Shown: one piece after another, positions 1-64,000 of the stretch
Position numbering within the stretch: position 1 is the first letter of the stretch
Layout of the letters: each line of letters begins with the position of its first letter
Origin: Halapricum desulfuricans
GTDB lineage: Archaea > Halobacteriota > Halobacteria > Halobacteriales > Haloarculaceae
Direction of reading: 5' to 3'
Assembly: GCF_017094465.1 (NCBI RefSeq)
Contig: NZ_CP064791.1
Coordinates: 1,426,001-1,490,000 of the forward strand
DNA: 64,000 bases
Position numbers and translations under genes: made by a program
Notes under the pieces: model-generated
What the model was told of the DNA's origin: nothing
Database searches by the model: none
Seen by the model: the letters and a program-made list of their open reading frames with translations, nothing else

Positions 1-258
1 GACATCTGTGTCCTGCTGTACGGGACTGACGGCCGTCCGGCACAGAAACTCAAGACGGCGCTCGAACGACATCACGACGAACGGATCGACCCCGAACAGT
101 TCTACGGAGCGCTGGAGGCGCTCGAACGTCTGGGCCACGTCGAATCGCGGACTGACGGACTCAGCGACGTCTACGAACTCACCGAGGCAGGGGCCGAGCA
201 CGTCCAGGCATACGCGGCGTGGCTCGACGAGCAGGTCGGCGAATACGACGAGGAATAA
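1..258 (+). CDS. PadR-family transcriptional regulator (3' part, truncated by window edge)
   Basis: The open frame runs from the first base of the window to a TAA at 256-258 and gives 85 residues without an N-terminus. The translation begins DICVLLYGTDG and continues through a helix-turn-helix-like stretch with QFYGALEALERLGHVE and YELTEAGAEHVQAY. That is the winged-helix recognition helix and wing pattern of PadR regulators. These are small dimeric DNA-binding repressors whose effectors vary, so the target cannot be named. The palindrome-rich spacer at 488-691 is the nearest obvious operator-bearing DNA. The family call is fairly firm; the function is unknown. Confidence 0.75.
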   Translation, partial: DICVLLYGTDGRPAQKLKTALERHHDERIDPEQFYGALEALERLGHVESRTDGLSDVYELTEAGAEHVQAYAAWLDEQVGEYDEE

Positions 259-298
259 CCGCAATTACCGGTCACACGACGACAGGGAGCGGAACCTG

Positions 299-487
299 CT
301 ACCCCGATCGGATGTCCTCGCGGTCGGCCGCCCGCATGTGCGCCAGCGTGAACGCGTCGACCGGGGGCGCACCCGTTTTTGCCTCCGTTTCGCCGTCAGC
401 CGTCTCTGCTGTTGGCGTCCGCGGCGAAACGTCCTCCGGGACGACATTGCGGTCCCCGTGAGTGCGGAGTTGCTCGCTCGAGGGCAT
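299..487 (-). CDS. small acidic hypothetical protein (62 aa)
   Basis: This 62-codon frame starts at the ATG complementary to 485-487 (MPSSEQLRTHGDRN) and ends at 299. A longer frame extends upstream, but its extra N-terminus is rich in aromatic residues, Cys and His and reads through the AT-rich spacer, so I chose the internal ATG. An AT-rich box at 514-525 lies about 30 nt upstream, suggesting a leaderless transcript as is common in haloarchaea. The protein is hydrophilic with no membrane segment or Cys motif. No family is recognised. It is supported mainly by haloarchaeal composition and promoter position. Confidence 0.5.
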   Translation of the reverse strand: MPSSEQLRTHGDRNVVPEDVSPRTPTAETADGETEAKTGAPPVDAFTLAHMRAADREDIRSG

Positions 488-691
488 GTTACGCGATATA
501 TCGCCATTCCGAGACCATATATTCTTCGAAGCATGCGCAAAACCGACCCATCTATCCGGAAAATAGATGGTGTATTTCCCCGAATGCCGGGACGGAATAC
601 AATACCTTATATTCTTACCATGAGTGATTATACCGGAAGCCAGATATAGGGCAAAATATATATGCCAAGTCGCGATAGATGTAGATACACA
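488..691. promoter_or_regulatory. divergent promoter region with inverted repeats and TATA boxes
   Basis: This AT-rich spacer separates two divergent small genes. It holds a perfect 12-bp palindrome GCGATATATCGC at 493-504, directly before the leftward start codon. It also holds a perfect 8-7-8 inverted repeat, CCATCTAT (548-555) and ATAGATGG (563-570). A TATA-like run AAATATATATG at 654-664 lies about 30 nt before the ATG at 692. The palindromes are seen directly; their role as operators is inference. Confidence 0.5.
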
Positions 692-802
692 ATGAGTTCC
701 AAACCGAGTTCCACCTCGCGCGTCGAATCGTCGGAGAAAGTACTGCACTTCTGGTCGAAGACCGACAAGGAGACTGTCTCGGCCACCGACGACGACCGAT
801 AG
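692..802 (+). CDS. candidate 36-aa small protein
   Basis: A short frame MSSKPSSTSRVESSEKV... ends with TAG at 800-802 and encodes 36 residues. It is Ser/Thr-rich at the start and acidic at the end, with a single HFW aromatic cluster near the middle. The ATG sits about 28-38 nt after a strong TATA-like box at 654-664, which fits leaderless transcription. No Shine-Dalgarno sequence is visible. No family is recognised. It could be a real microprotein or a chance frame behind a promoter for something else; the nearest downstream gene starts only at 934. Confidence 0.4.
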   Translation: MSSKPSSTSRVESSEKVLHFWSKTDKETVSATDDDR

Positions 803-933
803 ACGACCGCGAACAAACGCCCGGAATCCACAGCGAACCGGTCCCGTCGGGGTCGCCTACGGAAACCACCCCGTTCTCACGGCGTGGTAATTCCCGGGCA
901 GTTTTGGACGAGCACTGTCGTAGGTCCGGATAG

Positions 934-1254
934 ATGAACGGAGAGTACTTTGAGCAGTTGGGACGGCTCGTCGGTCCGCTGCCCGAACGCCAGGCGGCGT
1001 TCGGATGTAACTCCTGTCAGGCGATCTGGTACGGCTTCGAGGAGGCCGCACCGGACGGCCGCCACCCCCGGCCGGATCGCTACTGTCCTCACTGTGGCAG
1101 CGAGGACGTCCAGGAACTGCCGGAGATCCCCGGTGCGCTCGCACTCAAATCCTGGATCGACTGGCCAGAGGACTGTCCGTCGATGGAGACGGAGACGGAG
1201 CCGGAATCTACTCAAGCAGATCAGACAGCCGGGCGGCGCCCTCCGCAACCGTAA
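934..1254 (+). CDS. zinc-ribbon hypothetical protein (106 aa)
   Basis: The 106-residue protein has two CxxC knuckles, C25/C28 (CNSC) and C51/C54 (CPHC), spaced as in a zinc ribbon. A Pro/Glu/Thr-rich hydrophilic tail follows. Such small zinc-ribbon proteins are abundant in haloarchaea and generally uncharacterised. The ATG at 934 is the first start before the conserved-looking part. Its 3' end overlaps the convergent cbiO gene by 47 nt (1208-1254), so the two transcripts would be antisense over that stretch. The last 15 residues lie in the overlap and may be poorly conserved. DNA, RNA or protein binding are all possible. Confidence 0.65.
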   Translation: MNGEYFEQLGRLVGPLPERQAAFGCNSCQAIWYGFEEAAPDGRHPRPDRYCPHCGSEDVQELPEIPGALALKSWIDWPEDCPSMETETEPESTQADQTAGRRPPQP

Positions 1255-2023
1255 GCGGTAGCTCCTCGGCACCGGCCGTCTCGAAGAGTTCCGTGACGGT
1301 CGGCGCCGCGAGACCGCACCGTTCGAGCAACGAACTGTCTGTCAGTATCTCCTCTGTCGGTCCGTCGGCGACAACGTCCCCGGTCGCATCGAGAAGTACG
1401 ACCCGATCGGCGAGGTGCGGGACGAGATCGACGTTCGGCGTCGAGACGATCTGTGTGTCACCGTCCTCGGAGCGCTCCTCGAGCAGCGAGAGGATACGCT
1501 CGCGGTATGCGGGGTCGATGTCCGCGACCGGCTCGTCCAGCAACAGCAGGTCCGGATCGACCGCGACGGCACTGGCGAGCGCGGCGCGACGCTGCTCGCC
1601 GCCGCTCAGCCGGAACGGTGGCTGATCGAGCAATCCCGTCAGCTCGAGACGCTCGGCGAGCGCGTCGACCCGATCACGCGCCTGCGCTTTTGGGATCGAT
1701 AGCTGTGCCGGGCCGTACTCCAGATCGTCCCGCACCGTCGAGTTGAACAGGTACTCGTCGGGTTGTTGGGGCAGCACAGCGATGCGATCGCGCAGGTCGT
1801 CGGCCGGTGTCTCCGATTCGAAGTACGCGATCGAGCCACTGTCGGGATCGATGAGCCCACCGAGTAGCTGGATCAGCGTCGACTTCCCGGCGCCGTTCGG
1901 GCCGACGAGCGCGACCCGCTCGCCGACCTCGATCGTGAGGTCGAACGCCTCGATCGCGCTCGTCCCGTCGGGATAGCTGTAGGACACCGCCCGAGCATCG
2001 AGAGCGCGCGTCACAGTATCCAC
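1208..2023 (-). CDS. cbiO: cobalt/nickel ECF transporter ATP-binding protein CbiO
   Basis: This is the ATPase of an energy-coupling-factor importer. The 271-residue protein has Walker A GPNGAGKST at residues 41-49, signature LSGGEQ near 138, and Walker B LLLLDEP followed by the D-loop, all intact. The length is normal for one CbiO/EcfA subunit, and only one ATPase is present, so it would act as a homodimer. Its start overlaps the end of cbiQ by 13 nt, consistent with translational coupling at the end of a cbiM-PDGLE-cbiQ-cbiO operon. Divergent nikR next to the operon points to nickel rather than cobalt as the main substrate; that assignment is inference. Confidence 0.9.
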   Translation of the reverse strand: MDTVTRALDARAVSYSYPDGTSAIEAFDLTIEVGERVALVGPNGAGKSTLIQLLGGLIDPDSGSIAYFESETPADDLRDRIAVLPQQPDEYLFNSTVRDDLEYGPAQLSIPKAQARDRVDALAERLELTGLLDQPPFRLSGGEQRRAALASAVAVDPDLLLLDEPVADIDPAYRERILSLLEERSEDGDTQIVSTPNVDLVPHLADRVVLLDATGDVVADGPTEEILTDSSLLERCGLAAPTVTELFETAGAEELPLTVAEGAARLSDLLE

Positions 2024-2802
2024 ATCCCGATCCGAGCGGCGACGACTGTGGCGACCATCGTGACGAAGACGCCGTCCGCGCGGCTCAAGTCGCTGTCGGA
2101 CGGATACGCTGCCATCGTCGTGCCACCGCGAGCGCGGGCGTTCCGCTGGACGCGCTCGCCGCGCTCGAACGCACGCAACAGGAACGACCCGAGCATCGAC
2201 CCGCTCTCGCGCCAGGTCTGGCCGGCGCCGCGGTCGACGATCGTTCGACTCCGCCGCGCCCTGACGACGCGTGACAGCTCGTCGAAGAAGACCTGGAGGT
2301 GACGGTACGTGATCGCGACGAGCGAGATCGCGAGTTCGGGAACCCCCAGCCGTCGGAACCCCGAAAGCAGATCGGCGACTCGCGTCGTCAGGATCAAAAG
2401 CGAGAGCAGCGAGACCGACACTGTGACTCGAAGGACGAACGTCACTACGTACGACACGCCTTCGGCAGTGATCGGCCCGAGAACGGAGTTGCCGGATAGC
2501 AGCACGAGCTGCGGTGCGACGATGGCGAGCGAGGCGGCGGGGACGATCGCGATTCGCCGGGCGAGCGTGGCGAGAGACACGCGAGAGCCGAGTGTCAGGC
2601 CGGCCACGAGGGCGAGCAGCACGGCCTGTGCGGGCCAGACACCGATCGAAACCGCCACGACGATCAGCGCGAACAGGCCGACGATCTTGATAGCGGGATC
2701 GACCGCCTGCAGGAAGCCGTCCCGCTGTGGCATCTGTTCGGCTTCGAGCAGTCGCTGGACGCGCTCGCTGACTGCTTCGAGCGTCCGATCGACGACTGTC
2801 AC
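2011..2802 (-). CDS. cbiQ: ECF transporter transmembrane subunit CbiQ
   Basis: This 263-residue integral membrane protein is the EcfT/CbiQ component coupling the ATPase to the substrate-binding CbiM. An N-terminal amphipathic stretch is followed by hydrophobic segments at roughly residues 35-75, 85-115 and 125-150. A hydrophilic region rich in Arg then contains ELSRVVRARRSR, matching the position of the Ala-Arg-x coupling helices that contact the ATPase. A final hydrophobic helix closes the protein. The start ATG overlaps the stop of the PDGLE gene (ATGA-type), giving tight coupling. Confidence 0.87.
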   Translation of the reverse strand: MTVVDRTLEAVSERVQRLLEAEQMPQRDGFLQAVDPAIKIVGLFALIVVAVSIGVWPAQAVLLALVAGLTLGSRVSLATLARRIAIVPAASLAIVAPQLVLLSGNSVLGPITAEGVSYVVTFVLRVTVSVSLLSLLILTTRVADLLSGFRRLGVPELAISLVAITYRHLQVFFDELSRVVRARRSRTIVDRGAGQTWRESGSMLGSFLLRAFERGERVQRNARARGGTTMAAYPSDSDLSRADGVFVTMVATVVAARIGMWIL

Positions 2803-3110
2803 TGTTCCCGGGCGAGCAGGCGGCTGAGCGCGAGCATACCCACCAACACGATCGCGCTACCGAGCAGTGCCGACGCGAGCGTCCCGAGCGGTCCGGGCAG
2901 TCCGGACACCGAGTAATCCGGCAACGGAGAGCTGATCACAGGATCGGCGGAGCCGGACGCGCCGGTCTCGTCGGCGGCCACCTCGAGCGGTTCGGTGTAT
3001 CCGACCCGTTCGGCCGCGACGCCGAACACGGGCGCGAGGAACGCGAGCACGACGAGGACCACGAGTGCGCGCCTGACCCACTGCCGGGACCAGTACTCGC
3101 GAACGCTCAT
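2799..3110 (-). CDS. PDGLE-domain (CbiN-like) small membrane protein
   Basis: The 103-residue protein has two predicted membrane helices (about residues 14-32 and 75-98) around an extracytoplasmic loop. The loop carries SPLPDYSV, the variant of the PDGLE motif seen in CbiN-type accessory proteins of Co/Ni uptake systems. In CbiMN(Q)O transporters this small subunit assists CbiM in metal loading. The start ATG at 3108-3110 overlaps the cbiM stop, and its own stop overlaps the cbiQ start. A longer frame in the same phase extends into cbiM but reads as Arg-rich shadow sequence, so the internal ATG was chosen. Confidence 0.82.
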   Translation of the reverse strand: MSVREYWSRQWVRRALVVLVVLAFLAPVFGVAAERVGYTEPLEVAADETGASGSADPVISSPLPDYSVSGLPGPLGTLASALLGSAIVLVGMLALSRLLAREQ

Positions 3111-3751
3111 GCGGCCACCTCCCGCGTCGCACTCGGTAAGACGTCCGGCCGCGATCGGACGACAGCCCGGTAGACGACGGCCGTGATCGCCCCTTCGATG
3201 AGCCCGAGAACGGCGTGTCCGCCGCCCATGATCGCCAGGACCGTGAGCAGTTCGTAGTTGAACGCCGCGGACGCACCGAGCTGGACGGCGACGCCGATCG
3301 CCCCTGCCGTGGCGGCGACCCATCCGGCTACGAACGCCGCGCCGACGTCGTTCCAGCGCCGGCCGACCCGGAAGATCGCATAGCCGACGTACACTTCGAC
3401 GACGGCCATATTGAACAGATTCGCGCCGAGAACGGTCAGACCACCGTCGCCGAACAGCAACGCCTGTACGACGACGACCGCGCTCATCGCGAGAACGCCG
3501 AGATGCGGGCCGAGGACGATCCCCGCGAACGCGCCGCCGACGAAATGTGCGCTCGTCCCACCGGGGATGGGAAGCGGCCAGTTCAGCATCTGCGCGGCGA
3601 AGATACCGGCCGCGGTCACACCGACGAGCGGCGCCTGACTCCCCTCGAGTCTGTCGCCGCCTCGGCGTGCGGCGATCGCCAGCGCGACACCCGCGACGAC
3701 CGCAAACGCCGCCGCGATCGGCAGATCGACGTACCCATCGGGAATGTGCAT
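3107..3751 (-). CDS. cbiM: cobalt/nickel transport protein CbiM
   Basis: This 214-residue membrane protein is the substrate-specific S-component of the Co/Ni ECF importer. It begins MHIPDGY, the invariant N-terminus in which the second-position His helps bind the metal. A PIPGGTSAHFVGG segment and several hydrophobic helices also match CbiM. It is the first gene of the leftward operon. A TATA-like stretch on its strand near 3777-3788 lies about 30 nt before the start. The nickel-regulator gene nikR is divergent, with two inverted repeats between them, so regulation by nickel is likely. Confidence 0.93.
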   Translation of the reverse strand: MHIPDGYVDLPIAAAFAVVAGVALAIAARRGGDRLEGSQAPLVGVTAAGIFAAQMLNWPLPIPGGTSAHFVGGAFAGIVLGPHLGVLAMSAVVVVQALLFGDGGLTVLGANLFNMAVVEVYVGYAIFRVGRRWNDVGAAFVAGWVAATAGAIGVAVQLGASAAFNYELLTVLAIMGGGHAVLGLIEGAITAVVYRAVVRSRPDVLPSATREVAA

Positions 3752-3803
3752 CGGTAGACAGCGGTACAGTCGGCCGACAATAATATGTTTCCCTGATTCT
3801 GTA

Positions 3804-3851
3804 ATACTGGGGAGCCAGTATCAACGCTCTTGTACGTTAGTATGCAAGAGC
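3804..3851. promoter_or_regulatory. two inverted repeats between cbiM and nikR (candidate NikR operators)
   Basis: Two perfect inverted repeats are visible. The first is ATACTGG (3804-3810), a 4-nt spacer, and CCAGTAT (3815-3821). The second is GCTCTTG (3826-3832), a 12-nt spacer, and CAAGAGC (3845-3851), ending four bases before the nikR ATG. NikR proteins bind dyad operators with half-sites separated by a long spacer. The location between a nickel importer and nikR makes both strong operator candidates. Which one is used is not decided by sequence. Confidence 0.6.
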
Positions 3852-3855
3852 AGGT

Positions 3856-4329
3856 ATGAGCGAGGATCTGGACCGGGTGAGCCTGACGGTACCGCCGGAG
3901 ATGACCGACCGTCTCGACGAGATCGTCGGCGACTGGGACTATTCGAGCCGATCGGAGGCCGTCCGGGACGCCCTCCGTGATTTCTTTGCGACGTACGACT
4001 GGGAAGCCGGGGACCACGGACACCACTACGGGACGATCGTCGTCGTCCACGAACACGAACACGACAGCGACCTCCCCGGACAGTTACAGTCGATCCAACA
4101 CGAGCACGCCAGCCTCGTCACGTCAGTTCAGCACATCCACCTCTCGCAGGACCGGTGCATGGAGACGCTCGTGGTCGACGGGACGGCCGGCGATATCGAC
4201 GCGCTCGCGAACGAGCTCCGGGCGCTCGGCGGCGTCCAGCAGGTGAAAGTCGTCGTCATCGGCGGGTCCGACCCCGGCCACGAGCACGGTCACGAACACA
4301 GTGCGGCTCACGACGAGTACGAACACTGA
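3856..4329 (+). CDS. nikR: nickel-responsive transcriptional regulator NikR
   Basis: The 157-residue protein has an N-terminal ribbon-helix-helix domain (residues about 5-45, RVSLTVPPEM then SRSEAVRDAL) and a C-terminal ACT-like metal-binding domain. Candidate nickel ligands H82, H93, H95 and C101 show the spacing of the His-His-His-Cys site in known NikR (VQHIH then C). The C-terminus adds a His/Glu tail (GHEHGHEH) beyond the usual domain, and the domain linker is also His-rich. It is divergent from the cbiM operon, which it probably represses when nickel is plentiful. The family call is firm; the operon target is inferred. Confidence 0.93.
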   Translation: MSEDLDRVSLTVPPEMTDRLDEIVGDWDYSSRSEAVRDALRDFFATYDWEAGDHGHHYGTIVVVHEHEHDSDLPGQLQSIQHEHASLVTSVQHIHLSQDRCMETLVVDGTAGDIDALANELRALGGVQQVKVVVIGGSDPGHEHGHEHSAAHDEYEH

Positions 4330-4387
4330 CCGACTGTGAGCGTTGCGACTGGAAGCCAAACGAGCGTGTAGAGACCGCGCTCGGAGA

Positions 4388-4624
4388 TCAGTCCGCACTC
4401 GCAGAAACAGGTTCTTTGACTTCCGATTCGAGTTCCGAGGTGAGCCCGTCGGCCAGGGCGAAGACGGCTGCCTTGTGGTCTGTCTTCGATTTGTGAATCG
4501 ATGTCGGCCGAACGCCCTGGTCGAGATATTCGTCGTGTTCGACGACGTTTCCGGTGTGTTCTTCGTAATGTTCCTGTACCTGTGCGAGCAGGCCGTGAAG
4601 GTGAATGAGCTCCTGCTTCTTCAT
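4388..4624 (-). CDS. UPF0058 family protein
   Basis: This 78-residue protein starts MKKQELIHLHGLLAQVQ, the characteristic N-terminus of the haloarchaeal UPF0058 family, and contains VRPTSIHKSKTDHKAAVFALA. These are small helical acidic proteins of unknown function found across Halobacteria. An alternative start two codons upstream (4630, MTMKK) cannot be excluded. The gene is convergent with nikR across a 58-nt spacer and divergent from the aIF2-beta gene. No metal-binding cluster is obvious, although His residues are frequent. Confidence 0.85.
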   Translation of the reverse strand: MKKQELIHLHGLLAQVQEHYEEHTGNVVEHDEYLDQGVRPTSIHKSKTDHKAAVFALADGLTSELESEVKEPVSASAD

Positions 4625-4873
4625 AGTCATTCAACCATACCGACTGGAGGGTTATAGTAGTATCCTGAGAATCGTTAACACTAGCCTCCCGTATTCGCGG
4701 GTTTTGTCAGGGTCTATCAGCCGATATGAAGGGGGACGAAATACTACCTCACAGACTTCACTTCGTGAGGCGGAAAACCGCCGGCCGTTTGTCGGTCTGT
4801 GGTGGGCAGTCGACGGTCGATAGCGGATCCGGTATATGAAAGGCTTTTACTCGGCGGCCGGGTACGGCCCGGT

Positions 4874-5278
4874 ATGGACTACGACGACATGCTCGATCGG
4901 GCGATTTCGGAGACGCCGGACATCGACGGCGGGGACGAGCGATTCGACGTTCCGGACCCGGACGTGCGACAGGAAGGAAACGTCACCGTATACGAGAACT
5001 TCCAGACGACGGTCGACCGCCTCGGGCGCGAGGACGACCACGTGATCAAGTTCCTCCAGAACGAGCTGGGTACCAGCGGCCACATCGACGAGAGCGGCCG
5101 CGCGCGACTGACGGGCAGTTTCAGCGAACGTCGGATCTCGGAGGCGCTCGACGCCTACGTCGATGAATTCGTCCTCTGCTCGGAGTGTGGTCTGCCGGAC
5201 ACGAAGATCATCCGCGAAAAGGGCGCAGTGCTCCTGCAGTGTGAGGCCTGCGGTGCGCGGTCCTCGACGAGCGGCTGA
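4874..5278 (+). CDS. eif2b: translation initiation factor aIF2 subunit beta
   Basis: This 134-residue protein is the beta subunit of the archaeal initiation factor that brings initiator tRNA to the ribosome. It begins MDYDDMLDRA. The central alpha-beta domain holds VIKFLQNELGTSGHI, and a C-terminal zinc ribbon has C102/C105 and C123/C126 (CSECG and CEACG). An upstream in-frame start at 4799 would add 25 residues lacking family similarity, so the ATG at 4874 is preferred. The upstream spacer contains short hairpins, for example GGCGG-AAAA-CCGCC, of unknown role. Confidence 0.92.
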   Translation: MDYDDMLDRAISETPDIDGGDERFDVPDPDVRQEGNVTVYENFQTTVDRLGREDDHVIKFLQNELGTSGHIDESGRARLTGSFSERRISEALDAYVDEFVLCSECGLPDTKIIREKGAVLLQCEACGARSSTSG

Positions 5279-5312
5279 TCGGCACGGGCGATGGGGGACG
5301 GCAACTCCGAAA

Positions 5313-5492
5313 CTACTGGAGTTCTTTCAGCGTCTCGAGATCGCGTTCTGTCCGCATGAACTCGGAGAGCGGTCGCGAGGCGTGACAGTTCGGACAGTGA
5401 AAGGTCTGACTCGGCTCGGGCAGGTCCCGCGGCGTCGACTGCCAGTCTTTCGAACATTCGGGACACACCAACCGTACGTACGCTTCCTCCAT
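5313..5492 (-). CDS. small zinc-ribbon protein (59 aa)
   Basis: The protein MEEAYVRLVCPECSKDW... carries CPEC at C10/C13 and CPNC at C33/C36, a compact zinc ribbon, followed by a charged tail. It resembles the many short haloarchaeal zinc-finger proteins of unknown function. A start two codons upstream (5498) is equally possible. It is convergent with aIF2-beta across 34 nt and lies just downstream of coxB on the same strand, with a gap of 67 nt. No functional link can be drawn from sequence. Confidence 0.75.
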   Translation of the reverse strand: MEEAYVRLVCPECSKDWQSTPRDLPEPSQTFHCPNCHASRPLSEFMRTERDLETLKELQ

Positions 5493-5559
5493 GGTCATGA
5501 TTCACACGGGACAGTAGAAAAAGCTTGTCGCTAGACTGGTCGGCTACGCCTGTCAGCAG

Positions 5560-6282
5560 TCACTCTGCGGTGCTGTTCTCGACCGCGTCGTCCTGCTGTG
5601 CGGCGAGCCAGGACTCGTATTTCTCCTGGGTCGTCACGTTGACTTCGGACATCATGACGGAGTGGCCGGCACCGCAGTATTCCGCACAGTAGAGCTGGTA
5701 GGTGCCGGTCTGCTGTGGGGTCGTGACGAGGTAGTTCGACTGTTCGGGGAACGCGTCGGATTTCAATCCAAGCTCGGGGACGTGGAACGCGTGTAACCAG
5801 TCCTTCGAGGTGATGTTCAGCTTCACCGTCTGATTGACCGGGATCACCAGTTGGTCGTTCGAGGAGACGTTCTGGTCAGGATACTCGAAGCTCCAGGCGT
5901 ATCGCTCGGCGAACACCTGCACCTCCATGTCCGCTTCTCCCTGACCGGACACGTCGTCCTGGGCGAGCACGCCGTAGGCGCCGATCCCGACGAACAGCAG
6001 CACGATCGCGGTCGCGATCGTCCAGGTGATCTCGAGCCGGCGGTTCTCCTTGGTGGGTTTGGCTTCCTCGACGTTGCTCGATCGGAACCGCCAGACGGTG
6101 TAAAAGAGGATCGCCTCGACCAGGATCGTGATCGGGATTGCGACCGCGAGCAACTCGAAGTTCAGCCCCCAGATCGCCTCTTCCGTCGAGGAGCTGGCGG
6201 TCGACTGAGCGAGCGCAGGCTGGCTGGCGACGACCAGCAGGCCCGACAGCACCGCGGCGACCCCGGCACGGTTGCGCGTCAT
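5560..6282 (-). CDS. coxB: cytochrome c oxidase subunit II (CuA subunit)
   Basis: This 240-residue subunit carries the binuclear CuA electron-entry site of a heme-copper oxidase. A signal peptide (residues 1-26, ending ALAQ) is followed by two membrane helices (about 42-64 and 86-107) and an extracytoplasmic cupredoxin domain. The CuA ligands are all present: H164, C199, E201, C203, H207 and M210 (CAEYCGAGHSVM). The frame is open further upstream, but that region overlaps the divergent ctaB start, so the ATG at 6280-6282 is preferred. No subunit I gene lies in the window, so the partner must be encoded elsewhere. Confidence 0.93.
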   Translation of the reverse strand: MTRNRAGVAAVLSGLLVVASQPALAQSTASSSTEEAIWGLNFELLAVAIPITILVEAILFYTVWRFRSSNVEEAKPTKENRRLEITWTIATAIVLLFVGIGAYGVLAQDDVSGQGEADMEVQVFAERYAWSFEYPDQNVSSNDQLVIPVNQTVKLNITSKDWLHAFHVPELGLKSDAFPEQSNYLVTTPQQTGTYQLYCAEYCGAGHSVMMSEVNVTTQEKYESWLAAQQDDAVENSTAE

Positions 6283-6451
6283 TGCCACCCCCTTGGGAAC
6301 TGTGATATAAATAACCTGGCTCTCCTGCGGTATTGTCCGTAATATCTTGCCCCCAATGTCAGGGGATCTTATGTTCAAAACCCTCCCTGAAACGGGGGGT
6401 AGCGCGAGAATTAAATAGCCGGAACCGGACCGAATAGGTAAGACGATTCCC

Positions 6452-7831
6452 GTGGGCGAGACAGACACACGTACCTTCACCGCACTGCTCGCCGGGACGG
6501 TAATCGGCGTCTACGCGCTGATCGTTGCCGGCGCAACAGCGGCGATCGCGGACGCGGCCAGTGCCTGCTCGGCCTGGCCGGTCTGTTCACAGCCGCCGTC
6601 GCTCGCCGATCCGACGCTGTTGATCGCCTGGGGCCACCGCGTGACCGCGCTACTGGTCGGGCTGCTCGTCGTCCTGACTGCCGTCGTCGGCTGGCGGGTC
6701 GCACGCCGCAGGCGCGTCAAGTACGCGCTGGCGCTGGCGCTCGCACTCTTCCCGGTGCAGGTCGGCGTCGGTGCCGGCGTCGCGACGACCGGGGGGGTCG
6801 GCGATCTGCCCGCGATTCACCTCGGCGTCGCGGCGTCGATCTTCGGGGCACTTGTCGCTGCGCTGGCGTGGCACCTCGAAACCGGCGCCGACGACGATCA
6901 ACCGGTCTCGACGGATCCCGAGCCCGCGCCGGAACCGGTCGGCGACCTAACAGTGACACGACCGAGCGGGGTCAGGGATACGGTGCGTGCGTACGTCAGT
7001 CTAACCAAGCCGCGGCTGATGTGGCTGCTCAGCCTGGTCGCGGCGGCCGGGATGGCCCTCTCGGCGGAGGGGCCGATCGCGTTCCAGACGGTGCTGGCGA
7101 CGCTCGGCGGCGGCGTGCTGGCGATCGGCTCCAGTGGCACGTTCAATCACGTCCTCGAACGGGACGTCGACCGGCGGATGAACCGCACCGCGGACCGGCC
7201 GCTGACGACCGAGCAGGTTCCGGTCTCGCGCGCGCTGGCGTTCGGGTTCGTACTCGGTGCACTGTCACTCGGTGCGTTCCTGACGGTCAACGTCCTCGCG
7301 GCGGCGCTGGGGCTGGTCGCGATCGTCTTCTACAGCGTCGTGTACACGCTCGTGTTGAAGCCCAATACGGTCCAGAACACCGTCATCGGCGGGCTGGCGG
7401 GCGCACTGCCGGCGCTGATCGGATCGGCGGCCGTCACGGGGACGATCGGGGTTCCCGGGCTGGCGCTCGCACTGGTGATCTTCCTGTGGACGCCCGCCCA
7501 CTTCTACAATCTCGCGCTGGCGTACAAGGACGACTACGCCCGCGCCGGGTTCCCGATGATGCCCGTCGTCCGCGGGGAGGCGACAACCCGAAAGCACATC
7601 CTCTGGTACCTCGGGGCGACGCTGCTGGCGGCGACGGCCGTGACCGCGCTGGCGGACCTGGGTGTGCTCGTGGCTCTCACGACGGTCGCCCTCGGCGCGG
7701 TCTTCCTGTGGATGGTCGTCCGGTTGCACCGCGAACGGACCGAATCGGCGGCGTTTCGTGCCTTTCACGCCTCGAACGCGTATCTGGGTGCGTTCCTCGT
7801 CGCCATCGTGATCGACGCGTTCGCGATCTGA
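6452..7831 (+). CDS. ctaB: heme A synthase-like / protoheme IX farnesyltransferase fusion (CtaA-CtaB)
   Basis: This 459-residue membrane protein makes heme O from protoheme and farnesyl diphosphate. Residues 1-145 form four hydrophobic helices with H62, H123 and a Cys pair C39/C45, resembling half of a CtaA/COX15 heme A synthase. A hydrophilic linker covers 146-178. Residues 180-459 are a full UbiA-type prenyltransferase with NHVLERDVD at 232-240 and DRPL. The start is GTG at 6452. The fusion is a known haloarchaeal arrangement. Divergent coxB and downstream membrane genes suggest an oxidase-assembly cluster. Whether the CtaA-like half is catalytic is unclear. Confidence 0.9.
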   Translation: MGETDTRTFTALLAGTVIGVYALIVAGATAAIADAASACSAWPVCSQPPSLADPTLLIAWGHRVTALLVGLLVVLTAVVGWRVARRRRVKYALALALALFPVQVGVGAGVATTGGVGDLPAIHLGVAASIFGALVAALAWHLETGADDDQPVSTDPEPAPEPVGDLTVTRPSGVRDTVRAYVSLTKPRLMWLLSLVAAAGMALSAEGPIAFQTVLATLGGGVLAIGSSGTFNHVLERDVDRRMNRTADRPLTTEQVPVSRALAFGFVLGALSLGAFLTVNVLAAALGLVAIVFYSVVYTLVLKPNTVQNTVIGGLAGALPALIGSAAVTGTIGVPGLALALVIFLWTPAHFYNLALAYKDDYARAGFPMMPVVRGEATTRKHILWYLGATLLAATAVTALADLGVLVALTTVALGAVFLWMVVRLHRERTESAAFRAFHASNAYLGAFLVAIVIDAFAI

Positions 7832-7832
7832 T

Positions 7833-8504
7833 ATGGCCACGCATACCTCCGACTGGCGCGACCGGCTGCGACCCGCCCCCGCGACCGCGCGCTGGGCACT
7901 CATCGTCGTCAACGCCGAGTTGCTGGTCCTGTGGCTGTGGTACCTGACCACCCAGCCGCAGTTCAACTCCCTGCTGGGAGTGCGGTACGTCCTCTATCCG
8001 TTCGTCTGGATCAACGTCGGTCTGTGGGCGCTCGTCCGGACGACACCCACGCCCGCGCTGTCGCGTCGGCGTGCTCTCGCCGGCGTACTCGCGGCAGGGT
8101 ACTTCCTGGTGCTGGCGTACGTCGGGGGACTGGTCGGGGCCGGGACCCACCACACAGTTGCGCCGAGCGTCGCGCTCGGGACGCCGCCTGGGTTCAGTCC
8201 GGCCGTACTGTACGACGGTGGACTCCTCAAGCTAACCCTCATTCCGTACAAGCTGATCGGCTACCTCGCGCTGGCGTATCTGGTCTACGTGACGGTCATC
8301 GACGCGGCTGGCTCGGCCGTCACGGGCGTGCTGGGGCTGTTCTCCTGTATCTCCTGCACGTGGCCGATCATCGCGGCCGCCGTCACGGGGACGATCGGCG
8401 GCGGTGCGGCGATCGCCGGCGCGGTCTACGCCGGTGGATACGACCTCTCGGTGGCCGTCTTCGTACTTACTGTGGGGTTGCTGTACTGGCGGCCGACGAG
8501 GTGA
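7833..8504 (+). CDS. haloarchaeal multi-pass membrane protein (oxidase cluster)
   Basis: The 223-residue protein has about six hydrophobic segments and short polar ends. A conserved-looking FSCISCTWPI stretch contains two cysteines, at about residues 170 and 173. It starts one base after the ctaB stop and precedes an ABC exporter, so it is very likely co-transcribed with heme O synthesis. Genes of this kind (DUF7546-like, by memory) follow ctaB in other haloarchaea. The cysteine pair in a membrane segment could take part in copper or heme handling, but that is speculation. Confidence 0.75.
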   Translation: MATHTSDWRDRLRPAPATARWALIVVNAELLVLWLWYLTTQPQFNSLLGVRYVLYPFVWINVGLWALVRTTPTPALSRRRALAGVLAAGYFLVLAYVGGLVGAGTHHTVAPSVALGTPPGFSPAVLYDGGLLKLTLIPYKLIGYLALAYLVYVTVIDAAGSAVTGVLGLFSCISCTWPIIAAAVTGTIGGGAAIAGAVYAGGYDLSVAVFVLTVGLLYWRPTR

Positions 8505-8557
8505 CGAGGCCTGCCGGAACCGAACCGGCTTTGACTCTTGTACTCTGAATCAGCCGT

Positions 8558-9517
8558 ATGACTGACGTGGTCGTCGCTAGCGACGTGGCTCGTTCCTACG
8601 GCGATACGGTCGCGCTCGATGGCGTTTCACTGACGGTCGGCGAAGGCGACGTGCTGGGGTTGGTCGGACCCAACGGCGCGGGCAAGACCACGCTCGTCCG
8701 TGCGCTGACGGGCACGACCGACGCCGAGGGGACGGTACGACTGTTCGGCGAGTCACCCCAGTCAGTCGATCGGTCCCGGATCGGGCTCCTGCCGCAATCG
8801 TTCGACCCGCCCGCGCGACTGTCGGCCCGGGAGCTGATCACGTACTACGGGGGACTGTACGATCACTCGCGGGAGACGAACGCAGTCTTGGCTGACGTCG
8901 GACTCGAAGACGCCGCCGAAACCGCCTACGAAAACCTCTCCGGGGGCCAGAAACGCCGGGTGTGTGTCGGGGTGACGCTAGTCAACGACCCGGACTTGCT
9001 CGTGCTGGACGAGCCGACGACCGGAATTGACCCCGCGGGACGGCGCGCTGTCTGGCGGTTGCTCGAAGGGCTCACCGACGGCGGCACGACGATCGTGTTG
9101 ACGACCCACTACATGGCCGAGGTCGAGCGACTGGCCGATCGCGTCGGCCTGCTCGCCGACGGGCGATTGCTGGCACTGGATTCGCCGGACGCACTGATCG
9201 AGCGATACGGCGAGCGGCCCCGGCTCGTGATCGACCTCACGGACGAGTTGACGGGGGCGCCGTCGATCGGGTTCGAGACGACGGTCCGGGACGGGCAACT
9301 CGTCGTCCACGACGTGTCACCGACGGAGATCGGCCGGGTGGTCGATCGGCTGGCCGCCGCCGGCGTCGAGCCCGAATCGCTGGCCTGGCGCGAACCGGAC
9401 ATGGAGGACGTCTACCTCGAAATAGCGGATACGGCAGTCGGGTACAGCGGGGACCCGGTCGATCCGGCCGAGCTGGACGCCGGTGGGCCGGTCAGAGCCG
9501 ACGGGGGCGAGCCATGA
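8558..9517 (+). CDS. ABC-2 type exporter ATP-binding protein
   Basis: This 319-residue ATPase has Walker A GPNGAGKTT (residues 37-45), signature LSGGQKRR (about 128-135) and Walker B LLVLDEPTTGIDP, all intact. A C-terminal accessory domain (about residues 215-319) is typical of DrrA/NatA/CcmA-like exporters. It overlaps the permease gene by 4 nt (ATGA) and follows ctaB and its membrane neighbour, so it may serve heme or copper handling for the oxidase. The substrate cannot be read from sequence. The ATG at 8558 follows a 53-nt spacer. Confidence 0.87.
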   Translation: MTDVVVASDVARSYGDTVALDGVSLTVGEGDVLGLVGPNGAGKTTLVRALTGTTDAEGTVRLFGESPQSVDRSRIGLLPQSFDPPARLSARELITYYGGLYDHSRETNAVLADVGLEDAAETAYENLSGGQKRRVCVGVTLVNDPDLLVLDEPTTGIDPAGRRAVWRLLEGLTDGGTTIVLTTHYMAEVERLADRVGLLADGRLLALDSPDALIERYGERPRLVIDLTDELTGAPSIGFETTVRDGQLVVHDVSPTEIGRVVDRLAAAGVEPESLAWREPDMEDVYLEIADTAVGYSGDPVDPAELDAGGPVRADGGEP

Positions 9518-10263
9518 GTCGGACCGGACGGCTTCGAGCCTCCTCGCGGGCGGCGGCGCTGTCCTTTCTCCGGCGGCGCACGGCCGTGTTTTTCACCTTC
9601 CTGTTCCCACTGTTGATCGTCCTCATCTTCGGTGCGCTGATCGAGACGGGGGCGGGCGGTGGCGGACTGTTCGCCGAGCCGCCTGGCTATTACGTGCCTG
9701 GGTATCTCGCCGTCGTCGTGTTGTTCACGCCGCTGTCACGGGTCGGAAGCGAAGTCGCACGCCACCGCGAGGGCAACCGCTTCGAGAAGCTGGCGACCAC
9801 GCCGCTGCGGCGCTGGGAGTGGCTGTTCGCCCAGACGCTCGTCAACGTCGCCGTCATCGGGTTGGCCGCGCTGCTGCTGCTCGCGTTGCTGGTCGTGGTC
9901 ACCGGCGCGGAGATTACTCTCTCGCCGCTGCTGATTCCGTTCGTCGTCGCCGGCGTGGCGCTGTTTTGCGGGATCGGTGCGCTGATCGGGGCGCTCGCCG
10001 ACTCCCAGGACGGCGTCATCGCGACCAGCAACGCGATCGCGCTCCCGCTTCTGTTCCTCTCGGAGACGTTCGCGCCGCCGTCGCTCCTGCCGGCGTGGTT
10101 CCGCCCGGCGCTGGAGCTATCGCCGCTGACGTACTTCTCGCGGGGCGTGCGCGCGGCGACGTTCGACTCGTCGGGGGATCCGCTCGCGAACCTCGCGGTC
10201 CTGATCGGCCTCGCGGCCCTCGCGCTGGCGGTCGGCGCGCTGGCGCTGCCGCGAGTCGACTGA
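9514..10263 (+). CDS. ABC-2 type exporter permease
   Basis: The 249-residue protein has six predicted membrane helices. An N-terminal cytoplasmic stretch contains RRTAVFFTFLFPLLIV, and a FLSETFAPPSLLPAWF loop precedes the final helices, as in ABC-2 (DrrB/YadH-like) permeases. It pairs with the ATPase immediately upstream, which it overlaps by 4 nt. Together they would form a homodimeric exporter. The position after ctaB suggests a role with respiratory-oxidase biogenesis, though this is contextual. Confidence 0.85.
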   Translation: MSRTGRLRASSRAAALSFLRRRTAVFFTFLFPLLIVLIFGALIETGAGGGGLFAEPPGYYVPGYLAVVVLFTPLSRVGSEVARHREGNRFEKLATTPLRRWEWLFAQTLVNVAVIGLAALLLLALLVVVTGAEITLSPLLIPFVVAGVALFCGIGALIGALADSQDGVIATSNAIALPLLFLSETFAPPSLLPAWFRPALELSPLTYFSRGVRAATFDSSGDPLANLAVLIGLAALALAVGALALPRVD

Positions 10264-10318
10264 TTGTCAGAAATGTACCGGAGTTTTCAACCCCCGTCCC
10301 TAATGGACGATACAGCAA

Positions 10319-11374
10319 ATGGCCGATACTTCGGAACGCATCGACCCCTCGACGGTAGAGCGCGATCTCGCCTGGAGCCACGAGATCGTCCAGGAGGTCT
10401 CCCGGACCTTCGCGATCACGATCGACGTCCTCGAAGAGCCGATGTCCTCGTCCATCTGTGTGGGATATCTTCTCTGTCGAATTCCGGACACGATCGAGGA
10501 CGCGGGCCACATCCCTGCCGAGCGGAAGGGACAGCTACTCCGAACGTACGACGCGGTACTCGATCCGGACGACCCGACGACCGCCGAGCGATTCGAGACG
10601 GACGTCCGGGAGTGGATTCCGGACGAGCGGAACGCGGACTGGGACCTCGTCGCCCAGACTGAACGGGTCGTCCGCGTGTTCCGGGCACAGCCGGACCGGA
10701 TTCAGGACGCGATCCGACCGCCGGCTCGCGAACTCGTCGGCGGAATGGTGACGTTCGTCGAGCGGTACGCGTCCGAGGACGGACTGCGTCTGCAGGCGCG
10801 TCAGGAGCTCCACGAGTACTGCCACTACGCCGCCGGGACGGTCGGCGAACTCGTGACGAATCTGGTCTGCGACGAGGAGACACCCACCGAGACCCGCGGT
10901 CCGCTCGAAGACAACGCCGAGGCGTTCGGGCTCGCACTCCAGCTAGTGAACATCACGAAGGATGTCGGCGCGGACTTCCAGGCGGAAAACAACGTCTATC
11001 TGCCCGCCGACGAACTGGCCGACGAAGGGGTCGACCAGGACGAACTTGACGATCCGGACAACGTCGACGGCGTCGTCTCGGTCGTCCGGCGCACGATCGA
11101 CGACGCACGCGCGTATCTCGACGACGCCCAGACGTGGCTCGAACACGTCCCCGAGCGGGCGGGCAACCGTACCGCCGGCTGGGCGATTCCGTATCTGCTG
11201 GCAGTCGGCACGCTCCGGGAGGTCGAGTCACGGCCCGAGGACGTGCTTCATCCGGACGGCGTGAAGGTCTCCCGCCAGGAAGTCGGCGCCGTCATCGAGG
11301 CCTGCGTGGGCGGCATCGACGCCGAGAGGCTCGCGAGGCTGCGCCGAGAGATCGCGGCCGAGCCGCTGGCCTAG
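10319..11374 (+). CDS. squalene synthase (squalene/phytoene synthase family)
   Basis: The 351-residue enzyme condenses two farnesyl diphosphates. Both Asp-rich metal-diphosphate motifs are visible: DTIED at 57-61 and DVGAD at 215-219 within LVNITKDVGADF. Downstream NNVYLP matches squalene synthase rather than phytoene synthase. The TCHYAAGTVGE-like stretch near 168-177 is also conserved. Haloarchaea use squalene as a membrane lipid component. The gene stands alone, 55 nt after the ABC permease, and is convergent with the AmmeMemo gene. Dehydrosqualene synthase is a less likely alternative. Confidence 0.88.
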   Translation: MADTSERIDPSTVERDLAWSHEIVQEVSRTFAITIDVLEEPMSSSICVGYLLCRIPDTIEDAGHIPAERKGQLLRTYDAVLDPDDPTTAERFETDVREWIPDERNADWDLVAQTERVVRVFRAQPDRIQDAIRPPARELVGGMVTFVERYASEDGLRLQARQELHEYCHYAAGTVGELVTNLVCDEETPTETRGPLEDNAEAFGLALQLVNITKDVGADFQAENNVYLPADELADEGVDQDELDDPDNVDGVVSVVRRTIDDARAYLDDAQTWLEHVPERAGNRTAGWAIPYLLAVGTLREVESRPEDVLHPDGVKVSRQEVGAVIEACVGGIDAERLARLRREIAAEPLA

Positions 11375-11401
11375 GGGCCGGACGACTTTCTGTGTAGTGC
11401 A

Positions 11402-12913
11402 CTATCGGATCGCGGCGCTGCAGTACCCGACGACACGCCCCGGCGAGCCCGCCGTGTCGCCGCTGGTCGCGTAGGTGAGCACATCGCCCGAATCAGCACC
11501 GCGCTCGCGAGCGGCACGCAGGGCTGCCACGGTCGCCCACGGTCCGCACATCGAGTGGCCACTCGCCACGCGCCGGGCGATCGCGTCCGTGTCGAGCGCC
11601 TCGATCGCCTCGCGGATCGGACGGTCGGCCTCGCGGGCGGCGTCGTGGGACTGATAGTGTGTCAGGTCCGTCGAAGCCACGATGATTGCGTCCCGCCCGG
11701 CTCGATCGATGGCCGACGAGAGCGTCGCGCCGAGCGATGCAGCCCGATCGTGGCCGATCGCTCCGAGACAGATCGGGACGATCGAGACGTCCGCGAGGAC
11801 GTGCTGCAGGAACGGGACCTGCACCTCGACGGAGTGTTCAGTCTCGTGTGCGACCGCGTCGAACGTCGCGCCGTCCGCGCCGTCGACGACAGCCTGCGCC
11901 AGGCCCCGATCGACCGACGTCTCGCCCAGCGGCGTTCGCCACCGATCGCTCGGGGCGACGGCCACGTCCGCACCGACCCGGCGATGGTTCGGTCCGAGTA
12001 CGACCACGGTCTCCGGTTTCGAGCGGTGGGCGATCGTCGCGTAGCTGTGGGCGGCGACCGGGCCCGAGTAGGGGTAGCCGGCGTGCGGGGCGACCAGCGC
12101 GAGCGGGCGCGAGTCGCCCTCGTGGTCGGCCAGCGCGCCGGGGCCGATCTCGTGGGTGAAGCTCTCGCGGAGTTGCGTTCGCAGTGTGTCCGGATCGTCG
12201 GCGTAGAACTCGCCTGCGACGGCCGGTTCCCTGACCGTTCCGCCGTCGGTTCGAGGTTGCGCTCCGCCCGCGTCGCGCTGGCCGGCATCTGACGGCCGGC
12301 CGAGAGGTCGCTCGACAACTGTGCCTCGTGGCCGTGCTTCCGAGAACACCTGGCCGGTGAATCGCTCGATGTCGACAGTACCCCCACGCCAGACATCGGG
12401 CGACAGCCCCGCCTTCCGACAGGCCTCGTCGAGAAACGTCTCGGCGTCCCAGTCCTGATCGACAGCGACCTGCGGCAGGAGAAGCCCGCGCGCGCGACCG
12501 CGCTGGACGATCAGCCCGTGTGTGCCAACCTCGACGTGCTCGGGGTCCGTGGTCGGGAGCGGTTCGGGCTCCGAGAGGACGGATACCGAAACCGTCACGT
12601 TACCGAGCTCGTCCGGTTTGACTGCCGACACGCGTGGATCGTGTAACGCGGCATCGACCGCGGCGTCGACGACAACTGTTCCGAGCGGTTCGTCCGGGGC
12701 CGGCCGACCGATGCAGCCCCGCAAGCGCCCGCCGCGTTTGATCGTGACGAAGCTCCCTCGGATCACCCGAAGACGATCGCTCGGCGGATCCAGCGACGGC
12801 GTCGATTCGCCGTCGGCAGTGACGGCGTCCTCGATCGCCTGTCTGGCGCGCGATACCACTTCTCGACCCGCGTCGGGGTCGAATCGATCCGTGGGAGACG
12901 TGCTCTCTGACAT
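11402..12913 (-). CDS. AmmeMemoRadiSam system fused A-B protein (AMMECR1 + MEMO1)
   Basis: This 503-residue protein joins two domains found as separate proteins in many organisms. Residues about 15-195 are an AMMECR1 domain with LRGCIG at 64-69. After a disordered linker (196-225), residues 226-503 are a MEMO1-like domain with PHAGY (His277), GPNH, EHSVEVQ and MCGP, the His/Cys residues of the metal site. Such proteins occur beside a radical SAM enzyme, as here (22-nt gap, same strand), in the AmmeMemoRadiSam set. Its biochemical product is not settled; MEMO1 relatives bind metals and resemble class III extradiol dioxygenases. Confidence 0.9.
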   Translation of the reverse strand: MSESTSPTDRFDPDAGREVVSRARQAIEDAVTADGESTPSLDPPSDRLRVIRGSFVTIKRGGRLRGCIGRPAPDEPLGTVVVDAAVDAALHDPRVSAVKPDELGNVTVSVSVLSEPEPLPTTDPEHVEVGTHGLIVQRGRARGLLLPQVAVDQDWDAETFLDEACRKAGLSPDVWRGGTVDIERFTGQVFSEARPRGTVVERPLGRPSDAGQRDAGGAQPRTDGGTVREPAVAGEFYADDPDTLRTQLRESFTHEIGPGALADHEGDSRPLALVAPHAGYPYSGPVAAHSYATIAHRSKPETVVVLGPNHRRVGADVAVAPSDRWRTPLGETSVDRGLAQAVVDGADGATFDAVAHETEHSVEVQVPFLQHVLADVSIVPICLGAIGHDRAASLGATLSSAIDRAGRDAIIVASTDLTHYQSHDAAREADRPIREAIEALDTDAIARRVASGHSMCGPWATVAALRAARERGADSGDVLTYATSGDTAGSPGRVVGYCSAAIR

Positions 12914-12935
12914 GATTTCACTGGTGGATCGAGTC

Positions 12936-13988
12936 TCAGAACGCGCGACGGCGGCGACCGTCCGACGGTCCGTGTGGTGACCCCACGATCGGAATCTCCC
13001 GGCCGCACTGCGGACAGGCGCCGTCTTCGAGGTCGATGCTCCGAACCGCGAATCCCTTCCGCTCGATCAGGAGTCGGCCACAGCCCGGGCAGTAGGTCGA
13101 CTCGCTCTCGTGGCCGGGGACGTTCCCGCTGTAGACGTATTCCAGGCCGACTTCGGTGGCGATCTCCATCGCGCGCTCGATCGTCTCGATCGGCGTCGGC
13201 GGGACGTCGGTGAGCTTGTAATCCGGGTGGAACCGGGAGACGTGCACCGGGGTCTCGGTGCCGACGTCCTCGGCGATCCACGCCATGCGCTCGCGGAGGC
13301 TCGTCTCGTCGTCGTTTTCGCCGGGGATGACGAGATTCGTCACCTCGACGTGGACGTCCCTCTCGGCGAACCGTTCGACGGTCTCGAAGATCGGTTCGGG
13401 ATCCGGGACGCCGGCGTGTTCGCGGTAGAACTCCCGGTCGCCCTTGATGTCGACGTTGATCGCGTCGAGGTGGGGCGCGAGCGTGTCGACCGTCTCGGGG
13501 CGCATGTAGCCGTTCGAGACGAACACCTGCAGCGCGTCGTCGGGCGACGCCCGCATGGTGTCCAGCGCGTACTCCATGAAGATCGTCGGTTCAGTGTAGG
13601 TGTAAGCCAGCCCGTCGGCGTCGCCGACCTCGATCCGACCGGCCAGCTCCGCGGGCGGCCGCTCGTGCTCGGGCACGTCCTCGTACTCGATGGCGATGCG
13701 ATAGTTCTGACAGAAGTCACACTGCAGGTTACAGCCCTTTGTGGCGACCGAGAGCACGTCGGCACCGGGCGCGACGTGAAAGAGGGGCTTCTTCTCGATC
13801 GGATCGATCGAGGTCGAGACCGCCCGTCCGTAGCTTGTCAGATACAGGCGACCGTCACGGTTCTCGCGGACGCCACAGACGCCGCGTTCGCCCTCCGGGA
13901 CCACGCAGGTCCGCGGACAGACCCGACAGCGGACGGTCCCGTCACCGACCTGGTCGTAGTGTTCGGTCTCCCGTGGGGTGAGGGTCAT
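12936..13988 (-). CDS. AmmeMemoRadiSam system radical SAM enzyme
   Basis: This 350-residue radical SAM protein has the [4Fe-4S] motif C86-x3-C90-x2-C93 (CNLQCDFC). An N-terminal Cys set (C21, C24, C28, C38) and a C-terminal zinc-ribbon-like pair of knuckles (YCPGC, CPQCG) flank the TIM-barrel, as in the PflA-related AmmeMemoRadiSam family. The same frame is open to 14555, but this extension runs through the left end of the neighbouring IS element. The ATG at 13986-13988 (MTLTPRETEHYD) is therefore chosen. It lies upstream of and presumably in operon with the A-B fusion. Role: unknown modification of protein or substrate, by analogy with activases. Confidence 0.9.
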   Translation of the reverse strand: MTLTPRETEHYDQVGDGTVRCRVCPRTCVVPEGERGVCGVRENRDGRLYLTSYGRAVSTSIDPIEKKPLFHVAPGADVLSVATKGCNLQCDFCQNYRIAIEYEDVPEHERPPAELAGRIEVGDADGLAYTYTEPTIFMEYALDTMRASPDDALQVFVSNGYMRPETVDTLAPHLDAINVDIKGDREFYREHAGVPDPEPIFETVERFAERDVHVEVTNLVIPGENDDETSLRERMAWIAEDVGTETPVHVSRFHPDYKLTDVPPTPIETIERAMEIATEVGLEYVYSGNVPGHESESTYCPGCGRLLIERKGFAVRSIDLEDGACPQCGREIPIVGSPHGPSDGRRRRAF

Positions 13989-14111
13989 ATCGGCTCTGGC
14001 GGAACTAGCCGTGCCAGCGACATTAAGCGCGCCGCGGGCTCTCAGTCCCTGAAAACGAATCAGCGTGCCGGGTCTCGCAGCTAGCAGTCTATCTTTTTTC
14101 AAGGCGAGAAT

Positions 14112-14129
14112 CCCGCTCTTTAGGGCGGG
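14112..14129 (+). repeat. IS left-end subterminal hairpin
   Basis: CCCGCTC (14112-14118), loop TTTA, GGGCGGG (14123-14129) form a 7-bp stem with one G-T pair. It has the same loop as the right-end hairpin. TnpA of this family recognises such imperfect hairpins in single-stranded DNA. Confidence 0.75.
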
Positions 14130-14234
14130 CGTGAAGCCGACAACTGCCTCATGTTCCACCGTCGGTTGCAGGCCGAATACCCCACGACGGCAAACCTTTA
14201 TTAGAATTGGATATGCAGAAATCAGTACGGCCAA

Positions 14235-14627
14235 ATGAAGTACAACCTCGAAAAAGGGTCGCACACGGTCTACGCGCTCCAATATCACTTTGTGACCGTC
14301 ACAAAGTACCGCGCGGACATCCTCACCGACGAGATAGCCGAACGCATCGGTGAGATTGCCAGCGACATCTCCGAGGACTTCGGCGTGAGCATCCAGAACG
14401 TCAACGGCGGTTCCGACCACGTTCACATCCTGTTCACGGCGAAGCCCACCACGAACCTCACCAAGTTCATCAACTCGCTCAAAGGCGTCTCGTCTCGCAA
14501 GATTCGGGACGAGCACCCCGAGACTCTGCAGGCGCTCGACAGCGCGTTCTGGCAACCGGGATACTTCCTCGCCACCACCGGACAGGTGAGCATCGACGTG
14601 CTGATGGAGTACGTGGAGGAACAGTAG
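14235..14627 (+). CDS. tnpA: IS200/IS605 transposase TnpA (Y1 HUH)
   Basis: The 130-residue transposase cuts and joins single-stranded IS ends. The HUH motif is H62-V-H64 in GSDHVHIL, and the nucleophilic tyrosine is Y126 in VLMEYVEE. The length is normal for the family, with no frameshift. An AT-rich box CTTTATTA at about 14197-14204 lies some 30 nt before the ATG. The stop codon is two bases before the tnpB start, so the pair is one transcript. Confidence 0.94.
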   Translation: MKYNLEKGSHTVYALQYHFVTVTKYRADILTDEIAERIGEIASDISEDFGVSIQNVNGGSDHVHILFTAKPTTNLTKFINSLKGVSSRKIRDEHPETLQALDSAFWQPGYFLATTGQVSIDVLMEYVEEQ

Positions 14628-14629
14628 CG

Positions 14630-15892
14630 ATGTCCACGACCGTCACGAAGACGTTGCAGGCGACGTTCGCGCCACCCACCGCGCACAAGCAGTCGAAACT
14701 CAACGACCTGCTCGAAACCTACCGTGACGGTCTGCAAGAGGCGTTCGACTCCGGGGCGAGTACCATGTCGGCGGTGAGCGACATCGTGACGCCCTACGAC
14801 CTCCCGTATCAGGCGAAGGCCGCCCTCTGCAACTACGTCCCGCAACTCCGTAAGACGTACAACGCCAAGGAGTTGGACGACGAACACCCGATACGGCTCA
14901 CCAACCAAGCCGCCAAGTTCGACCACTCCGAAGAACGCGACTACGAGTTCACGTGGTGGGTTCCCCGTCCCGGTCGGGGAACGAACTTCTGGATACCGCT
15001 CCGCATCAACCCCGAACAGGAAGACCTCTGGCACGACCTCGTATCGGAGGACGCGAAGGCGGGCGAGATACGGCTTCAACAGCATCGGAAGAACTGGGTA
15101 CTGCACGTCACCGTCGAGTACCCGGTCGAAGAACCAGCGACGGACGGTGACGCCACGCACATCGGCTTAGACATCGGAGAAACCGCCCTCATTACGGGCT
15201 GTGCCCTCAAGGACGGTTCTCCGACTGACCCGCTCGTGCGTAGCGGAAACAGAGCGAAGCATCTCCGCAAAGAGATGCACACCACCCTGAAACGACTCCA
15301 AGAGCGTGACGCTTCGGAGTGGCGTACCGACGAACGGTTCGACCACTACCAGAACGCGCTCACCGACATCGTGGAGAAGGCGTCTCGGGAAGCCGTCGAG
15401 CACGCCCGACAGTTCGAGAACCCGGTGTTGGTGATGGAGAATCTGACGTACATCCGCGAACGACTCGACTACGGGAAGTACATGAACCGTCGCCTTCACT
15501 CGTGGGCGTTCGCCCGACTCCAAGGGCGCATCGAGGACAAGGCGACGGAAGCAGGCATCCCGGTTGAGTACGTGAATCCGGCGTACACCTCGCAGACGTG
15601 CCACTCGTGCCACCGTATCGGTCGGCGGGATTCACAAGCCGAGTTCCGGTGTCCGCACGACGACTGCCACGTTTCGACGTTTCAGGCCGACATCAACGCT
15701 TCCGCGAATATCGCACGACGGGTTGACCCGTGGGGAGAGAGCGTCCCGCTTGACAAGGCGGAACGCGATGACTCGCCTCGGGATGGGAGCGGTAGTGACA
15801 CCGCCACGACTCACCGTGAGACGAGCGAGACACCCTCGCAGATGACGCTCACGGCGTTCCAAGAGTCGGAACCCTCTACCAGCGACGACTGA
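14630..15892 (+). CDS. tnpB: TnpB RNA-guided endonuclease-like protein (IS605 type)
   Basis: The 420-residue TnpB has a split RuvC site: D181 (GLDIGE), E270 (LVMENL) and D354 (ADINAS). A zinc ribbon has C324/C327 and C341/C346. All expected catalytic residues are present. TnpB proteins use a guide RNA made from the 3' end of the element to cleave donor sites and help the IS persist. The last 45 residues are Ser/Thr/Glu-rich and probably overlap the guide-RNA region that runs into the right-end hairpin. It is cotranscribed with tnpA. Confidence 0.92.
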   Translation: MSTTVTKTLQATFAPPTAHKQSKLNDLLETYRDGLQEAFDSGASTMSAVSDIVTPYDLPYQAKAALCNYVPQLRKTYNAKELDDEHPIRLTNQAAKFDHSEERDYEFTWWVPRPGRGTNFWIPLRINPEQEDLWHDLVSEDAKAGEIRLQQHRKNWVLHVTVEYPVEEPATDGDATHIGLDIGETALITGCALKDGSPTDPLVRSGNRAKHLRKEMHTTLKRLQERDASEWRTDERFDHYQNALTDIVEKASREAVEHARQFENPVLVMENLTYIRERLDYGKYMNRRLHSWAFARLQGRIEDKATEAGIPVEYVNPAYTSQTCHSCHRIGRRDSQAEFRCPHDDCHVSTFQADINASANIARRVDPWGESVPLDKAERDDSPRDGSGSDTATTHRETSETPSQMTLTAFQESEPSTSDD

Positions 15893-15916
15893 CTGGTATT
15901 CCCCATGCAGGGGAAG

Positions 15917-15936
15917 CCTCGCCGTTTACGGCGAGG
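15917..15936 (+). repeat. IS right-end subterminal hairpin
   Basis: CCTCGCCG (15917-15924), loop TTTA, CGGCGAGG (15929-15936) form a perfect 8-bp stem. It is followed by AGGATGTCA, where the IS probably ends. The loop equals that of the left-end hairpin. Confidence 0.8.
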
Positions 15937-15942
15937 AGGATG

Positions 15943-16332
15943 TCACAGCTTCGAGATGTCAGCGGCGTCCTCGGCGGACTCGCGAACGGACTCGACGGTG
16001 GCTTTCGGACTGGTCGCGCTGGCCGCGGCGTTGAGTGCGCCCTCCAGGACGGGGGCGTCGGCGATGACGACCGCGTCGCTCTCGACCATCTCGATGGCCG
16101 TCTCTGCGTTCATTACGGCGCTACCGAGGTCGACGAGCATCACGACGCCGTCGGTCACCTCCAGGAGGTCCGCGAGCGCTTCCCGTATGTCGTCGATAGA
16201 CGTCCCGATGCCGCCGTCAGGGTCGCCGCCGACGGCCGCGATGGTCTCTTCTTCGCCGCCCATCTCGAGAGCGATCTCCCTGATCCCGGCGGCGGCCTGT
16301 CCGCTGTGAGAGACGATCAGCAGTCCGATCAT
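15943..16332 (-). CDS. dhaM: dihydroxyacetone kinase phosphotransfer subunit DhaM
   Basis: This 129-residue EIIA(Man)-like protein passes phosphate from HPr toward the DhaL-bound nucleotide. The phosphorylated histidine is H9 in IVSHSGQAAAG. The VDLGSAVMNAETAIEM stretch is also typical. Only the EIIA domain is present, without fused HPr or EI domains. It follows dhaL with a 1-nt gap. The stop codon complement (15943-15945) coincides with the right end of the IS element, so the terminal codons may have been altered by the insertion. No dhaK is adjacent. Confidence 0.9.
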   Translation of the reverse strand: MIGLLIVSHSGQAAAGIREIALEMGGEEETIAAVGGDPDGGIGTSIDDIREALADLLEVTDGVVMLVDLGSAVMNAETAIEMVESDAVVIADAPVLEGALNAAASATSPKATVESVRESAEDAADISKL

Positions 16333-16333
16333 C

Positions 16334-17053
16334 TCACTCCCCCTCTGGTTCGTCCGGTTCCGCGTCGGGAATCGTCGGCGACGTGGCGTCGACGTCGGTG
16401 TCGCCTTCGAGGTAGTCGTCCGCGGTATCCAGTATCTCCTCGAGCATGAACAGCGTACTCGTCGCACCGGGATCCCGGTGACCGGTTGAGCGCCAGCCGA
16501 GGAAGGAGGCGCGGCCCTTGCTCGCCCGGAGCGGAACGGTGAACTCGACGCCGCGCTCGGCCGCGTCGACGGCCTTCGCCAGCGCCTCCAGGGGCGGCAA
16601 GTCGTCCTGTTCGATGGACTTCTTGTAGGTGTGTACCGCCGGCGTGATCGCGTCGACCATCGTCTTGTCACCGACGCGGGCGTCCCCGCGGTCCTGCAAC
16701 TTTTCGAGGAACGCCTCGGCGAACGCGACCGAGGATTCGGCCGTGATCCCGTCTTCGAGTTCCGTGCTGGCGGTCATCGCCGAACCGCCGTACAGCGGTC
16801 CGGCTGCTCCGCCGACCTCGGAGACGAGCGTCATCCCGACCGTCTTGGCGATCTCCTGGACGTCGGCATCGTCGTCCATCCCCTCGAGCTTTTCCATGAC
16901 AGCCTTGAATCCGCGATTCAGGTTCGCCCCGTGGTCGGCGTCACCGATCGCGGAGTCCAGATCTGTCAGATGTGTCTTTTCCTCGTCGATCCGGTCCGCG
17001 ATGTTCTCGATCGCTTCGAGCAGCGCCTCTCGCTGTCTGGTCTCGTCACCCAT
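16334..17053 (-). CDS. dhaL: dihydroxyacetone kinase ADP-binding subunit DhaL
   Basis: This 239-residue protein has the DhaL fold. The Mg-ADP-binding signature IGDADHGANLNRG lies near residues 36-48, GGAAGPLYGG around 97-106, and GDKTMVDA further on. DhaL keeps tightly bound ADP, which is rephosphorylated by DhaM, and transfers phosphate to dihydroxyacetone bound on DhaK. The ATG at 17051-17053 is preferred to a GTG five codons upstream. It is divergent from hcp. The C-terminal 30 residues are an acidic extension. The missing dhaK neighbour is unusual, since dhaKLM normally form one operon. Confidence 0.9.
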   Translation of the reverse strand: MGDETRQREALLEAIENIADRIDEEKTHLTDLDSAIGDADHGANLNRGFKAVMEKLEGMDDDADVQEIAKTVGMTLVSEVGGAAGPLYGGSAMTASTELEDGITAESSVAFAEAFLEKLQDRGDARVGDKTMVDAITPAVHTYKKSIEQDDLPPLEALAKAVDAAERGVEFTVPLRASKGRASFLGWRSTGHRDPGATSTLFMLEEILDTADDYLEGDTDVDATSPTIPDAEPDEPEGE

Positions 17054-17298
17054 GGACGGTAAATGCACCCACTGCGAGTAAACTGTTCCGGCAACGTGTC
17101 GAAACGAATATCATAAGGATCATCCGTCGACGATGTCTATAACGAACAATATGGAAGAATTATCAGAATCCGAACAAGTTCGGGAGGAGATACGTGTGGG
17201 TGGCGATCATCGACATAGGTATGACGAGGACGCGAGATCGATACGGCACACCGGCCGGATCGGGAGTTGTGCGTGTCCTCGCAACCAGGTGATCCCCC

Positions 17299-18984
17299 AT
17301 GAGTATGTACTGCGATCAGTGTCAGGAGACGCTCAGCAACGAGGCGTGTACGGATACCGGCGTCTGCGGAAAGGACGCCCAGACATCGAACATCCAGGAC
17401 CTGTTCGTCTGGGAACTGAAAGGGCTCGCGTATCTCGCCGAGGAGGCACGCGCGGAGGGAATCGTCGACGAGGATCTCCGTGTGTTCATCGCTGAGGGGC
17501 TGTTCTCGACGATCACGAACGTCAACTTCGACCCCGAATGGTTCGAAGAGCAGATCCGCGAGGGGTTCGAACGTCGTCGGGACCTCCGTGAGCGCTACGA
17601 GCGCGAGGTCGGGCCGATCGACGAGGCTGCCCTCCCGGAGGCGGCGACCTGGGAAGCAGCGGAGAGCGCGGCCTTCTACGAGAAAGCCCCCGAGGTCGGC
17701 GTCCAGACGACCGAAAACGAGGACATCCAATCTCTCAGGGAGCTGCTTACCTACGGAATCAAGGGCATCGCCGCGTATGCCGACCACGCCTACGTTCTGG
17801 GCGAGGAGAAAGACGAGGTGTTCGCGTTCGTCCAGCGCGGGCTCGCCGCGACGCTCGACGACGAGCTGAGCGTCGACGACCTCATCGGTCTGGTACTCGA
17901 GGCCGGGGAGGTCGGAACCGAAGTCATGGCGACGCTGGACGAGGCCCACACCAGTACGTACGGCCACCCCGAGCCGACCGAGGTCGACATCGGGGTGCGG
18001 GACCGACCGGCGATTCTGGTCAGCGGCCACGACCTCAAGGACCTCGAAGAGCTCCTCGAACAGACTGAAGGCGAAGGCGTCGACGTCTACACCCACGGTG
18101 AGATGCTCCCGGCGCACGCCTACCCCGCCTTCGAGGAGTACGACCACTTCGTCGGCAACTACGGCAACGCCTGGTGGCAACAACACGAGGAGTTCGAGGC
18201 GTTCAACGGCCCCGTGCTGATGACGACCAACTGCCTGGTCCCGCCAAACGACTCCTACGCCGGCCGGACCTACACGACCGGCGTCGTCCGGTTCCCCGGG
18301 TTACCCCACGTCGAGGACCGCGCGGACGGCGGCCAGAAGGACTTCTCGGCGCTCATCGAACACGCCAAGGAGACCGAACCGCCCGAGGAGATCGAGACCG
18401 GGACGGTGCCGAACGGGTTCGCACACAACGCCGTGCTCGACCGGGCGGATGATATCATCGAAGCCATCCAGGCCGGCGACATCCGCGGATTCGTCGTCAT
18501 GGGCGGCTGTGACGGCCGCCATCCCGAACGGGAGTACTACACCGAAATGGCCGAGTCCCTGCCCGACGACGTGATCATTCTGACCGCCGGCTGTGCGAAG
18601 TACCGGTACAACAAGCTCGACCTGGGCGACATCGGTGGGATCCCGCGCGTCCTCGACGCCGGACAGTGCAACGATTCGTACTCACTGTTGAAGATCGCGA
18701 TGGAGCTGCAGGCGGCGCTGGGCGTCGAAGACATCAACGACCTGCCGATCGCCTACGACATCGCCTGGTACGAGCAAAAGGCCGTGACAGTGCTTCTGGC
18801 GCTTCTCAGCCAGGGCGTCGAGGGGATCCGACTCGGCCCGACGCTGCCGGCGTTCCTCTCGGAGAACGTCGTCGAACTGCTCGTCGAGGAGTTCGACATC
18901 AAGCCGGTCGACTCCGTCGAGAGCGACCGCGAGGCCATCATCGAGGAACTCGAATCCAGCCCGCTCGTCGCCCCCTCGATGTAA
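17299..18984 (+). CDS. hcp: hybrid cluster protein (hydroxylamine reductase)
   Basis: This 561-residue protein carries an N-terminal cysteine set C5, C8, C17 and C23 (CDQCQE then CTDTGVCGK) for a cubane cluster. The hybrid-cluster ligands lie in [18 protein letters not shown] and [10 protein letters not shown], plus a His in WWQQHEEF. Hcp proteins reduce hydroxylamine in vitro and are linked to nitric oxide and nitrosative stress. The protein is full length. No adjacent reductase (hcr) or regulator gene is present. The 245-nt spacer with dhaL must contain both promoters. Confidence 0.95.
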
Positions 18985-19022
18985 CGGCCCCGTCGTTTCA
19001 GTTACGGGCCCCGTCGCTTCCA

Positions 19023-19433
19023 CTACGAGACCCGTCTTTCCAGGAAGTCGAGCTGGGCCTCAAGCTCCTTTCGGCGCTGGCGCCGAACGATCGTCCCGTC
19101 GAGAATCGAGCCGCCGGGCGCGTCGAGCGCGAACTCCGTCCGGGCAGTGACCGCCGTGTGACTATCCTGTTCGGACAGTTCATACGTCGTCACCATCGAT
19201 TCGAAGATCCCGTCAGTCTGCTCGTAGGCCAGCGCCGTATCGTCTTCCTCGTAGACTCGAAGCGTCAGCGAGATCCGCAACAAACCGAGGGCCTTCGAGA
19301 TCTCGATTCGATCGCCGTCGATGTCGACCTCGTCGAACCCGGAAGCCCGCATGAACGGTTCGAGCTCTCCGAGGACGTCCCGAACTGCGTCAGGCGGGGC
19401 TTCGACCGTGCGCGTGACCGTAGCGGATCCCAT
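19023..19433 (-). CDS. SRPBCC-family protein
   Basis: The 136-residue protein starts MGSATVTRTVEAPPDAVRDVL, the first strand and helix of a START/SRPBCC hydrophobic-pocket fold. It ends with a long charged helix (RRQRRKELEAQLDFLER). Such proteins bind lipids or other hydrophobic ligands; no specific ligand can be inferred. It lies 29 nt downstream of glyA on the same strand and is convergent with hcp, so it may be read from the glyA promoter. Confidence 0.8.
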   Translation of the reverse strand: MGSATVTRTVEAPPDAVRDVLGELEPFMRASGFDEVDIDGDRIEISKALGLLRISLTLRVYEEDDTALAYEQTDGIFESMVTTYELSEQDSHTAVTARTEFALDAPGGSILDGTIVRRQRRKELEAQLDFLERRVS

Positions 19434-19462
19434 CGGTGACTCCTTTCACTGTCGGACGGCTA

Positions 19463-20731
19463 TCACTCGTAAAGCGGTTCTTCGTCGTCGTACAGCGGGA
19501 ACTCGTCAGTGAGTGCCGTCACCCGGTCGCTGACGTCGGCGATGACGCCCTCGTCGTCGGGCGCATCGACGACTGCGTAGATCAAGTCTGCGACTTCCCG
19601 GATAGCGTCCTCGTCGAAACCGCGGGTCGTCAGTGCAGGCGTCCCGGCGCGGATGCCGGAGGGGTTGAACGCCGAGCGCGTCTCGCCCGGGACGGTGTTG
19701 GCGTTGAGCACGATCCCTGCCTCTTCGAGGGCTTCCTCGACGTCTTTGCCGGTCGTGTCCGGGTGTGAGGGACGCAGATCGATCAACACGAGGTGGTTGT
19801 CGGTGCCGCCCGAGACCAGTTCGAGCCCGTGGTCCCGGAGTTGATCGGCCAGCGCCCGCGCGTTCGCGACCGTCTGTTCGGCGTACTCCTCGAACGCGGG
19901 CTCCAGTGCTTCCTTGAAACCGACGGCCTTGCCGGCGACGTTGTGCATCAGGGGGCCGCCCTGACTGCCGGGGAACACCGCCGAGTCGATGTCGTCGGCG
20001 TACTCCTCGTCACACATGATGATACCACCGCGACCCGACCGAATCGTCTTATGGGTCGAACCGGTGACGAAGTCGGCGACGCCGACGGGCGATTCGTGCA
20101 CGCCAGCTGCGACCAGCCCGGTGATGTGTGCGATATCGGCGAGGTGATACGCATCGACGGCGTCGGCCGCCGACTGAATGCGCTCGAAGTCGATCTCTCG
20201 GGGGTACGCGGAGTAGCCCGAGACGATGATGTCCGGGTCGAACGCCTCGGCGTGCTCACGGAGCCCCTCGTAGTCGAGGTAGCCCGTCTCGGCGTCGACT
20301 TCGTACTGTTCGACCTCGTAGACCTGGCCGGCGAAGTTCGCGGGATGACCGTGCGAGAGATGACCGCCGTGGGTGAGATCCAGCGAGAGGATCTTGTCGC
20401 CGGGTTCGAGCATCGCCAGGTAGACGCCCATGTTGGCCTGGCTGCCCGAGTGAGGCTGGACGTTGACGTGGTCGGCACCCCATAGCTCCGTAGCGCGTTC
20501 GATCGCCAGCTGTTCGATCTCGTCGGCGTACTCACAGCCACCGTAGTACCGTTCGCCGGGATACCCCTCCGCGTATTTGTTCGTCAGCACGGAGCTCTGG
20601 GCCTCGAGCACAGCCTTGCTGACGTGGTTCTCGCTGGCGATCATCGCCAGCGTGTCGTTTTGCCGCTCTACTTCACCGGAGAGAGCCGCTGCAACTTCCG
20701 GATCGATCGCTCGTACCGCGTCGTAATCCAT
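19463..20731 (-). CDS. glyA: serine hydroxymethyltransferase
   Basis: The 422-residue PLP enzyme interconverts serine and glycine with a folate carrier. The internal aldimine lysine is K228 in VTGSTHKTIRSGRGG. NKYAEGYPGERYYGGCEY and HSGSQANMGVY are also diagnostic. The length is normal. The start ATG at 20731 follows a TATA-like AATAATAATCT box by about 28 nt, suggesting a leaderless transcript. Haloarchaea use tetrahydrofolate and supply one-carbon units through this enzyme. Confidence 0.97.
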   Translation of the reverse strand: MDYDAVRAIDPEVAAALSGEVERQNDTLAMIASENHVSKAVLEAQSSVLTNKYAEGYPGERYYGGCEYADEIEQLAIERATELWGADHVNVQPHSGSQANMGVYLAMLEPGDKILSLDLTHGGHLSHGHPANFAGQVYEVEQYEVDAETGYLDYEGLREHAEAFDPDIIVSGYSAYPREIDFERIQSAADAVDAYHLADIAHITGLVAAGVHESPVGVADFVTGSTHKTIRSGRGGIIMCDEEYADDIDSAVFPGSQGGPLMHNVAGKAVGFKEALEPAFEEYAEQTVANARALADQLRDHGLELVSGGTDNHLVLIDLRPSHPDTTGKDVEEALEEAGIVLNANTVPGETRSAFNPSGIRAGTPALTTRGFDEDAIREVADLIYAVVDAPDDEGVIADVSDRVTALTDEFPLYDDEEPLYE

Positions 20732-20751
20732 GTTCGTGGTTGGCGGCTAGT

Positions 20752-20767
20752 CGGATAATAATCTACC
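20752..20767 (-). promoter_or_regulatory. candidate glyA promoter (TATA-like box)
   Basis: An AT-rich stretch GATTATTATCC on the minus strand is centred about 28 nt before the glyA ATG. This is the spacing expected for a leaderless haloarchaeal transcript. Confidence 0.5.
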
Positions 20768-21541
20768 TGTCTGGTTCCGGCCGGCCGAACAGCCCGATCG
20801 TTTCTACACGATACAACCGGTAAATATAAGGCAGTGAATGCGATAGATATCAACTGCATGGTCGCCTGGGGGTGACAGTACTGCGCGCGCGTCGTGGCTG
20901 ACTGATCGACCGTACCAGTGAGGTGTGCCTGCCGGCCGACACTCAGGTACGACCGTCAGCCGCGACAGTGCAGCAGGAAACCGACAGTCGTGTCAGAGAA
21001 TATACGCCAGAGTGTCGATCGCGTCTGAGGGAGTGATCTCTCGCGTGGGACGCATACTGGCGACCGGCGGGCGAGGCGTCCGGTTCTGAGGAGGAATCCG
21101 ACCGGGTGATACGTCTGGCTGACCGATCGCTCCGGCTCCACTCGCATGCCCGTCCGCGCTGCGCGACTGTCGCCCCAACTGGGGGCCTGCGGCCGGCATT
21201 TGTTTCACCGCGACGAGTGGCTACTTCGTCTATCGAAGCGCAGATTGAGTTGATTCCCGGTAGTGACACAGCGGGGCGTCGGATCAGGTACGTCGGCTGG
21301 TTCCTCACGGGCCAGGCACAACAGACAGTCGGATTCGCCACCGGAATGATGTCAATTGTAAAATCATATCCGGCAAGATATAAGAACACAAACTGTTATC
21401 CCGATGGAACGGAAGCCGTCGACGCCGCATACCGAAACCAGCTGCATGCGGTTACTTTCGTGGCATTAAAGAGGGGGTGGAATGTAACACTACATGGTTC
21501 TCGGGCCATTGTCCTTACATTCTAATGAAATAAAACCAATC
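20768..21541. other. gene-free stretch between glyA and tbsP
   Basis: About 850 bp separate glyA and tbsP. Open frames here (for example 20943-21389 minus and 21106-21525 plus) have Arg/Ser/Cys-rich or otherwise non-haloarchaeal composition and no recognisable domain. The left part (20880-21260) is GC-rich like neighbouring genes and may be a decayed gene. The right part (21340-21590) is distinctly AT-rich. A TATA-like AAATATAAGG at 20821-20830 could start an RNA to the right. No tRNA or known RNA motif was found by eye. Confidence 0.4.
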
Positions 21542-21548
21542 GTAGCGA

Positions 21549-21584
21549 TACAATTAAATGCACAGAGGTAGTATGTAGTAATAC
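21549..21584 (+). promoter_or_regulatory. candidate tbsP promoter
   Basis: A TATA-like ACAATTAAAT lies at about 21550-21559. It is followed by GTAGTATGTAGTAATAC (21568-21584), containing the dyad GTAT-N6-ATAC immediately before the ATG at 21588. The dyad could be an autoregulatory site; this is inference. Confidence 0.4.
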
Positions 21585-21587
21585 GTT

Positions 21588-22409
21588 ATGGTCAGCCAAA
21601 ACCTCCTCGAGTCGGACGTCGAAAGTATACTCGAGACAGCTCTTTCGGACGCTGAAGAACTCGTTGTCGTCAATCCGTCTCACGAAACGGTGCGTGCGCT
21701 CGTTGCGTCGATGGGTGACTTCGAGCAGGTGCCGGTAGTCAACGTACTCGCCGAAGAACGGACGCTCAAGGATGTCATGGACGACTTCCTGGTGGCGAGT
21801 GCAGCAGCCGACCTGATCGAGTCGGATTCGCTCACGCTGCGGGTGCTCGAAGATCCGCCGGTCAATTCACTGCTGATTTCGACCGATTTCGTCGTCTCGC
21901 TCGCGACTGCCGGTTCGCAGGTTGCAGGCCTCACGACGACCGAAGACGCGTTCGTCACCGACGCCTACGAACACTACACCGACCAGTGGGAAGTCGCCAA
22001 GCGGTTCAAGCTCCGGACACCGCCGATCTCCCGCGTTCGGGAGACGCTCGATCGGGACATCGGAGAGGACGTCAGGGCCGATTTCGACGCCGTGCTGGAC
22101 TCGCTCGAAACCGCCCGTGGCAACGGGGATGGGCTCGACGAGGTGACGATCAGCCTCCTCGTCGCTGCCAAGAACGGCGAGTTGCTCTACGACATCAGCA
22201 AGTGGGGCGAGGACATCGGCCTCGCGAGTAAGGCGACGTTCTCACGCACGAAAACGCAACTGGAAGATCAGGGCCTGATCGATACGGAGAAGGTCCCGAT
22301 CGACGTCGGGCGGCCGCGTCTCCGTCTGAAGTTCGGTGACGACCGGCTCATCGAGGCCGATATTTCCGAGTTGGTCGCTGTCACGCAGGACCTGCTCGAA
22401 TCCGAATAG
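21588..22409 (+). CDS. tbsP: transcriptional regulator TbsP
   Basis: This 273-residue protein begins MVSQNLLESDVESILETAL and has a C-terminal winged-helix segment (about residues 185-255, LLVAAKNGELLYDISKWGEDIGLASKATF... then RLRLKFGDD). It matches the haloarchaeal TbsP/DUF5821 family as I remember it. That factor acts with TrmB in control of glycolysis and gluconeogenesis genes. The ATG at 21588 fits the promoter spacing. The gene stands alone and is convergent with the RpoEps gene. The family assignment is from sequence memory and moderately firm. Confidence 0.8.
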   Translation: MVSQNLLESDVESILETALSDAEELVVVNPSHETVRALVASMGDFEQVPVVNVLAEERTLKDVMDDFLVASAAADLIESDSLTLRVLEDPPVNSLLISTDFVVSLATAGSQVAGLTTTEDAFVTDAYEHYTDQWEVAKRFKLRTPPISRVRETLDRDIGEDVRADFDAVLDSLETARGNGDGLDEVTISLLVAAKNGELLYDISKWGEDIGLASKATFSRTKTQLEDQGLIDTEKVPIDVGRPRLRLKFGDDRLIEADISELVAVTQDLLESE

Positions 22410-22467
22410 CCGAAGCGATCTATCGGGATTTTTGCGTCGAGAGCCGCGTAGCGAACGAGCGCGGCGG

Positions 22468-23193
22468 CTACTCCGATTGAGGTGTATCCGCGCCGGACCG
22501 ATCCCGACTGACAGCCGCGACTGGAAGTGTCGGATCCCGGAACGGCGACCGACCGAGTACTGCCCCGTCGAGGTCTCGCTCTTCGATCTGTGTCTCGAGC
22601 ACACGCTTGAGCCGGTTGACGTTCGTCGTCGTCAACCCCTGTCGGTCGAGCAAGCGCCGGTAGCGCTCGTCGTCGGTGATCGGGTCATAGAGTTCGTACA
22701 GCCGTTCCATGCTATCGGCGGATAGCCCGGCGAGGCGTTCGTCGTCGTGCAGGCCGAGCTGGCGCTGACGCTCGCGGTCGACGACGTAACTGACGACGAC
22801 CAGCGTAACGGTCGGGACGGCCCGCTGGCTGCCGAATGCCGTCAGATCGAGTTCGGCCACCAGCCCGAGCACGCGGTCACGCTCCCAGGGAGTCAGATCG
22901 AGTTGCGAACAGATCGCGTGAGCGATCCGGATCTTGTCCAGTTGATGCATGCGTTCGCTGTGACCGGCCATCGCCGGGTGTCGTTCCTCGTGGAGCCGTC
23001 GAAGCCGTTCCGGGAACGCCTCCTCAGAACCCTGTGTCCGACCGATCAGCGTCGCGCTCGGCGTCGCAACGTCCCACCGACGGACGCGTTCGTCCTTGAT
23101 TGCCTCAGTACGGGGCAACGACCCGTCACCCGGACCCGCGCTGACCCACGGCTCGTCGCGCGGCTCGCGCAAACCCTGGTCTTCGTACCGCAT
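22468..23193 (-). CDS. DNA-directed RNA polymerase subunit epsilon (haloarchaeal)
   Basis: The 241-residue protein begins MRYEDQGLREP and contains RRWDVATPSATLIG, LRRLHEERHP, RIAHAICSQLDLTPWERDRVLG, LTAFGSQRAVP and VSYVVDRERQRQLGL. This pattern is shared by proteins annotated as haloarchaeal RNA polymerase subunit epsilon, a lineage-specific polymerase-associated polypeptide of unclear role. The fold has cyclin/TFB-like helical repeats. An upstream ATG at 23220 is in frame but would add residues without the family pattern. It is divergent from dodecin. Confidence 0.85.
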   Translation of the reverse strand: MRYEDQGLREPRDEPWVSAGPGDGSLPRTEAIKDERVRRWDVATPSATLIGRTQGSEEAFPERLRRLHEERHPAMAGHSERMHQLDKIRIAHAICSQLDLTPWERDRVLGLVAELDLTAFGSQRAVPTVTLVVVSYVVDRERQRQLGLHDDERLAGLSADSMERLYELYDPITDDERYRRLLDRQGLTTTNVNRLKRVLETQIEERDLDGAVLGRSPFRDPTLPVAAVSRDRSGADTPQSE

Positions 23194-23309
23194 ATCCGCA
23201 CCTCGGAGTTCCGACGGCAAGACTGTAGCGGTCGTTAACTATATCGGTTTACCAGGATAATTTGGGGACTGCACACGGTCCGCTAGGGCCGTGCTAGCAG
23301 GTGACTACA

Positions 23310-23510
23310 ATGGTGTTCAAGAAAATCACGCTGATCGGGACGAGCACAGAGAGCTTCGAGGACGCAGTCGACGACGCGATCGAACGCGCCGAGGCGACCC
23401 TCGAAAACATCCAGTGGGTCGAAGTCGAGGAGTTCGGGGTCGAACTCGCGACGGCCGAGGACCGTGAGTATCAGGCCGAGGCCGTCGTCGCGTTCGAATT
23501 GGAAGGGTAG
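23310..23510 (+). CDS. dodecin (flavin-binding protein)
   Basis: This 66-residue protein [20 protein letters not shown]... is a full-length archaeal dodecin. Dodecins assemble as dodecamers that store riboflavin or other flavins stacked between tryptophans. The key Trp is in [14 protein letters not shown]. The start at 23310 is preferred to an in-frame GTG at 23301. It lies 14 nt from the convergent hisD stop. Confidence 0.92.
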
Positions 23511-23524
23511 CGCAGTCGCGAATT

Positions 23525-24799
23525 TCAATCGTCTTCGAAGCGAACGTCGACGCTGTGGGCGTGGGCCTCCAGCCCTTCACGATCGGCGAGCGTGGTGATC
23601 GTCCCCCGTAACTCGGACAGTCCGTCTTCGGAGAGTCGCTGGACAGTCGCCGATCGAACGAACGTATCGACCGACAGGCCGCTGGCGATTCGGGCCTGCG
23701 CGTCGGTCGGGAGGACGTGGTTGGTTCCGCTGGCGTAATCGCCAGCCGCAACCGGGGAGTGTGCCCCGAGGAAGGCGCTCCCGTAGTTTTCGATCCGATC
23801 GAGCAACGCGTCCTCGTCCTCGGCTTCGATGTAGATGTGCTCGGGCGCGAACTGATCGGCGAACAGCGCCGCCTCGCTCATCGACCGAGCGACGAACACG
23901 CCGCTGGCCTCGTTGTCCAGGGCTTCCCGGATGATGTCTTCGCGCTCGCGCTCGCTGACCTGGTCCTCGATCTCTTCGAGAACGGCGTCGGCGAGCTCCG
24001 GATCGTCAGTGACGGCCACGACGGCAGCGTGTGGATCGTGTTCGGCCTGTGCGATCGTCTCGGCGGCCAGCCGCTCCGAATCCGCACTGTCGTCGGCGAG
24101 CGCGAGTACCTCGCTCGGACCGGCGAGCATGTCGATTTTTACGTCGCCGCGGACCTCGGCTTTGGCAGCCGTCACCCATCGATTTCCGGGGCCGACGATG
24201 ACGTCGACGCTATCGATCGACTCGGTGCCGTACGCCATCGCACTGATCGCCTGTGCACCACCGATCTGGTAGACCGCGTCGGCTCCACCGGCGTGAATCG
24301 CCGCGAGCGTGACCGGGTTGATCTGGTCGGCCGGCGGCGTCACGGCGACGACGTGTTCGACGCCGGCCGCCTTCGCCGGGACGATCCCCATGAGTGCGCT
24401 CGAAGGGTACGCCGCCGTGCCGCCCGGTGCGTAGACGCCCGCACTATCGAGCGGGTAGAACCGACGGCCGAGTTCGCGACCCTCGGTCTCGTAGGACCAG
24501 TCCTCGGGGACCTGGCGCTGGTGGAACTCCCGGATGTTGTCGGCGGCAGTCTCGATGGCCTCGCGGACGTCGTCGTCGATTGACTCGTAGGCCCGCTCGG
24601 CATCGTCCGTGATGTCGAAGTTGCCCACCTCGACGTCGTCGAACTTCCGACAGTACTCCCGGAGTGCGACGTCGCCCTCGTTACGGACGCGATGGACGAT
24701 CTCCGCGACGTCATCGCGGATCTCTTCGAGCCCCGCATCGCGTTCGAACAGGGCGCGTCGCTTCGCCGGATCGAGTTCGGAAACGGACTGTACGTCCAT
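23525..24799 (-). CDS. hisD: histidinol dehydrogenase
   Basis: The 424-residue enzyme performs the last two oxidations of histidine biosynthesis, from histidinol to histidine, using NAD and zinc. Family stretches include SAGVYAPGGTAAYPSSALMG, IVGPGNRWVTAAKAEV, DMLAGPSEVL, AQAEHDPHAA and FAPEHIYIEAED. The length is normal. It stands apart from other his genes, as is usual in haloarchaea. It has its own start at 24797-24799 and about 100 nt of spacer to the next upstream gene. Confidence 0.96.
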   Translation of the reverse strand: MDVQSVSELDPAKRRALFERDAGLEEIRDDVAEIVHRVRNEGDVALREYCRKFDDVEVGNFDITDDAERAYESIDDDVREAIETAADNIREFHQRQVPEDWSYETEGRELGRRFYPLDSAGVYAPGGTAAYPSSALMGIVPAKAAGVEHVVAVTPPADQINPVTLAAIHAGGADAVYQIGGAQAISAMAYGTESIDSVDVIVGPGNRWVTAAKAEVRGDVKIDMLAGPSEVLALADDSADSERLAAETIAQAEHDPHAAVVAVTDDPELADAVLEEIEDQVSEREREDIIREALDNEASGVFVARSMSEAALFADQFAPEHIYIEAEDEDALLDRIENYGSAFLGAHSPVAAGDYASGTNHVLPTDAQARIASGLSVDTFVRSATVQRLSEDGLSELRGTITTLADREGLEAHAHSVDVRFEDD

Positions 24800-24898
24800 A
24801 CGTGTAGCCGTTCAAATTGGAGTGGCATACGGTTTGTCATTTCGCTCGCCAACACACGGACGGGACGGCGTTCCATCCGGATCGAACGTGATGAATAG

Positions 24899-25504
24899 CT
24901 ACCGCGATCGGAGTATCCACCAGCCGACGACCAGCACCAGCGTGAACAGACCACCAAGGAAAAACGCGAGCGTCGGGTCGATCGCGTTGATGACCTCCGT
25001 CGTAGTCCGGGGTGATTCGGACATGATCCCCGGCCCGGACGGCTCAGGGGACTCCGGTTCGGGCGCGAGCCATCGTTCGACGGCCGCACCGAACGCGAGA
25101 CTCCCGCCGGCGAGAAGCGCCGCCGCACCGAGTATCCGGGAGAATGCGCGCTTGATGCGCGACTCGCTCTCGCCAGCGACGAAGACGACGGCCTCGCTGG
25201 CCGGTCCGTAGACGGCCATTTCGTTTCCCTTCTCGGAGTGGCGTGTTCCGACTTGCCGGATCAGGCCCGCGGATTCGAGGCTGTCGAGATGGTAGTGGAC
25301 GTTCTGTAATGAGGTCCCGACCGCTTCGCGTAACTCGGTCGGCGAATGGGGGCGTTCGTAGAGCTGTGAGAGGATCTGGCGAGCGGTGCCGGCAGAGAGC
25401 GCGTCGAGTGCGTCCGAGGCGTCGTCCTCATCGAGCGCGAACACGTCCGGATCGTCCGGCGGCGTGGGATCGACGCGAGAGGGGAGTAGCCGCTGTATCG
25501 ACAT
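24899..25504 (-). CDS. ArsR-like winged-helix protein with C-terminal membrane helices
   Basis: This 201-residue protein has an N-terminal winged helix (about residues 30-90: ARQILSQLYERPHSPTELREAVGTSLQNVHYHLDSLESAGLI). Two hydrophobic helices follow, at about 124-142 and 177-198. The fusion implies a membrane-tethered DNA-binding regulator that may respond to an envelope signal. Similar one-component proteins are widespread in haloarchaea. The target genes are unknown; upstream lies a small membrane-protein frame and the repeat element at 25695-26073. Confidence 0.82.
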   Translation of the reverse strand: MSIQRLLPSRVDPTPPDDPDVFALDEDDASDALDALSAGTARQILSQLYERPHSPTELREAVGTSLQNVHYHLDSLESAGLIRQVGTRHSEKGNEMAVYGPASEAVVFVAGESESRIKRAFSRILGAAALLAGGSLAFGAAVERWLAPEPESPEPSGPGIMSESPRTTTEVINAIDPTLAFFLGGLFTLVLVVGWWILRSR

Positions 25505-25583
25505 ATCCGGCCGTACGAGACCCGCTCATAATCCGATTGCCGTAGCTCAAAGAGCTATTTGACCGACGAGCGGTTGGATACGG

Positions 25584-25712
25584 TCACGTGTATACGAGCG
25601 AGATGAGGTGCAAGACGACGGCGAAGGCCGCCATCCCGACGATCCCGACCATGGCGAACACGCCAGCGACGGCGAACTCCGGTGGAGTGGAACGGTGAAG
25701 TACCCCGCGCAC
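25584..25712 (-). CDS. small single-helix membrane protein, 5' end overlapping a repeat element
   Basis: A 42-codon frame reads through ...HRSTPPEFAVAG to one long hydrophobic helix (FAMVGIVGMAAFAVVLHLIS) and ends VYT with TGA at 25584-25586. The only start is a GTG at 25710-25712, inside the terminal hairpin of the neighbouring repeat element. The original N-terminus was therefore probably replaced when the element inserted. The helix with Gly and Ala small-residue spacing looks like a genuine haloarchaeal membrane microprotein. It may now be a fragment. Confidence 0.5.
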   Translation of the reverse strand: MRGVLHRSTPPEFAVAGVFAMVGIVGMAAFAVVLHLISLVYT

Positions 25713-26073
25713 GGTGGCGCGGGGCTTCGCCGTTTAGGGCCGCACTGCACCAGCAGGCGAATTTAATTCCCTCCGACCTTCCCAATCAAGGGTCGGCTCC
25801 GGATTAACACCCGAACACCACGAAGGGTGTCCGTGGAGGTCGGTCGCTCCACCACGACCCGACAACTCCCGTCTCACCACGCCAAAGACGCGGGTTTTGA
25901 GAGGAGTCGCATTTCCAAACCTCGACACGGCCAGCGAAGGAATTGAGGTTGTCAACTCCATACTTTGAGGGTTGTTTTCTGACCGTTACAACCAAGTATG
26001 GTTGCTACTGTAATAATCATTTGGGTAACGGGGTGACGCGCTTCACCCACGGGCACGGTGGCCCCTGGTACTC
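25695..26073 (-). repeat. non-autonomous IS605-like repeat element, copy C
   Basis: This roughly 380-bp element, in minus orientation, matches the element at 44400-44832. Shared blocks include a 25-nt identity at 25759-25783 (equal to 44743-44767), GGTTGTAACGGTCAGA and GACCGACCTCCACGGACAC. Both ends carry hairpins: CCCCGCGC/GCGCGGGG at 25703-25724, then GGGTGA/TCACCC and CCAGGGGC/GCCCGTGG near 26030-26068. The terminal GTACTTCAC and the hairpin-AAGCC layout resemble the IS200/605 right end. There is no intact transposase frame; short frames are broken. It is probably a MITE or decayed tnpB element. Confidence 0.7.
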
Positions 26074-26181
26074 GCGCTGTTCTTTTTATAGATAGTGATG
26101 GAATCAATCGCGATCGGTCGGCGTCAATTCGATCCGATATCCTATCTTTTTTATATTTCCCCCGAGGCGAATCACCTGTCT

Positions 26182-27093
26182 ATGGCAGCGATTGAATTAA
26201 ACGGACTCACGAAGCAGTACGGTGGGTCCGTGATGGCCCTCCGTGGTGTCGATTTGCGGGTGAACAAGGGGGAAGTGTTCGGCTTTCTCGGCCCGAACGG
26301 TGCAGGCAAATCAACGACGATCAACATCCTGCTGGATTTCGTCCGCCCGACGTCGGGCACGGCCAGCGTGTTGGGGTTCGATGCCCAGGCGGATTCCCAG
26401 GAGGTACGTCGCCGAACTGGGGTCCTGCCGGAAGGATACAAGGTCTACGACCGGCTGACGGCTCGCCATCACGTCGAGTTCGTCGCCGAGTCCAAAGCGG
26501 TCGACGACGACCCGGTTGCGGTCCTCGAACGCGTCGGACTGGGAGACGCCGTCGACCGGAAGGCGGGCGATTTCTCGAAGGGGATGAAACAGCGCCTGAC
26601 GCTCGGGATGGCACTGGTCGGCGATCCCGACCTGTTGATACTCGACGAGCCCTCGACCGGGCTCGACCCTTCAGGCGTCCAGGACGTTCGACAGATCGTC
26701 AACGAGGAGTCCGACCGCGGGACGACGGTGTTTTTCTCCAGTCACATCCTCAGCCAGGTCGAGGCCGTCTGTGACCGCGTCGGGATCCTCCGCGAGGGCG
26801 AACTCGTCGCCGTCGACACGGTCGATGGCCTGCGCGATGCGGCGGGCACGCAGGCGACGCTTCGGGTGACAGCTGACGGCGTCACCGACGAAGCGGTCGG
26901 TGCGGTACAGTCGCTATCGGGTGTCTCGAACGTCTCGTTCAGCGACGGCCTGTTGACCGCCTCGGTCGAGGACGGCGCGAAGATGAACGTCGTGACGACA
27001 CTGGAAGACAACGGTGCGAGCGTCTCGGACTTCGAAACGGAGGAAGCCTCGCTCGAGGAGCTGTTCATGGCGTACACGGGAGGTGAACGATGA
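26182..27093 (+). CDS. ABC-2 exporter ATP-binding protein (first tandem pair)
   Basis: This 303-residue ATPase has Walker A GPNGAGKST at 37-45, signature FSKGMKQR, Walker B LLILDEPSTGLDP and the H-loop FFSSHILSQVEAVCDR. A C-terminal domain (about 220-303) is typical of NatA/CcmA-type exporters. The ATG at 26182 is chosen over one at 26095 because a TATA-like TTTTTTATATTT at 26145-26156 lies about 30 nt upstream. It overlaps its permease by 4 nt. The sequence is closely related to the ATPase at 27979, so the two pairs arose by duplication. The substrate is unknown. Confidence 0.87.
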   Translation: MAAIELNGLTKQYGGSVMALRGVDLRVNKGEVFGFLGPNGAGKSTTINILLDFVRPTSGTASVLGFDAQADSQEVRRRTGVLPEGYKVYDRLTARHHVEFVAESKAVDDDPVAVLERVGLGDAVDRKAGDFSKGMKQRLTLGMALVGDPDLLILDEPSTGLDPSGVQDVRQIVNEESDRGTTVFFSSHILSQVEAVCDRVGILREGELVAVDTVDGLRDAAGTQATLRVTADGVTDEAVGAVQSLSGVSNVSFSDGLLTASVEDGAKMNVVTTLEDNGASVSDFETEEASLEELFMAYTGGER

Positions 27094-27941
27094 GCTGGAT
27101 CGCGGTCGCGCGCAAGGACTTCCGTGATGCGATCCGATCGCGGATGTTCTGGGCGCTGGCTATCGTCTTCGGTCTCCTCTCGATCGGTATCGGCGGGGCG
27201 TACGGCTACTTCACTGACGAACTCGCCGCGAGCGTTCCCGCCTCCGAAGCAGGTATCGGGCTGGTGTTTTTCGTCCAGAGTCCGATCACCATCTTCATCA
27301 TGTTCATCAGCGCGATCATCTGTCACAAATCGATCGTCGGCGAGTGGGAGCAAGGTAGCCTGAAATTACTGCTATCGCTCCCGCACACGCGCAGTGATGT
27401 CATCCTCGGCAAAATCGTCGGACGAGCAGGCGTCATTGCGGTGCCGGCAATCGGGTCGCTGGTTCTCGGACTCGGCCTCGGTGCGGCGTTGCTCGGCGGC
27501 TCAGTCCTGACGTCGGTCGATTTCCTCGCTGTCGCGGCCGGATTCCTCGTCGCGATTCTCGTCTACATCGCGTTGTACGTGAGCATATTCGTCGGCGTCT
27601 CGGCGATTACGCGATCGTCCTCGCTTGCGGTCGCGGGGTCCGTCGCGTTGATCGTGCTCCAGTTCTTCTGGAGTGTCATCATCGCCCTGGTGACCCTCCT
27701 GCTGGATCTTTCCGGAGACCCGGACTGGTTGTACATTCCACAGACGATAATGCCGAACGCTGCGTTCAACGAGCTGCTAAACGCGTCGCTGTCCGCGATG
27801 ACCGAATGGCCCCTATCGGCTAACGCCGGCGACATTGACGCGGTCTACGCGAGCCCGTGGACCGCAGCAGTGATACTCCTGCTGTGGATCGTCGTCCCGG
27901 TCGCGATTGGCTACTGGCGGTTCAAAAACGCGGATCTGTAA
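27090..27941 (+). CDS. ABC-2 exporter permease (first tandem pair)
   Basis: The 283-residue membrane protein has six hydrophobic segments. It begins MSWIAVARKDFRDAIRSRMFW, the cytoplasmic elbow helix typical of NosY/ABC-2 permeases. ICHKSIVGEWEQGSLKLLLSLPHTR follows the second helix and is the conserved coupling region. It overlaps the ATPase upstream (ATGA) and is followed 37 nt later by the second exporter pair. It is paralogous to 28884-29723. Confidence 0.85.
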   Translation: MSWIAVARKDFRDAIRSRMFWALAIVFGLLSIGIGGAYGYFTDELAASVPASEAGIGLVFFVQSPITIFIMFISAIICHKSIVGEWEQGSLKLLLSLPHTRSDVILGKIVGRAGVIAVPAIGSLVLGLGLGAALLGGSVLTSVDFLAVAAGFLVAILVYIALYVSIFVGVSAITRSSSLAVAGSVALIVLQFFWSVIIALVTLLLDLSGDPDWLYIPQTIMPNAAFNELLNASLSAMTEWPLSANAGDIDAVYASPWTAAVILLLWIVVPVAIGYWRFKNADL

Positions 27942-27978
27942 GGGTACTTACTTTACCCACCCCGCTGAACGCGGTTGT

Positions 27979-28883
27979 ATGGCCGCGATCGAAATCAGTG
28001 ACCTATCCAAGCAGTTCGGTAGCGTCACAGCCCTCCAGAACCTCGATCTCACGGTCGAGGAAGGCGAAGTGTTCGGCTTTCTCGGCCCGAACGGTGCAGG
28101 GAAGTCCACGACGATCGACATCCTGCTCAACCACGTCCGTCCCACCGCCGGATCGGCACGCGTGTTCGGGATGGACGTACAGGACGAGTCCATCCCCGTC
28201 CGCGAGCGGACGGGCGTGCTCCCGGAAGGCTACGGGCCGCTCGGCCGGATGACCGGGCACAAACACGTCGAGTTCGCACTACAGGCGAAACGCGCCGACG
28301 GTGATCCCCAGGCTATTCTCGACCGCGTCGGGATCGCCGGGGCAGCGGACCGACGGGTCGAAGACTACTCGAAGGGGATGAAACAGCGACTGATGCTCGG
28401 GATGGCGCTGGCCGGCGATCCCGACCTGCTTGTGCTGGACGAGCCGACGACCGGCCTCGATCCCAACGGCGCACGGCGGATGCGCCAGATCGTGCAGGCC
28501 GAGGCCGAGCGGGACACGACGGTGTTTTTCTCCAGCCACATCCTCGAACAGGTCGAAGCCGTCTGCGACCGGGTCGGGATCCTCAACCAGGGGCATCTGG
28601 TCGCCGTCGACACGATCGACGGGCTCCGCGAGACCGCCGGCGCGACCGGACAGATCCGGGTAGCTATGGCGTCGATTCCCGACGGATTGATCGAGACGGT
28701 CCAGAAGCGGGACGGCGTCACAAGCGTCGCTGTCGAGGGGACGACGCTCGTTGTCGGCTGTGAGAACGCCGCCAAGGGCGCGGTCGTCAGCGACTGTTAC
28801 GGGGCCGGGATCGTCGAAGATGTCGAGACGAGCGAGGCCTCCCTTGAAGACCTGTTCGTCTCCTACACGGGAGGTGAGAACTG

Positions 28884-28884
<1 letters not shown>
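27979..28884 (+). CDS. ABC-2 exporter ATP-binding protein (second tandem pair)
   Basis: The 301-residue ATPase closely resembles the one at 26182. Walker A GPNGAGKST lies near 37-45, with signature YSKGMKQR, Walker B LLVLDEPTTGLDP and FFSSHILEQVEAVCDR. The start ATG at 27979 (MAAIEISDLSK) matches the paralogue. An upstream in-frame start at 27907 lies inside the preceding permease. It overlaps its own permease by one base (ATGATG). The C-terminal domain is the part most diverged from the paralogue, which may reflect a different partner or substrate. Confidence 0.87.
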
Positions 28885-32223
<3,339 letters not shown>

Positions 32224-32227
<4 letters not shown>

Positions 32228-32463
32228 TGTTCGGCCCGACCTTCGGAGTCCATCCGTGAGTCCACGTCTTCACGAAACGCTCGCGAGCGCTCCCGCAGTC
32301 GGTCGGCCTCGTCTTCCGCAAGCAACCCGACGAGCCCGTACAGCGGATGCTCGTCGTCCCCGAGGAGCCGATCGATGACGTCGCTGAAACTCTCGCCCTC
32401 GCCTTTGGCCCTCCGCAATCGCTCGTAGGTTTCTTCCTTGAGGCTGATCGTCTTGCTGGACAT
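32224..32463 (-). CDS. vapB: antitoxin of VapB/RHH type
   Basis: The 79-residue protein starts MSSKTISLKEETYERLRRAKGEGESFSDVIDRLL, an N-terminal ribbon-helix-helix-like DNA-binding segment. A charged C-terminal tail would wrap the toxin. Such VapB-family antitoxins neutralise the PIN toxin and repress their own operon. It lies upstream of and overlaps the PIN gene. A TATA-like stretch ATATAAAATTC (complement near 32494-32504) is about 30-40 nt upstream. Confidence 0.87.
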
Positions 32464-32526
32464 CTGTGTATCTGTGTATTCGTACTCTGCGCATATAAAA
32501 TTCGGCTAGAAACTCCGTCTATCGGC

Positions 32527-33636
32527 CTACAGTCCGGCAACGTCCTCGATGGCGTCGGTCAGTTCCTTGACGCTCTCGACGGTGTGTTCGCCCATATGGC
32601 CGATGCGGAACGTCTCCTCGCCGATCGACCCGTAGCCGTTCGAGAAGACCAGGTCGTACCCCTCGGAGACGTCCTCGATGGTCGCGGCGACGTCGATGCC
32701 CTGGGTGTTCTGGACGGCCGTGACCGTCTGGGAGCGATAGCCCTCCTCGGCGTAGAGGCCGAAGTGCTCGCGGGCCCACTCGCGGGTGTACTCGGCCATC
32801 TCCCGGTGGCGCTGGTCACGGGCCTTGTGGCCTTCATCGAGCATGTGTTTCATCTGCTTGCGGTAGGCCAGCATAAGCGGGATGGCGGGCGTCGAGTGGG
32901 TCTGGCCCTTCCGGTCGTAGTAGTCCAGACACCGCTGGAAGCCGCCGTACCACGACGCTGAATCCTTCGCGAGCTCGCGCTCGTAGGCGTCCTCGCTGAC
33001 GGTCGTGATCGCGAGTCCCGGCGGCATGGCGAAGGCCTTCTGAGAGGAGGTGAACAGCGCGTCGATGTTGTGCTCCTCGGGAACGACGTAATCGCCGCCC
33101 AGACAGGAGATCGCGTCGACGACGAAGTACGTGTCGGGATACTCGCCCAGCAGGTCACCGACTTCCTCGACAGGGTTGCGCACGCCGGTCGAGGTCTCGT
33201 TCATCACCATGCCGACGGCGTCGTAGCCCTCGTCGCTCGCTTCGAGGGCTTCACGGACGTCCTCGGGTTTGACTGCCTTGCCCCAGTCGTACTCGATACG
33301 ATCGACGGCCTTGCCCAGGCGCTCGGCGACGTTGGCCTGGCGCTCGCTGAACGACCCTGACGTCGGGACGAGCATGCGGTCCTCGACGAGATTCAGCGTG
33401 GTCGCCTCCCAGAACTCCGTGCCCGAGGCCGTGAGCACGATCACGTTCTGGTCGGTATCGAGGAACTCCCTGGTGTCCTCGACGATCGTCGTGTAGAGGT
33501 CGGTCATCCGATCCATGCGGTGGCCGAACATCGGCTCGGCCATCGCCTCGATGACGTCCTCGCGCACTTCGGTCGGGCCGGGTAGATACAGCGTCTTCTC
33601 GGGGTAATCGTCGGTATATTCTCGTTTTTCAGTCAC
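32527..33636 (-). CDS. alanine--glyoxylate / serine--pyruvate-type aminotransferase
   Basis: This 369-residue class V PLP aminotransferase has K200 (FTSSQKAFAMPPG) as the PLP lysine, with the preceding VVDAISCLGGDYV strand. The N-terminal LYLPGPTEVREDV and FGHRMDRM match the AGXT/SPT group. The start is a GTG at 33634-33636, since the upstream frame overlaps the divergent membrane gene's leader and lacks similarity. Substrates are likely alanine or serine and glyoxylate or pyruvate. Phosphoserine aminotransferase or aspartate aminotransferase relatives are alternatives. Confidence 0.85.
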   Translation of the reverse strand: MTEKREYTDDYPEKTLYLPGPTEVREDVIEAMAEPMFGHRMDRMTDLYTTIVEDTREFLDTDQNVIVLTASGTEFWEATTLNLVEDRMLVPTSGSFSERQANVAERLGKAVDRIEYDWGKAVKPEDVREALEASDEGYDAVGMVMNETSTGVRNPVEEVGDLLGEYPDTYFVVDAISCLGGDYVVPEEHNIDALFTSSQKAFAMPPGLAITTVSEDAYERELAKDSASWYGGFQRCLDYYDRKGQTHSTPAIPLMLAYRKQMKHMLDEGHKARDQRHREMAEYTREWAREHFGLYAEEGYRSQTVTAVQNTQGIDVAATIEDVSEGYDLVFSNGYGSIGEETFRIGHMGEHTVESVKELTDAIEDVAGL

Positions 33637-33790
33637 CGGAAACCACCTTGTCGGTATCCGCACGGTCGCAGTGAACTGGCATGGTAGTTTTGATCCCGCT
33701 CCGAAAGTGGCCTGCCCGTTCGAAGGCAGCGGGGCTACTCGCGCCGACGACGCCGATAGCACTAACTGGCGGGCGCGTCCCTACGCAGAT

Positions 33791-35026
33791 ATGGAACCAC
33801 TCCCCGTCGCGATCGTCTATGGGCTCTATCTGGGGGTGTTGACCGGGATCATCCCGGCGCTGGTCTCGGGCGTGCTCGGCTTCCTGTTCAAGTACGTGAC
33901 CGGCGTGACGCTCCCGGGGTTCGGTGTCGTCGTGCTGGCAGTCGCGCTTGCGGGAATCAACGGCGGCCTGCTCGCGCTGGCGGATCCGACGATTCTCGCC
34001 TCCACGAACGCGCCGACGGTCACGACCGGATTGCTGGTCGTGATGATGATGTCGCTATACGCTCACGCCAAGGGCGACCAGCTCGGGGCGTCGGTCCCCC
34101 GTCGGCTCTCGCTGCGCGCGCTCGGCGAGCGCACCCTCTCTGCGGATCTCGTCGAGATGGTGGGTGGGCGAAACGAGATCCGGATCCGCGTGACCGGCGA
34201 CGTCGCTGACATCGAGGGGTACCCCCCGCTACCTGAACACCTCCGGGCTGCGATCCGGGACAGCGACTGGCGACTGCCTGCGGACCTGCAGGTCTCGGAG
34301 CTGGAGGCGCGGCTGGCCGAACGCCTCCGGACGGAGTTCGAACTGGGTGACGTGTCGGCCTCGATCGACGAATCGGGGTCGGCAAGCGTCGCCGCCGCAC
34401 CGCCGCTCTCGGGGCTGTCACGGCGACTTGAGGGAAATCGGAAAGCGGTCTCGGTGAACGCGCTCGTGCCGACGGGGCTGGCTCGCGGCGATCTGGTGGT
34501 GGCGGTGACGCCGGACGGGCGTGTTCGTGGCGAGGTCGTCAGCGCCAGGTCGACGCGACCTGATGCCGACGAGACGGCTGCGGCGATCCCGGCGGAACAG
34601 ACACCGACCGGTGCCGAGACACCGGCCGAGCTGGCACCGGCGCGCGCGCCGACGACGGGCGGCGGGGACGGACAGGTCACGCTCGCGGTCGCGGGGTCCG
34701 ACGTGGAGACGCTCCTCCGCGCCGACGGCGCGACGGTGATCGTCGAATCCCGTGGCGTCCGCCGGGAGTACGAGGTGCTCTCGCTGCTTCGTCGGGCCGG
34801 AAAGCGGTTCCGACGGCTGACAGTCCGCTCCGAGAGCGAGCTTGACGGCGTTACACTCGACGAAGCGGACGTTCGGGATCGTTACGGGGTCGCCGTGCTG
34901 GCCGCCCGAACGGGTGACGGCTGGCAGTTCGCCCCGAAGGGGACCCGTCGACTCGCAGCGGGCGACGAGCTGTTCGCCGTGGGATCGAGGGACGCACTCG
35001 ATCGATTCGGGGAGGTGGTTGCGTGA
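33791..35026 (+). CDS. membrane protein with TrkA-C (RCK-C) domain, gene 1 of a pair
   Basis: The 411-residue protein has three N-terminal hydrophobic helices (about residues 8-32, 37-58 and 72-90). A cytoplasmic region follows, with an Ala/Pro/Thr-rich linker near 270-300. The C-terminal part ends LAAGDELFAVGSRDALDRFGE, the RCK-C/TrkA-C ligand-binding signature. It lacks a K-channel filter (TVGYG). The ATG at 33791 begins right before the first helix. It overlaps the next gene by 4 nt, and both have the same architecture, so they probably form a heteromeric membrane complex. Function unknown; ion transport or nucleotide-sensing regulation is likely. Confidence 0.75.
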   Translation: MEPLPVAIVYGLYLGVLTGIIPALVSGVLGFLFKYVTGVTLPGFGVVVLAVALAGINGGLLALADPTILASTNAPTVTTGLLVVMMMSLYAHAKGDQLGASVPRRLSLRALGERTLSADLVEMVGGRNEIRIRVTGDVADIEGYPPLPEHLRAAIRDSDWRLPADLQVSELEARLAERLRTEFELGDVSASIDESGSASVAAAPPLSGLSRRLEGNRKAVSVNALVPTGLARGDLVVAVTPDGRVRGEVVSARSTRPDADETAAAIPAEQTPTGAETPAELAPARAPTTGGGDGQVTLAVAGSDVETLLRADGATVIVESRGVRREYEVLSLLRRAGKRFRRLTVRSESELDGVTLDEADVRDRYGVAVLAARTGDGWQFAPKGTRRLAAGDELFAVGSRDALDRFGEVVA

Positions 35027-36180
35027 ACGCACTGCAACTCGCGCTCGCCGACGTGGCCGGGCCGCTCAGCCGGATCGCGGGACTCGCGATCGCCGCCGGG
35101 CTTGCTGCCATGATATCCACGTTGGGGTATCGCTGGTACGTGACACAGCGCGCGCCGACGGGAGCGATCGTCCTGGTCGGACTCGGCGTCGTCGCGGCGT
35201 ATCTCAACACGCAGACGGCGCTCGGACAGGTGATCGACGGTGCGGCGACGATCAGCCTCGCGGCTGCGGCGTTCAACATCGGTGCTGTCATCGTGAGTTC
35301 GGTCGCAAGCGTCATCGGCCACCGGGCGGGCGACCGAACCGGCGTGGCCCTGCTCTCGCGAAGCGGGATGGAGACGCTCGACGACCTGACGCGGGTCGTC
35401 AGAGCGGGCGGGCGAGTCATCACCGTCGAGTTACCTGACGAAATCGACGACATCGTCGGCTACGAGCCGGTCGATTCGGAGACGAAAGAGGCGCTCGCCG
35501 GACAGTCGCTGCTCTTCCCGCGGGGGCTGACAGTCGCACAGCTTCGAGAGCGACTTATCACACGCCTCAAGACCGACTACGGCGTCGGCCACGTCGACCT
35601 CGAACTCGACAACGGGACGGTCACACACCTCGCAGTCGGTCGCCGGATCGCGGGCCTCGGCCCGACGCTCCCTCCCGAGAGCGTCGCGATGGCGATCCGG
35701 GCGGACCCCTCGTATGCGGCTGGACCCGGCGACCTCGTTCAGATCTGGTCCGAAGACGGGACCCGACGGCGTTGCAACGGTGAAATTAGAGCGGCGTCGG
35801 GCGAAGTCGTTACTGTCGCGGTCGACGCCGCCGACACGGCGAAACTCGATCCCGACGAGCGCTACCGGCTGGTCACACTCGCGACAGACGCCCGTCCGGA
35901 CCGGGAGTTTGTCTCGCTGCTGCGAGCGGCCGAAGAGACAATGGGCATCGTCGAAATCGGCCCCGAGGGCGCGCTGGCTGGAACCCCGGTCGGTGCGCTC
36001 GACGTGACAGTCGTCGCAGTGATTTCGGCCGAATCCGAGGGCGGTATCGAGACGCTCCCGTCGCGCGATCGCGTACTCGGCGGCGGCGAATCCATCTACG
36101 TCATCGCGGCACCCGACGAGCTCCGGGCCGTTGAGGCCGCGGCAGCTGCCCGTTCGGTGCCGGACATCGGATCGTCGTGA
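35023..36180 (+). CDS. membrane protein with TrkA-C (RCK-C) domain, gene 2 of a pair
   Basis: The 385-residue protein has three hydrophobic segments (about 10-32, 46-64 and 78-95). An RTGVALLSRSGMETLDDLTRVVRAGGRVITVELPDEI region follows, then a C-terminal TrkA-C-type domain ending VLGGGESIYVIAAPDELRAVE. It partners with the preceding gene (4-nt overlap). No pore helix or selectivity filter is visible, so it is not an ordinary K+ channel. The SAMP1 gene follows after 69 nt, and similar neighbourhoods are known to me in other haloarchaea. Confidence 0.75.
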   Translation: MNALQLALADVAGPLSRIAGLAIAAGLAAMISTLGYRWYVTQRAPTGAIVLVGLGVVAAYLNTQTALGQVIDGAATISLAAAAFNIGAVIVSSVASVIGHRAGDRTGVALLSRSGMETLDDLTRVVRAGGRVITVELPDEIDDIVGYEPVDSETKEALAGQSLLFPRGLTVAQLRERLITRLKTDYGVGHVDLELDNGTVTHLAVGRRIAGLGPTLPPESVAMAIRADPSYAAGPGDLVQIWSEDGTRRRCNGEIRAASGEVVTVAVDAADTAKLDPDERYRLVTLATDARPDREFVSLLRAAEETMGIVEIGPEGALAGTPVGALDVTVVAVISAESEGGIETLPSRDRVLGGGESIYVIAAPDELRAVEAAAAARSVPDIGSS

Positions 36181-36249
36181 CGCGTCTGGCGATTTCGATT
36201 CGTCTCGCCGACCGTCAGTATCATTGCGGCGGCTCCCCCCTAGCCGGGT

Positions 36250-36525
36250 ATGGAGTGGAAGCTGTTCGCCAACCTGGCCGAGACGGCCGGCAGGAAGGAT
36301 ATCGCCCTGGATCTCGATGGCGATGCGACCGTCGAAGACGCGCTGGAGGCGCTGTTCGAGCGCCATCCCGACCTCAAATCGGACGTGTACGAAGACGGCG
36401 AACTGGCCGAGCACGTCCGATTGCTCGTCGACGGCGCCGATCCCTTCGAGACGGCCGACGGCTACGGGACGACTCTCGACGCTGACGCCGAGCTCGCGCT
36501 GTTCCCGCCGGTCAGCGGCGGGTGA
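36250..36525 (+). CDS. samp1: ubiquitin-like small modifier protein SAMP1 (MoaD family)
   Basis: This 91-residue beta-grasp protein ends PPVSGG, the C-terminal di-glycine activated by the E1-like enzyme UbaA. In haloarchaea SAMP1 is conjugated to lysines of target proteins and also serves as sulfur carrier for molybdopterin synthesis. MEWKLFANLAETAG and DADAELALFPPVSGG match MoaD/SAMP1. The protein is complete. A start at 36250 fits; longer upstream frames are in other phases. The downstream ATP-grasp gene starts 6 nt later. Confidence 0.92.
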   Translation: MEWKLFANLAETAGRKDIALDLDGDATVEDALEALFERHPDLKSDVYEDGELAEHVRLLVDGADPFETADGYGTTLDADAELALFPPVSGG

Positions 36526-36531
36526 ATCGGC

Positions 36532-37398
36532 ATGTCGCTCCGGCTTGCCGTCACCACGCAGGCAGAGACCTACGAGCGGATGATCGATCCGCTCGTCGAG
36601 CGCGGGATCGAGGCCGTCTCTCTCCAGTCGAGTCAGCGGACCTTCGAGCTATCGAACCCCGATCTCCCCGCGGTCGACGTGGGGTTCGTCTACCCGTCGC
36701 GGATCATGGAGGGCGGCGTCGTCGACGCCGGGCTCTCGGTTCCCTGGATCAACGGCCGCGAGGCGATCCTCCGATCCCGGAACAAGGCCGACGCGCTCGC
36801 ACGCCTCTCACGAGCCGGTGTTCCGGTCCCCGAGACGACGATAATCTCCAACCCCGTTGACGAGGAGACTGTCGCGGCCGCCGCCGAGGCGTTCGATCCG
36901 CCGGTCGTCGTCAAACCCAACTCCACGACCCGCGGGACCGGCGTCGCGAAGGTGGCGGATCTCGATTCGCTGCTCGGCGTGACGGACTACCTCGATCTGG
37001 TCCAGGACTACCGGGCGACCGGCGACCGCTCGTATCTCCTCCAGGAGTATCTGCCCGACGCCAGGGATTACCGCGTGATGGTCCTCGACGGCGAGTACGT
37101 CGGCGCGGTCGAACGCAGCCTGCCCGCTGACGCTCGCGAGCGCGGCCAGTGGAAGCACAACGTCCACCGCGGCGCCGAAGCGAAGGGTGTCGATCTCGAT
37201 TCCGAACTCCGCGATCTGGCCGAGCGCGCAGCTGACGTGCTGGATATCGACTACCTGGGCGTCGACCTGCTGGTGACCGAGGATCGGGCAGTGGTCAACG
37301 AAACCAATGCTCGACCGACGATCGACAGCGCAACGAAGTACGAGGACGGGTTCTGGGACGATCTGGCCGCGTTGGTTCGGGATACTGCGGCGCAGTAG
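36532..37398 (+). CDS. RimK-like ATP-grasp ligase
   Basis: The 288-residue protein has the ATP-grasp order: pre-ATP domain (1-95), PPVVVKPNSTTRGTGVAKV in the ATP-binding core, LLQEYLPDARDYRVMVLDGEYVGAVER, and the metal-binding GVDLLVTEDRAVVNETNARPT. These features match the RimK alpha-L-glutamate ligase group, which adds amino acids to proteins, cofactors or amino-group carriers. It sits 6 nt after samp1, so coexpression is expected. Whether it acts on a SAMP-related target is speculation. Lysine biosynthesis LysX is a less likely alternative because no lys genes are nearby. Confidence 0.83.
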   Translation: MSLRLAVTTQAETYERMIDPLVERGIEAVSLQSSQRTFELSNPDLPAVDVGFVYPSRIMEGGVVDAGLSVPWINGREAILRSRNKADALARLSRAGVPVPETTIISNPVDEETVAAAAEAFDPPVVVKPNSTTRGTGVAKVADLDSLLGVTDYLDLVQDYRATGDRSYLLQEYLPDARDYRVMVLDGEYVGAVERSLPADARERGQWKHNVHRGAEAKGVDLDSELRDLAERAADVLDIDYLGVDLLVTEDRAVVNETNARPTIDSATKYEDGFWDDLAALVRDTAAQ

Positions 37399-37470
37399 GG
37401 CCGGGTGACACATTCCGACAAATCGGCTTCCGCCCCTATCTTTTTCTCCGGGCTGGACCACCTAGTACTC

Positions 37471-38463
37471 ATGCGCAAGCGCACACTCGGATCGACGGGT
37501 ATGGACCTGACGGAGACCGGACTCGGGACGTGGAACGTCGGCCCGGTCTGGGGAGACGTTGCCGACGAGGACGTCAAAGAGTCGATCCACACGGCTCTCG
37601 ACGCCGGGTCGAACTTCGTCGACACGGCCGAAGTCTACGGGGACGGACGCGCCGAGCGGCTCATCGGTGCGGTTCTCGAAGAGCGCGACGATGCCGAGGA
37701 GATCCGCGTCGCGACAAAGGCTGCCCCCGACGAGGACGGGCGCCACTCCGAGGCCGGACTCCGCGAATCCGTCGAGGGCTCGCAGGCCCGACTCGGCGTG
37801 GAGACGCTGGATCTGGTCCAGTTGCACTGTCCGGAGACGGCGGCGTTCTACGAGCCCGAGACCTTCGAGGTGCTCGAGGACCTCAAATCGGAGGGTGAGA
37901 TCAGCCACGCGGGCGTCAGCGTCGAGAAAGTCGAAGAAGCGGGCAAGGCCATAGAGTACGACGTCGTCGAGTCGGTCCAGATCATCTTCAACCCGCTGCG
38001 CCAACGGCCGGCCGAACGGTTCTTCGAGCGCGCCGCCAACGAGGACGTCGGTATCATCGTCCGCGTCCCGCTGGCATCGGGACTGCTCGCGGACGCGATT
38101 CACGATATCGAGAGTCTCGACGAGGACGACCACCGTCGGGTCGCCGCCGAGGAGGGGGTCGAAGCGGGCGTCGGCCGCAAGGGCGGAGAGACGTTCGCGG
38201 GCGTACCCTTCGAGTCCGGATTAACGGCTGTCGAAGACATACGCCGACTCGTCCCCGCGGAAGCATCGATGGCGCAGTTCACGCTTCGCTGGGTTCTCGA
38301 TCACGAGGCGGTGACGACTGTTATCCCAGGCTCTACCGCTCCTGCACACGTCCGAGAAAATATCGCTGCTGCCGATCTAGCCCCACTCTCACACGAGACC
38401 CACGGCGCCGTCCGAGACATTTACGAAGAATACGTCTACGATTACGTTCATCATCGGTGGTGA
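37471..38463 (+). CDS. aldo/keto reductase
   Basis: The 330-residue protein is an NAD(P)-dependent TIM-barrel oxidoreductase. The catalytic tetrad is visible as D51 and Y56 (DTAEVYGDG), K83 (VATKAAP) and the His of VQLHCPE. The C-terminal NADP-binding part has VTTVIPGSTAPAHVREN. The ATG at 37471 starts MRKRTLGSTGMDLTETG, the usual family beginning; an upstream in-frame start lies in the leader. The substrate is unknown. A structured repeat element follows 36 nt after the stop. Confidence 0.9.
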   Translation: MRKRTLGSTGMDLTETGLGTWNVGPVWGDVADEDVKESIHTALDAGSNFVDTAEVYGDGRAERLIGAVLEERDDAEEIRVATKAAPDEDGRHSEAGLRESVEGSQARLGVETLDLVQLHCPETAAFYEPETFEVLEDLKSEGEISHAGVSVEKVEEAGKAIEYDVVESVQIIFNPLRQRPAERFFERAANEDVGIIVRVPLASGLLADAIHDIESLDEDDHRRVAAEEGVEAGVGRKGGETFAGVPFESGLTAVEDIRRLVPAEASMAQFTLRWVLDHEAVTTVIPGSTAPAHVRENIAAADLAPLSHETHGAVRDIYEEYVYDYVHHRW

Positions 38464-38498
38464 CGCGGGCAGTTGCCGTGACCCTGCGGTGAACCGCA

Positions 38499-38597
38499 TC
38501 GGGGTCAAGTGGTTCGAGAGACTTCGTCTCTCGTCATCACGGAAATCGAAGATTTCCGGACGACCCCGAGGCACTCGGCCTGCTCCGCCTGTAGAAA
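38499..38597 (-). repeat. three-way-junction repeat element, copy A
   Basis: On the minus strand this segment matches 44380-44477 at about 83 of 97 positions by eye. TCGGGGTC (38499-38506) pairs with GACCCCGA (38562-38569). Inside are two perfect 8-bp hairpins: CGAGAGAC/GTCTCTCG (38515-38533, 3-nt loop) and CGGAAATC/GATTTCCG (38540-38558, 3-nt loop). On the plus-strand 5' side, TGACCC (38479-38484) could instead pair with GGGTCA (38502-38507), giving a competing fold. The function is unknown: terminator, structured RNA or transposon end are all possible. Confidence 0.75.
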
Positions 38598-38693
38598 CCT
38601 CGCACTTCGTTTTGATATTGCTCCCTCTGTTATTTTCTAGTGTGAGTGAAACAACCAAATACACATATACCATCGGCTTCAGTTGTAGTATGT

Positions 38694-39464
38694 ATGGCTG
38701 ACTTTGATTTCAGTGACCGCGTCGCTGCCGTCACGGGTGGCGCTTCGGGCATCGGGCGGGAAGTAGCGACCCAGTTCGCCGAGAGCGGAGCGTCCGTTGT
38801 CGTCGCGGACGTCGACGACGAGGGTGGACAAGACACAGTCGAGCAAATCGAGAGTAACGGTGGGGAAGCCGTATACGTCTCGACAGACGTCACGAGTATA
38901 GACGACGTCGAGGCGATGGTCGAGGCCGCCGTCGAGGAGTTCGGCCGCCTCGACTACGCGGTCAACAACGCCGGCGTCCCCGGCGGGGATCAGCAAGCCG
39001 GCGACGTCCCCGAAGACAGCTGGACGCAGACGATCGACATCAACTTAAACGGTGTCTGGCGCTCGCTGAAAGCCGAGGTTGGTCAGATGACCGACCAGGA
39101 CGACGGCGGTGTCATCATCAATATGGCGTCGATTCTCGGAAAGGTCGGCTTCGAGAATTCCTCGGCGTACGTCTCCGCCAAACACGGTGTGATTGGACTG
39201 ACCAAGACCGCCGCCTGGGAGTACGCGGATCAGGACATCCGTGTCAATGCTGTCGGTCCAGGCTTCATCGAGACCCAGATGCTCGACGATGCCGGTATCA
39301 GTACCGACGAGAACGTCCGGGAGTGGATCGAAGGAATGCACTCTCAGGACCGACTGGGCAAACCCGAAGAAATCGCCGACGCCGTCCTGTGGCTGTGTTC
39401 CGACGGCGCGTCGTTCACTAACGGCGAAGCGCTCATGGTCGACAGCGGCTTCACGGCGCGCTGA
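38694..39464 (+). CDS. short-chain dehydrogenase/reductase
   Basis: This 256-residue classical SDR has TGGASGIG (14-21), NNAG (91-94), catalytic S146, and Y159-x3-K163 (SAYVSAKHG). The acidic ADVDD after the second strand suggests NAD rather than NADP preference. The family includes FabG/PhaB-type 3-ketoacyl reductases, and the gene is only 2.9 kb from the PHA operon. The cofactor hint and sequence do not, however, prove a PHA role. The ATG at 38694 follows an AT-rich leader with CACATATACC near 38661-38670. Confidence 0.88.
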   Translation: MADFDFSDRVAAVTGGASGIGREVATQFAESGASVVVADVDDEGGQDTVEQIESNGGEAVYVSTDVTSIDDVEAMVEAAVEEFGRLDYAVNNAGVPGGDQQAGDVPEDSWTQTIDINLNGVWRSLKAEVGQMTDQDDGGVIINMASILGKVGFENSSAYVSAKHGVIGLTKTAAWEYADQDIRVNAVGPGFIETQMLDDAGISTDENVREWIEGMHSQDRLGKPEEIADAVLWLCSDGASFTNGEALMVDSGFTAR

Positions 39465-39523
39465 GACGACGGCAGCACACGGCTCGGATATCGTTTTTTG
39501 CGGGCGTCCGTCACGAAGGCCGA

Positions 39524-41287
39524 CTACTGCGAGGTGGTATCGTCGACAGCGTCACGATACAGTATGGCCCGCTCGGCGTCGAGCGTGACGACGTCCCCGT
39601 CTTCGAGTTCGTCGGGGACCTCGGCGTCAGCGATCATCGGGATGTCGCGCTCGCGAGCGAGGACGGCAGCGTGGCTCGTCGAGCCGGGTTTCATACCGCG
39701 TTCTCCGCCGACAATCCCGTGGATGTGCTCGGTGTCACCAGTCAGTTCGCCGCTGTACTCCGAGGGGACGACCGCAATCGATCCGTCGGGAACGTCCGAG
39801 AGGTCGCCGTCCTCGACGCGGTGGAGTTCACCCGTGACGATGCCGCCGATGACGGCGTCGCCACTGACGGTCGTCTTCGCGGCCACGTGGATCTTGAGCA
39901 TGTTCGAACTGTCGACCCCTTCGAGTTCGGTCATCATGCCCGACATGACGACGAGCCTGTCACCGTCCGTGACGATCCCGGTGTCGAGCGCTGACTCGGC
40001 AGCGTTCTGGATGATAGCGTCCGCGCCTTCAGTGGTGTAGGGGATGGTAGTCGGGTGGATGCCCCACGAGAGGGCGAGCCGCCGCCGGACCCGGTCGTTC
40101 GGCGTCGACGCGATGATCGGGACACAGGGCCGGAACTTGGCCATCTTCAGCGCGGAGTGACCCGACTCGCTGGCGGCGACGATCGCGGTGGCGTCGACGT
40201 CTTCGGCGAGGAACCGGGCGGCGTGAGCCAGCGCGTCAGCCCGCGTGTCGTCGGCTTCGGGGATGCGCTGTCTGCGGACGTCTTCGTACTCTTCGCTGTT
40301 TTCGACTTCTTCGACGATACTGGCCATCGTGTCGACGACGCGTGCGGGGTGGTTGCCGATGGCGGTTTCCCCCGAGAGCATCACCGCGTCCGTGCCGTCC
40401 AGGACGGCGTTGGCCACGTCCGAAGCCTCTGCGCGGGTCGGCCGCCGGGACTCGACCATCGAATCGAGCATCTCGGTGGCCGTAATCACGGGCACGCCCG
40501 CCTGGTTGCACTTCCGGATGATCCGTTTCTGGTAGAGTGGGACCTCCTCCAGAGGGAGTTCGACGCCCAGGTCGCCGCGAGCGACCATGATGCCGTAGGC
40601 CTCTTCGATGATGCTGTCGAGGTTCTGGACGGCGCCGGCGCGCTCGATCTTCGCGACGATCGGAATGTCGGCGCCGAACTCGTTGAGGGTGTCGGCGATC
40701 TCGCGGATGTCCGAGCCGTCCCGGACGAACGACGCCGCGACCAGATCGGCCTGTTTTTCGGCTGCGACTTTCAGTTCCTCGCGGTCTTTCTCGGTGACCG
40801 TCGGCAGGCCGAGTTCGACGCCGGGGATGTTGACGCCCTTGCGCGCCTGAAGTTCGCCGCCGTTCTGGACGCGCGCGTAGATGTCGCTGCCGTCGACCTC
40901 CTCGACGATGGTTTCGATGCGACCGTCGTCCAGCAGGACCCGATCGCCCGCCTCGACGGCCGAGATGTCCAGCGACAACCCGACCGCCTCGGGCGTGGCG
41001 TCGTCGCCTTGATAGAATCGAACCCGGGAGTCGGCCTCGAGATGGATCGGCTCGTCGATGTCGGCCGTCCGGACTTCCGGGCCGGGGATGTCGTGCATGA
41101 CCGCGACCGGATGGTCGACCGATTCGTCGACCGCCCGAATCCGATCGATCGTCTCGCGGCGCTGCTCGGGCGAGCCGTGGCTGGCGTTCAACCGCGCGAC
41201 GGACATCCCGGCCTCCGCCAGGGCCGTGATCTCCTCGGTCGAATCCGACGCCGGACCGAGTGTACAGACGATTTTCGCGTTACGCAT
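39524..41287 (-). CDS. pyk: pyruvate kinase with C-terminal PEP-utilizing domain
   Basis: The 587-residue glycolytic enzyme converts PEP and ADP to pyruvate and ATP. It begins MRNAKIVCTLGPAS. MVARGDLGVELPLEEVP and ITATEMLDSM mark the PEP/Mg site. After residue about 475 a phosphohistidine-type PEP-utilizer domain is fused (GGIVTGELHRVED... GSTSHAAVLARERDIPMI), as in haloarchaeal and bacillus-type enzymes. The frame stays open to 41539, but the ATG at 41285-41287 gives the canonical N-terminus. It is divergent from the PHA operon. Confidence 0.96.
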   Translation of the reverse strand: MRNAKIVCTLGPASDSTEEITALAEAGMSVARLNASHGSPEQRRETIDRIRAVDESVDHPVAVMHDIPGPEVRTADIDEPIHLEADSRVRFYQGDDATPEAVGLSLDISAVEAGDRVLLDDGRIETIVEEVDGSDIYARVQNGGELQARKGVNIPGVELGLPTVTEKDREELKVAAEKQADLVAASFVRDGSDIREIADTLNEFGADIPIVAKIERAGAVQNLDSIIEEAYGIMVARGDLGVELPLEEVPLYQKRIIRKCNQAGVPVITATEMLDSMVESRRPTRAEASDVANAVLDGTDAVMLSGETAIGNHPARVVDTMASIVEEVENSEEYEDVRRQRIPEADDTRADALAHAARFLAEDVDATAIVAASESGHSALKMAKFRPCVPIIASTPNDRVRRRLALSWGIHPTTIPYTTEGADAIIQNAAESALDTGIVTDGDRLVVMSGMMTELEGVDSSNMLKIHVAAKTTVSGDAVIGGIVTGELHRVEDGDLSDVPDGSIAVVPSEYSGELTGDTEHIHGIVGGERGMKPGSTSHAAVLARERDIPMIADAEVPDELEDGDVVTLDAERAILYRDAVDDTTSQ

Positions 41288-41480
41288 CGCTACAGCCCTC
41301 CGCACCTGTCCAAAACCCGTTGGTTGATCCGTTGTACATCGTCCGTAACTCGATCCGCCCGTGATATGAAACCCCTGAGCGCTTCCCACCGCATTGAAAG
41401 AGCGGCCAGGGATCGAACGCTCCCGGAGACGCGACGGAAACACCACTCGCCACGACGGCTGGCGTTTCGATCCGCTGTTT

Positions 41481-41508
41481 CCATTGAATGGTATCAGATG
41501 GTATAGAG
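41481..41508 (+). promoter_or_regulatory. 28-bp element shared by the two phasin transcription units, copy 1
   Basis: The segment begins CCATTGAATGG (a CCATT/AATGG dyad) and contains TGGTAT twice at 10-bp spacing. It matches 47534-47561 at 22 of 28 positions. It lies 43-70 nt upstream of the phaR start. A role as binding site of the AbrB-like PhaR is an inference from location. Confidence 0.6.
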
Positions 41509-41520
41509 GGGAACACTTAT

Positions 41521-41539
41521 GTGTATAGCGGGGATACAC
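41521..41539. promoter_or_regulatory. inverted repeat before phaR
   Basis: GTGTAT (41521-41526), a 7-nt spacer and ATACAC (41534-41539) form a perfect dyad. It ends 11 nt before the phaR start codon, a typical position for an autorepressor site. Confidence 0.5.
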
Positions 41540-41550
41540 TACAATGACAG

Positions 41551-41841
41551 ATGACAGACGAGGACGACACTTTCCCGTGGCCGCCGACGATGTTTCAGGA
41601 AGCGAGCGAGCAGGCGATTGAGCAGCAGCAGGAGCTCCTTCGCTCGATGATGGGGAGTGGGGCGTCGGGGATGGACATGAACCAGCTCGGTGCGATGAGC
41701 CAGCTGGCGACGTTCAAGACTCGCGTGCAGAGCGGCGGCCGGATATCCATTCCGGACGCCGAACGTGAGGCACTCGATATCGAGGAAGGAGACATCGTCC
41801 AGGCCGTCGTCCTCCCAGTCAAACGCAACCGAAGTGAGTAA
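41551..41841 (+). CDS. phaR: AbrB/SpoVT-domain regulator of the PHA cluster (PhaR-like)
   Basis: This 96-residue protein has a C-terminal swapped-hairpin AbrB domain (about 55-92: FKTRVQSGGRISIPDAEREALDIEEGDIVQAVVL). An N-terminal Gln/Met-rich helix (FQEASEQAIEQQQELLRSMM) resembles phasin segments and may touch granules. In Haloferax mediterranei an AbrB-like PhaR next to phaP binds granules and represses its own promoter; this gene has the same position and architecture. It precedes phaP by 2 nt. Two candidate operators lie upstream. Confidence 0.85.
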   Translation: MTDEDDTFPWPPTMFQEASEQAIEQQQELLRSMMGSGASGMDMNQLGAMSQLATFKTRVQSGGRISIPDAEREALDIEEGDIVQAVVLPVKRNRSE

Positions 41842-41843
41842 TC

Positions 41844-42407
41844 ATGACAGACTACACGACACCCGTCACGACCGCATTCGAGCTACAGCGCGCATCGATC
41901 GAACAGGGACAGGCCGCCCTCGAACAGGGCGTACAGTTTCAGCAACAGGTCGGGCAAGCCGTGCTCGACAGCATGGAGAGCCAGCAGTCGGCCCAGCGCC
42001 GCGGCGTCGATCTGAGCCAGACCGCGATCCACAGTTACCTCGACGCCCTCGAGGAGAGCGTCCCCGGGGCGGACGCGCCCGTCGACGAGATGCGCACAGC
42101 GATCGACGAGCAGTTCGAGTACCTGCTGGAGAACCACGATGAGGCGTTCGATACGCTGGAGGCGGAGACCAGCGACGGCTACGACGCCTACGACGAGCTG
42201 ACCGAGGAGATGTTCGACGCGCTGGACGACCAGCTATCGATGCTCGTCGAGGCCCACGAGGACCTCGAATCTCAGTCCGTCGACGCTGTCGAGGAGATGG
42301 CGTCTCAGGCCGAAACCGTCCAGCAGCAGGTCCAGGACGTGCAGGAACAGGCTGCCGAGACGGTCGAAGACGTGCAGGAACAGGCCGTCGAGGCCGGCGA
42401 CGCCTGA
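41844..42407 (+). CDS. phaP: PHA granule phasin PhaP
   Basis: The 187-residue acidic, almost wholly helical protein starts MTDYTTPVTTAFELQRASIEQGQ and has heptad-like Gln/Glu/Val repeats to the C-terminus (VQQQVQDVQEQAAETVEDVQEQ). That is the coiled-coil tail expected of a phasin coating PHA granules. It is paralogous to the protein at 46929-47486, with the same N-terminus and length. It lies between phaR and phaE in the operon. The C-terminal tandem VQ(D/E)VQEQ units are notable. Confidence 0.87.
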   Translation: MTDYTTPVTTAFELQRASIEQGQAALEQGVQFQQQVGQAVLDSMESQQSAQRRGVDLSQTAIHSYLDALEESVPGADAPVDEMRTAIDEQFEYLLENHDEAFDTLEAETSDGYDAYDELTEEMFDALDDQLSMLVEAHEDLESQSVDAVEEMASQAETVQQQVQDVQEQAAETVEDVQEQAVEAGDA

Positions 42408-42449
42408 TCGGGCGGCAGTTATTTCTTTCGTGCGCGACCCATACAATAC

Positions 42450-43004
42450 ATGAGCAACGACAGCGACACGACTGACGGTATCGACGAGTGGAATCAGATG
42501 GTCGACGAGATGAACGAGGCGCTCTCCGAGTCGTTCGAACAGAGCATGGAGGCACAGACGGCGTTCGTGGAGTCCTGGAACGACGTGTTTGCCGAGTCCG
42601 AGCCGGACGAGGAGGTCCTCGCCGAGGGGGTCGAAGGCTACAACGAGGCCTACGAGGTCTGGATGGACGCTGCCGAGCAGATGTTCGAGCGGTCGATGGA
42701 CGCAACCCGGGGCGAGGAGGTCGATGCCACGGAGTTCCGGGACATCTGGCTGCAGTCGGCCAACAAGGCGTTCAAGGAAGTGATGGAGACGAGCGCGTTC
42801 GCGGCCGCGAACGGACAGCTCATCGAGTCGATGCTCGAACTCCGCCAGGAGGCCGACGACGTCACCCAGGAGTCACTCGCCGAGTTCGGCCTCGCTACGC
42901 GTGAGGACGTCGTCGAAGTCGGCGAGCGGCTCGTCGAACTCGAACGGCGCCAGCAGGACATCGAAGACAAACTCGACCGCGTCCTCGACGCACTCGAGGA
43001 GTGA
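42450..43004 (+). CDS. phaE: class III PHA synthase subunit PhaE
   Basis: The 184-residue acidic helical protein ([25 protein letters not shown]) is the non-catalytic partner of PhaC in haloarchaeal class III synthases. It contains a Trp/Phe-rich segment ([31 protein letters not shown]) and ends with a long coiled coil ([20 protein letters not shown]). Haloarchaeal PhaE is shorter than the bacterial form, as here. Its stop overlaps the phaC start by 4 nt. Confidence 0.9.
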
Positions 43005-44368
43005 GCGTCATGTTCAACCCAATGCGACCAGTGATCGACGCACAGCGACAGGGGTTCGAAAAGCTGACTGAGTCAGTCGAGACAGCCGCAGTCCTCGAGG
43101 ACCGGCTCGAAACGATGCAGGAGGTCGAGGTGGGCGGGACGCCCGCCGACGTGGTCTACGAGGAGAACAAGCTCGAACTCCTCCACTACGATCCCGAAGC
43201 GGCAGGCATCGACGTGCCAGCCGAAGAGCGCGAGGACGTGCCGATCCTCGTCGTCTACGCGCTCATCAACAGGCCCTACATCCTCGATCTGCAGCCCGAT
43301 CGGTCGGTCGTCCGCCGGTTGCTTGAGGCCGGCCACGACGTCTACCTGATCGACTGGAACGAGCCCTCGCGTCTCGATCAGCACCTCACGCTCGACGACT
43401 ACGTCAACCGGTACATCGACAACTGCGTGGACGTCGTCCGCGAGCGCTCCGAGCAGGAGCAGATCAACGTCCTCGGCTACTGCATGGGCGGGACGATGAG
43501 TACGATGTACACCGCGCTGCACGCCGAGAAAATCAACGCGCTCGGGCTGATGGCCACCGGACTGTACTTCGAGGAGACCGGCGGCGTCCTCGAGCGCTGG
43601 GGCGACGAGGAGTATTACGACCCCTCGACTGTGATCGAGACCTTCGGTAACGTCCCGGCGGAGTTCCTCGACGAGGGGTTCGCGCTGATGGATCCCGTCC
43701 AGAACTACGTCACCAAGTACGTCCAGTTCTTCGAGAACCTCGACAACGAGGCGTTCGTGAAGAACTTCAGCCGGATGGAACAGTGGCTCGAGGAGGGGGT
43801 CGACGTGGCCGGCGCGACCTACGAGCAGTTCCTCGAGGACATCTATCAGGGTAACAAGCTCTACAACAACGAACTCGAACTCGACGGCGAACACGTCGAC
43901 ATCGAGAACATCGACATGCCCGTCCTCCAGATCCTCGGCGAGTACGATCACCTCGTCCCGCCGTCGGCGAGCAAGCCGTTCAACGACGTCATCCCCAGCG
44001 AGGACACCCGCATCATCGAGTACTCGACGGGACACGTCGGGCTCGCCGTCTCTTCGAGCACCCACGAGGACGTCTGGCCCGAAGTCGCCGACTGGTTCAT
44101 CGAGCGCTCCCGCGAGCAGGAAGCCGACGAGGAAAGCGTGGCTGAGGAAGAGAGTGCAGACGAAACGGCCGACGAGGCGGCTGCAGACGAAACGGCAGCC
44201 CCCGACATCGAGACCGTCGACGGCATCGGCTCGACCTATGCCGATCGTCTTCGTGCGGCCGGCATCGAGACCGTCGACGACCTGGCTGGATCGGACCCCG
44301 AGGCGATCGCGGAGGCCGCCGACGCGCCGGTCGGACGCGTCGAAGACTGGTTCGAACAGGTCGCCTGA
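43001..44368 (+). CDS. phaC: class III PHA synthase catalytic subunit PhaC with C-terminal HhH extension
   Basis: This 455-residue alpha/beta-hydrolase-type synthase polymerises 3-hydroxyacyl-CoA. The lipase-like box GYCMGG places nucleophile C161. D316 (GEYDHLVPP) and H345 (STGHVGL) complete the triad. After an acidic low-complexity linker (371-400), residues 401-455 form a helix-hairpin-helix module ([23 protein letters not shown]). This module is not needed for polymerisation in bacterial PhaC. Haloarchaeal PhaC proteins are known to carry C-terminal extensions. The module could mediate contacts with DNA, PhaE or granule proteins. It ends the phaRPEC operon. Confidence 0.94.
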
Positions 44369-44379
44369 TCCGAGCCGTC

Positions 44380-44479
44380 TTCTACAGGCAGAGTAGGGCG
44401 AGTGCCTCGGGGTCATCCGGAAATCAAAGATTTCCGTGATCACGAGAATCGAAGATTCTCGGACGACTTGACCCCGAGG
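44380..44479 (+). repeat. three-way-junction repeat element, copy B
   Basis: CCTCGGGGTC (44405-44414) pairs with GACCCCGAGG (44470-44479) as a 10-bp closing stem. Inside are CGGAAATC/GATTTCCG (44418-44436) and CGAGAATC/GATTCTCG (44443-44461), each a perfect 8-bp hairpin with a 3-nt loop. Compared with copy A, the second arm changes two base pairs in a compensatory way, so pairing is conserved while sequence is not. It begins 12 nt after the phaC stop and merges into the repeat element below. Confidence 0.78.
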
Positions 44480-44832
44480 GTGAAGCCCGTCACCCGTGCA
44501 GCAATCCAAGCAATTAATATAACAGAGATACTACGTGGTTGTAACGGTCAGAGAACACCCTCTAAAGGCGGAGTTGCAGACCTCAATTCCGCGCTGGCCG
44601 TGTCGCAGATTTGGAAACGTGGCCCCTCTCAACACGGTCCATTGGGCGTGAGACGGGGGTTTCAACGGGTCGAGTGGAGCGACCGACCTCCACGGACACA
44701 CGCGGTGTGTTCGGGTGTGAATTCCAGCCGACCCCTTCACTGGGGAAGGTCGGAGGGAATTAAATTCCCTTGCCGGGCGCGGTGCCGACCCTAAACAGGG
44801 AAGCCTCGGGGCTTGTCCCCGAGGTACTTCAC
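44400..44832 (+). repeat. non-autonomous IS605-like repeat element, copy B
   Basis: This is the plus-strand relative of the element at 25695-26073. It starts at the GAGTGCC of the three-way structure, continues with hairpin GGGTGA/TCACCC (44478-44495) and the shared blocks at 44537-44552, 44675-44699 and 44743-44767. It ends with CCTCGGGG/CCCCGAGG (44804-44824) then TACTTCAC. No intact transposase is encoded; open frames are interrupted relative to copy C by small indels. Against copy C, the two extra hairpins sit inside the first stem-loop. Confidence 0.7.
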
Positions 44833-44889
44833 ACGTCTCGTTGCTACCGAGTCGGAACCGTGAAGATGCCGACAGGAGAGTGCAAAACC

Positions 44890-45174
44890 ATGAGTCCGAC
44901 TGCTCACGAGCTTCGGAACGCGATTCGAGTAGCGACAGATCGCTTCGAACGGGAGGTCAAGGCGTCGTTCACGAAAGAGGAGTTGCAGGCGATCTGTGAG
45001 GCGCTCGAGATAGATATCACCGGGACGGAGCGTCCATCGACGGCGCGGATGCGCCGACTGATTCGAGCGCAGGTCGGCATCGCGGAGTCGCCGGAGACAG
45101 CGGACGACTCCACGTTCCGAAAGGCCGACCTCCAAGCGATTGCGGCGGCGATCGGGGCGTCGTTCGAATCGTAG
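44890..45174 (+). CDS. small hypothetical protein with internal repeat (94 aa)
   Basis: This 94-residue protein begins MSPTAHELRNAIRVATDRFE. Two similar units, SFTKEELQAICEALEIDI and TFRKADLQAIAAAIGASF, suggest an internal duplication of a short helical motif. No known domain is recognised. The ATG at 44890 is preferred to in-frame upstream codons that lie close to the repeat element. The charged, acidic composition supports a real haloarchaeal gene. It sits alone between the repeat element and a low-GC channel-like gene. Confidence 0.6.
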   Translation: MSPTAHELRNAIRVATDRFEREVKASFTKEELQAICEALEIDITGTERPSTARMRRLIRAQVGIAESPETADDSTFRKADLQAIAAAIGASFES

Positions 45175-45408
45175 CCGCCAGTTGCCCGAGCAGTTTACCT
45201 GCTATGATTCCCGATCCGATACTCTCGAAGGAGCGGATTTCCTGCCGACCGACTTGCGCCGTGTCCGCAACCGTTTTTCCACCTACGTTCCGTTCTTTGT
45301 CAGAATCGGCGGTAGATGCAATCGGTTGGCCGATCCTAGACAGCTGGTGTATCTCCCTGCGCAGCCATGTTGAGATAACCCGACTGGAGTCGTGAGTGGT
45401 TGGACCTT

Positions 45409-46422
45409 CTACTCGCCTGTCGTGTCTTGCTCCTCGGTCATGGTCTCTTTGGCGGTGCCGAACCATCCGTCGATATTCTCGGCAACGAAATCTTGGCCCC
45501 CTAGACCGACAGCGATGCCGATGCCAAGTGCCAGCGCCAGCGCCAGCGCACCGAAGAACGCCACCACGAATGCCGTAAACAAACTCGTTAGTGGCGACGC
45601 GTTAATCCCGATTGTGGACAACACAATCGTGATTGTGAGGTAATAAATAAAGACCTTGACTGCCAGACTGGCCACCAAGATAGGCCGACTATCCCCTCCT
45701 TCAGTGACGAGATCTGCGACCCGTTCGGCCAGCCAGATGCCGACCAACAACACGATGAAGCCAGCAGCCAACGCCGGTAGATAGCCGGCAAAGTCGCCGA
45801 GCAAACTCGAAAGGGCGTCTATGCGGAGAATATCTGCGACTGTCAAGATTGTCAGGAAATAGATGTAGTACGTGACCAGTTTGCCAACGATACCTCCGAA
45901 TTCGCCTTCGCTCTCCCCGAACTGTTCGAGTGGGGTCTCTCGCAGCAACTCTCCGAGGTTGAACCCGTCAACCACGCCGGACACGATGTCTCCGATAATC
46001 CGCGCCACGATGAATCCGACTACGAGGACGAACAATGCACTGAGAATTATCGGGAGGAAGACTCCGATATCGGCCAGCATATCGGTGAGTTCGCTGATAC
46101 CCAACACACTCGCTGCAGCGACTATCGCGACAAAGTAGACGTAGTACGCGACAATCTTCCCCAAAACATTTGCAATGGCGTCACCATCACCGTCCCCGAG
46201 TTCTTCGACCGCGGTATCTTCGGCATAGCGGTCAACACCGAGACGACGAATGACCCGGGTGACTATCCCTCCAAGTATGCGACCAACTATATACCCGACG
46301 ACGAGTATGAGCAGCGCACCGAGCAGAACCGGAACGAATTCAATGACGTCAGCTATGGTCCGATCAATTGTATCGCTGAATGATACTTGCAATGGGGACG
46401 CTAAATTACTATGACTTAACAT
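45409..46422 (-). CDS. MscS-type / conserved TM-helix membrane protein
   Basis: The 337-residue protein has about seven hydrophobic segments. It contains two repeated units of the form VPVLLGALLILVVGYIVGRILGGIV and LPIILSALFVLVVGFIVARIIGDIV, characteristic of the conserved TM-helix family related to small-conductance mechanosensitive channels. The GLGGQDFVAENIDGWFG tail resembles the start of the MscS beta domain but stops shortly after, so the large cytoplasmic domain is missing. Codon third positions are less GC-rich than in the pha genes on either side, suggesting more recent arrival. An osmotic role is plausible. Confidence 0.8.
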   Translation of the reverse strand: MLSHSNLASPLQVSFSDTIDRTIADVIEFVPVLLGALLILVVGYIVGRILGGIVTRVIRRLGVDRYAEDTAVEELGDGDGDAIANVLGKIVAYYVYFVAIVAAASVLGISELTDMLADIGVFLPIILSALFVLVVGFIVARIIGDIVSGVVDGFNLGELLRETPLEQFGESEGEFGGIVGKLVTYYIYFLTILTVADILRIDALSSLLGDFAGYLPALAAGFIVLLVGIWLAERVADLVTEGGDSRPILVASLAVKVFIYYLTITIVLSTIGINASPLTSLFTAFVVAFFGALALALALGIGIAVGLGGQDFVAENIDGWFGTAKETMTEEQDTTGE

Positions 46423-46928
46423 AGATATAACAATTCACAGGCGACGAGAATAGTTATAAACGAATTATCGACTAGTATGGGCTGCTTATGATACGATGTT
46501 GCGCGTGTGTCCAAAATCGGTGCTTACCGTCATCAGACTTTGCCACTGCTCATGTAAACTTCCACTTCCGTGTGACAGTCTGAAAGGTGAGATGAAAGTC
46601 GATCTGAGAGGGAGAACGATGAACTAGCACAGCACTAGTGTAGCGTACATAGAAGTCCCGATAGAGGTATCTCCTGGTTTTAGTATTCGAATGGATTTTC
46701 GTGGGAACTCTTGAGTCATCAAAGCCTCCAACTACTGGCGAGCAGTGGGGGTCGTTTTCGTTGCAGACTCCGGTTTCAAACCGAACAAAAAGATGGTTCC
46801 CTTGCGGTTTCTACAGAGCACAACGATACCGAGACACACTATCTGGACAACTATATGACTGATCAGGACTACTCATTCAATCGAGCAGAGAGAAATCGGG
46901 CCGGACGGTCAAAAAGCGGCTGGCAGCG
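46423..46928. other. low-GC gene-free stretch
   Basis: Roughly 500 bp of AT-rich DNA separate the channel-like gene and the second phasin gene. Frames here (for example 46711-47118 plus) overlap the phasin gene in antisense and have Trp/Ser/Cys-rich translations without domains. No repeat matching the other elements and no RNA gene was recognised. It may be remnant DNA from the insertion that split the PHA locus. Confidence 0.4.
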
Positions 46929-47486
46929 CTACTCTTCGATTTCGACGTCGACGGCCTGCTGCTGGACGTCCTGGATCTGGGACTGGATCTCCTCGGTCTG
47001 GTCCCTGAAGTCCTCGAACAGATCGGCCATCTGCTCGGTGGCATCGACGGACTGGGACTGGAGATCCTCGTGGGCCTCGGCGAACATCTCGACCTGCTGG
47101 TCGAGCGTCTCGACGTAGTCCTCGGAGAGCTCGTCGTAGGTTTCGACGCCGTCGGCGACCTCCGACTCGATGGTCTCGAAGACGTCCTCGTGGTTCTCCA
47201 GCAGGAAGTCAATCTGCTCGTCGACCGTCTCGCGCAGCTGCTCGACGGTCGTCTCGCTACCGGGGACGCTCTCCTCGACGGCGTCGAAGTAGCTGTGGAA
47301 CATCGTCCGGGTCAGCTCAACACCGCGGCGCTGGGCCGACGCCTGACTCTCCACGCTGTCGAGCATCGCCTGACTCATTCGCTGCTGGAACTGGAGGGTC
47401 TGTTCGAACGCTTGCTGGCTGTTCTCGAGCGTGCGTCGCTGCAACTCGAATGCGGTCGTGACGGGGGTGGTGTACGAATCACTCAT
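46929..47486 (-). CDS. second phasin-like protein (PhaP paralogue)
   Basis: The 185-residue protein starts MSDSYTTPVTTAFELQRRTLENSQQAFEQTLQFQQ, closely matching the phasin at 41844 along its length, and ends in a similar coiled coil (FRDQTEEIQSQIQDVQQQAVDVE). It is therefore a second granule-coat candidate encoded on the opposite strand 2.6 kb beyond phaC. The ATG at 47484-47486 aligns with the paralogue. A TATA-like CTTTTATC on its strand (near 47513-47520) and the 28-bp element at 47534-47561 lie upstream. Confidence 0.85.
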   Translation of the reverse strand: MSDSYTTPVTTAFELQRRTLENSQQAFEQTLQFQQRMSQAMLDSVESQASAQRRGVELTRTMFHSYFDAVEESVPGSETTVEQLRETVDEQIDFLLENHEDVFETIESEVADGVETYDELSEDYVETLDQQVEMFAEAHEDLQSQSVDATEQMADLFEDFRDQTEEIQSQIQDVQQQAVDVEIEE

Positions 47487-47533
47487 CTCACTCCCACCTA
47501 CAACCCTCAGACTGATAAAAGTTCCGTTCATAA

Positions 47534-47561
47534 CCATTGAGTGGTTTCAAGTGGTATCTAG
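47534..47561 (+). promoter_or_regulatory. 28-bp element shared by the two phasin transcription units, copy 2
   Basis: It begins CCATTGAGTGG and has TGGTTT and TGGTAT at 10-bp spacing. It matches 41481-41508 at 22 of 28 positions. It lies 48-75 nt upstream of the second phasin start, reading on the opposite strand relative to the gene. Confidence 0.6.
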
Positions 47562-47685
47562 TGTCTTCCATCGGAGGGGCGGGCTGGCGGACAGCGATAG
47601 CATCGCGGCTGCAGCGGTTCGAAGGACGCGCTGCTCACGATCGTCGTGACACAGTGTCGCCAGCAAATCAGATACTGCCGACAGG

Positions 47686-48105
47686 TCAGATGTCGCCGAT
47701 CGTGACGACGCGGTCGTCGTCACCTCGTAGCTCCCGGGTGACCGTTCCCTCGCGTCGTTCGTGGGTCTGGCCGCGCTCGCCGAGGACAATGAGATCGGCC
47801 CCGATCTCGTCCGCGTGCGCTTCGATCGTCTCGTCGGGAACCCCATGACGGCAGGTCGTTTTCACGGCGATGCCGCGCTGCCCGGCGGCCTCAGCTATTG
47901 CCGCCAGCACTTCTCGGCCCCGGTCTTCCTCCTCGGCGACGACGATTTCGGTGGTGCTCAGAGCCGGCTCCCCAAACTCGTCGGTGTCCACGACGTACAG
48001 GGCGTGTAGCGTTGCGCCCTCGCGTTCGGCCAGCGCAATCGCGTACGCGGCCGCGCGCTGTGCGTGTTCGCTCCCATCTGTCGGAGCCAGAATCGTCTCG
48101 ACCAT
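47686..48105 (-). CDS. universal stress protein (UspA family)
   Basis: This 139-residue single-domain Usp begins MVETILAPTDGSEHAQRAAAYA and has the ATP-binding-type glycine motif region late in the protein (GADLIVLGERGQT). The last part diverges from the standard GxxG-9x-GS/T pattern (RREGTVTRELRGDDDRVV), so nucleotide binding is uncertain. Another ATG four codons upstream (48117) is possible. Haloarchaea carry many Usp paralogues. The gene lies between the second phasin and gpmI. Confidence 0.88.
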   Translation of the reverse strand: MVETILAPTDGSEHAQRAAAYAIALAEREGATLHALYVVDTDEFGEPALSTTEIVVAEEEDRGREVLAAIAEAAGQRGIAVKTTCRHGVPDETIEAHADEIGADLIVLGERGQTHERREGTVTRELRGDDDRVVTIGDI

Positions 48106-48214
48106 TGTGGACGACATATTGTGCCGCCAACAGGAAATAACGTGTGAGTGTTTCTCACTCTCTGACAAAATTGCCGCCGTAACGGTTTGATGAGGCCGAA
48201 GTGAGGCTGGTAGC

Positions 48215-49735
48215 CTATTCGAGCAGGCTTTCGCCGGTCATTTCTCCGGGCTTGTCGACGCCCATGATCTCGAGCATCGTCGGTGCGATGTCCGCGAGCG
48301 TCCCGCCGCCGCGCACCGATCGACCGCCGTCGGTGCCGTTCGCGTCGAGATAGATGATCGGAACTTCGTTGAGCGTGTGAGCGGTGTGGGGGTCGTCCTC
48401 GGTTCCGAGATCGTCGGCGTTGCCGTGATCGGCCGTGACCAGTAGCTCTCCGCCGGCGTCCATGACTGCCTCCGCGAGCCGCCCCAGCTGTTCGTCGACC
48501 GCCTCAACGGCCGCGACCGTGGCGTCGAAGTCCCCGGTGTGGCCGACCATGTCCGGGTTCGCGTAGTTCAGCACCATCATGTTCGGATCGTCGCTCTCGA
48601 TGTATTCGAGCGCGGTGTCGGTCACCTCCGCGCAGGACATCTCCGGCTGGTGGTCGTAGGTCGGCACGTCCGGGCTCTGGACGATTTCGCGCATCTCGCC
48701 CTCGAACTCGACCTCGCGGCCGCCGTTGAGGAAGTACGTGACGTGGGGGTACTTCTCGGATTCGGCGAGCCGAAGCTGTGTCATACCGGCCTCGGAGACG
48801 ACCTCGCCGACGGTGTTGACGGGCTGGTTGGGTCCGTAGGCCACCGGGACGTCGAAGGTCTTGTCGTACTGGGTCATCGTGACGTAGTACGTCTCCGGCG
48901 GCTCCAGGTCGTACTCCCAGTCCTCGGGCCGGATCCGGTTGAGCATCCGGGTGAGCTGGCGGGCTCGATCCGACCGGAAGTTGAAGAAGATCACGGCATC
49001 GCCATCGTCGAGGGTCTCGCCGCCCTCGATCGTCGTCGGCTCGATGAACTCGTCCGTCGTATCGCGCTCGTAGGACTGTGTAGCGGCCTCAACAGCGGTT
49101 TCAGCGTGATAGTCGCCCTCACGCGAGACGATGGCGTCGTAGGCGCGCTTGGTGCGCTCCCAGTTCTGGTCGCGGTCCATCGCGTAGTACCGGCCAGTCA
49201 CGGTCGCGACGTCGCCGGTGCCGTTCTCGTCGATAACGTCCTGCAGTTCGGTCAGGTAGCCTTCGCCGCCGGTCGGCGAGGTGTCCCGGCCGTCCATGAA
49301 CGCGTGGGTGACAGCCTCGACGCCCCGGTCGGCGGCCATCTCGATCAACGCGTGCAGGTGGGTCTGCCGGGAGTGCACGCCGCCGTCGGAGACCAGTCCC
49401 ATGAAGTGGACCCGCCCGTCGTGCTCGTCGGCGTAGTCCATCGCCGCGACGAGCTCGTCGTTCTCGAAGAACGTGCCGTCCTCGATGTCGTCGGTGATCC
49501 GGGTCGTGTCCTGCTTGACGACGCGACCGGCACCGATGTTGAGGTGGCCGACTTCGGAGTTGCCCATCTGGCCCTCCGGCAGCCCGACGCGCCGGCCAGA
49601 CACCTCCAGGCGGTTGTGTGCACCGGCGTCCCAGTACTTGTCGAAGTTCGGCGTGTCCGCGGCGCGCACGGCGTCGCGGGCGGTTTCGTCGTCGTTCAGT
49701 CCCCAGCCGTCGAGAATTACGAGTCCGACGTCCAT
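48215..49735 (-). CDS. gpmI: 2,3-bisphosphoglycerate-independent phosphoglycerate mutase
   Basis: The 506-residue alkaline-phosphatase-superfamily enzyme interconverts 3- and 2-phosphoglycerate. The metal-site VILDGWG lies at 5-11, and the catalytic Ser is S60 in GQMGNSEVGHLNIGAGR. Later LLVTADHGNAD binds the second metal pair. The length is normal. The ATG at 49733-49735 gives the usual N-terminus; seven extra upstream codons are possible. It complements the pyruvate kinase in this window as lower-glycolysis genes. Confidence 0.95.
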   Translation of the reverse strand: MDVGLVILDGWGLNDDETARDAVRAADTPNFDKYWDAGAHNRLEVSGRRVGLPEGQMGNSEVGHLNIGAGRVVKQDTTRITDDIEDGTFFENDELVAAMDYADEHDGRVHFMGLVSDGGVHSRQTHLHALIEMAADRGVEAVTHAFMDGRDTSPTGGEGYLTELQDVIDENGTGDVATVTGRYYAMDRDQNWERTKRAYDAIVSREGDYHAETAVEAATQSYERDTTDEFIEPTTIEGGETLDDGDAVIFFNFRSDRARQLTRMLNRIRPEDWEYDLEPPETYYVTMTQYDKTFDVPVAYGPNQPVNTVGEVVSEAGMTQLRLAESEKYPHVTYFLNGGREVEFEGEMREIVQSPDVPTYDHQPEMSCAEVTDTALEYIESDDPNMMVLNYANPDMVGHTGDFDATVAAVEAVDEQLGRLAEAVMDAGGELLVTADHGNADDLGTEDDPHTAHTLNEVPIIYLDANGTDGGRSVRGGGTLADIAPTMLEIMGVDKPGEMTGESLLE

Positions 49736-49902
49736 ACGCGAAAAGTTGACTCGCAAGCGTAATAGTTCTTGATATCTCCACGGACCGTCGAGAAGGGGCG
49801 TCGGCGGTGGCTGTCGTCACCTGCGATGATGACGTTTCGGGTGATTCCGGACGGCCCGGAACGTCAACTATCTTTATGCACGTATGGCGAGCAGTGTGGC
49901 GT

Positions 49903-50304
49903 ATGGCAGAGATCCTCTCGGAGACACTGGCCGAGGAACTCGTCTCGATCGCGCGGACGGCGACCGGCGACAGCTTGCGATCGGTAACGTACTTCAGCCG
50001 GTCGGACTTCGAGCAGCTGTACCTCCGGAGCGACCTCGAACGCGACGCCGACCTGGACACGTTCGTCGGTCACGAGTGGCGCGGGTTCCGGGACACCAAC
50101 AACGCCTATCAGACGACCGAGACCGAACTGGGTCCCTACGCGTTCACGATCCGGGCGTTCGAGAACGGCTACCTCCTCCGGGTCGGGACCGAACGCGCCG
50201 GCGTGTTGCTGACGACCGACGAGGTGACCATACAGGAGTTCGAGGAAGTCGCCGAGGCGATCGTCCGAAGTCTTCGGGACCACTCCGAATCGAGCGAGCA
50301 CTAG
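49903..50304 (+). CDS. conserved haloarchaeal hypothetical protein (133 aa)
   Basis: The protein starts MAEILSETLAEELVSIARTATGDSLRSVTYFSRSDFEQLYLR and ends in a Glu/Ser-rich tail. Alternating helix-strand predictions with LGPYAFTIRAFENGYLLRVGTERAGVLLTTDEV suggest an alpha-beta sensory-like fold, similar to haloarchaeal DUF7522-type proteins (from memory). The function is unknown. The ATG at 49903 follows a TATA-like CTATCTTTATG near 49868-49878. It is divergent from gpmI and upstream of an MFS gene. Confidence 0.75.
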   Translation: MAEILSETLAEELVSIARTATGDSLRSVTYFSRSDFEQLYLRSDLERDADLDTFVGHEWRGFRDTNNAYQTTETELGPYAFTIRAFENGYLLRVGTERAGVLLTTDEVTIQEFEEVAEAIVRSLRDHSESSEH

Positions 50305-50382
50305 CGGACCGTCCCGACTCGATCCCGTCTGTCGCGGACGAATGAACACTGCTAAGCGCCTCGTCGATGAACTCTCCATGGA

Positions 50383-51558
50383 GTGGTTTCCGTATCACGT
50401 GACGGTCTGTCGGCCGCGCTCGAGGCGGAGGGCACTGTCTATCGGTACTATTTCGTCTATCTCACGTACTTCGCAGCCTCGAACGGGCTCGTCTCGTTTC
50501 GGAACGCGTTCTTCGAGGACGTCGGCCTCTCGGGCTCACAGATGGGGTTGCTCGGCGCGTTGCTCGTCGCCGGCGGGCTCGTGGCCCAGCCGGTGTGGGG
50601 CGTGCTCGCGGATCGATACAACGCGACCAGGGCTGTCCTGCTGGTCGCGATCTCGGTCTCGGCACTCGCGGTGTTGCTCTTTCCACTCGCGACACAGGTC
50701 CCCTGGGTGTTCGGGCTCCTGATCGTCGGGACGCTGCTCGTCTCGATCTTCCGGGCCCCGATCCTGCCAGTCGCCAACTCGATGGTGCTCTCACAGGGGC
50801 TGGAGTACGGTCACGTCAGGGCGGTCGGAAGCGTCGCCTTCGGCGTGGGGAGTCTCCTGCTCGGCTGGATCGTCGCTGCGTTCGGACTGAACTGGGTGTT
50901 CTACGTCTACGCGCTCGGGATGGGGGTCGTCTTCGTCGCGGTCTGGGGACTCTCGGACCCGCGGGCGGACCTCTCGACGGATCTCCGACGCGACGCCGTC
51001 ACACTGCTGAGTGACCGTCGGTTTCTCCTGCTTTTGTTCGTGGCTGCCCTCGTCGCCGGATCGTACTCCGCCGGTGACGCGTTCCTCTCAGTATACTTGC
51101 GCGATCTTACCGGCGGCGACACCGTGACTGGTCTCGCGTGGCTCGTCAAGACCGTCGCGGAGGCGGCCGTGTTCGTCGCTCTCGCTCGCGCGGAATTGGA
51201 CAACCGGACGGTTCTCACCGCCGGTAGCGGGGCCACCGCTGGCGGGTATCTCCTGCTGGGTGCGACAGCGATCACGCCGCTTGCGGTCGCGGTGCAGTTG
51301 CTCTCCGGTGCGGGCGTGGCGCTGTTCCTGTTCGCGGCTGTGAATATGACCCATCGGTACGCCCCGACGACGCTCGCTGCCACCGGACAGGCGCTGTTGA
51401 CTGCCGTCGGCATGGGCATCGGACGGGTCGCCGGACAGCTCGGCTCGGGCTGGCTGGTCAGCACGGTCGGTATTCGAGAACTGTACTTATGTCTCGCCGC
51501 TGCGGCGGCAATCGCGACGGCGGCAAGCCTTCGGTTCCATCTCGGTCGTCGCCGTTGA
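50383..51558 (+). CDS. MFS transporter
   Basis: This 391-residue membrane protein has twelve hydrophobic segments. The loop between helices 2 and 3 has PVWGVLADRYNATR, the family signature G-x-L-a-D-R-x-G-R-like motif. It resembles the LacY/nucleoside-symporter subgroup (NGLVSFRNAFFEDVGLSGSQMG near the start). The start is a GTG at 50383 (VSVSRDGLSA), since no ATG precedes the first helix in frame. The substrate is unknown. It is separated by 78 nt from the preceding gene. Confidence 0.85.
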   Translation: MVSVSRDGLSAALEAEGTVYRYYFVYLTYFAASNGLVSFRNAFFEDVGLSGSQMGLLGALLVAGGLVAQPVWGVLADRYNATRAVLLVAISVSALAVLLFPLATQVPWVFGLLIVGTLLVSIFRAPILPVANSMVLSQGLEYGHVRAVGSVAFGVGSLLLGWIVAAFGLNWVFYVYALGMGVVFVAVWGLSDPRADLSTDLRRDAVTLLSDRRFLLLLFVAALVAGSYSAGDAFLSVYLRDLTGGDTVTGLAWLVKTVAEAAVFVALARAELDNRTVLTAGSGATAGGYLLLGATAITPLAVAVQLLSGAGVALFLFAAVNMTHRYAPTTLAATGQALLTAVGMGIGRVAGQLGSGWLVSTVGIRELYLCLAAAAAIATAASLRFHLGRRR

Positions 51559-51660
51559 CCCGTCTTCCGGCGATAGATGCTTCCGTCCGGTTGGGTCGCC
51601 CTGGCGAGTCGGGTGACAGACGACCGCGGCTGTTTTGACTCCCACTCACGAAGGTCCGCT

Positions 51661-52920
51661 ATGACGCTCGATCCGGTGCACGTCGACGGCATCGCGCGAC
51701 TCGCCGGCCGCCTCAGCGACGGGGTCCCCGACACCGACCACCGGGACCTCGCGGAGACGGTCTGGGCCGAGTTTCTCGATCCGCTGTATGCCGACGGCGA
51801 GCCTGTTCTCGAACCGCTGGGCGAGCAGCGCCGCCGCGTCGTCAATCTCGAGGACGCCGCCCTCCAGGAGTCGGCGTTCCCGACCCAGCACGGCCTGGAT
51901 TCGGGGACGATCAACCCCACGACGTTCAAAAACGGCCTCGTGCTCGACGTCGCCCAGGCCGCGATGAGCGCAGTCCCCTCCGATCTGGACCTCCACCGCG
52001 GCCGCACGGTCGTCGTCAGCACCCACACGAACGACGCGACCGTCGACGTCGAGGAGGACGAGTGGCTGGCCTACGACGAGGGGTACACCCGCCAGCGGAT
52101 CATCCAGGTCCCCCGAGTCGACCGATACGCGCAGACAGTCGTGCACGCGCTGGCGCTGTATCTCGCCGAGAGCCACCACGCCCAGTTGCAGGCCGACGTC
52201 GTCGAGGACCTGCTCATCCTGGACGGGCCGATCTATCCCACTGGGCTGCTGAAGTGGACCGATCGGCATCCGGAACTGGCCGACCTCCTGCACGATCACG
52301 AGCGTCCCCGCAGTGTGATTCAGAACTACGTCGATCTCGTCGAGACGTTCGTCGAACGGAACGTGCCGCTGATCGGATTCGTGAAAAACAGCGCGAGCAA
52401 CGCCATCATCCGGGTGCTTCGCTCGAAGACGAACGCGCCCTGGGTCAACGACGCCGCCCTGTTCTCGCAGATCCTCGAACGCCGCGAGGACGGCGACCTC
52501 GATACCGACGTGCTCACGTGCACGAACTGGTTCCGGTCCCGACTCGGCACCGACCGACTGCTCTCGACGCAGGGGGACGGACTGGGTCTGGACCGCTCGC
52601 TCGCCCCCGAGGCCTACGAGGTGACGTTTTTCGTCGTCTACGATCCGCGGACGGAGATTACCTACCGGGTCGAAGCACCTCACGCGATCACAAAGGACGA
52701 AACCGTCCGTGAAAAGCTAACGCGACACGTCCTCGGGGAAATCGCCGCCGAGCGCGGGCCGCCGCTGCCGGTCGCGAAGGCCGACGAGCTCGCCCGGATC
52801 GACCGGGAAGGCAAGGAGATGCTCCGGCGGGCGATCGAACAGCAGTTCGACAGCGAACGCCAGCGGAGTTACGACGACGAGCGCTGGGGCGTCTCGCTGG
52901 ACGTGGACGGGGGGTTGTGA
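51661..52920 (+). CDS. nurA: NurA-domain 5'-3' nuclease (DNA double-strand break repair)
   Basis: This 419-residue protein has the NurA layout: an N-terminal [12 protein letters not shown] strand, a [14 protein letters not shown] catalytic segment (Asp with nearby acidic residues), [19 protein letters not shown], and a C-terminal [23 protein letters not shown]. NurA works with the HerA helicase in end resection at double-strand breaks. HerA is not in this window. The ATG at 51661 is chosen over one 28 codons upstream, whose residues lack similarity. The next gene, tgtA, starts 62 nt after the stop. Confidence 0.85.
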
Positions 52921-52982
52921 TTCGGATCGCGGGAACGATCGATGCGGAATTGACTTACAATAGTCACCACGAGAGACGGGTA

Positions 52983-54452
52983 ATGCGCGATGCGTTCGAA
53001 GTCCGGACCTACGACGGAGCGGCTCGGATCGGCGAGCTACGGGTGCCGCGGGCCGGCGTGACCGTCGAGACGCCGGCGCTCATGCCGGTGGTCAACCCGC
53101 ACGTCCAGACGATCGAGCCCGCCCGACTCGAATCGGAGTTCGACGCGGAGATTCTGATCACAAACAGCTACATCCTGCACGGCAGCGACGACCTTCGTGA
53201 GGCGGCCCTCCAGCAGGGATTGCACGACCTGCTCGATTTCTCGGGAGCAATCGTGACCGATTCCGGGTCCTTCCAGCTGGCCGAATACGGCGAGATCGAC
53301 GTGACGACGACCGAGATCTTGGAGTTCCAGCGCGAGATCGGCAGCGACATCGGGACGCCGGTCGACATTCCGACCCCGCCGGACGTCGAGCGCGAGCAGG
53401 CCGAGCGGGAACTGGCGACGACCCAGGAACGGCTGGAGATCGCCGAGGGCGTCGACGTCGGCGAGATGCTCGTCAACGCGCCGATCCAGGGGTCGACCTA
53501 TCGCGACCTCCGGACTCAGGCCGCCGAACACGCCGACGGGACGAGCCTGGACGTCTTCCCGATCGGCGCGGTCGTACCGCTTCTGAACAGCTATCGGTAC
53601 GCCGACATCGCTGAAATCGTCGGCGCGGTCAAACGCGGCCTCGGCGGGGACGCGCCGGTCCACCTGTTCGGGGCGGGCCATCCGATGATGTTCGCCCTCG
53701 CTGTCGCGATGGGCTGTGACCTGTTCGATTCGGCCGCGTACGCCCTGTACGCCCGCGACGAACGCTATCTGACGGTCCGCGGGACCGAACATCTCGCCGA
53801 CCTGGAATACTTCCCGTGTGAGTGTCCGGTCTGTAGCGAGCACACACCCGAGCAACTGCGGGAGATGGACGACGCGCGAGCCGAGCGGTTGCTCGCCGAA
53901 CACAACCTGCACGTCTCCTTCGGCGAGATGCGGCGGGTCAAGCAAGCGATCCGTCGCGGAAACCTCCTGGAGTTAGTCGAAGCACGAGCGCGCAACCATC
54001 CGACGATGCTCGACGGTTATCGTGCGCTTCTGGACGGTGCCGACCGGCTGGAAGCGAGCGATCCCACCACGAAAGACGCCTTCTTCCACGTCTCGACCGA
54101 GAGCGCGCGCCGGCCCGAGGTGCGTCGGCACCACCAGCGGCTCGAACGGTTCGACGTGAGCGGTGACGTGCTGCTGGCCAGCGACCGAGGTGCGCTTGAG
54201 GAGACGTTCGACGAGCGCTGGACCGTCACTCCGCCGTTCGGCCCGTATCCACCGGCCCTCGCGGAAACCTATCCGCTAAACGGGGAGGTCCCGGAACGCC
54301 TCGAACGGCAGGCCTACGTCGCAGCGAGCGAGGGGATCCGTCGGCTCGTTTCCGGCAATCCTGGGGCGTCGTTCACAGTTGCGCTGTGGGACTGGCCCGA
54401 AGACGTGCTCGCGGACCTGCCCGAGTCGATCGACCGCGCCGACGGCTTCTAG
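52983..54452 (+). CDS. tgtA: tRNA-guanine(15) transglycosylase TgtA (archaeosine synthesis)
   Basis: The 489-residue enzyme exchanges guanine-15 of archaeal tRNA D-loops for preQ0, the first step to archaeosine. Catalytic D93 lies in [16 protein letters not shown]. The substrate-binding [15 protein letters not shown] and [24 protein letters not shown] follow (second Asp 246 or 249). The zinc knuckle is C279, C281 and C284 (CECPVC). The C-terminal part is shorter than the PUA-bearing full-length TGT. The start at 52983 is preferred to 52917. ArcS is not adjacent. Confidence 0.94.
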
Positions 54453-54487
54453 AATCGACCGCCTCGGCAGTGATATTCACCGACGGA

Positions 54488-57274
54488 TTACTCTTCTGAG
54501 GCAGTCACAGCCTGCAGGATCTCGGGGGCTGCTTCCAGCGCATCGTCGAGCGCGTCGGCGTCCGGACCGCCGCCCTGAGCGAAGTCCGGCGGGCCACCGC
54601 CGCCGCCGCCGACCCGTCCGGCGAGTTCGCCGACGACCTGCCCGGCGTTGACCTCGACGTCCTCGGGCACGGCGACGACGAAGGTAGCGCCGTCGGCACC
54701 CGAGCCGAGGACGGCGATCCGTCCCTGTTCGACGAGCGCGTTTGCCTGCGCCCGGAGTTCTTCCATGTCGGCATCGATCCGCTGGATCACGGCGGTGGTG
54801 CCGGCGACTTCGATCTCCTCGGCGTCGGCACCGCCGCTCGCGCGAGCCTCCGCGAGCTGTTCTTTGAGGTCCTCGATATCCTTGCCTCGCTGTTTCCACT
54901 CCTCGAAGAACCGCTCGGCGGTCTCGGGGACTTCCCGGGGGCTGACGTCCAGCACGTCGGCTGCCTCGCGGAGGGCGTCTTCGGTGTCCTGGGTCGCCTG
55001 AATGGCGGCGTCACCGGCTGCAAAGGTGATCCGGATGACGCCGTCCTGGATGCGCTCGGTGCCGAGGATCTTGATCGTTCCGACGTCACCCGTTCGGGCG
55101 ACGTGTGTCCCCCCACAGGCCTGGACGTCCTCGTCGACCTGGACGATCCGGATCTGCTCGCCCGGCGGGATGCCGCCCTGGTAGAGGTCGAAGCCGTACT
55201 CCTCTTCGGCTTCGTGGCGGTCGGGCCACTCCTGGGTGACCTGGGCGTTGTCCATGACGAGATCGTTGGCGCGGTGTTCGATCTCCCTGACCTGCTCGCG
55301 GGTGATCGATTCGTAGTGACGGATGTCGATCCGCGAGGAGTCGGTCCCCTTCTGGGCACCGGCCTGACGGACGTGCTCGCCCAGCACCTGCCGAGCGCTG
55401 TGGATGACGACGTGCGTCGCCGTATGATGGCGCATGAGCCGACGACGACGCGTCGCGTCGATCTGCCCGCGGACGAACTCTCCCTTCCCGGGGTCAGTGT
55501 CAGCCGTGTGGACGATCACGCCGTCGTAGGTCTGCGTATCCGTGACGTCCGCGGTGACATCGTCGGTCGAAATGGTTCCGTTGTCCGGAGGCTGGCCGCC
55601 GCCTTCGGGATAGAACATCGTCTGATCGAGAACGATATCGAACTGTCCGTCGTCACGGTCGAACACTTCCAGCACCATCGCCTCGAAGTCGGTCCGCTGC
55701 TGATCGTCGTAGTAGAGCTTGTCCGTCTCCGGCAGTTCGGCGAGACGGTCCTCGTAGGGGACGGACTCCTCGGCCTGCTCGTCGTCCTCGCCGCCGTGAC
55801 GATCCGCGACGAGCGCATAGAAGTCGTCCGGCGTCTCGACGTCGACACCGCGCTCGGCGGCGATCTCCTCCACCATGTCCGGCTGTATGCCGTGAGAGTC
55901 GTACAGCTCGATCAGCTCCTCGACAGGGATCGGATCGCCGGACTCGGCGTACTCCTCGGCCAACTGGCGGACCTTCCGGCCGCCGCGCTCAAGCGTCTCG
56001 CGGTACTTCTCGACCTCGGTGCGGACCATATCCCGGATCGTATCGCGGTTGGAGTAGCCGAGGCGCTCGGCCTGCATGTCCACGAGTTCGTCCAGCGGCG
56101 CGTCGACGCCGACGGTGTCGGCCAGTCGCTTGGTCCGGCGCAGCACCATCCGGGCGAGATACCCAGAGCCGACGTTGCTCGGAACGATTCCGTCACCGAG
56201 CATGTACGCGAGCGTCCGGGAGTGATCGGCGATCGCATAGATCGTCTCCAGCGGCTCGACTAGTTCGCGCAACTCCTCGACGTCGACACCGAGTTCAGCA
56301 GCGATGTCGCCGCGTGCGGCCTCGACGTCGTCGACGTCGTCGATGTCGAGATTCCCGGAGAGGCGGGCAGCGTCGTTGACGATCGCTTCCTGCTCGTCGG
56401 TGTACTCGACGCCGGCGTTGTCCCGGAGGAACTCGATCATCTCGGGATAGACGGCCTCGTAGACCGTCGGGGTGCCCTGAGAGACCCAGGTCCACCGCTC
56501 CAGGCCGTATCCGGTGTCGACGATGTAGGTGTCCATCTCCGAGTAGGAGTTCCCGTCTTTCATCTCGTAGTCGCCGTCGGGATCCTGCTCGAACTGCATG
56601 AAGACGAGCGTTGCCAGTTCCGCGCCCTTGTAGATGACTTCGAAGGCCGGGCCGGCGTTGCCCCCGCCCACCCACGGGTCCTCGATAAGTGTGATGTCCG
56701 AGAGGTCCGCGCCGAGTTCCTCGAACAGGCCCATGCAGTACTCGACGGTCTCCTCCTTCCAGTAGACCTCCCCCTCGTAGGCGTACTCGTCGTCGACCGC
56801 CTCTTTGGCGTTGAACGCGTGGTGGGCCATCATCTCGAAGGCCATGGTGTGACGGCCGGTCTTGCCCACGTTATCGATGTCCTGCATCCGAATACAGGGC
56901 TGGCTGACGGCGAGGGGATTCGCCGGTGGCGGCGTCTCCCCGGAGGTCACGAGCGGCTGGAAGTCGTAGATCGACGCCTGGGTCAACAGGACGTCGTCGC
57001 GCCAGCGGTTGGCGGCGACCGGGTACGGATCGATGCGCGTGTGATCCCGGTCTTCGAAATACGAGAGGAACGCCTCGCGCATCTCGTCCAGTTCGAGCGT
57101 TTCGTCGAATCCGGGATCCTCGAGGAAACTGTACTCGTCACACGGTGGCTCGCCGCAGGTCTCTCGGTCCGGATCGAGCGTCCAGAAGTGATCCCCACAC
57201 TCCGAACACTGCGTGCGCTGGAACCCGTGCTCCTCGAAATAGTCGAGCCGGTATTCCTCGGTGAGGTCGCTCAT
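54488..57274 (-). CDS. alaS: alanyl-tRNA synthetase
   Basis: This 928-residue synthetase charges tRNA-Ala. The archaeal N-terminus ([23 protein letters not shown]) has an additional Cys cluster (CSECGDHF then CGEPPCDEY). The class II core follows, then an editing domain with HHTATH at about 614-619 and CGGTHV near 718-723, and a C-terminal DHHA1-like region ([14 protein letters not shown]). The length is normal for archaea. It stands alone; the stop is 36 nt from the convergent tgtA stop. Confidence 0.97.
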
Positions 57275-57784
57275 TAGCGTACTCTTGCCCGGTCCGCGCC
57301 TAAATCAGTTCCGTTGGCGAGTAGACGTGTCAACAGCCACCGCGCCCAGAACCACGCGACTCGCGGCGAAGGGTATGAGTGATGACGAAGGACTACCTGC
57401 GAGAGAATAGCCGAGACATCATATGACGTTGCCGTTCACCCGCGGGTATCTCAAACGGGGACGCTATCGGTGCGACTGAACCGTTCCGATCGTTACAGCG
57501 TCGACCAGCGATTTCGACTCCGAAGACGTCGAAACGATCGATGCTATCGTCTACGTCTCGCTCCGTCGGGACCAGCGGTGCTCCCAGCCGGGCGGGCATG
57601 TTCACGGTTCCCAAAAATAGTGAGATATCCGACCGTTCGGCCGGATTTTTCCGAACAACCATGGTAGTTCGATCACATCGAAGGAACGAGAACCCCTGGT
57701 ACAGTACCTGATCGTTATCATATCGGATAACTAGTGCGAACGTTCATATACCTGGTTCAGCTAACGCGGATAGTGTCACAAAAG
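57275..57784. other. intergenic region between alaS and the chemoreceptor
   Basis: About 500 bp without a recognisable gene. A minus frame at 57393-57662 and a plus frame at 57470-57667 have unremarkable translations and no domain. The right end carries TTCATATACC (57741-57750), a TATA-like box about 40 nt before the chemoreceptor ATG. No inverted repeat above chance was noted. Confidence 0.4.
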
Positions 57785-59098
57785 ATGCAATCTGAACGAT
57801 CGATGTTTTCTGCGGACGATTCGACACTGTGGCGGCATGCGTTCGAGACGCTCGTCGACGAACTTCCGGAGGCCGCATTCGTCGTCGACTCCGGCGGAAC
57901 GATCACCCGGTGGAACGAGACGGTCAGTGAACTTCTCGGCGTCCCTGCCACCCAGGCGGTCGGAATGAACGCCTACGACCTGTTCGGGACGGACGATCAG
58001 TCAGAGACGCTCGCAGAGGAAGTCATCAGAACCGGCGAACCCGTCCGCGAGGAATCGTTCCGGTCGGCCGAGGACGCGAGCGGACAGACCGTCCACGCAC
58101 GGGCGATCGCAGTCCCGATCACGTCGCCTGACGGCTCGGTCGTTGGCGCAGTCGAGTTGCTATTGGACGTGACTGATGTCGTCGATCAGCGCGAGCAATT
58201 GCACGAGTTGCAGACGGAGTTCTCCGACCGCGTCGACGAGTCCGTCGTGGAACTCCGTGAATCCGCTGGCAACGTCGCCGATCGGTCCCAGGAGATCAGC
58301 GGCCTCGCCGACGAGCAGGCCGACGACCTCGGTGCTGTCCAGGCGGAAGTGTCACAGTTCAGCGCGACGATCGAGGAGATCGCGTCCAGCGCTGAGGAGG
58401 TCAGTTCCCGGAGCAGCGAGGCGACCGATCTGGCCGTCGAGTCCGCCGAGACGGCAACAGAGATGACCGGCCGGGTCGAGTCAGTCGTCGATGAGTCCGA
58501 GTCGGCAGCCGCGGACGTCAGTCGACTCAGTGAACGTATCGACGAGATCGAGGAGTTCGTCGCCGTGATCGACGATATCGCCGATCAGACGAACATGCTG
58601 GCACTGAACGCCAACATTGAGGCCGCCCGTAGCGAGGGGAACAACGACGGCTTTGCGGTCGTTGCCGACGAGATCAAAGAGCTCGCAGACGAGTCGAAAG
58701 AGCACGCCGATCAGGTCGAAGCCACGGTACAGGAAGTCCACGAGATGGCCACCGACTCCGCCGAGAGCGTCCAGCGGACGCGGGACGCGATCGGGGAACT
58801 CCAGTCGGCACTCGAAGATATCATTGACAACCAGCAGTCGATCCGAACAGCGATCGAGGACACCGACGAGGGTGTGACGGAGATCGCCAGCGCGACTGAC
58901 GACCAGGCGGCCAGTGCCGAGGAGATCGCCAGCATGGTCGACGAGATCGCCGACAGAGCGGACGAAGTCGCCGGGACTGTCGAAGAGATCGCGGCGGCAA
59001 ACGAACAGCAACACGGCCGGATCCGCGACCTCGAATCGGACGTCGATAGCGTCGAGACACAGCTTCAGACCGTGATGGAAAGCGGCTCCGGACAGTAG
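57785..59098 (+). CDS. soluble methyl-accepting chemotaxis transducer with PAS domain
   Basis: This 437-residue protein has no membrane segment. An N-terminal PAS domain (about residues 18-135, LPEAAFVVDSGGTITRWN... then VPITSPDGSVVGAVELLLDVTD) is followed by a long MCP signalling helix. The hairpin tip DDIADQTNMLALNANIEAARS binds CheA/CheW. Glu/Gln-rich methylation helices flank the tip. Halobacterial soluble transducers sense cytoplasmic signals such as redox state or oxygen; the PAS domain has no obvious heme motif. The ATG at 57785 is chosen over 57734. Confidence 0.92.
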   Translation: MQSERSMFSADDSTLWRHAFETLVDELPEAAFVVDSGGTITRWNETVSELLGVPATQAVGMNAYDLFGTDDQSETLAEEVIRTGEPVREESFRSAEDASGQTVHARAIAVPITSPDGSVVGAVELLLDVTDVVDQREQLHELQTEFSDRVDESVVELRESAGNVADRSQEISGLADEQADDLGAVQAEVSQFSATIEEIASSAEEVSSRSSEATDLAVESAETATEMTGRVESVVDESESAAADVSRLSERIDEIEEFVAVIDDIADQTNMLALNANIEAARSEGNNDGFAVVADEIKELADESKEHADQVEATVQEVHEMATDSAESVQRTRDAIGELQSALEDIIDNQQSIRTAIEDTDEGVTEIASATDDQAASAEEIASMVDEIADRADEVAGTVEEIAAANEQQHGRIRDLESDVDSVETQLQTVMESGSGQ

Positions 59099-59099
59099 G

Positions 59100-60077
59100 T
59101 CACTCTTCCAGCGCCAGCGACGCCAGCAGCGCTTCGAGCTGAATCCGTTCGTTCGCCCCTTCAGTGATCCGATAATCGGCCTCGCCGACACGATCGAGGA
59201 TCCGGACCGCGGCCTCGTCGCCGATGTCGAACTCCCAGACAGACCGGTGGATCTGATCGAGCACGTCCCCGCCGGCGATGCCCTGATCGGTCAACAGTCG
59301 ATCGAGTTCCGAGCGCGCGGCGGTGAAATCCCCGTCCAGGGCCTGCTCGACCATCGCGGTGATCTCCTCCGGTCGGGCGGTCGAGGTGATCTCGAAGACG
59401 GCGTCCTCGTCGACGACCTTGCCGGTGACGGAAGCGGCCTGCAGACCGTTGATCGCCTTGCGCATATCCCCGCCGGCGACGTACACGAGCGCTTCGACGC
59501 CGTCGTCGGTCACTTCGATGCCCTCGGCCTCGGCGATCCGGTGAATTTGCTCTTCGATTGCCGCATCACCCAGCGGCGAGAACCGGAAGACAGCACAGCG
59601 GGACTGGATCGGATCGATAATCTGGCTGGAGTAGTTACACGAGAGGATGAACCGGACGTTGTTCGAGAACTGCTCCATCGTCCGGCGGAGCGCTGACTGT
59701 GCCTCGGACGTAAGTGCGTCGGCCTCGTCGAGGAATATGACCCGGTACTCGTACCCGCCAAAGGAAGTCCGGGCGAAGGACTTGACGCGGTCCCGGATGA
59801 CGTCGATCCCGCGCTGGTCGGAAGCGTTCAACTCCAGAAAGTTGTCCTGCCAGTCCTCGCCGTACAGTTCGCGGGCGATAGCCATCGCGGAGGTAGTTTT
59901 ACCCGTACCTGCAGGACCTGAAAATAACATGTGGCTCAGGTCGTTTCGGTCGACGTAACTTTGCAGCCGCTCGATGATGTCCTCGTGGCCGGCGACTTCC
60001 GAAAGAGTCTGGGGGCGATATTTCTCGATCCAGACCTCCTCCCGGCCCGCTCGCGACTGGGACTGGTCTTCGCTCAT
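59100..60077 (-). CDS. rfcS: replication factor C small subunit
   Basis: The 325-residue clamp loader ATPase has Walker A GPAGTGKT (54-61), Walker B FLDEADAL near 115, sensor 1 ILSCNYSSQ and the SRC arginine-finger motif IQSRC. It loads PCNA onto primed DNA with RfcL. Complete, with no intein. It is convergent with the chemoreceptor gene (1 nt gap) and divergent from samp2, an arrangement also known in Haloferax. Confidence 0.97.
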
Positions 60078-60193
60078 GACCGGGATGTGGCCCCGACTGG
60101 TGATAAACCCCGCGAGGACGACCCAGGGAGTCCTCGGTCCGAGTGACCGGAGGAGGACGACACGCTCATACTCGCTCGCGAGTACGTCACCGT

Positions 60194-60394
60194 ATGCGCG
60201 TCACCGTCGACGTCGTCGGCGAGGGGACCCACGAAGTCGAACTCGGCGAGGACGACACCTACGTGGACCTGCTGGAGCCGCTGGAGTACGGTCGCCACGA
60301 GGTCTCGATCGTCGTTGAGGGCCAGCCTGTCCCCGAGGACCAGTCCGTCGAAGTCGATCACGTCCGGGTGCTCCGGCTCGTTCAGGGCGGTTAG
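60194..60394 (+). CDS. samp2: ubiquitin-like small modifier protein SAMP2
   Basis: This 66-residue beta-grasp protein ends LVQGG and contains [17 protein letters not shown], closely like SAMP2 of Haloferax volcanii. SAMP2 is attached to protein lysines by UbaA and also acts as sulfur carrier for tRNA thiolation. The ATG at 60194 gives the usual length. A TATA-like box is not obvious; the spacer to rfcS is 116 nt. The acetyltransferase gene starts 2 nt after the stop. Confidence 0.94.
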
Positions 60395-60396
60395 CT

Positions 60397-60777
60397 ATGG
60401 CCCGTGTGCGACCGGCGGAGCCGACGGAGATCGATACGATCCTCACGATGCTCGACGCTGCAGTCCTCGAAACCGACCGTGACGTGATTCGACAGAGCAT
60501 CAGCGACGGGCGGACGCTCGTTGCCGTCGAAGACCACCGAATTCTCGGCACTATCGTCGCGCGTCCGGCAGATCCGGGTGTCCGTATCGACGCGATCGCC
60601 GTCCGCAAGCGCCGACAGAGCCAGGGAATCGGAACAGCCCTGGTCGAGACGCTGCTCGACGGTCATGGACGCGTCGTCGCCGACTTCGACGAGCGCGTGC
60701 GGCCGTTCTACGAGTCGCTGGGATTCGATATCCGCGAACGAAAATCAGGGCGCTTGCGTGGCGTCCGAACGGTCTAG
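60397..60777 (+). CDS. GNAT-family acetyltransferase
   Basis: The 126-residue protein has the GNAT core. VAVEDHRILGTIVARP strands are followed by IDAIAVRKRRQSQGIGTALVETLL, the acetyl-CoA pyrophosphate loop, and VRPFYESLGFDI at the end. It lies 2 nt downstream of samp2, so coexpression is likely. Its stop overlaps the convergent phosphohexomutase stop by 4 nt. The substrate is unknown; acetylation of a SAMP-related protein is a speculation from position. Confidence 0.85.
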   Translation: MARVRPAEPTEIDTILTMLDAAVLETDRDVIRQSISDGRTLVAVEDHRILGTIVARPADPGVRIDAIAVRKRRQSQGIGTALVETLLDGHGRVVADFDERVRPFYESLGFDIRERKSGRLRGVRTV

Positions 60778-62147
60778 ACGAGCGGTTCGACCAGATCCCG
60801 GCCGGCGTCGAGCAGTTCTTCGACCCGTTCGGGGCTGTCGGCTTCGGCGTAGACCCGGAGTTTCGGCTCGGTGCCGCTGGGGCGGACGAGCAGCCAGTTG
60901 TCGTCCTCGAAGGTGATCTTGAACCCGTCGACGGTGTTGACGTCCGCGACCGTCGCACCGGCGACTTCCTCGGGAAGGGCGCCGTCGAGCTCTTCGAGAA
61001 CGCTCTCCTTGCGCTCGTCGGGGCAGGCGACGCTGATGCGATCCTGGAAGACGTGTCCGTGTTCGTCGTGGATGGCAGCGATCCGGTCGTCGATCGGCTG
61101 CTCGGCCTCGGCGGCGGCCGCGAGCAGCGCGATCAGGACGCCGTCCTTGTTCCGGAGGTGGCTCGTGATACCGAACCCGCCCGACTCCTCGCCGCCCATG
61201 AGGGCGTCGTGGTCTTTCATCGCCTGGGCGACCCACTTGAACCCGACTGCGGTCTCGACGACTTCCTCGCCGTGTTCACGGGCGACCTTGTCGATGATAC
61301 TCGACGTCGAGACCGTCCGGACGGCGGGCCCTGATCCGTTCTCGAGGAGGTATTCGTAGAGGACGGCGTACTGAAGGCTCGGGTCGAGGAATCCTTCCTC
61401 GGGGGTAACGACGCTGATCCGGTCGGCGTCGCCGTCGTTGGCGATCCCCAGGTCGGCCTCGCCCTCGGTGACCTCCTGGATGAGGTCGTGCAGGCGATCG
61501 GCCTCCGGCTCCGGGGATGTGCCGCCGAACTCCGGATCGAGCTCACAGCGAAGTTCGATCACGTCCGCGCCGGCCCGCTCCAGGAGATCGCCGGTCACGT
61601 CGCGGCCACTGCCGTGCATGGCGTCGTACGCGACGGTCAGTCCCGTGAGATCGGTGTCGACGAATTCCAGGGCGTGTTCGAGATACGGCTCGACGAGATC
61701 GGTCTCGGTAACGGCCCCGTATTCCGACTCCGGGACCGGATCGGGTTCGGCGAGCAACTCCACTAGTTGGTCGGTCACGTCGGGCAGCGCCGGTGCGCCT
61801 TCCCCGGGGATGAACTTGACCCCGTTGTAGTTCGGCGGATTGTGGCTTGCGGTGACCATCAGCGCGCCCGCCAGATCACGGTCGCGGACGGTCCAGCCGA
61901 CGACTGGTGTCGGGCAGTCGCGGTCGCTCAACAGCACCTCGATGCCGTTGCCGGCCAGCGTCCGAGCGAGTTCCTCGGCGAACCCTCGCGAGCTGTCACG
62001 GGCGTCGTAGCCGACCGCGACGGGGCCGTCTTCGAGATACGTCGCAACTGCCTGTCCGACCATCCGAACGCGTGGTTTCGTGAACACGTCCAGCGTCGCT
62101 CGCCAGCCGTCGGTGCCGAACTCGATGGCGTCAGCGTCAGTTCCCAT
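60774..62147 (-). CDS. phosphoglucomutase/phosphomannomutase family protein
   Basis: This 457-residue alpha-D-phosphohexomutase has the phosphoserine S101 in VTASHNPPNYNGVKF, a metal-binding NDGDADRISV, sugar-binding GGEESGGFG and phosphate-binding RPSGTEPKLRVY. All four loops are intact. It interconverts hexose-6- and -1-phosphates for surface glycans or glucose metabolism. The ATG at 62145-62147 gives the usual FGTDGWR near the start; nine upstream codons are unlike the family. The exact sugar specificity is not readable. Confidence 0.93.
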   Translation of the reverse strand: MGTDADAIEFGTDGWRATLDVFTKPRVRMVGQAVATYLEDGPVAVGYDARDSSRGFAEELARTLAGNGIEVLLSDRDCPTPVVGWTVRDRDLAGALMVTASHNPPNYNGVKFIPGEGAPALPDVTDQLVELLAEPDPVPESEYGAVTETDLVEPYLEHALEFVDTDLTGLTVAYDAMHGSGRDVTGDLLERAGADVIELRCELDPEFGGTSPEPEADRLHDLIQEVTEGEADLGIANDGDADRISVVTPEEGFLDPSLQYAVLYEYLLENGSGPAVRTVSTSSIIDKVAREHGEEVVETAVGFKWVAQAMKDHDALMGGEESGGFGITSHLRNKDGVLIALLAAAAEAEQPIDDRIAAIHDEHGHVFQDRISVACPDERKESVLEELDGALPEEVAGATVADVNTVDGFKITFEDDNWLLVRPSGTEPKLRVYAEADSPERVEELLDAGRDLVEPLV

Positions 62148-62244
62148 ATCGCCGGCTCGGGTCCCCGCGAGCAAAAAGTTGCCCCATCGTGACTGTCATC
62201 GATCCGGACCACGTTGGCGGCTGAATCCTTCCGAATCGGACCAG

Positions 62245-62865
62245 CTACGGCTGCGGATCGTAACTGACGACCGATGCGGCGTCGCGAGCGAACGCCGTCG
62301 CGTCCGCGTCGAACGAGTCGGCGTATCGAACGAGCAACAGCAGCACTGTCTCCGGGTTCACGACCCGGTAGCCGTCCATTCGATCGAGAAGCCCAACTGT
62401 CTCGAGTTCGCTCGCGCGCTTGCTGATCGTCGGCCGGGAGACTCCGACGGCCTCTGCGAGGTCACCGCCGGTCGCATCGGGGTTTTCAAGAAGCGCGATC
62501 AGCATCCCGCGAGCGGTCTCACGCCTGAGATACGATAGCGCGGTCTTCTCGAAGGCGCCGAACCGATCCGCAGGGAAAAACCGTCGGTACTCCCCATCTT
62601 CGTGACTCTCGACTGTGCCGGTATCGATCAACTGCCGGAGATGGTGCTGTGTCTCGCCGGTCCCCAGTTGCAGATCGTCACGGACCTTCGAGAAGTGCGC
62701 GCCCGGTGTCGCCTCCAGATACCCGACGATGGCGTCACGAGCGTCCGAATCGCCATCCGTGGCTTCGGCCCCACCCGCGAAGCGAGCGATCGAGCCCGCG
62801 GTGCCGAGTGCTGCGAACCGTCGCAGCGTCGCCCGCTTGCTCTCGTCGACCCCCTTGTCGCTCAT
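62245..62865 (-). CDS. two-domain winged-helix transcriptional regulator with Tat-like N-terminus
   Basis: The 206-residue protein has two wHTH units. The first is at about 40-95 (AIVGYLEATPGAHFSKVRDDLQLGTGETQHHLRQL), the second at about 120-175 (ALLENPDATGGDLAEAVGVSRPTISKRASELE). The N-terminus (ESKRATLRRFAALGTAGSIARFAG) has a twin-arginine-like pattern with a weakly hydrophobic stretch. That is unexpected for a DNA-binding protein and may instead be a short membrane or amphipathic segment. The tandem layout resembles haloarchaeal one-component regulators. The target is unknown. Confidence 0.8.
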   Translation of the reverse strand: MSDKGVDESKRATLRRFAALGTAGSIARFAGGAEATDGDSDARDAIVGYLEATPGAHFSKVRDDLQLGTGETQHHLRQLIDTGTVESHEDGEYRRFFPADRFGAFEKTALSYLRRETARGMLIALLENPDATGGDLAEAVGVSRPTISKRASELETVGLLDRMDGYRVVNPETVLLLLVRYADSFDADATAFARDAASVVSYDPQP

Positions 62866-62944
62866 CGTAGTTCGGTAAGCGGTCCACGAATGAAATAACT
62901 TTGCCTACGCGTCGGCGTCCGGTTGTCAGGGTCGCTGCGCGACG

Positions 62945-63520
62945 CTAGCTGGTGTCGTATTTGTACGTCGCCTCGTCCGGGTCGATCCCGAAGTCCTCGG
63001 GGGATTCGGTCGGTTCCTCCTCCACGTCCGCATCAGCCGCCTTGAACGCCTCACGGCGGTCCGACGGTACCTGGAACTCATCGACCCGCAGCCGGGTCGG
63101 GACGGCGTCGGGCTGAATCGACTCGCGCTTTTCGGCCAGTCGATCCTGTAACTTCCCGGGGAGTGTCTCGGCGTCGACCGGTTCGAAACCGAACTGAGCC
63201 AGATACTCCGGCTGGTCAGTCAACGAGTAGACGACCGAAAAGTCCTCGTCGCTCGCTTTCTGGACCAGTCGCTCGATGACGTGTGCGCCGACGCCCTGGC
63301 CGCGCCACGCTCCGAGGACACCAATGCTTGTCAGTTCACAGATGGGGTCGTCGTCACCCTTGTGGATCCGGATTCGTCCGAACCCGGCTTTCTCGTTCGT
63401 CTCCTCGTCGATCGCGATGACGTAATCGCGCGATCGAAAGGCCGTCTCGTCCAGGCTCATCTCTTCGATCCGATCGAGCAGCCAGACTTCTTCGCGGTTC
63501 TTGGCGTCCCGGACGTACAT
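62945..63520 (-). CDS. GNAT-family acetyltransferase (second)
   Basis: This 191-residue protein has DYVIAIDEETNEKAGFGRIRIH, CELTSIGVLGAWRGQGVGAHVIERLVQKA (acetyl-CoA loop RGQGVG) and PEYLAQFGFEPVD. It continues with a C-terminal acidic extension (residues 130-191) beyond the GNAT fold, ending in EEEPTESPEDFG. It resembles N-acetyltransferases of amino-acid or argininosuccinate-linked type. The ATG at 63518-63520 fits a promoter near 63550; the frame upstream lacks similarity. Confidence 0.83.
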   Translation of the reverse strand: MYVRDAKNREEVWLLDRIEEMSLDETAFRSRDYVIAIDEETNEKAGFGRIRIHKGDDDPICELTSIGVLGAWRGQGVGAHVIERLVQKASDEDFSVVYSLTDQPEYLAQFGFEPVDAETLPGKLQDRLAEKRESIQPDAVPTRLRVDEFQVPSDRREAFKAADADVEEEPTESPEDFGIDPDEATYKYDTS

Positions 63521-63620
63521 ATCTCTCCCTACACCACGGGCATCCAAAAAGGGTCGTGTCTGTGGGTGTGACCACACGTGGTCGCGAGAAACTTATACGC
63601 TCAGGCCACCTACCAACACC

Positions 63621-64000
63621 GTGTTCGTCGGACACGCACTGCTGGCGTTCGGCCTCGCGACGCTCGTCGCGGACTGGCGAGGCTGGTCGGCCCGTCGGGC
63701 GCTGACACTCGGTCTCGTTGCCGGTGCGTTCGCTGCTATTCCGGACGCTGACATGATATACACGGTCGTCGCCCTCGACGTCAGCCGGCTGAGCGCCGAC
63801 ACACTGCGCCAGCCGAGCGTCTTCTGGGACGCCAGTCGTGCCATCCACCGGTCGATTACGCATTCACTGCTCATCTCGCTCGCGGCTGGCCCCGCGTTCG
63901 GCGCCTGGGCTGCCGGTACGAGCACGTCTCGCGGGTGGCTCGCTGTTCGTGCGGTTGCGAGCGTCATCCTCCTGTCGCTGATCTGGGCGGCATGGGTCTA
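63621..64000 (+). CDS. DUF457-type membrane-bound metal-dependent hydrolase (5' part)
   Basis: The open frame starts with GTG at 63621 (FVGHALLAFGLATLVADWRG) and runs off the window after about 126 codons. AAIPDADMIYT and HRSITHSLLISL show the Asp/His metal-ligand pattern of YdjM/DUF457 proteins, set between hydrophobic helices. Members have been linked to membrane-associated hydrolysis and to DNA-damage responses in bacteria. The 3' part lies outside the window, so length cannot be checked. Confidence 0.82.
   Translation, partial: MFVGHALLAFGLATLVADWRGWSARRALTLGLVAGAFAAIPDADMIYTVVALDVSRLSADTLRQPSVFWDASRAIHRSITHSLLISLAAGPAFGAWAAGTSTSRGWLAVRAVASVILLSLIWAAWV

Follow-up and report, generated by a model that had tools for sequence, protein, structure and literature searches.

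Two composite elements in the window

The window, 64,000 nucleotides of the Halapricum desulfuricans genome (NZ_CP064791.1, positions 1,426,001 to 1,490,000), contains two copies of a structured element, A and B, where an earlier note had placed them, with B on the strand opposite to A. They form an inverted repeat with arms at 38499-38596 and 44380-44477 (98 nt, 86% identity), and the conserved unit runs beyond the extent first given (Table 1). On either strand, both copies fold as single-stranded DNA into the shape that the note gave, in which a stem closes two arms of 8 bp, each with a loop of 3 nt. The folding z-scores (DNA parameters, both strands) are -3.9/-4.0 for A and -6.0/-6.7 for B, and equal stability was reached in 0 of 200 shuffles. 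The double compensatory change from GA..TC to AT..AT that the note had reported in one arm is real (CGAGAGAC-TTC-GTCTCTCG in A, CGAGAATC-GAA-GATTCTCG in B), as is the conservation of one flank; that flank, AGGCGGAGCAGGCCGAGTG, is the outer end of the transposon. The proposed closing stem GGGGTC/GACCCC mixes transposon bases with the last two bases of a module; the true transposon stem is TCGGGG/CCCCGA in A and CCTCGGGG/CCCCGAGG in B.

Table 1. Features of copies A and B in the window.
Feature	Positions	Strand	Basis
Copy A, terminal-only remnant, left end AGGCGG... to right end ...GGTTCAC, module inside single palindrome	38489..38590	-	ends as in other copies
Target motif TCTAC left of copy A	38591..38595	-	motif shared with B and most copies
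54-nt two-hairpin module, copy A	38510..38563	-	best covariance-model match, 79.9 bits, E 1.2e-19
Module A hairpin 1 (CGGAAATC/GATTTCCG, loop TTC on - strand)	38540..38558	-	sequence, folding
Module A hairpin 2 (CGAGAGAC/GTCTCTCG, loop GAA on - strand)	38515..38533	-	sequence, folding
Module A spacer TGATGA, guide-like ATGA	38534..38539	-	spacer G covaries with C of end ACCA
Copy A palindrome, loop CTTGA and 3' arm CCCCGA	38499..38509	-	empty forms L020, L022, L024
Copy A palindrome, 5' arm CCTCGGGG	38564..38571	-	empty forms L020, L022, L024
Copy B, 447-bp PATE, non-coding, IS200/IS605-type	44386..44832	+	near-identical copies; G002 pre-insertion site
Target TTCTAC 5' of PATE B, 12 nt past phaC stop codon	44380..44385	+	G002 comparison
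PATE B left-end palindrome, 5' arm CCTCGGGG	44405..44412	+	sequence comparison
54-nt two-hairpin module, copy B	44413..44466	+	covariance model 70.2 bits, E 8.1e-17; absent there in PATE copy L024
Module B hairpin 1	44418..44436	+	sequence, folding
Module B hairpin 2	44443..44461	+	sequence, folding
PATE B left-end palindrome, loop CTTGA and 3' arm CCCCGAGG	44467..44479	+	sequence comparison
PATE B right-end palindrome CCTCGGGG-CTTGT-CCCCGAGG, module absent	44804..44824	+	sequence comparison
PATE B right end TACTTCAC	44825..44832	+	sequence, G002 comparison

The outer part is a transposon end

In left-end orientation the outer part reads TCTAC^AGGCGGAGCAGGCCGAGTG-CCTCGGGG-CTTGA-CCCCGAGG (^, junction); its stem CCTCGGGG..CCCCGAGG, which closes the three-way junction, is a palindrome lying near the terminus of an IS200/IS605-family end. 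The PATE of which copy B forms the left end has such palindromes, CCTCGGGG CTTGA/T CCCCGAGG, near both ends and no transposase gene; its second palindrome and right end TACTTCAC lie at 44804-44832, and it is one of three near-identical copies in the genome (L002, L003, L004), with 98-99% identity over about 450 bp. The filled site TTCTAC^AGGC...TTCAC^ACGTC corresponds to the empty site TTCTACACGTC in the same-genus genome G002, where the sequence downstream of phaC runs through without interruption (GTCTTCTAC^ACGTCTCG, pre-insertion junction TTCTAC^ACGTC). Therefore PATE B was inserted 3' of TCTAC without target duplication, which is the manner of the IS200/IS605-type transposon family. In copy A the left end is joined directly to the right end (...GCGGTTCAC), giving 102 nt in total with a single fused palindrome as in core-deleted forms. 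Previous work described core-deleted, terminal-only forms of PATEs (PMC3119063), and by this comparison copy A is identified as a terminal-only, core-deleted PATE/MITE-type remnant of an IS200/IS605-type element. An empty site of copy A was sought in relatives and none was obtained, the region not being syntenic there. L076 (G003) and L040 (Halapricum hydrolyticum) share the element and its flank sequence.

The inner part is a separate 54-bp module

The same genome gave about 13 good matches to the query and a dozen partial ones. Among them, L020, L022 and L024 have CCTCGGGG-CTTGA-CCCCGAGG and the conserved flank with the arms absent, and at L014/L045 an IS200-type tnpA gene contains the two arms with no outer part. 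Because the outer part thus occurs without the arms and the arms occur alone, the three-way junction, which the note had taken for a single element, is a composite of a transposon-end palindrome and a separate 54-bp insertion. The module has the layout (G^)TCGTN-hp1-TGATSA-hp2-NACS'A(^C), in which hp1 and hp2 are two inverted 8-bp hairpins with 3-nt loops, and in transposon ends it sits at the base of the palindrome loop. In the tnpA ORF, the intact CTGTCG^CTAAAC (L044) stands against the interrupted CTGTCG^54-nt module^CTCCAC (L045), and in the PATE left end, the empty CCTCGGGG^CTTGACC (L024) stands against 54 nt at the same junction (L002-L004). Both pairs are exact 54-nt insertions with no target duplication; these module-only empty sites are comparisons between paralogous IS copies, and no recent insertion of the module alone was found between close strains.

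The exact empty homologue of the tnpA insertion largely refutes the view that the three-way junction is the ancestral, intrinsic transposon end, with armless forms arising by deletion and the arms being no separate mobile unit. This view does account for the CCTCGGGG..CCCCGAGG palindrome being by far the largest single context and for the modules in it travelling with their host element; set against these are the presence of the module in an unrelated palindrome family, in tnpB coding ends and in other sequence, and its absence from the right-end palindrome of PATE B and from L024, and we consider it unlikely.

In 161 of 174 distinct sites the module stood between G and C. By a simple motif count, 72 of the 174 were in the CCTCGGGG palindrome, the largest single context, 9 in palindromes of a second family (CCCACCCT..AGGGTGGG), 3 in tnpA, 24 in a promoter-linked palindromic repeat and 66 in other sequence, several of the last being variants of the first palindrome. 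The contexts include left-end and right-end palindromes, tnpA, tnpB 3' ends (a length of 18 codons often leaves the frame intact there), other hairpins and other sequence. Most of the examined copies are in IS200/IS605-type sequences and some lie outside, so that confinement to transposon ends, which the note had named as a possibility, holds only for the majority.

Cross-junction pairing of the flanks was compared with permuted pairs, and with flank clusters 0, 0, 3 and 0 of 200 permutations were as good. With coarser clusters, in which IS ends are collapsed, 4, 2, 4 and 25 of 300 were as good (2-4/300 at 10-20 nt windows, 25/300 at 30 nt), a modest hairpin target preference. Clear cases are the IS ends, L082, L193, L195 and L198. 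Strict hairpin-loop targeting at every site was only partly supported by these permutations and was rejected as a rule; insertion into hairpin loops would rather be a preference, modest overall and strongest in IS200/IS605-type palindromes.

Selection probably acts on single-stranded DNA structure

Across an alignment of 28 copies, 98.3% of the cells pair, and two-sided changes occurred in 10 of 17 tested pairs against 5.7 in shuffles, a level reached by 0 of 500 shuffles. Among 158 distinct modules we counted 2555 Watson-Crick pairs and 11 G-T pairs, G-T being rarer than other mismatches. The loops were GNA or TNC in about 120 and about 124 of the 158 modules, that is, in about 77% of loops where chance would give one eighth, and the commonest were GAA, GGA, TTC and TCC. 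Previous studies found GNA closed by C-G to be an extra-stable loop of DNA mini-hairpins (PMC4686876). Because of the strong stem covariation, the scarce G-T pairs and the GNA/TNC loop bias, the selected form is indicated to be single-stranded DNA and not RNA. Selection on structure over sequence, which the note had derived from two copies, is far more strongly supported with many. A given arm frequently shows either a loop or its reverse complement (GAA/TTC, GGA/TCC), a pattern that inversion of whole hairpins could produce.

Two further explanations bear on these structures. Selection at the RNA level, as part of an omega-RNA scaffold, a terminator or a 3'-UTR element, seems improbable to us: compensatory changes pass nearly without G-U pairs, the loops obey the DNA rule GNA/TNC on either strand, and the module, with a stop codon, lies inside a tnpA ORF, all of which weigh against the position of the window copies just downstream of genes, the overlap of some copies with tnpB 3' ends, a known source region of omega-RNAs, and the 24 of 174 sites in a promoter-linked palindromic repeat resembling an RNA gene. 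Rfam likewise gave no match in the window and only tRNAs at 10 other loci, and a tRNA/tmRNA search of the window found none. Still less probable, to the point that we give it very little weight, is an origin of the hairpin units at palindromes, by template switching or by slippage during replication, with spread by recombination alone; it would explain the tandem-unit, four-hairpin forms and the occurrence of loops together with their reverse complements, which is expected if hairpins invert, and it is at odds with the fixed length of about 54 nt, the conserved outer tags TCGT/ACSA and a G^C junction that stays the same across nearly all genera.

The module is distributed throughout Halobacteria

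A covariance model of the module was used for genome scans, as the note had suggested for its element. The module was found in 46 of 57 genomes of the source family and in 211 of 242 Halobacteria genomes, 69 of 74 genera, so that further covarying copies clearly exist. Haloarchaeal plasmids also carry it, and phage records gave merely chance 20-nt matches. In a phylum-wide sample the matches outside Halobacteria were few and weak; small genomes of another class of the same phylum (G421, G439, G448, G455) had weak matches with E of about 1e-6.

Guide-like pairing and the mobilising enzyme

The spacer base S (in ATSA) and the end base S' (in ACS'A) were complementary in 153 of 158 modules (G-C 106, C-G 47, other 5), with a mutual information of 0.80 bit, the highest among all position pairs. 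In IS608, according to previous studies, a tetranucleotide guide lies 5' of the hairpin foot, the 3' end carries a cleavage site of 4 nt, and TnpA favours C at target position +1 (PMC5934647). The module likewise has a tetranucleotide 5' of a hairpin, a matching site at its 3' boundary and C at target +1, whereas it has no transposase gene and its target constraint is reduced to G^C. The covariation of this single position recalls the guide/cleavage pairing of IS608, and could in part be due to two old subfamilies.

No RAYT scored above the NF047646 cut-off in any of the 145 Halobacteria genomes, against one in the control set, and a RAYT was rejected as the mobiliser. The Y1 transposases (TnpA proteins) of the module's own genome are of IS200/IS605 type. 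From these two results we infer that TnpA is the obvious candidate. An autonomous parent with a gene between two diverged half-modules was sought with a half-module model and none was found, the matches being nearly always paired with no convincing lone halves. Two loci with a full and a partial module at 1.3-kb spacing (C1:1175587-1176925 and C1:2533673-2535073) were rejected as the parent; both are an IS1341 (tnpB) element with a module in the end palindrome and a diverged module in the tnpB ORF.

We therefore favour, as the likely explanation of both window copies, an IS200/IS605-type end or PATE carrying an independent 54-bp mobile mini-element, probably mobilised by TnpA in trans. In single-stranded DNA, the two hairpins would stand in, in miniature, for the left and right ends of an IS608-like element, both would be recognised by an IS200/IS605 TnpA acting in trans, and ATSA 5' of hairpin 2 would serve as the guide for the end ACS'A. 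The TnpA would then excise the 54 nt and rejoin them into single-stranded DNA, putatively with a preference for hairpin targets, so that the module would insert between G and C without target duplication, mostly at the loop base of IS200/IS605-type palindromes, and would thereafter ride along whenever its host element moves.

All three PATE copies carry the same module without difference, and G002 lacks PATE B, hence the module-bearing end still moved, evidently after the split from this same-genus relative. It follows that module insertion does not abolish mobility, which counts against simple inactivation of the host. Copies A and B belong to the known PATEs and terminal-only IS605 remnants by their subterminal palindromes, lack of duplication, fixed target motif and core deletion, and are set apart by the extra 54-bp module within the palindrome, with which they nevertheless moved. 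A natural transposon end can thus accept a branched insert within its recognition hairpin.

More tentatively, and with somewhat less than even confidence, we suggest that the module is a class-wide archaeal hyperparasite: a 54-nt protein-free single-stranded DNA element, the smallest two-ended IS200/IS605-like unit, which brings along a guide base and a cleavage base, relies on the TnpA of its host transposons and enters the hairpin loops of their single-stranded intermediates. Transposon ends would thereby become three-way junctions, and the transposase would still accept them.

Relation to known elements

The note knew of no named element of this shape, which is partly wrong, as SMR-A of Haloquadratum and the bacterial REPINs are close kinds. 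We regard SMR-A as the closest kind and REPINs as the next; the module is filed under neither and appears to work like both. SMR-A of Haloquadratum walsbyi (HqIRS42/43/55) is about 110 bp long with prominent terminal inverted repeats, its movement was called enigmatic, and Dyall-Smith and colleagues, who left SMR movement unexplained, proposed inactivation of IS605-type elements as its role (PMC3119063). Compared by description only, both are short and non-coding, cause no duplication and occur in near-terminal palindromes of PATEs or IS605-type elements, whereas the module is 54 nt with two internal hairpins and occurs throughout Halobacteria, SMR-A being described from Haloquadratum only. 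Identity with SMR-A was unsupported, since the module copies of H. walsbyi C23 (G089) are in a tnpB-end-like context and not in a 110-bp repeat. These are eight copies (L258-L265) in a common context; at L260 the sequence coding for the TnpB C-terminus precedes the module, which in H. walsbyi may belong to the region of the tnpB 3' end and the omega-RNA.

REPINs or BIMEs are REP doublets mobilised by RAYTs; the REPs of S. maltophilia have an 8-bp stem, a 3-nt loop and a cleavage-guiding tetranucleotide at the hairpin foot, and some REP dimers are located inside palindromes (PMC3116915, PMC8266576, PMC3733652). As in REPINs, what is dispersed is two short hairpins in inverted orientation, and the module has the stem and loop sizes of the S. 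maltophilia REPs. Unlike REPs it has no GTAG tag at the hairpin foot (TCGTN at hairpin 1, TCGTC being a minority, and ATSA at hairpin 2) and no RAYT, and it is concentrated in IS200/IS605-type elements instead of intergenic space.

The module thus represents a REPIN-like system outside Bacteria and without RAYT, and a smaller SMR-related element in most genera of the class, whose insertion is compatible with host mobility. Its boundaries are exact to the nucleotide, and the covarying guide/end base pair suggests how it could be cut.

Variant and multicopy contexts

Four-hairpin forms (L005, L006, L007, L008 and L013 in the own genome, L038, L058, L059) consist of two tandem modules in one end palindrome. 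They are rarer than the 54-nt module, and their total of about 110 nt is close to the length reported for SMR-A. In TnpB, a diverged in-frame two-hairpin module lies near the C-terminus (...QKSSISGVRTRRSASRQRRQNAD...) at L230 (G000:C1:1174800-1178200), L231 and L235 and is absent from the tails of L209, L212 and L088, and the tnpB of L127 has a fresher-looking in-frame insertion (WFERRSLSSSRKSPIFERP). L170, L201 and L272, from different genera, have related flanks (GGCCCGGTCAA.GAGG^CCCC) and modules with different loops; they may go back to a single old insertion, orthologous in all three. A multicopy palindromic repeat (AAAGCCCCAGCCGCGAGG...CCTCGCGGCTGCCCCTTT) occurs at L270, L271, L273, L274 and L277 and in the relatives L266, L269 and L275; it is preceded by a promoter box resembling TTTATAA, contains the module in one of its arms and has no Rfam match. 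It could be a haloarchaeal RNA gene, or a mobile element, of a kind not yet characterised.
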